A stretch of 16,957 nt of DNA from positions 1 through 16,957 of the forward strand of contig RFFQ01000050.1 of assembly GCA_003697105.1 (NCBI GenBank), in the 5' to 3' direction. The notes below the pieces were generated by a model. It was not told where the DNA came from. It saw only the letters and a program-made list of their open reading frames with translations, and ran no database searches. Both the position numbers and the translations under genes were made by a program. Source of the stretch: Gemmatimonadota bacterium. GTDB lineage: Bacteria > 4572-55 > J002. Below are positions 1 through 16,957 of the stretch, piece by piece; positions within the stretch are counted from its first letter, which is position 1; every line of letters begins with the position of its first letter.

Positions 1-38
1 AACTCATAAAACTCTCCAACTCCCCAACTCCCGAACTC
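1..38. repeat. 8-bp tandem repeat at left edge
   Basis: The box AACTC recurs at 1, 10, 18, 26 and 34, giving steps of 9, 8, 8 and 8 bases; the units between 15 and 38 are close to TCCAACTC, CCCAACTC and CCGAACTC. It begins directly after the stop codon of the 22-heme cytochrome gene and may continue outside the window. It has no hairpin and does not look like a terminator. It resembles the short tandem intergenic repeats seen in several bacterial genomes; its role is unknown. Confidence 0.7.
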
Positions 39-1748
39 TCACCGGTCATCATCCCAGCCGTGGGGAGTATGGCAAAGTGAGCAATCGGTGGGGTAATTCA
101 ATGCCACGTGGTCGGGGTCATCGGCATTGAGGTAATCTTCCATGTGGCAACTGTAGCAGTCTGTGGATTTACCATCATAGATGTTATCGGCGTGGCAATC
201 GCCACAATCGGCGTTGCGGTGGCGTCCAATCAGCGGGAAGTCGGTACTGTTGTGGTCAAAATGACCTTCTTCCCAACCGAAGGGGGAATGGCAGAATTCG
301 CACCGGGTGGAGAAGCCTGCCGCCTGATGATCTGGGTCACGGGTGGTTTCGTATTCGGCGGCGTGGCAACTATAGCAGTCGTCGGGTTTGCCATCGTAAA
401 CGCCATCCGCATGGCACTGGATGCACGCTACTCCGGTGTGCCTGCCCACGAGGGGGAAATCCGTACGGGTGTTGTGGTCAAATACGGCGCCTTCCCAGCC
501 ATAGGGATCGTGGCAGAGGGCACATTCTGTGGGGAAGCCCGCATCGGTATGGTTAGGGTCTTCGGTTTGCTGGTAATCGGTTTCGTGGCAGATGGCGCAA
601 TCGGTGGGTGTACCGGTATAAACCCCATCCGTATGGCACTGGTTACAGTCCGCTTGTGCATGAAATCCCACCAGCGGATACGAGGTATAGGTGTTATGAT
701 CGAAGGTGGTCTGTTCCCAACCGGTGGGCGTATGGCAGATGTCGCAGGTTGTCGGGAACTGCGCGGCAAGGTGATCCGGGTTCTGTGTCTGCTGGTACGC
801 TCCGGCGTGGCAAATGACACACTCGGTGGATTTCCCGTTAAAAACGCCGTCGCCATGACATTCCAGACAGCCCGTTTGCCGGTGGCGCCCTTCTAATGGG
901 AAATCCGTGCGTAAGGTGTGATCGAACGCAGTTGCCTCCTCAAAATCAAAGGTATTGTGACAGATGGTACAATCCGTCGGAAAGCCGGCCGTGAGATGAT
1001 CCGGGTTTTTCGCGTGTTGAAAGTCGGTTTCATGGCAGGCATAGCAATCCTCCGCCTGCGGTAGCGGGTGTTGGGGGTTGTGGCACGTGCCGCAGTCCGT
1101 CTGCCGGTGGCCGCCCACCAACGGAAACGTTGCCGGATGGGTAAAGCGTGCTTGCTCCCAAACGGTGTGTTGTGCAGAATGGCAAGATTCGCAGTCTGTG
1201 GAGAAGTGTAAATTCACATGGTCCGGCGATCTTGCCGCGAAGAAGTCACCGGCATGGCAACTGGCGCAGGTTGTGGAACGTCCACTAAACAGATCGCCTT
1301 CCTGCGCCACATGGCAGGCACCGCAGTCCAGCAGCGCGTGCCGCCCCACCAGCGGAAATCCGGTTTGCTGGTGGTCATAGGTACGGCTGGCGGAGTATTG
1401 CCAATCCACCGGATGGTGGCAGCGCTCACAGTCCGACCCCAACTCGCCGTGATGCACCTCATCGGGGTGGCAATCGGCACACATCACCCCGATATTGGCA
1501 AAGATTAAATCCGTGTGGCAGTTACGGCAGGCAACGCTTTGATGTTGTCCGTTTAGCGGGAATCCCGTCTCGCCATGATCAAAATCAAGTGCATCTTTCA
1601 GTTGCCAACCTCGTGCTGTGGTGTGGCATTGCGAACATTCTCGTGTAAACCCCTTGCCGTGCGGAGATGTTGGGCGTTGCTGGGTGTGTGCGGTGCGCAT
1701 CCCCGGGATCAGGATGATAATTATGAGGATAAACATGAGATTTTTCAT
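39..1748 (-). CDS. Secreted 22-heme c-type cytochrome, seven triheme repeats
   Basis: Predicted 569-residue exported multiheme cytochrome c, likely a periplasmic or outer-surface electron carrier. Residues 1-20 form a signal peptide (MKN, then a hydrophobic run to about PGMRTA). I count 22 CxxCH haem-attachment motifs, all canonical, from C38 to H560. One lone motif is followed by seven repeats of about 73-76 residues, each built as DH...FPLxGRH, CxxCH, a short loop, CxxCH, PDH...FPT, CxxCH and GW. The extra His residues in DH, GRH and PDH are probable distal haem ligands. An upstream in-frame ATG at 1910 was rejected because it would overlap the preceding gene and precede the signal peptide with 54 charged residues; the ATG at 1748 has GGAAAACG upstream. 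The gene follows the 20-heme cytochrome after 94 bases. The fold resembles cytochrome c3/c7-type multiheme proteins; the exact partner is unknown. Confidence 0.92.
   Translation of the reverse strand: MKNLMFILIIIILIPGMRTAHTQQRPTSPHGKGFTRECSQCHTTARGWQLKDALDFDHGETGFPLNGQHQSVACRNCHTDLIFANIGVMCADCHPDEVHHGELGSDCERCHHPVDWQYSASRTYDHQQTGFPLVGRHALLDCGACHVAQEGDLFSGRSTTCASCHAGDFFAARSPDHVNLHFSTDCESCHSAQHTVWEQARFTHPATFPLVGGHRQTDCGTCHNPQHPLPQAEDCYACHETDFQHAKNPDHLTAGFPTDCTICHNTFDFEEATAFDHTLRTDFPLEGRHRQTGCLECHGDGVFNGKSTECVICHAGAYQQTQNPDHLAAQFPTTCDICHTPTGWEQTTFDHNTYTSYPLVGFHAQADCNQCHTDGVYTGTPTDCAICHETDYQQTEDPNHTDAGFPTECALCHDPYGWEGAVFDHNTRTDFPLVGRHTGVACIQCHADGVYDGKPDDCYSCHAAEYETTRDPDHQAAGFSTRCEFCHSPFGWEEGHFDHNSTDFPLIGRHRNADCGDCHADNIYDGKSTDCYSCHMEDYLNADDPDHVALNYPTDCSLCHTPHGWDDDR
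69..1583 (-). repeat. Seven in-frame triheme repeats
   Basis: Residues 56-560 of the 22-heme cytochrome consist of seven tandem units of about 75 residues (about 225 bases), each with three CxxCH motifs. The last four (residues about 276-560) are the most alike, sharing FDHN, FPLxGRH, CHxDGxYxGK, the PDH/PNH box and CHxPxGWE, which suggests recent internal duplication. The first two units are more divergent. Confidence 0.85.
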
Positions 1749-1842
1749 GGAGACGTTTTCCTTTTTTCGATTGTGGCTCCCAAATTTCCGGCATGGCTCT
1801 TTTTTAAAGGTTTCACCCTTCCGGTGATCCTCAGATTTAGAA

Positions 1843-3465
1843 TCAATATGCGGTATGGCAATCCTTACATTCCATCCCCAGTGGCTTAAAGCGCCGGAAC
1901 GTATCCCCATTTTCCGCTACTTCCTGCGGGTGGCACTGCTCACAGGGAACTTCCGCATGAGCGCCATCCAGTTTAAACCGGGATGCCCGGTTGTGAGCAA
2001 ATTTTACCGGAGACCAATTTTGCATTGGGGTATGGCACTGCTCACAACTATCACCTGCAAATTGTCCCTGATGTATATCGCCGTGACAGCCTGCACAGCC
2101 GGTTTCCAACGGCGTGTACCGGACGACTTGCCGGTTATCCGGTTGGTGACATTTTTCACAGGCTTGCTCTGCATGTTTACCCACCAGTGGGAAGCGTGTC
2201 TGGTTATGGTCAAATGCGTACCGGACATCGTGCCAATCGTTCCGGCTATGGCACGTTTCACAGCCGGCAGACCCCATTTTGGCGCGGAATTGCCCTTCGT
2301 GCGGATCGGTGTGGCAGCCCTGACAACTGAGATCGCTAAAATCAAATTTAGGGGTTTGCCGGGAACGAATCGTGGTTTTGACATGGCACTCGTTGCAGGG
2401 CACTGCCAAATGCGCCCCGGAGAGCGGGTAACGGCTCTGCTGGTGATCGGTAAGGGCAAACTGCGCCGGTAAAAATCCGGTTGCGGCATGACAACTTTCG
2501 CACATGCCCTGATCGGGGCGGTCTTGAAACTGCCCTTGATGGTAATCGACATGGCAATCTCTACATTGATCCGCTTTCAGCGGGGTTGTGTAACGCCCGG
2601 AGGTGTGGCATTTGGCACAATCTACCGTTTGATGCTTGCCCTTTAGTGGAAATCCGGTTTTTGCATGATCAAAATCTTCTGCTAACCGGACGTTTTGCCA
2701 GTTTTGATTGTTGTGACAGTGCCGGCAATCCTGACCGAATGCACCTTGATGTGGATCGGTGTGGCACGCGGTGCAATTTTCAAATTGAAGTGGTTTGTAC
2801 TGGGTAAATTCGCCCAGATCATCCTGTTGCGTCCGGTGGCATTTGGCACAATCCACCTGTTGATGTGCTCCCTCCAGTTGAAATTGCGCTTGCCGGTGAT
2901 CGAATAACGGCGGTTTTTGCCAGGTTTCATTGGAATGGCAACGGCGGCAATCCGTGCCGAGCTGTCCGCGATGCTGGTCTGCATGGCAACTGAGGCAATC
3001 CGTTTGAAGTCCCAAAAATGTTTGGGTTTTATCGCTTCGTTGCGAGGGGTTATGGGCAATGTTTTTGGCTTGATGGCATTGCCGACATTCCAGTTTTTGG
3101 TGTGCGCCTTTCAGGGGGTAGCCGGTCAATTGGTGATCAAATTCCGTTTGGGGGGGTTGCCAGTAAATCAGATTAAACTCCCGTCCGTGATGCTCCGGAT
3201 GGCAGGTTGCACAGGTTTTTCCTTGTTGGTGCACGGTGGCGTGATACCCGCGACCGGCATCCACGAGCTGTTTGATTTCCATATGGCAGGCTAAACATTT
3301 TTCATCGGATTGTTTTTGACCCAGTTGGTGGCATTGGGTGCAATTTGCCATCCCTTCCAGATTCGCGTGTGCGGTGGAGAGTTTACCCGGCGAGATTTGG
3401 GCAACTCCGGGTTGAGCCAGACCGCTGATCAGAATGAAGAAGACGATGAAGATACGTTGCGTCAC
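1843..3465 (-). CDS. Secreted 20-heme c-type cytochrome
   Basis: Predicted 540-residue exported multiheme cytochrome c. A signal peptide spans about residues 1-23 (hydrophobic core IFIVFFILISGLA, ending near GVAQ). I count 20 CxxCH motifs from C42 to H537: an N-terminal group of three, five repeats of three and a final pair. The repeat reads DH...FPLxGxH, CxxCH, a loop with YxPL, CxxCH, DxHxGQF, CxxCH and W. The final repeat stops after its second haem, four residues from the end of the protein (CKDCHTAY). The start is GTG directly after the TAA of the flavoprotein gene, with AAAGGTGG a few bases upstream inside that gene, so translation is probably coupled. It is related in design to the next cytochrome but has different inter-haem loops. 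It probably accepts electrons from the membrane cytochrome b and passes them outward. Confidence 0.92.
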   Translation of the reverse strand: MTQRIFIVFFILISGLAQPGVAQISPGKLSTAHANLEGMANCTQCHQLGQKQSDEKCLACHMEIKQLVDAGRGYHATVHQQGKTCATCHPEHHGREFNLIYWQPPQTEFDHQLTGYPLKGAHQKLECRQCHQAKNIAHNPSQRSDKTQTFLGLQTDCLSCHADQHRGQLGTDCRRCHSNETWQKPPLFDHRQAQFQLEGAHQQVDCAKCHRTQQDDLGEFTQYKPLQFENCTACHTDPHQGAFGQDCRHCHNNQNWQNVRLAEDFDHAKTGFPLKGKHQTVDCAKCHTSGRYTTPLKADQCRDCHVDYHQGQFQDRPDQGMCESCHAATGFLPAQFALTDHQQSRYPLSGAHLAVPCNECHVKTTIRSRQTPKFDFSDLSCQGCHTDPHEGQFRAKMGSAGCETCHSRNDWHDVRYAFDHNQTRFPLVGKHAEQACEKCHQPDNRQVVRYTPLETGCAGCHGDIHQGQFAGDSCEQCHTPMQNWSPVKFAHNRASRFKLDGAHAEVPCEQCHPQEVAENGDTFRRFKPLGMECKDCHTAY

Positions 3466-4896
3466 TTACACCACCTTTGTTACGATTTCCACACCTAATT
3501 TTTGCAGGAATGCCGTCGGGGGTTCGCCGCCGATCATCACAAACACGTAGTCATTGGGAATTTTTTTGGTCTCATTCCCATTGATTGTCAACGTGACCTC
3601 TTTGGCGGTAATTTCTGTCACCTGTGAGTTCAGTAAGGGGATCACTGCACCGCTTTCTATGGCTTGTTGGATGCGCTCGACATTGCGTGCTTTTGCTCGC
3701 CGGAATTCCGATCCCCGGTAGGAGAGATAGACGGTGTTTCCCGGTTGTTTGGAGAGGCCTATAGCGGCTTCCAACGCGGAATCTCCGCCCCCGACAATCA
3801 GGATATAGCTACTGACGTAGGATTCCGCCTCGATCAGTTTATAGACCACTTTGGATAGTTCTTCGCCGGGGACGCCCAACTTCCGCGGTGTGCCTCGCTT
3901 GCCGACCGCTAACACTACCCGGCGTGCTTTGTATTCACCTTTGGTGGATCTTACCATAAAATAGCCGTTTTCACGCATGACATTCGTCACCCGTTCGTTG
4001 GTTCGGATTTCGACTTCTGTGTTGCGGATGATGGTTTCCCAAACTTCCAGCAGGGTTTCTTTTTCGGCTTCATTCATCCACAAACTGCCGTACATTGGAA
4101 TTTCGATGGGTTCTGCCATGACCAATTTGTGACGCGGATACTGCCGGATCGTACTTGCCAGTTCACCTTGTTCTAGGGTGATGTAGCTAAGCCCGTATTG
4201 TTTGGCGGTGAGAGAGGCACTGAGTCCGGCGGGTCCTGCCCCGATAATCGCGACATCCGTTACGCCCGGGGTTTTCACTTCCCCTTTAATTTCCTCATAA
4301 ATGTGATCGATTGCCAATTTGCCTTCATTCACGGCATTTTTGATGAGTGCCATACCGCCCAGTTCGCCAACGATATAGATTCCCCGGACGTTGGTCTCAA
4401 ATTTTTCATCGATTTGGGGGACTTCTACCGTTCGGACTTGATCCCCTTTGACCAGCACGATCGCCGACGTCGGGCATACATCCGCACATGAACCGTGCCC
4501 CATGCACGCAGGTAGGTTAATCACTTGCGCTTTACCGCCGATCACGTCCAACACGCCATCTTCTGGACACGCATCTACGCATGAGCCGCAACCGACGCAC
4601 ATGCTGGCGTTGATTAAGGGGTGTATTCGGGCTTCGGCATCCTCGCCGGTTGGGGCATCGGTGGTTTTTGCCGCCGCACTTTTGATCTCCCACATTTTCA
4701 TGGGGATACCACAATGGTCACAAAATGCCGCCCCTTTGCGTACAGGCGATCCACATTTGGGGCAATTCCGAGTCATGGAGGTAGGGGTTGGGCTAGGGGT
4801 ATTTTGGCTATTTCCATCCGCTATGGATTTAAGGTAGTTCCGTAAGAAGAATGCGATAATCGCACTCGATAAAATAAAAGTGATGAACGTTTCCAT
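3466..4896 (-). CDS. Membrane-anchored ferredoxin/FAD NAD(P)H oxidoreductase
   Basis: Predicted 476-residue flavoprotein that would oxidise NAD(P)H and feed Fe-S clusters. In order: a single N-terminal membrane helix (about 4-22, followed by R19 and K23, so the body is cytoplasmic by the positive-inside rule); a Pro/Thr/Ser linker; a zinc ribbon (C45, C48, C59, C62); a two-cluster ferredoxin (C100, C103, C106, C110, then C131, H134, C137, C141, with His in place of the second Cys); a segment GIYIVGELGG at 172-181; an FAD Rossmann motif GAGPAG (219-224); and an NAD(P) motif GGGDSA (369-374). It resembles thioredoxin-reductase-like flavoproteins but has no redox-active CxxC in the NADPH domain. 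The start at 4896 was chosen over 4968 because the helix begins there and CAGGA lies about 10 bases upstream. The next gene begins on the following base. Confidence 0.88.
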   Translation of the reverse strand: METFITFILSSAIIAFFLRNYLKSIADGNSQNTPSPTPTSMTRNCPKCGSPVRKGAAFCDHCGIPMKMWEIKSAAAKTTDAPTGEDAEARIHPLINASMCVGCGSCVDACPEDGVLDVIGGKAQVINLPACMGHGSCADVCPTSAIVLVKGDQVRTVEVPQIDEKFETNVRGIYIVGELGGMALIKNAVNEGKLAIDHIYEEIKGEVKTPGVTDVAIIGAGPAGLSASLTAKQYGLSYITLEQGELASTIRQYPRHKLVMAEPIEIPMYGSLWMNEAEKETLLEVWETIIRNTEVEIRTNERVTNVMRENGYFMVRSTKGEYKARRVVLAVGKRGTPRKLGVPGEELSKVVYKLIEAESYVSSYILIVGGGDSALEAAIGLSKQPGNTVYLSYRGSEFRRAKARNVERIQQAIESGAVIPLLNSQVTEITAKEVTLTINGNETKKIPNDYVFVMIGGEPPTAFLQKLGVEIVTKVV

Positions 4897-5014
4897 CGGT
4901 TCAAAATCCTGAACACAAGTTAAAAATATTGAACGGTATGCCGTGTGAGAGGGGGGGGAAGGGTACATGGCTCAATGCGTTGAACCCAACTATCCTGTTG
5001 GAGGCTTCCGCGGG
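4897..5014 (-). other. Gap with two small hairpins and a G8 run
   Basis: This 118-base gap lies between the cytochrome b gene and the flavoprotein gene. It holds two inverted repeats, each with a 5-bp stem and a 6-base loop: 4986-5001 (CCAAC/GTTGG) and 4899-4914 (GTTCA/TGAAC). The second covers the ribosome binding site of the flavoprotein gene. A run of eight G (plus strand) lies at 4951-4958. Neither hairpin is followed by a T-run, so I do not call a terminator, and no convincing promoter is visible. Confidence 0.5.
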
Positions 5015-5878
5015 CTAAAAGTGCCAGGTGTACCCGAACAATATCGCAACAATGATATGAATAAACATGATGGTAATCATGGTATAAGCAAACGGTTTAT
5101 GCACCACATGCCAAAAGTGGAACAATTTCTGTGCCGTTTCCAAGAAGTGGATTTTACGCCTTAACAGGGCTTCGCGGCTGGCAATATTGAGGATTTGGCG
5201 GATAGTTTGAGGGGGTAACTGTTCCCGGCGAAGTATCCGGTGGAGCTTGAACAGTTCAACCCCTCTGAGAAAATCATTTTTGATGATGCCGAAGAGTCCC
5301 GCCATTGCTTGGGGGTTGTCTTGCTCATGGAGCTTGATTAAATGATCCAGTGTCTGGCTGGCGACCTCACTGAGGTCAAATTCGGTACGGAGTTGCCGGG
5401 CGTATTCCGCTTCGGCTTCTTTGAGTTCCTTGAGGGTCATCTCTTCACCGGCGATGGTGCGTGGAATCTGGGCATATAGGTAGCGCCCGATAAAACCGCT
5501 GAACATGACCGCCATCATAGACCAATACGCCACCGAAACAAGCCCCCCGAATTTAAAAGAACTATGGAACGTGATCAGCAAAGGGCCCATCAACCCTAAA
5601 AAGATATGGTAATCCAACCATTTGCGGATCGAGCCTTTACCCTTCATCCAGGATACCCGCTTACGAAACGAATACAAAAAAAGGCTAAGCAGGCATAAAC
5701 TGCCTAAAATGCCGTACGCATGTCCCCAAGTGCCACTGGGTTTCAGGGTATCATGCCAGACAGAATGCGGGCGTTCGGCAAGCGGAAGCCGGTAATAGGC
5801 GTACCCGGTAAACAGTAAATAAATTGCGGTGATAATCCAAACTAGAATCAGCAAACGAATGATCCAACGGTGAAGCAT
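5015..5878 (-). CDS. Predicted diheme membrane cytochrome b
   Basis: A 287-residue integral membrane protein with five likely helices (about 5-27, 52-72, 88-108, 112-136 and 258-283) and a charged, helical soluble insert from about 140 to 250. Helix 3 carries H91 and H105, and helix 5 carries H260 and H274: two helices each with His residues 14 positions apart, the same spacing that binds the two b hemes in cytochrome b of the bc1 complex. This predicts two stacked b hemes crossing the membrane. H53, H254 and H257 are further possible ligands. I see no known family signature and name it from this pattern. AGAGGTG lies 9 bases before the ATG. It starts the left-hand module, ahead of an NAD(P)H flavoprotein and two multiheme cytochromes, which suits a role as the transmembrane electron link. 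A b561- or ferric-reductase-like role is possible. Confidence 0.72.
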   Translation of the reverse strand: MLHRWIIRLLILVWIITAIYLLFTGYAYYRLPLAERPHSVWHDTLKPSGTWGHAYGILGSLCLLSLFLYSFRKRVSWMKGKGSIRKWLDYHIFLGLMGPLLITFHSSFKFGGLVSVAYWSMMAVMFSGFIGRYLYAQIPRTIAGEEMTLKELKEAEAEYARQLRTEFDLSEVASQTLDHLIKLHEQDNPQAMAGLFGIIKNDFLRGVELFKLHRILRREQLPPQTIRQILNIASREALLRRKIHFLETAQKLFHFWHVVHKPFAYTMITIMFIHIIVAILFGYTWHF

Positions 5879-5935
5879 CTTATAGGCACCTCTAGTGTGA
5901 GCCAGAGTTCAAAACCATGAACGGATAGAACGCTA

Positions 5936-7198
5936 TCAATAATCGTATTTGCGCATGCCGATCCCTAGAATGATACCAATGGAAATGAAGGTCAGTACTA
6001 ACGAGGAACCGCCATAACTCATCAGGGGCAGGGGTACCCCTGTGACCGGCATTAAACCAATTGTCATGCCAATATTGACGAAGATGTGAAAGAGGAGCAT
6101 TCCGGTAATCCCCACGCACGTAAAACTCGCGAAAGGGTCGCGGGTTTGGACCGCGATTCGCAGACAACGGATCAGAATAAAGCCATACAAAAAGATGAGG
6201 ATGGTACACCCCACAAACCCCAGTTCCTCCCCTAAAACGGAGAAAATAAAGTCAGTATGTTGTTCCGGTAGGAATTCTAATCGCTTTTGCGTGCCCTCAA
6301 ATAATCCTTTACCCAAAAACCCACCGGAGCCGACGGCGATTTTGGATTGTGTAATTTGGTAGCCCGTTCCCAGCGGATCATCACTCGGGTTCAAAAACGT
6401 GATGATCCGTTTTTGTTGGTATGGTTGAAGTTTATGCCAGATCGGGTTGGCGGTAAAAGCACATAAGATATTCAGGCCCATGATGAGCAAGGAGATCGAG
6501 AGTTCCGTACGGCTGTAATATATCACCAAGAGCACTATCCCGATAGCCAGCAAGGGGAGTAACACCTGTCCCCAAACGATCTCCACCGGGGAAATCAGCG
6601 GGAAAATCACCAGAAACATGGTCAACGCCGGTGAAATGAGCAGAAAAAAGTCTTTTAAGGAAAGCCCTGCCCAGAGCGACATTACTATAAAAATTGCCGC
6701 TAATACGAGGGCTGTTCCTAAATCCGGTTGTTTGAGGACGAGTACAAATGGAATGAGGGTAACTATGCCGGGTAGAATCAGGCGGTAGAGATTTTCCGGT
6801 TTACGATTTTTACCGGAATAGTACCGGGCAAGGGCGAAAATCAGGCAGAGTTTGGCAAATTCAGAGGGTTGGAGCCGCACGGGTCCAAGGGTGATCCAGC
6901 GTCCCGCGCGCCCAGAACCCAGACCGCCCCAGATGAGGAGGACTAACACCAGTAAAATGATGCCATAAAAGACAGGTGCTAGTGCCTCATACACCCTATA
7001 TGAGACCGCCAGAGTAACAACCAATGCCGCTAGTGCCACCAAAAACCAAATTGATTGCAAGCGGGCAAAATGAGCAAACTGGTGTGTACCTACCCCACTA
7101 ACCTGTGTGGCACTGTAGATCATCATAATGCCAAATCCGGCAGTGAGGAGGGTTGCCAATAATGTCCAAATATCCAGATACCGCAAACGCTCTAGCAT
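5936..7198 (-). CDS. rodA: RodA, SEDS peptidoglycan glycosyltransferase
   Basis: A 420-residue polytopic membrane protein (about ten helices) of the SEDS family, which polymerises lipid II into glycan strands during cell elongation, normally with a class B PBP (PBP2). Family landmarks are present in order: RWITLGPVRLQPSEFAK (100-116), KQPDLGTA (156-163), a long loop with GTGYQITQSKIAVGSGG (277-293), EFLPEQHTDFIF (308-319) and GVPLPLMSYGGSS (387-399). D316 in HTDFIF corresponds to the catalytic Asp of RodA (D262 in E. coli). The length is normal for the RodA branch. The start lies 3 bases after the plsC stop (TAA CAC ATG) without a visible Shine-Dalgarno sequence, which suggests termination-reinitiation. 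No mreBCD or PBP2 gene is next to it in this window. Confidence 0.96.
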   Translation of the reverse strand: MLERLRYLDIWTLLATLLTAGFGIMMIYSATQVSGVGTHQFAHFARLQSIWFLVALAALVVTLAVSYRVYEALAPVFYGIILLVLVLLIWGGLGSGRAGRWITLGPVRLQPSEFAKLCLIFALARYYSGKNRKPENLYRLILPGIVTLIPFVLVLKQPDLGTALVLAAIFIVMSLWAGLSLKDFFLLISPALTMFLVIFPLISPVEIVWGQVLLPLLAIGIVLLVIYYSRTELSISLLIMGLNILCAFTANPIWHKLQPYQQKRIITFLNPSDDPLGTGYQITQSKIAVGSGGFLGKGLFEGTQKRLEFLPEQHTDFIFSVLGEELGFVGCTILIFLYGFILIRCLRIAVQTRDPFASFTCVGITGMLLFHIFVNIGMTIGLMPVTGVPLPLMSYGGSSLVLTFISIGIILGIGMRKYDY

Positions 7199-7201
7199 GT
7201 G

Positions 7202-7810
7202 TTATTTTAGCTGTTTGGGGGTGGGGGGTTGGGCAAGTTCCGCAATGCGCCGCATCAGTTCATCACTGAGTTGTTGGTAGCCTTCCGCTGTTTGCGGATA
7301 CTGGGCATATATTTCGGGGGTGATCGGCTCTCCAAAACGGATAATAAACTTTTGACGTTGTTCGGTGCCATAAATTCCGGCGGGAACGATGGGCACTTTG
7401 GTTTTCATCGCCAGCATCCCCACCCCTGCCCGGGCTTTAAACCGCATCGGATCGCCAGTTTTCCGGCGGGTGCCCTCCGGGAAAAGAAGCAGACATTCCC
7501 CACTTTTCAGGACTTTCAACGCCGTTTTCATTGCCTTCATGTCCATTTCACCTCGATTCACCGGAAAGCCGTTCAGATGTTCTAATATCCATTTTAACGG
7601 TTGGTGACGGAAAAGCTCTTGCTTGCCCATCGTGTGAATGACCCGCGGGCAGGCACAGCCCACCACCGGCGGATCCAAGTTGGAGATATGATTGGGTGCA
7701 AGAATGAACCCCCCTTCTGCCGGAATATGTTCCCGTCCTTCAATTTGCCAACCCCAAACCGTAAATACAGTGCTTGCCAATCCTTTGGCAAACCGATAAA
7801 ACCAACCCAT
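7202..7810 (-). CDS. plsC: 1-acyl-sn-glycerol-3-phosphate acyltransferase (PlsC-like)
   Basis: A 202-residue lysophospholipid acyltransferase of the LPLAT/PlsC family. It would move an acyl chain from acyl-ACP or acyl-CoA to lysophosphatidic acid, giving phosphatidic acid at the cytoplasmic face of the membrane. Catalytic motif I is NHISNLD (40-46; H41 and D46), motif II FPVNRGE (82-88), motif III FPEGTR (110-115) and motif IV VPIVPAGIYG (139-148). The length is typical of short bacterial PlsC. AAGAGG lies just before the ATG. It follows the inositol phosphate synthase gene after 60 bases and precedes rodA by 3 bases, so the three may share a transcript. The acyl acceptor could be another lysolipid. 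Confidence 0.92.
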   Translation of the reverse strand: MGWFYRFAKGLASTVFTVWGWQIEGREHIPAEGGFILAPNHISNLDPPVVGCACPRVIHTMGKQELFRHQPLKWILEHLNGFPVNRGEMDMKAMKTALKVLKSGECLLLFPEGTRRKTGDPMRFKARAGVGMLAMKTKVPIVPAGIYGTEQRQKFIIRFGEPITPEIYAQYPQTAEGYQQLSDELMRRIAELAQPPTPKQLK

Positions 7811-7870
7811 AAAAACCTCTTTTGATTGACGATTTTCCAGTAATGAAATCTGAACGCTTACGCCGAATTC

Positions 7871-9094
7871 CTAATCCCTGATTTTTAATTTCGCTTTCGC
7901 ATAATCCACCAGTAATTGGTATTGGTGATGCAGACTAAACTCCTCCACGCCTTGCGGGGATTTAAAGAAACACGCCAGATGGGGTTGTAAGCCGGCTTCA
8001 CCTTGTTGCTTGGCAAAGTCCGTAAAGCGGATTAAATCAAGGGCGAGTGGTGCGGCTAAAATCGAGTCACAACCTTGCCAAATGAACTGCAGAATCATTT
8101 TTGTATCCAAAAAGCCCTTAAAGTGGATGTGATCCCAAGCGGTTTTCCAATCATCGAGTGAGGGTACGTATTCAATCATGGTTTTGGTATAGGTCTGTTC
8201 GCCTAAAATCTCGTGAATGGTCTGATCTTTACTCTTTAATTTAGATTGTTTATTGATTGGATCATTTAAGATTTGACCGTCTCGATCTCCTAAAATATTG
8301 AATCCCGCCCAACTGAGTACTGGCATATTCCGCATAACGAACATGGGTGCCAGAACAGATTTCATCAGGGTTTCACCGGTTTTACCATCTTTGCCCATGT
8401 GGTTGGTATTGCGTTCTCGCGCCAGTTGATCCAGTGCGGGAGTGTCCGAGCCGATTGAGGGGGTGAAATTGACATATCCGTAGCCCAAATCCAACGCCGC
8501 GTAGGCATAAAGTGAGCTTGCCGCAATATTCTCCCGTTGGTCGGTTTGGATGACCCGGTGGAGTTCCTCTAGGGAATGGTACGAGGGTACTTCAAATAGA
8601 TGTGGTTGAAATGCTTCTGTAGATGCCAGATTCAGCATGACCAAATGGTCCAAGTGGTGTCGCTCGACAAAATCTTGTAAATCCTGCTGAATCGTTTGGA
8701 CGGCTTCTGCTAAGGGGAGGTGGTTTTTCTGCAATTCATGATCAGCTAAATCATCCACCACTTGCCCACAATTCAGCGTCAAACCATCTTTAATTTCCGT
8801 GTTGATGCTGTCAAGCTCTGTTTTGACGGCGTTCAGGGTGGCATAGCCCAGCGTACCTGTTTGAGCTTCCACTTCTAATGCACTGTCATACAAACTGATG
8901 TTGCGGATTTCATAACCGCCCCATACAATATCTTCTAACGGGATCAACCCTAATTGGTTGAATGGCGCATTTTCTGAAACCAGACCGGCGGCAGATGCCA
9001 ATCCTTTGCGGATGGCGTTCACCCCTACCAACATTGTCGTGCTAACGCCACCCTTCGCGCCCAATATCCAACAGCCGAGTTTACGATTTGCCAT
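7871..9094 (-). CDS. ino1: myo-Inositol-1-phosphate synthase
   Basis: A 407-residue enzyme that converts glucose 6-phosphate to 1L-myo-inositol 1-phosphate using bound NAD+ (EC 5.5.1.4). The N-terminal nucleotide-binding stretch WILGAKGGVSTT (9-20) and the conserved catalytic core are clear: LGYGYVNFTPS (203-213), MGKDGKTGETLMKS (233-246), LSWAGFNILGDRDG (260-273) and the lysine-rich KLKSKD (285-290) that contributes active-site lysines. The length fits the shorter prokaryotic enzymes. AAGGAG lies about 9 bases before the ATG. Inositol phosphate could serve inositol phospholipids, which would fit the acyltransferase next door, or a compatible solute such as di-myo-inositol phosphate; the sequence does not decide. 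Confidence 0.95.
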   Translation of the reverse strand: MANRKLGCWILGAKGGVSTTMLVGVNAIRKGLASAAGLVSENAPFNQLGLIPLEDIVWGGYEIRNISLYDSALEVEAQTGTLGYATLNAVKTELDSINTEIKDGLTLNCGQVVDDLADHELQKNHLPLAEAVQTIQQDLQDFVERHHLDHLVMLNLASTEAFQPHLFEVPSYHSLEELHRVIQTDQRENIAASSLYAYAALDLGYGYVNFTPSIGSDTPALDQLARERNTNHMGKDGKTGETLMKSVLAPMFVMRNMPVLSWAGFNILGDRDGQILNDPINKQSKLKSKDQTIHEILGEQTYTKTMIEYVPSLDDWKTAWDHIHFKGFLDTKMILQFIWQGCDSILAAPLALDLIRFTDFAKQQGEAGLQPHLACFFKSPQGVEEFSLHHQYQLLVDYAKAKLKIRD

Positions 9095-9144
9095 GAGACC
9101 TTCTCCTTATGTGATAATGGTAAAATGAGTGCGGATCACGGGTA

Positions 9145-9173
9145 AGGATAGTGAAGCAGGTGGCAGAAATCAA
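9145..9173 (-). promoter_or_regulatory. Possible sigma-70-type promoter before ino1
   Basis: On the minus strand TTGATT (9168-9173) and TATCCT (9145-9150) are separated by 17 bases, each matching four of six consensus positions. The pair lies about 50 bases before the ino1 start. Such matches arise easily by chance, so this is only a candidate. Confidence 0.3.
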
Positions 9174-9202
9174 GACAAAAAGGGGGTAATATTCGTCATT
9201 AT

Positions 9203-11632
9203 TCACTGCTTATGGCGTATTGTTTGTCGTGCCATGACGGTGGTGAGTACCGTGGTGAAGAGAATTACAGAGATAGAACTGAGCGGCATTAAAATCGCGG
9301 AAATCAGTGGTGAGAGATGACCCGTCACGGCAAAACTGAGACCGATACCGTTGTACAAAAAGGAAAGGGCAAAACTAGCGAGGATAATCCGCATACTGGT
9401 TTTGGAAAAGCGTAGAAAATCGGCTAAGTGACTAAACTGGCGGGCATCTAGGATGGCATCGCACGCGGGAGAAAAGGTGGCGACATCCTCCGAGATGGAA
9501 ATCCCGATGTCGCTTTCTTTCAACGCACCGGCATCATTCAATCCATCCCCAATCATCAACACCTTTTGGTGATTTGCCTTCATTTGACGGATAAAATTGA
9601 GTTTATCTTGGGGGGTTTGTCGGAAATGCAGGGCAGATTCATTTCCGAAGAACTGCTTGAGGGTCTTTTTTTCACCGTCGCCATCGCCGGTTAGTAGCGC
9701 AAGGGGATAGGCCGCCCGTAATTTGCTCATGAGTTCGGCAAATCCGGGGCGATACACATTTGCCAGTTTGAAATATCCACGCCGTTTGCCATCAATAGAG
9801 ACGTAAACGGTGGTAGCTAACGTTTGGTGATCCTCAGCCGGCGCGGTATTACCAATCCATGTTGCCGCCCCTAATCGCACCGGGTGAGTGCCAACAATCC
9901 CCGCAACGCCTTTGCCCGGAACTTCTTCAAATTGATGAACATTCGGCAGGTTTGTAGCATTGAGTGCGCTGTATATCTGTTGGCTCAACGGATGGGCCGA
10001 ATGACGCACCACTGCTTTTATCCAGCGTTCTTCTTCTGCGGTGAGAGCCGTCTGTTCTGCCACAAATTCCACGTTGGCTTCTGTGGATTGGGTGAGCGTA
10101 CCGGTTTTATCAAAAACAATCATCGTGATGTTGGCAAGCCGTTCGACCACATCTGTGCCTTTAAGGTAAAACTGATGTTTCCCAAAAATGCGCAAGGTTG
10201 TGCCCAACGTGAACGGTGTGGAAAGTGCCAGCGCACAAGGACAGGCGATAATTAGTACGGCGGTGAAGACATTAACCGCGATCCCTGCATCTCCTCGCAC
10301 ATACCAGTAACTTGCCGCTAAGCCCGCGATGAGAAGAACTACCACGGTGAAATACTTACTGATGATGTTCACCCGGCTGCTCATCAAGGGAGCGGTGGTT
10401 TTGGTAAAGGTGTCATTATTCCATAGTTGGGTTAAATAACTTTGGGAGACTTCCTTAACCACCTCTAATTCAATACATTCACCTACTTGGCGCCCACCGG
10501 CGTATATGAGATCGCCGTTTTGTTTGGCGACCGGTTGGGATTCGCCGGTGACAAAACTGTAATCGATCAAGGCGTGCTCGCTCATCAACACGGAATCTGC
10601 CGGAATAAGTTCCTGATTGCGCACCAGAATGCGGTCGCCCACTTCCAACTGAGAAAGGGCAATGGTACGTTCGCCGTCATCTGTTTTGCGGGTGATGGCA
10701 ATCGGGAAGTAGGATTTATAATCCCGATCAAACGAGAGCGTGTCATAGGTTTTTTGCTGAAACAGTTTGCCCAATAACAGGAAAAAAACCAAACCTGCTA
10801 GGGAATCCATGTAGCCGGCGCCGGTGTGGGTCACGATTTCGTAAACACTGCGCCCAAACAGCGATAAAATTCCTAAAGAAATCGGTACATCAATGTTGAT
10901 CGCTTTCTGGCGAAACCCCTTGAGTGCCGATGAAAAATATTCCCAACTGCTGTAAAAAAAGACCGGCAACGCAAAAAGCAGATTGAGGTAACTGAACAGT
11001 TGCCGGAACGCAGGGGCGAGGGTTCCCCCAGAGAAATATTCCGGCAGGCTAAACAGCATGATGTTGGCAAAAAAGAACCCCGCTACCCCAATTTTGCGCT
11101 GTAACTCTTTTTGGCGGGAGTGCTGGGTATGCTTTTCCAGATCGGCAAGGTGGATTTGCGGTTCGTACCCAATCCCCGACAACAACTCCACCAGTGCTCG
11201 AAGCGTCAACTGCCGCGGATCAAATGTCACCAAAAGCGTTTTTTTCAGAAAATTCACCCGCGAGACCGAAACCCCCTCTGCCAACCGGTATAGATTCTCC
11301 AGCAGCCAAATACAGGAACTGCAATGCATTTGGGGGATGGTGAAGGTAACTTTTGCGGTCTGCCCATCATTAAAATCGAGTAGTTGTTGCTGGGTCGCTT
11401 CGTCCTCTAAATAGGCGAATTTTTCCGCATAGGGGGACGTTTCGGGAGAGATACCCGGCGCTTGATCAAGGTCGTAATAGGTGCAGAGATCATGCTGGTG
11501 CAACAGATCGTAAACCGTCTTGCAACCGTGACAGCAGAAGATTTTATCGCCTAGCGCAATGCTATCATCTTTGCACACATCACCACAGTGATAACACGTA
11601 AGCCCTGTTGCAGGTGAAACCGGTGCGCTCAT
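9203..11632 (-). CDS. ccoI: Copper-transporting P1B-type ATPase, CcoI/FixI type
   Basis: An 809-residue heavy-metal P-type ATPase of the CcoI/FixI group, which exports copper from the cytoplasm to supply cbb3-type cytochrome oxidase rather than to detoxify. The N-terminus has a Cys-rich putative metal-binding domain (C13, C16, C33, C34, C37: CYHCG and FCCHGC) typical of this subgroup, then an HMA domain with MHCSSC (102-107). Later come TGES (362-365), the membrane metal site CPC (464-466), the phosphorylation motif DKTGTLT (508-514), the HP pair (547-548) and GDGLND (695-700). The last helices carry YN (760-761) and MPLSS (782-786), fitting Cu specificity. No ccoS follows and no oxidase subunit is present. 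An in-frame TAA two codons upstream fixes the ATG, which lacks a clear Shine-Dalgarno sequence. Confidence 0.93.
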   Translation of the reverse strand: MSAPVSPATGLTCYHCGDVCKDDSIALGDKIFCCHGCKTVYDLLHQHDLCTYYDLDQAPGISPETSPYAEKFAYLEDEATQQQLLDFNDGQTAKVTFTIPQMHCSSCIWLLENLYRLAEGVSVSRVNFLKKTLLVTFDPRQLTLRALVELLSGIGYEPQIHLADLEKHTQHSRQKELQRKIGVAGFFFANIMLFSLPEYFSGGTLAPAFRQLFSYLNLLFALPVFFYSSWEYFSSALKGFRQKAINIDVPISLGILSLFGRSVYEIVTHTGAGYMDSLAGLVFFLLLGKLFQQKTYDTLSFDRDYKSYFPIAITRKTDDGERTIALSQLEVGDRILVRNQELIPADSVLMSEHALIDYSFVTGESQPVAKQNGDLIYAGGRQVGECIELEVVKEVSQSYLTQLWNNDTFTKTTAPLMSSRVNIISKYFTVVVLLIAGLAASYWYVRGDAGIAVNVFTAVLIIACPCALALSTPFTLGTTLRIFGKHQFYLKGTDVVERLANITMIVFDKTGTLTQSTEANVEFVAEQTALTAEEERWIKAVVRHSAHPLSQQIYSALNATNLPNVHQFEEVPGKGVAGIVGTHPVRLGAATWIGNTAPAEDHQTLATTVYVSIDGKRRGYFKLANVYRPGFAELMSKLRAAYPLALLTGDGDGEKKTLKQFFGNESALHFRQTPQDKLNFIRQMKANHQKVLMIGDGLNDAGALKESDIGISISEDVATFSPACDAILDARQFSHLADFLRFSKTSMRIILASFALSFLYNGIGLSFAVTGHLSPLISAILMPLSSISVILFTTVLTTVMARQTIRHKQ

Positions 11633-11893
11633 GGATTAAGGGTCAATTTTTGAGGAATGATTGATAGTGATTATATGCGCAATGTGGGCAATCCGGTGTG
11701 AAAAGTCAAGGTTTTCTGATGGTTTAGCGGGCTTTGGTGTAGCGGGCTTAAAGAATGATGGCGGGTGTCTATTTGCCGGCGGATGGCTACTATCGCCAGA
11801 TTGCATTTGCCAGTTTTTACGCTTTCCAGCAGGTATTCAGGAGGGGGGGGAGTAACAGGCGCATTGCCGTCACGACTCTCCTCCCTCTTTCTT
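11633..11893 (-). other. 261-base gap before ccoI
   Basis: This is the longest gene-free stretch in the window. Near the ccoI start it holds a TATAAT hexamer (minus strand, 11670-11675) and a TTGACT hexamer (11704-11709), but the 28-base spacing is too long for one sigma-70 promoter. A tandem 15-bp repeat lies at 11720-11749, and a run of eight G (plus strand) at 11843-11850. No small open reading frame here looks genuine. ccoI therefore probably has its own promoter somewhere in this gap. Confidence 0.5.
11720..11749. repeat. Tandem 15-bp direct repeat, possible operator
   Basis: Two abutting copies, TGGTTTAGCGGGCTT (11720-11734) and TGGTGTAGCGGGCTT (11735-11749), match at 14 of 15 positions. 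They lie about 90-120 bases before the ccoI start and just upstream of a TTGACT hexamer. A direct repeat at this distance could bind an activator or copper/redox regulator, or be a simple local duplication. Confidence 0.6.
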
Positions 11894-14800
11894 TTATGCT
11901 TGGGTTGTGGTGCCCATCCGTAATTCCCGCGCGGCGTCGGTAACGGCATTGATTTTCACGGCATAACTGGTGCGATTTTCAATATCTTCATCCGTCACCA
12001 GATGAACATCCAGCAGACCATTGGACGTTTCACCGGTGCGTAGATAGTTTAACTCTGCTAGACAAATACTCCATCCTTCAAGCCAGTTTAGTAAGTTCTG
12101 CCGTTGTTCCGGGGTACCACTTACATGGAGTAGCAGATCGATGTCACTGCCGGGTCCGGCGGTGGCATTTTTGGTACTGCCAAACAGGTAGAACGCTTTG
12201 ACGCCAAATCGTTGCGGGTCAAGTTGTGCGGCGATCTTTTCCGCCATGCGCAACCGCCAACGCCAGTGATCGTCATTGGATTTTTGCGGAGGGTAGGTCT
12301 CTTTAACGGCGATCTGCTCGTGGAATTCCGGCGGTTTGGCGGTTGTCAACAGCCCAACAGCTTCTTCGTCATCGCCGTTCATTAGCACGGTGAGTATTTG
12401 CCCGTGGGTGACTTCCGGGACATCGATCACCCGGATGACCTCCGCAAACGCCTCGTGTTGGGGCAATATCTCAGAAAAGACGTTTGGGCTTTCTGTTAAA
12501 AAGGATTCGTTGAACACGATACCTTCATCATCCGGGTAGAGCGGCAAATACCGGATGCCGGCTTCCACCAAATCTTGGAAAAAGTGGGTCCCGAAGGAGA
12601 GATCGGGCACGTAATTGCCTTTTTTGCGGGCAATTTCGATCAACATGGCGGTGTTGTTAATGTCGGAGTAGGTTACATTGACTCCCAATTTAATGTCTCC
12701 CCGGCTCCCCCAGCGACCGGGTCCCATCAAGATAAACTGCCGTTTGGGGAGTAATTGATTTAACTTGCCTACCGCGCGACCCACTTTGAATAATGCCTCG
12801 CGAGAATCCAGTTCCGCGTATTTTTGCGGGTCCACATACACAATGTGGGTGATGCCGGTGACGGTGCCGTTGGTTATGTAACGGTTAGCAGAAAAGATCA
12901 GTTCTTCTGGATTGATGTCCGTTGGAATTTCTGCCGGTTTGCTATCGGCGGCGTAGCTTTGGGGACGGCATTGGAGCAGATAAAAGTCCGTGCCGTCACA
13001 GGCAAATTCAATATCCACCGGTGTGCCAAGGGTCTGTTGCAACACGGTGAGTATGGCGTGAATCTTTTTGACAAAATTTGTATTTTTAATCAAGCCGTCA
13101 AACGTAACAACCATTTCATCGTGTTCAAAATCGAGGTGCATCCCCATTGGGGTTTGGATGTGATTTTGTTTGACGATAGAAACGACCTGATTGATACGAG
13201 GGTAATCGAACCCATGTTTACGCAAAAGGTCCTCGATTGGAATGGTTTCAAACTGGTTTGTTTTGAGGTTAATCACATCAATTTCTTTCGGTGAATACCA
13301 GATTTTTTCATCGACGGTGACATTGGCTCGTAACCCCGGCTGCCCTGGTGCGATTAAAATCGGGTAATCATTGGTACGATCCACAGCTCGGGTACCTAAG
13401 CCCGGGACGAGCCGTACCAAGCCATCGGAGCGTTTAATGCGGGGTGACCACCGGAATTCGTTGTTACTAAAAGCAACACCAGCATATGCCGGCAGAAAAT
13501 AATCCCCAATGCGAGTCCCAGCGACTGCCTGAATCAGGATGCCCATTTCTTCATGAAAATCCAGCAGTCCTCGTTCGGCGCGGTACTCAATGGGGTCGGG
13601 TCCAAACGTAGAGGCGTAAACTTCCTGAATGGCATCGATCAATGCTGCCATACGTTCTGCTTTCGTACCTTGATTGGCAATAAATAAGGATTTGTATTTG
13701 CCCGCAAAGGCAGTTCCCATACGGTCTTCCAGTAAGCTGGAACTGCGCACTACCAGGGGTTGCGTGCCGAAATCATCGAGGGCGTAGGATAATCCTTTAA
13801 TAATTTCCTCTGGAAAGTGTGAATTTTTAAATACTTGAATAATCGAGGGGTATTCTTGCCGCACTTGCCCAATGTCTTTGTATTTTTGCTCGACCACGTC
13901 TTCCAGATTGTTGTAATGTAAAAAACTGAGGATGGCATCTGAGGTAATGTACCACGTTTTCGGAATTTTGATGTCTTTTAGCAGGTCTTGCTGTTCTTTG
14001 GAGCGTTTCAAAATCCGGTTAGCTAAAACTAGCCCTGCCGCTTTACCGCCCAACTTACCCCGGCTATCAGTGGGATGGATCACGTGGTGCATCAAATCGT
14101 AAAAATCGGCTAGGGTGATGTACTCCTTGGCGATATTGACAAAATCCTGTTGGTCCATCAAAAAGCGCTGGATCAGCGAGACCCGGAATGCCTTTTCGCG
14201 CGGGCTGGAGAGTTGATGTCCTTCCGGGTCGAAATGATGATACCGCCCGATGGCATCTGCTACTTCACCCAGTGAGGTGCCCGCATTTTCCAGAATATTG
14301 ACCAGAAAATTTGATTTTTCCTCTTTGATCCATTTTTGGATACTGACGAGTGTTTCCCCTTCTCCCAAATAGTCCGAAGCCAGTTCAAAAATCTGGTCAC
14401 TGATGGAATCAATGTTTTTGATTTCACTGCGGCGTTGGGGGCGGTTTGCTTCGTTCACACTCAAAAGGTCACTATCTGTTTCGATTTTGGGGGTAAAATA
14501 TTCCAGGAGGGCTTCGGCGGCTTTACAACCATTCCAACAAAGGTAATTTGCCATTTTGCGCGAGATGCGGCGCAGTAATTGGGGGTCTGTTTGGCGTAAT
14601 AGCTCCAACGCAACACGCCAATTTTTGGATGCCGCGCCGGATTTCTCCCGCTGAAACACCTCTTTCAATTGGTGGTGTAAAATAAAATGGCTGATCCGGT
14701 CGGCAATGGTGTTGATCAACTTGCGTTCTTCTTGTAAAAAGGGACCTTCATCGATTGTGGGCATCTCTTCAAGGTAGTAAATGCTGATCTTTCCGACTTC

Positions 14801-15076
14801 CTCATCATGGACAATGATGGGGGCTTCCTGCACCCACGGCGTGGGTTCAAATTCCGCGGATTGGAAGACCTGATCTTGATAACAAATTTGGGCTTGGCAG
14901 ATGTCGGGGTATTGCCAACCCGGTGGTAAATGATGAACGATTTCATTTAGAACTTCCGGGATCGAATATTCTGTGTGTACGGTGAGTTCTTCCACTTTAT
15001 ACAGGCAGTTGAGTTCTTTCGCTCGTTCTTGTAAATCTTGGATGATTTTATCCATCGGTTCATTTTTAGTGATCAT
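11894..15076 (-). CDS. GAF-sensor PPDK-type ATP-grasp protein with nucleotidyltransferase domain
   Basis: A 1060-residue multidomain protein of unknown function. In order: a GAF-type sensor (about 18-140; NCLYKVEEL, PPGWQYPDI, EGPFLQEERKLI) of the kind usually attached to histidine kinases; a helical linker (about 150-330); a PPDK/PEP-synthase ATP-grasp domain (GGKAAGL 343-349, VRSSSLLED 443-451, VDIEF...LLQCRP 687-705); a block with GPGRWGS (785-791) and SFGTHFF (827-833) shared with the upstream gene; and a nucleotidyltransferase domain (FGSTKN from 965, SDIDLLL 977-983, possible third Asp in LLDVHLV 1021-1027). There is no recognisable PEP/pyruvate barrel. I chose the ATG at 15076, preceded by GGAAAGGAAAG, 13 bases after the previous stop; an ATG at 15130 would overlap that gene. 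It may phosphorylate or nucleotidylate a target in response to a ligand, which is inference. Confidence 0.85.
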   Translation of the reverse strand: MITKNEPMDKIIQDLQERAKELNCLYKVEELTVHTEYSIPEVLNEIVHHLPPGWQYPDICQAQICYQDQVFQSAEFEPTPWVQEAPIIVHDEEVGKISIYYLEEMPTIDEGPFLQEERKLINTIADRISHFILHHQLKEVFQREKSGAASKNWRVALELLRQTDPQLLRRISRKMANYLCWNGCKAAEALLEYFTPKIETDSDLLSVNEANRPQRRSEIKNIDSISDQIFELASDYLGEGETLVSIQKWIKEEKSNFLVNILENAGTSLGEVADAIGRYHHFDPEGHQLSSPREKAFRVSLIQRFLMDQQDFVNIAKEYITLADFYDLMHHVIHPTDSRGKLGGKAAGLVLANRILKRSKEQQDLLKDIKIPKTWYITSDAILSFLHYNNLEDVVEQKYKDIGQVRQEYPSIIQVFKNSHFPEEIIKGLSYALDDFGTQPLVVRSSSLLEDRMGTAFAGKYKSLFIANQGTKAERMAALIDAIQEVYASTFGPDPIEYRAERGLLDFHEEMGILIQAVAGTRIGDYFLPAYAGVAFSNNEFRWSPRIKRSDGLVRLVPGLGTRAVDRTNDYPILIAPGQPGLRANVTVDEKIWYSPKEIDVINLKTNQFETIPIEDLLRKHGFDYPRINQVVSIVKQNHIQTPMGMHLDFEHDEMVVTFDGLIKNTNFVKKIHAILTVLQQTLGTPVDIEFACDGTDFYLLQCRPQSYAADSKPAEIPTDINPEELIFSANRYITNGTVTGITHIVYVDPQKYAELDSREALFKVGRAVGKLNQLLPKRQFILMGPGRWGSRGDIKLGVNVTYSDINNTAMLIEIARKKGNYVPDLSFGTHFFQDLVEAGIRYLPLYPDDEGIVFNESFLTESPNVFSEILPQHEAFAEVIRVIDVPEVTHGQILTVLMNGDDEEAVGLLTTAKPPEFHEQIAVKETYPPQKSNDDHWRWRLRMAEKIAAQLDPQRFGVKAFYLFGSTKNATAGPGSDIDLLLHVSGTPEQRQNLLNWLEGWSICLAELNYLRTGETSNGLLDVHLVTDEDIENRTSYAVKINAVTDAARELRMGTTTQA

Positions 15077-15089
15077 GACTTTCCTTTCC

Positions 15090-16820
15090 TTAGCTCTTAT
15101 GAATGACGCCGCGTCCGGTGCGTCCATCAACTTTAATTATGAGCGGGTTGTGCAGACGGATATGCCGTAAAAAGTGAGTTTCGTAGTGGTGATCCTGATG
15201 GTCGAGCCAGTTCCAATCAATGGGATATTTGCTGTGATGCGGCACTGAAAAGTAGCGAACTTGAAAACTGCTGATATTATGAAAAAAATGAGACCCTTGG
15301 CTTAGTTCCACATCCATATGGGGAAGGGTGGCTTCCACAATCACTTTCGCCCCAGAGATATGTACCCACCGTACCGGAATGCCCAACCAGGGGTCGGAAC
15401 TGCCCCAACGTCCAAAACCAATGAGTAGATAAAATAGGTTTTCCGAGCGGAGTTTGTTGTTGAGTTGTTCCAATTCCTGTACGATTTGCGGGGTGTACTT
15501 GGCTTGGAACTCTTCCGGTTTGACATATAGGATGTCCTTTAAGGTGTTGATAATGCCATTACCCATCACATGGTCTGAAGCGGCGAGCGCATGGTCACTT
15601 CGCATTTCTCGTTCCGTAATGGTGACTTCCTCGTGCGAGACGACCATCGGTCGAACTTGTAACGCCCCAAATTGATGGGGATTCAGGGTCATGGCAAATT
15701 CCACTTCCACCGGCTCTTGGATGTGTTCCTCACACAGGGCAAGCAAGCGTTCGATTAGCGGATTTAATGGTATATCATTGAGATGTAAGATGGGGGCAAA
15801 CGTAATAATGCGAGGTCCTTTAATACCCGTGCCCATGACAATTCGGGATGAATGGGGGTCGTAAGTGGAAGCGATGTAGCGCAAACTGCCATCGTATTCC
15901 GCATCATTTAGGTTGCATTTGACCAGATATTCCGTTTCGTGAATTGGATCGTATGCCGGTGGTTTACCTAAATTGACTGCCCAAAATTCCGTTTGAGTTT
16001 GTTTCAGCCAGTCGCGGATCGAGCCAAACGGGGGAGATACGCGAGGGCGCGCCGGTGAATATGCCCATGACACCCCGCCATCTACCACCGATTTACCCAA
16101 TCCCAATGCCAAATTGACGACACCTTCCTCCGGTTTGGCGCCCCCCACCGGATAAAAATTGTATGATCGCGCCACGCCCGAAATAGTGGGATAAAATCGG
16201 TCCCCATGACGCCGCCCGACCACCTCCTGAATGATCACCGCCATTTTTTCATGGTGGGGTTCATTTTGGGTTTCTCGTAGATAATCTTGTGCTATGCTGA
16301 AGAAGGTTGATGCATAAATGAATTTCACGGCTTCTATCAATTTGTGGAACCGGACATCTGTTTCCACCTGATTATTGGGAATCATTTTTGTGCTGTAAAT
16401 ACCAGCGAATGGCTCGTACAGGGCATCTTCCAGTTTGCTTGATGAGCGCACCGCCAACGGATGTTTGTAGGAAAGCACCACCGCGCGCAAATCTCCGATC
16501 ACACTACCGGGAAAGCTGCCTTTTTGGAACACATTGGCGATCACGTGGTCGGCGGGACCGGATTCGAGGAATTCATATAACCGGTTGTGTTCCATGAACG
16601 CATCAAATACATCGGTGCCAATCACCGTGAACGCAGGTACTTTCACTTGCACCGAGGGGAATTCAGCCGGATCGTAGCCTTTTGCCAGCAGGGTATGCAG
16701 AAAGACCAATCCTTGTGCTTTTCCCCCAATAGAACCCCCGCCGATGATGCTCGGATGGGCTTGACCATAGCTGTCATGCCGGTTAAAGCGCGGCAGTTCA
16801 GGCGAAATGTTTAAGTGCAT
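15090..16820 (-). CDS. PPDK-type ATP-grasp protein, barrel-less
   Basis: A 576-residue protein with the nucleotide-binding half of pyruvate phosphate dikinase/PEP synthase. The ATP-grasp landmarks are IGGKAQGL (31-38), PLAVRSSSKLED (121-132) with FAGIYST after it, and VEVEFAM...LQVRPM (371-391). A C-terminal block follows with GFGRWGS (468-474) and SQGSHFF (507-513), matching the downstream gene. There is no pyruvate/PEP TIM barrel and no canonical swivel motif (TGGxxSHxA type), so it is unlikely to make PEP by itself. It lacks the GAF and nucleotidyltransferase domains of its downstream partner. The two genes are 13 bases apart and surely co-transcribed, so the proteins may work as a complex or as kinase and regulator. 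The start codon has only a weak AAGAGA upstream. Databases would probably call it a PEP/pyruvate-binding domain protein. Confidence 0.85.
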   Translation of the reverse strand: MHLNISPELPRFNRHDSYGQAHPSIIGGGSIGGKAQGLVFLHTLLAKGYDPAEFPSVQVKVPAFTVIGTDVFDAFMEHNRLYEFLESGPADHVIANVFQKGSFPGSVIGDLRAVVLSYKHPLAVRSSSKLEDALYEPFAGIYSTKMIPNNQVETDVRFHKLIEAVKFIYASTFFSIAQDYLRETQNEPHHEKMAVIIQEVVGRRHGDRFYPTISGVARSYNFYPVGGAKPEEGVVNLALGLGKSVVDGGVSWAYSPARPRVSPPFGSIRDWLKQTQTEFWAVNLGKPPAYDPIHETEYLVKCNLNDAEYDGSLRYIASTYDPHSSRIVMGTGIKGPRIITFAPILHLNDIPLNPLIERLLALCEEHIQEPVEVEFAMTLNPHQFGALQVRPMVVSHEEVTITEREMRSDHALAASDHVMGNGIINTLKDILYVKPEEFQAKYTPQIVQELEQLNNKLRSENLFYLLIGFGRWGSSDPWLGIPVRWVHISGAKVIVEATLPHMDVELSQGSHFFHNISSFQVRYFSVPHHSKYPIDWNWLDHQDHHYETHFLRHIRLHNPLIIKVDGRTGRGVIHKS

Positions 16821-16957
16821 GAGGGATGTCTCTTAAAAAAAGTGCCATTCTCTTTTTTCTGAAAACTCTGGAAAAGTGGTTTTTTATTGATTTATGGTGT
16901 CCTTTTGAGTATGAACCCTATTTTGTATTTTTGATGAGGATGTTGATTATGATGCTT
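16821..16957 (-). other. AT-rich leader before the dikinase-like pair
   Basis: This 137-base stretch before the first dikinase-like gene is clearly more AT-rich than the genes and contains several A/T runs. It probably holds the promoter, but I find no hexamer pair good enough to place one. TGGCAC at 16843-16848 (minus strand) resembles a sigma-54 -24 element but lacks the GC at -12. Confidence 0.35.

Follow-up and report, generated by a model that had tools for sequence, protein, structure and literature searches.

Two adjacent genes of one contig, here termed A and B, raise the question of what a pair of dikinase-like proteins might act on when neither carries the domain that binds pyruvate or PEP. 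A sequence-only reading of the locus had described both products as proteins with an intact PPDK-type ATP-grasp, a missing TIM barrel and a common, unnamed domain (GRWGS/HFF), one partner adding sensor and nucleotidyltransferase domains. An undescribed phosphotransfer or signalling system with no known acceptor had been proposed.

Gene organisation

The window analysed is the entire contig of 16,957 bases, which belongs to a 4.18-Mb, 97%-complete genome. A and B are adjacent open reading frames on the minus strand near its right end, and the contig ends only 137 bases upstream of B. Coordinates of both genes and of their domains are collated in Table 1.

Table 1. Genes A and B and their domains (positions in the window).
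Feature	Position	Strand	Description
B	15090..16820	minus	576 aa; ATP-grasp aa 30-400 and predicted swivelling phosphohistidine domain aa ~403-576, candidate phospho-acceptor His511
A	11894..15076	minus	~1060 aa; order GAF, helical region, ATP-grasp, predicted swivel (candidate His833, 1062-aa construct), nucleotidyltransferase
B, shared block	15093..15644	minus	aa 393-576; GFGRWGS, GSHFF, C-terminal VDGRTGRGVI; swivel-like in AlphaFold model
A, shared block	12329..12913	minus	~aa 722-916 of 1062-aa construct; GPGRWGS, FGTHFF; swivel-like
A, C-terminal nucleotidyltransferase domain	11894..12280	minus	PF01909, E 8e-7; GS...DxD and third Asp
A, N-terminal GAF domain	14626..15055	minus	structure match 3cit, Z 12.7, 126 residues

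The open frame of A spans positions 11894-15130. Its start is likely the ATG at 15076 (MITKNEP...), 13 nt past the stop of B and with AAGGAAAGG ahead of it; this start was preferred to a longer form beginning at the TTG at 15130, which is unlikely.

Elsewhere in the window, two adjacent minus-strand genes (39-1910 and 1843-3465) encode CxxCH-rich, multihaem cytochrome-like proteins, beside which a ferredoxin/YpdA-like flavoprotein is encoded (3466-4968). A homologue of myo-inositol-1-phosphate synthase (PF07994, PF01658) is encoded on the minus strand at 7871-9094.

ATP-grasp heads and catalytic residues

Matches to PPDK_N (PF01326) above the cut-off were obtained for both A (residues 358-737, E 3e-59) and B (residues 30-400, E 4e-36). 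The ATP-grasp lysine, arginine, acidic pair and glutamine are invariant in 27/27 A and 27/27 B sequences; in B the invariant residues (27/27) are K34, R125, E372, E374, Q388 and, beyond the ATP-grasp, H511. No PEP/pyruvate-binding TIM barrel was found in A or B, either by Pfam search or in the AlphaFold models: past the swivel region B stops and A runs on into the nucleotidyltransferase. The two observations from which the earlier reading had started, intact heads in adjacent genes and the missing barrel, are thereby borne out.

The NCBIfam search of A and B returned only partial matches of the PEP synthase (PEPS) type, far under the cut-offs, and no match to rifampin phosphotransferase (RPH) above the cut-off; the sequence search of solved structures gave none closer than E 0.008. 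An ordinary truncated PEP synthase or a pseudogene is ruled out because the catalytic residues are invariant over many phyla and because a distinct PPDK-type gene of 912 aa, with PF01326 and PF00391, is present elsewhere in the genome (contig C145). Contamination or chance pairing of A and B is likewise ruled out, the pair being conserved over phyla.

Identity of the shared block

By hhalign, the A-block and the B-block were aligned with a probability of 99.8 (E 3e-28), and the two are homologous. GRWGS and HFF hardly vary: every A sequence keeps them (27/27), and in B each column is conserved in 19-27/27, with T in place of the last S of GRWGS in 8 sequences and L in place of the W in 2. Among the 71 relatives examined, HFF is present in 71/71 and GR(W/L)G(S/T) in all but two, and the histidine of HFF is invariant in all three sets (27/27 A, 27/27 B, 71/71 relatives).

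AlphaFold models were obtained for B (pLDDT 87, pTM 0.86) and A (pLDDT 82, pTM 0.65) and compared with PDB entries over the whole chain. The B model matched 5hv1 (Z 26.1), Neisseria PEP synthase 2OLS (Z 25.9, rmsd 4.4, 365 residues, model 8-576 against chain 7-466) and PPDK 1DIK (Z 18.1, rmsd 4.9, 349 residues, model 6-576 against chain 8-510); the A model matched 2OLS (Z 25.5) and 1DIK (Z 18.4, rmsd 5.2, 352 residues, chain 12-522). PPDK entries matching by the ATP-grasp alone gave about 230 aligned residues, against about 350-365 when the alignment ran through the block. Since the central (phosphohistidine) domain of PPDK comprises residues 380-515 (PMC5371819) and these alignments reach residues 510-522, the block sits at the place of the swivel. 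In the B model the elements of the block run beta-beta-alpha-beta-beta-[GSH]-alpha-beta-beta strands. Both models have two strands, a helix, a strand, a further strand, the G-(S/T)-H opening a helix, a strand and C-terminal strands; the swivel of PPDK has this same element order. When A was compared with RPH (5hv2), the match skipped the rifampin-binding domain and its last aligned pair was residue 847 of the A model with residue 838 of the chain, which is consistent with A His833 lying at the position of RPH His825.

Sequence profiles gave a different picture. The PF00391 profile, searched over the genome, matched neither A nor B; hhalign of the blocks against a 24-sequence swivel profile was not significant, and when relatives were pooled and shuffled controls included, the scores of block against swivel fell below those of the controls. 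Profile comparison is thus blind to any relation with the swivel, and the swivel identity rests on structure. These negative profile results are what would be expected if the block were an unrelated new fold filling the place of the swivel, in proteins that are not dikinases in mechanism, a reading that we hold to be quite improbable: the structural alignments with PEPS and PPDK continue across the block until the swivel ends, block and swivel share one order of elements, and in the models the invariant histidine opens the same helix. A forced full-length alignment, which carries no confidence, places the HFF histidine of B opposite the catalytic TSH of PEPS.

The shared block is therefore predicted, from position and element order in the models and with whole-chain Z scores only, to be a swivelling phosphohistidine domain with the HFF histidine where expected; the position of this residue in the models and its invariance suggest that it would be the phospho-carrier. 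The run of GNG/TNG turn, GRWGS, LG and HFF, previously taken for a new domain, would then be no stand-alone unnamed fold, as it fits a swivelling phosphohistidine domain in the models. Of the two domains that had seemed missing from both proteins, a swivel-like domain was found by modelling, whereas the barrel is still absent.

Distribution and gene neighbourhood

A/B-type proteins were found in 70/386 sampled bacterial genomes, and A in 34/40 genomes of one phylum in a second sample, drawn around the phylum to which one carrier belongs. In six of seven named relatives (Calditrichaeota, Coatesbacteria, Delongbacteria, KSB1, a deltaproteobacterial MAG, Planctomycetota and an uncultured MAG) a gene for an ELFV-type glutamate dehydrogenase (GDH) lies ahead of the pair, the exception, KSB1, being a 3.4-kb fragment. 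When all open reading frames from 51 neighbourhoods were clustered without supervision, GDH stood out as the one strongly recurrent neighbour, with 30 loci, followed by a metallophosphoesterase with 11, and every other cluster had at most four; for GDH the binomial probability is 5e-40 at a rough expectation of less than 2% per locus, with loci that are partly dependent.

Two arrangements were observed, GDH directly ahead of A, and GDH-B-A on the same strand with a gap of 60-213 nt between GDH and B. Among 29 further loci of the second sample, GDH is the immediate neighbour of A in 19, and B lies ahead of A in seven others, where the short flank leaves too little room for GDH. From these counts the basic unit is taken to be GDH-A, with B inserted between the two in many lineages; in the second sample A adjoins GDH also without B. 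The linkage extends to the base of the A family in the tree, and the catalytic motifs of the linked GDH are intact. More than half of the distant A relatives of 870 aa or shorter have no GDH nearby.

In the genome under study a matching 428-aa GDH is encoded at the start of contig C159 in compatible orientation, and the contig-join test between the window and C159 gave no overlap. The link was invisible to the sequence-only reading because the contig ends so close upstream of B. The proposed conservation of the pair holds, A-B pairs recurring across phyla with GDH as their recurrent neighbour; the statement that no acceptor was known stands, but the genes of A and B are tightly linked to GDH.

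The calcineurin-like metallophosphoesterase gene is convergent to or beside A in its 11 neighbourhoods (for example L025:14940-15806), and its product is a possible reversing phosphatase. In one phylum (loci L161, L163, L164, L165, L167 and L168) A lies between two types of GDH, of 428 aa and about 450 aa.

Neither PII nor a uridylyltransferase domain of the GlnD/GlnE type (PF08335, absent also from A) was found in the 97%-complete genome. Across 80 genomes, with a clear PII defined by E under 1e-10, PII was present in 2/19 genomes with an adjacent A-B pair, compared with 39/61 others (Fisher p 5e-5, an exploratory value in which shared ancestry is ignored). This exploratory association of the adjacent pair with absence of PII is taken as a lead only.

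Accessory domains and family history

Both domains that had been assigned to one partner were recovered in A. The sensor has a GAF fold by structure comparison (Table 1), and the Calditrichaeota relative at L025 gave a sub-threshold Pfam GAF match. The Pfam match of the C-terminal domain is to NTP_transf_2, its structural matches by Foldseek are to nucleotidyltransferases of the AadA/MNT type, and among the A sequences carrying it the DxD is kept in 17/18 and the third Asp in 18/18.

In a tree of 71 relatives together with PEPS, A and B form two well-supported families on long branches apart from PEPS. Lone B (16 sequences) is one clade nested within B fused to a response regulator, and A with the nucleotidyltransferase (19 sequences) is one clade nested within shorter forms of A. 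On this tree, lone B derives from response-regulator-fused B, and the nucleotidyltransferase was gained by A. The genome itself holds a response-regulator-fused paralogue of B (C7:18572-22684, about 1128 aa, receiver domain aa 9-118), which adjoins an aminotransferase-like gene and has no GDH nearby.

The receiver, GAF and nucleotidyltransferase fusions, together with the lack of an acceptor domain, would also suit a regulatory ATPase or energy sensor, in which autophosphorylation of the histidine changes the conformation and governs the output of the attached response regulator or nucleotidyltransferase, with no onward transfer. We consider this improbable; the ATP-grasp residues and the histidine of lone B are invariant although this form has no output domain.

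Comparison with known dikinases

A and B are two families of dikinases, far from PEPS and with the acceptor domain absent. With PEPS and PPDK (PF01326, PF00391 and a PEP-binding TIM barrel), which are among their best whole-chain PDB matches, they share an ATP-grasp with the same catalytic residues and, directly C-terminal to it, a swivel domain with an invariant histidine (swivel-like and predicted in A and B). They differ in lacking the barrel, in the swivel motif (GGxTSHAA in PEPS/PPDK; SxG(S/T)HFF, plus a GRWGS loop and a long helix, in A and B) and in forming a distant, separate branch of the tree. RPH, with the His-swivel dikinase chemistry that is predicted for A and B as well, is their top fold match (Z 26); it carries a rifampin-binding domain between the ATP-grasp and a swivel at the far C terminus, whereas the models of A and B have no such region and their swivel lies next to the ATP-grasp. 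GlnD and GlnE likewise link a nucleotidyltransferase to nitrogen assimilation, and the GS...DxD domain of A, encoded beside GDH, resembles them by analogy only: it is of a different (AadA/MNT-like) subtype and has no GlnD_UR_UTase domain. No characterised family with the architecture of A or B was found in Pfam, NCBIfam or the literature searched, and searches of open-access literature gave no description of a dikinase in a GDH context or of response regulator-PPDK_N proteins.

HpeHI, CreHI and PpsAB resemble A-B in being encoded by two adjacent genes that hold dikinase parts (PMC12167813), and they provide the main rival to a relay on GDH. A and B could together be a two-component dikinase that phosphorylates a metabolite of the glutamate/2-oxoglutarate/ammonia node. 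The acceptor site would then lie where A and B meet or within the GAF/helical part, and GDH would be a neighbour in the pathway, not a target. The known two-component systems do use small molecules, with their domains split over two chains (PMC12167813), and the characterised superfamily members are mostly metabolic. In those systems, however, the ATP-grasp forms one chain by itself and the other chain contains the swivel and a substrate domain, whereas A and B each hold both core parts (the swivel as predicted) and neither has an obvious acceptor domain; moreover, the GAF, nucleotidyltransferase and response-regulator fusions appear regulatory, and A is found beside GDH without B. On balance a small-molecule kinase is considered rather unlikely.

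Proposed mechanism

The reading of A and B as an ATP-to-phosphohistidine relay that serves or controls GDH, its acceptor inferred, is one for which we judge the case evenly poised. A and B would be dikinases cut down to a two-part core of ATP-grasp and swivelling histidine domain. In PEPS, PPDK and RPH the ATP-grasp phosphorylates the swivel histidine (PMC4844700), and from this established chemistry the same is expected of A and B. Each protein would transfer a phosphoryl group from ATP to a histidine of its own (His833 in A, His511 in B), with AMP and Pi, or PPi, as products. As neither protein has a barrel or any other domain that could accept it, this group would have to pass to a partner. 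Gene linkage points to GDH, whose gene lies directly upstream, as the partner that the relay would serve or control. GDH activity would then be set by energy and nitrogen or carbon status, with the GAF of A as sensor; the nucleotidyltransferase of A would be a further modifying activity, and the metallophosphoesterase often encoded nearby might be the reversing phosphatase.

Autophosphorylation of A and B, the direction of transfer and GDH as the target, as opposed to a small molecule on its pathway, are what we infer from these data; a physical action on GDH would go beyond what gene linkage can show. A regulatory relay on GDH or its pathway is the reading favoured by the linkage to GDH and by the fusions to GAF, nucleotidyltransferase and receiver domains. 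The proposal of an undescribed phosphotransfer system remains plausible, and GDH now gives it a concrete candidate partner; a signalling role would be plausible in view of the GAF, nucleotidyltransferase and response-regulator fusions.

Conclusions

The most extended form of the proposal, that two acceptor-less dikinases, one of them with GAF and nucleotidyltransferase domains, relay phosphoryl and/or nucleotidyl groups to GDH as a PII-independent nitrogen-control module that replaces PII/GlnD/GlnE in many uncultured phyla, is put forward tentatively. Generic annotation masks A/B-type proteins as PEP synthases. If A and B act on GDH, they would be dikinases aimed at a protein and not at a small molecule or glucan, and they would provide a new means of controlling how ammonia is assimilated or glutamate broken down in lineages mostly without PII. 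With GDH as the partner, the function of A and B becomes directly testable.
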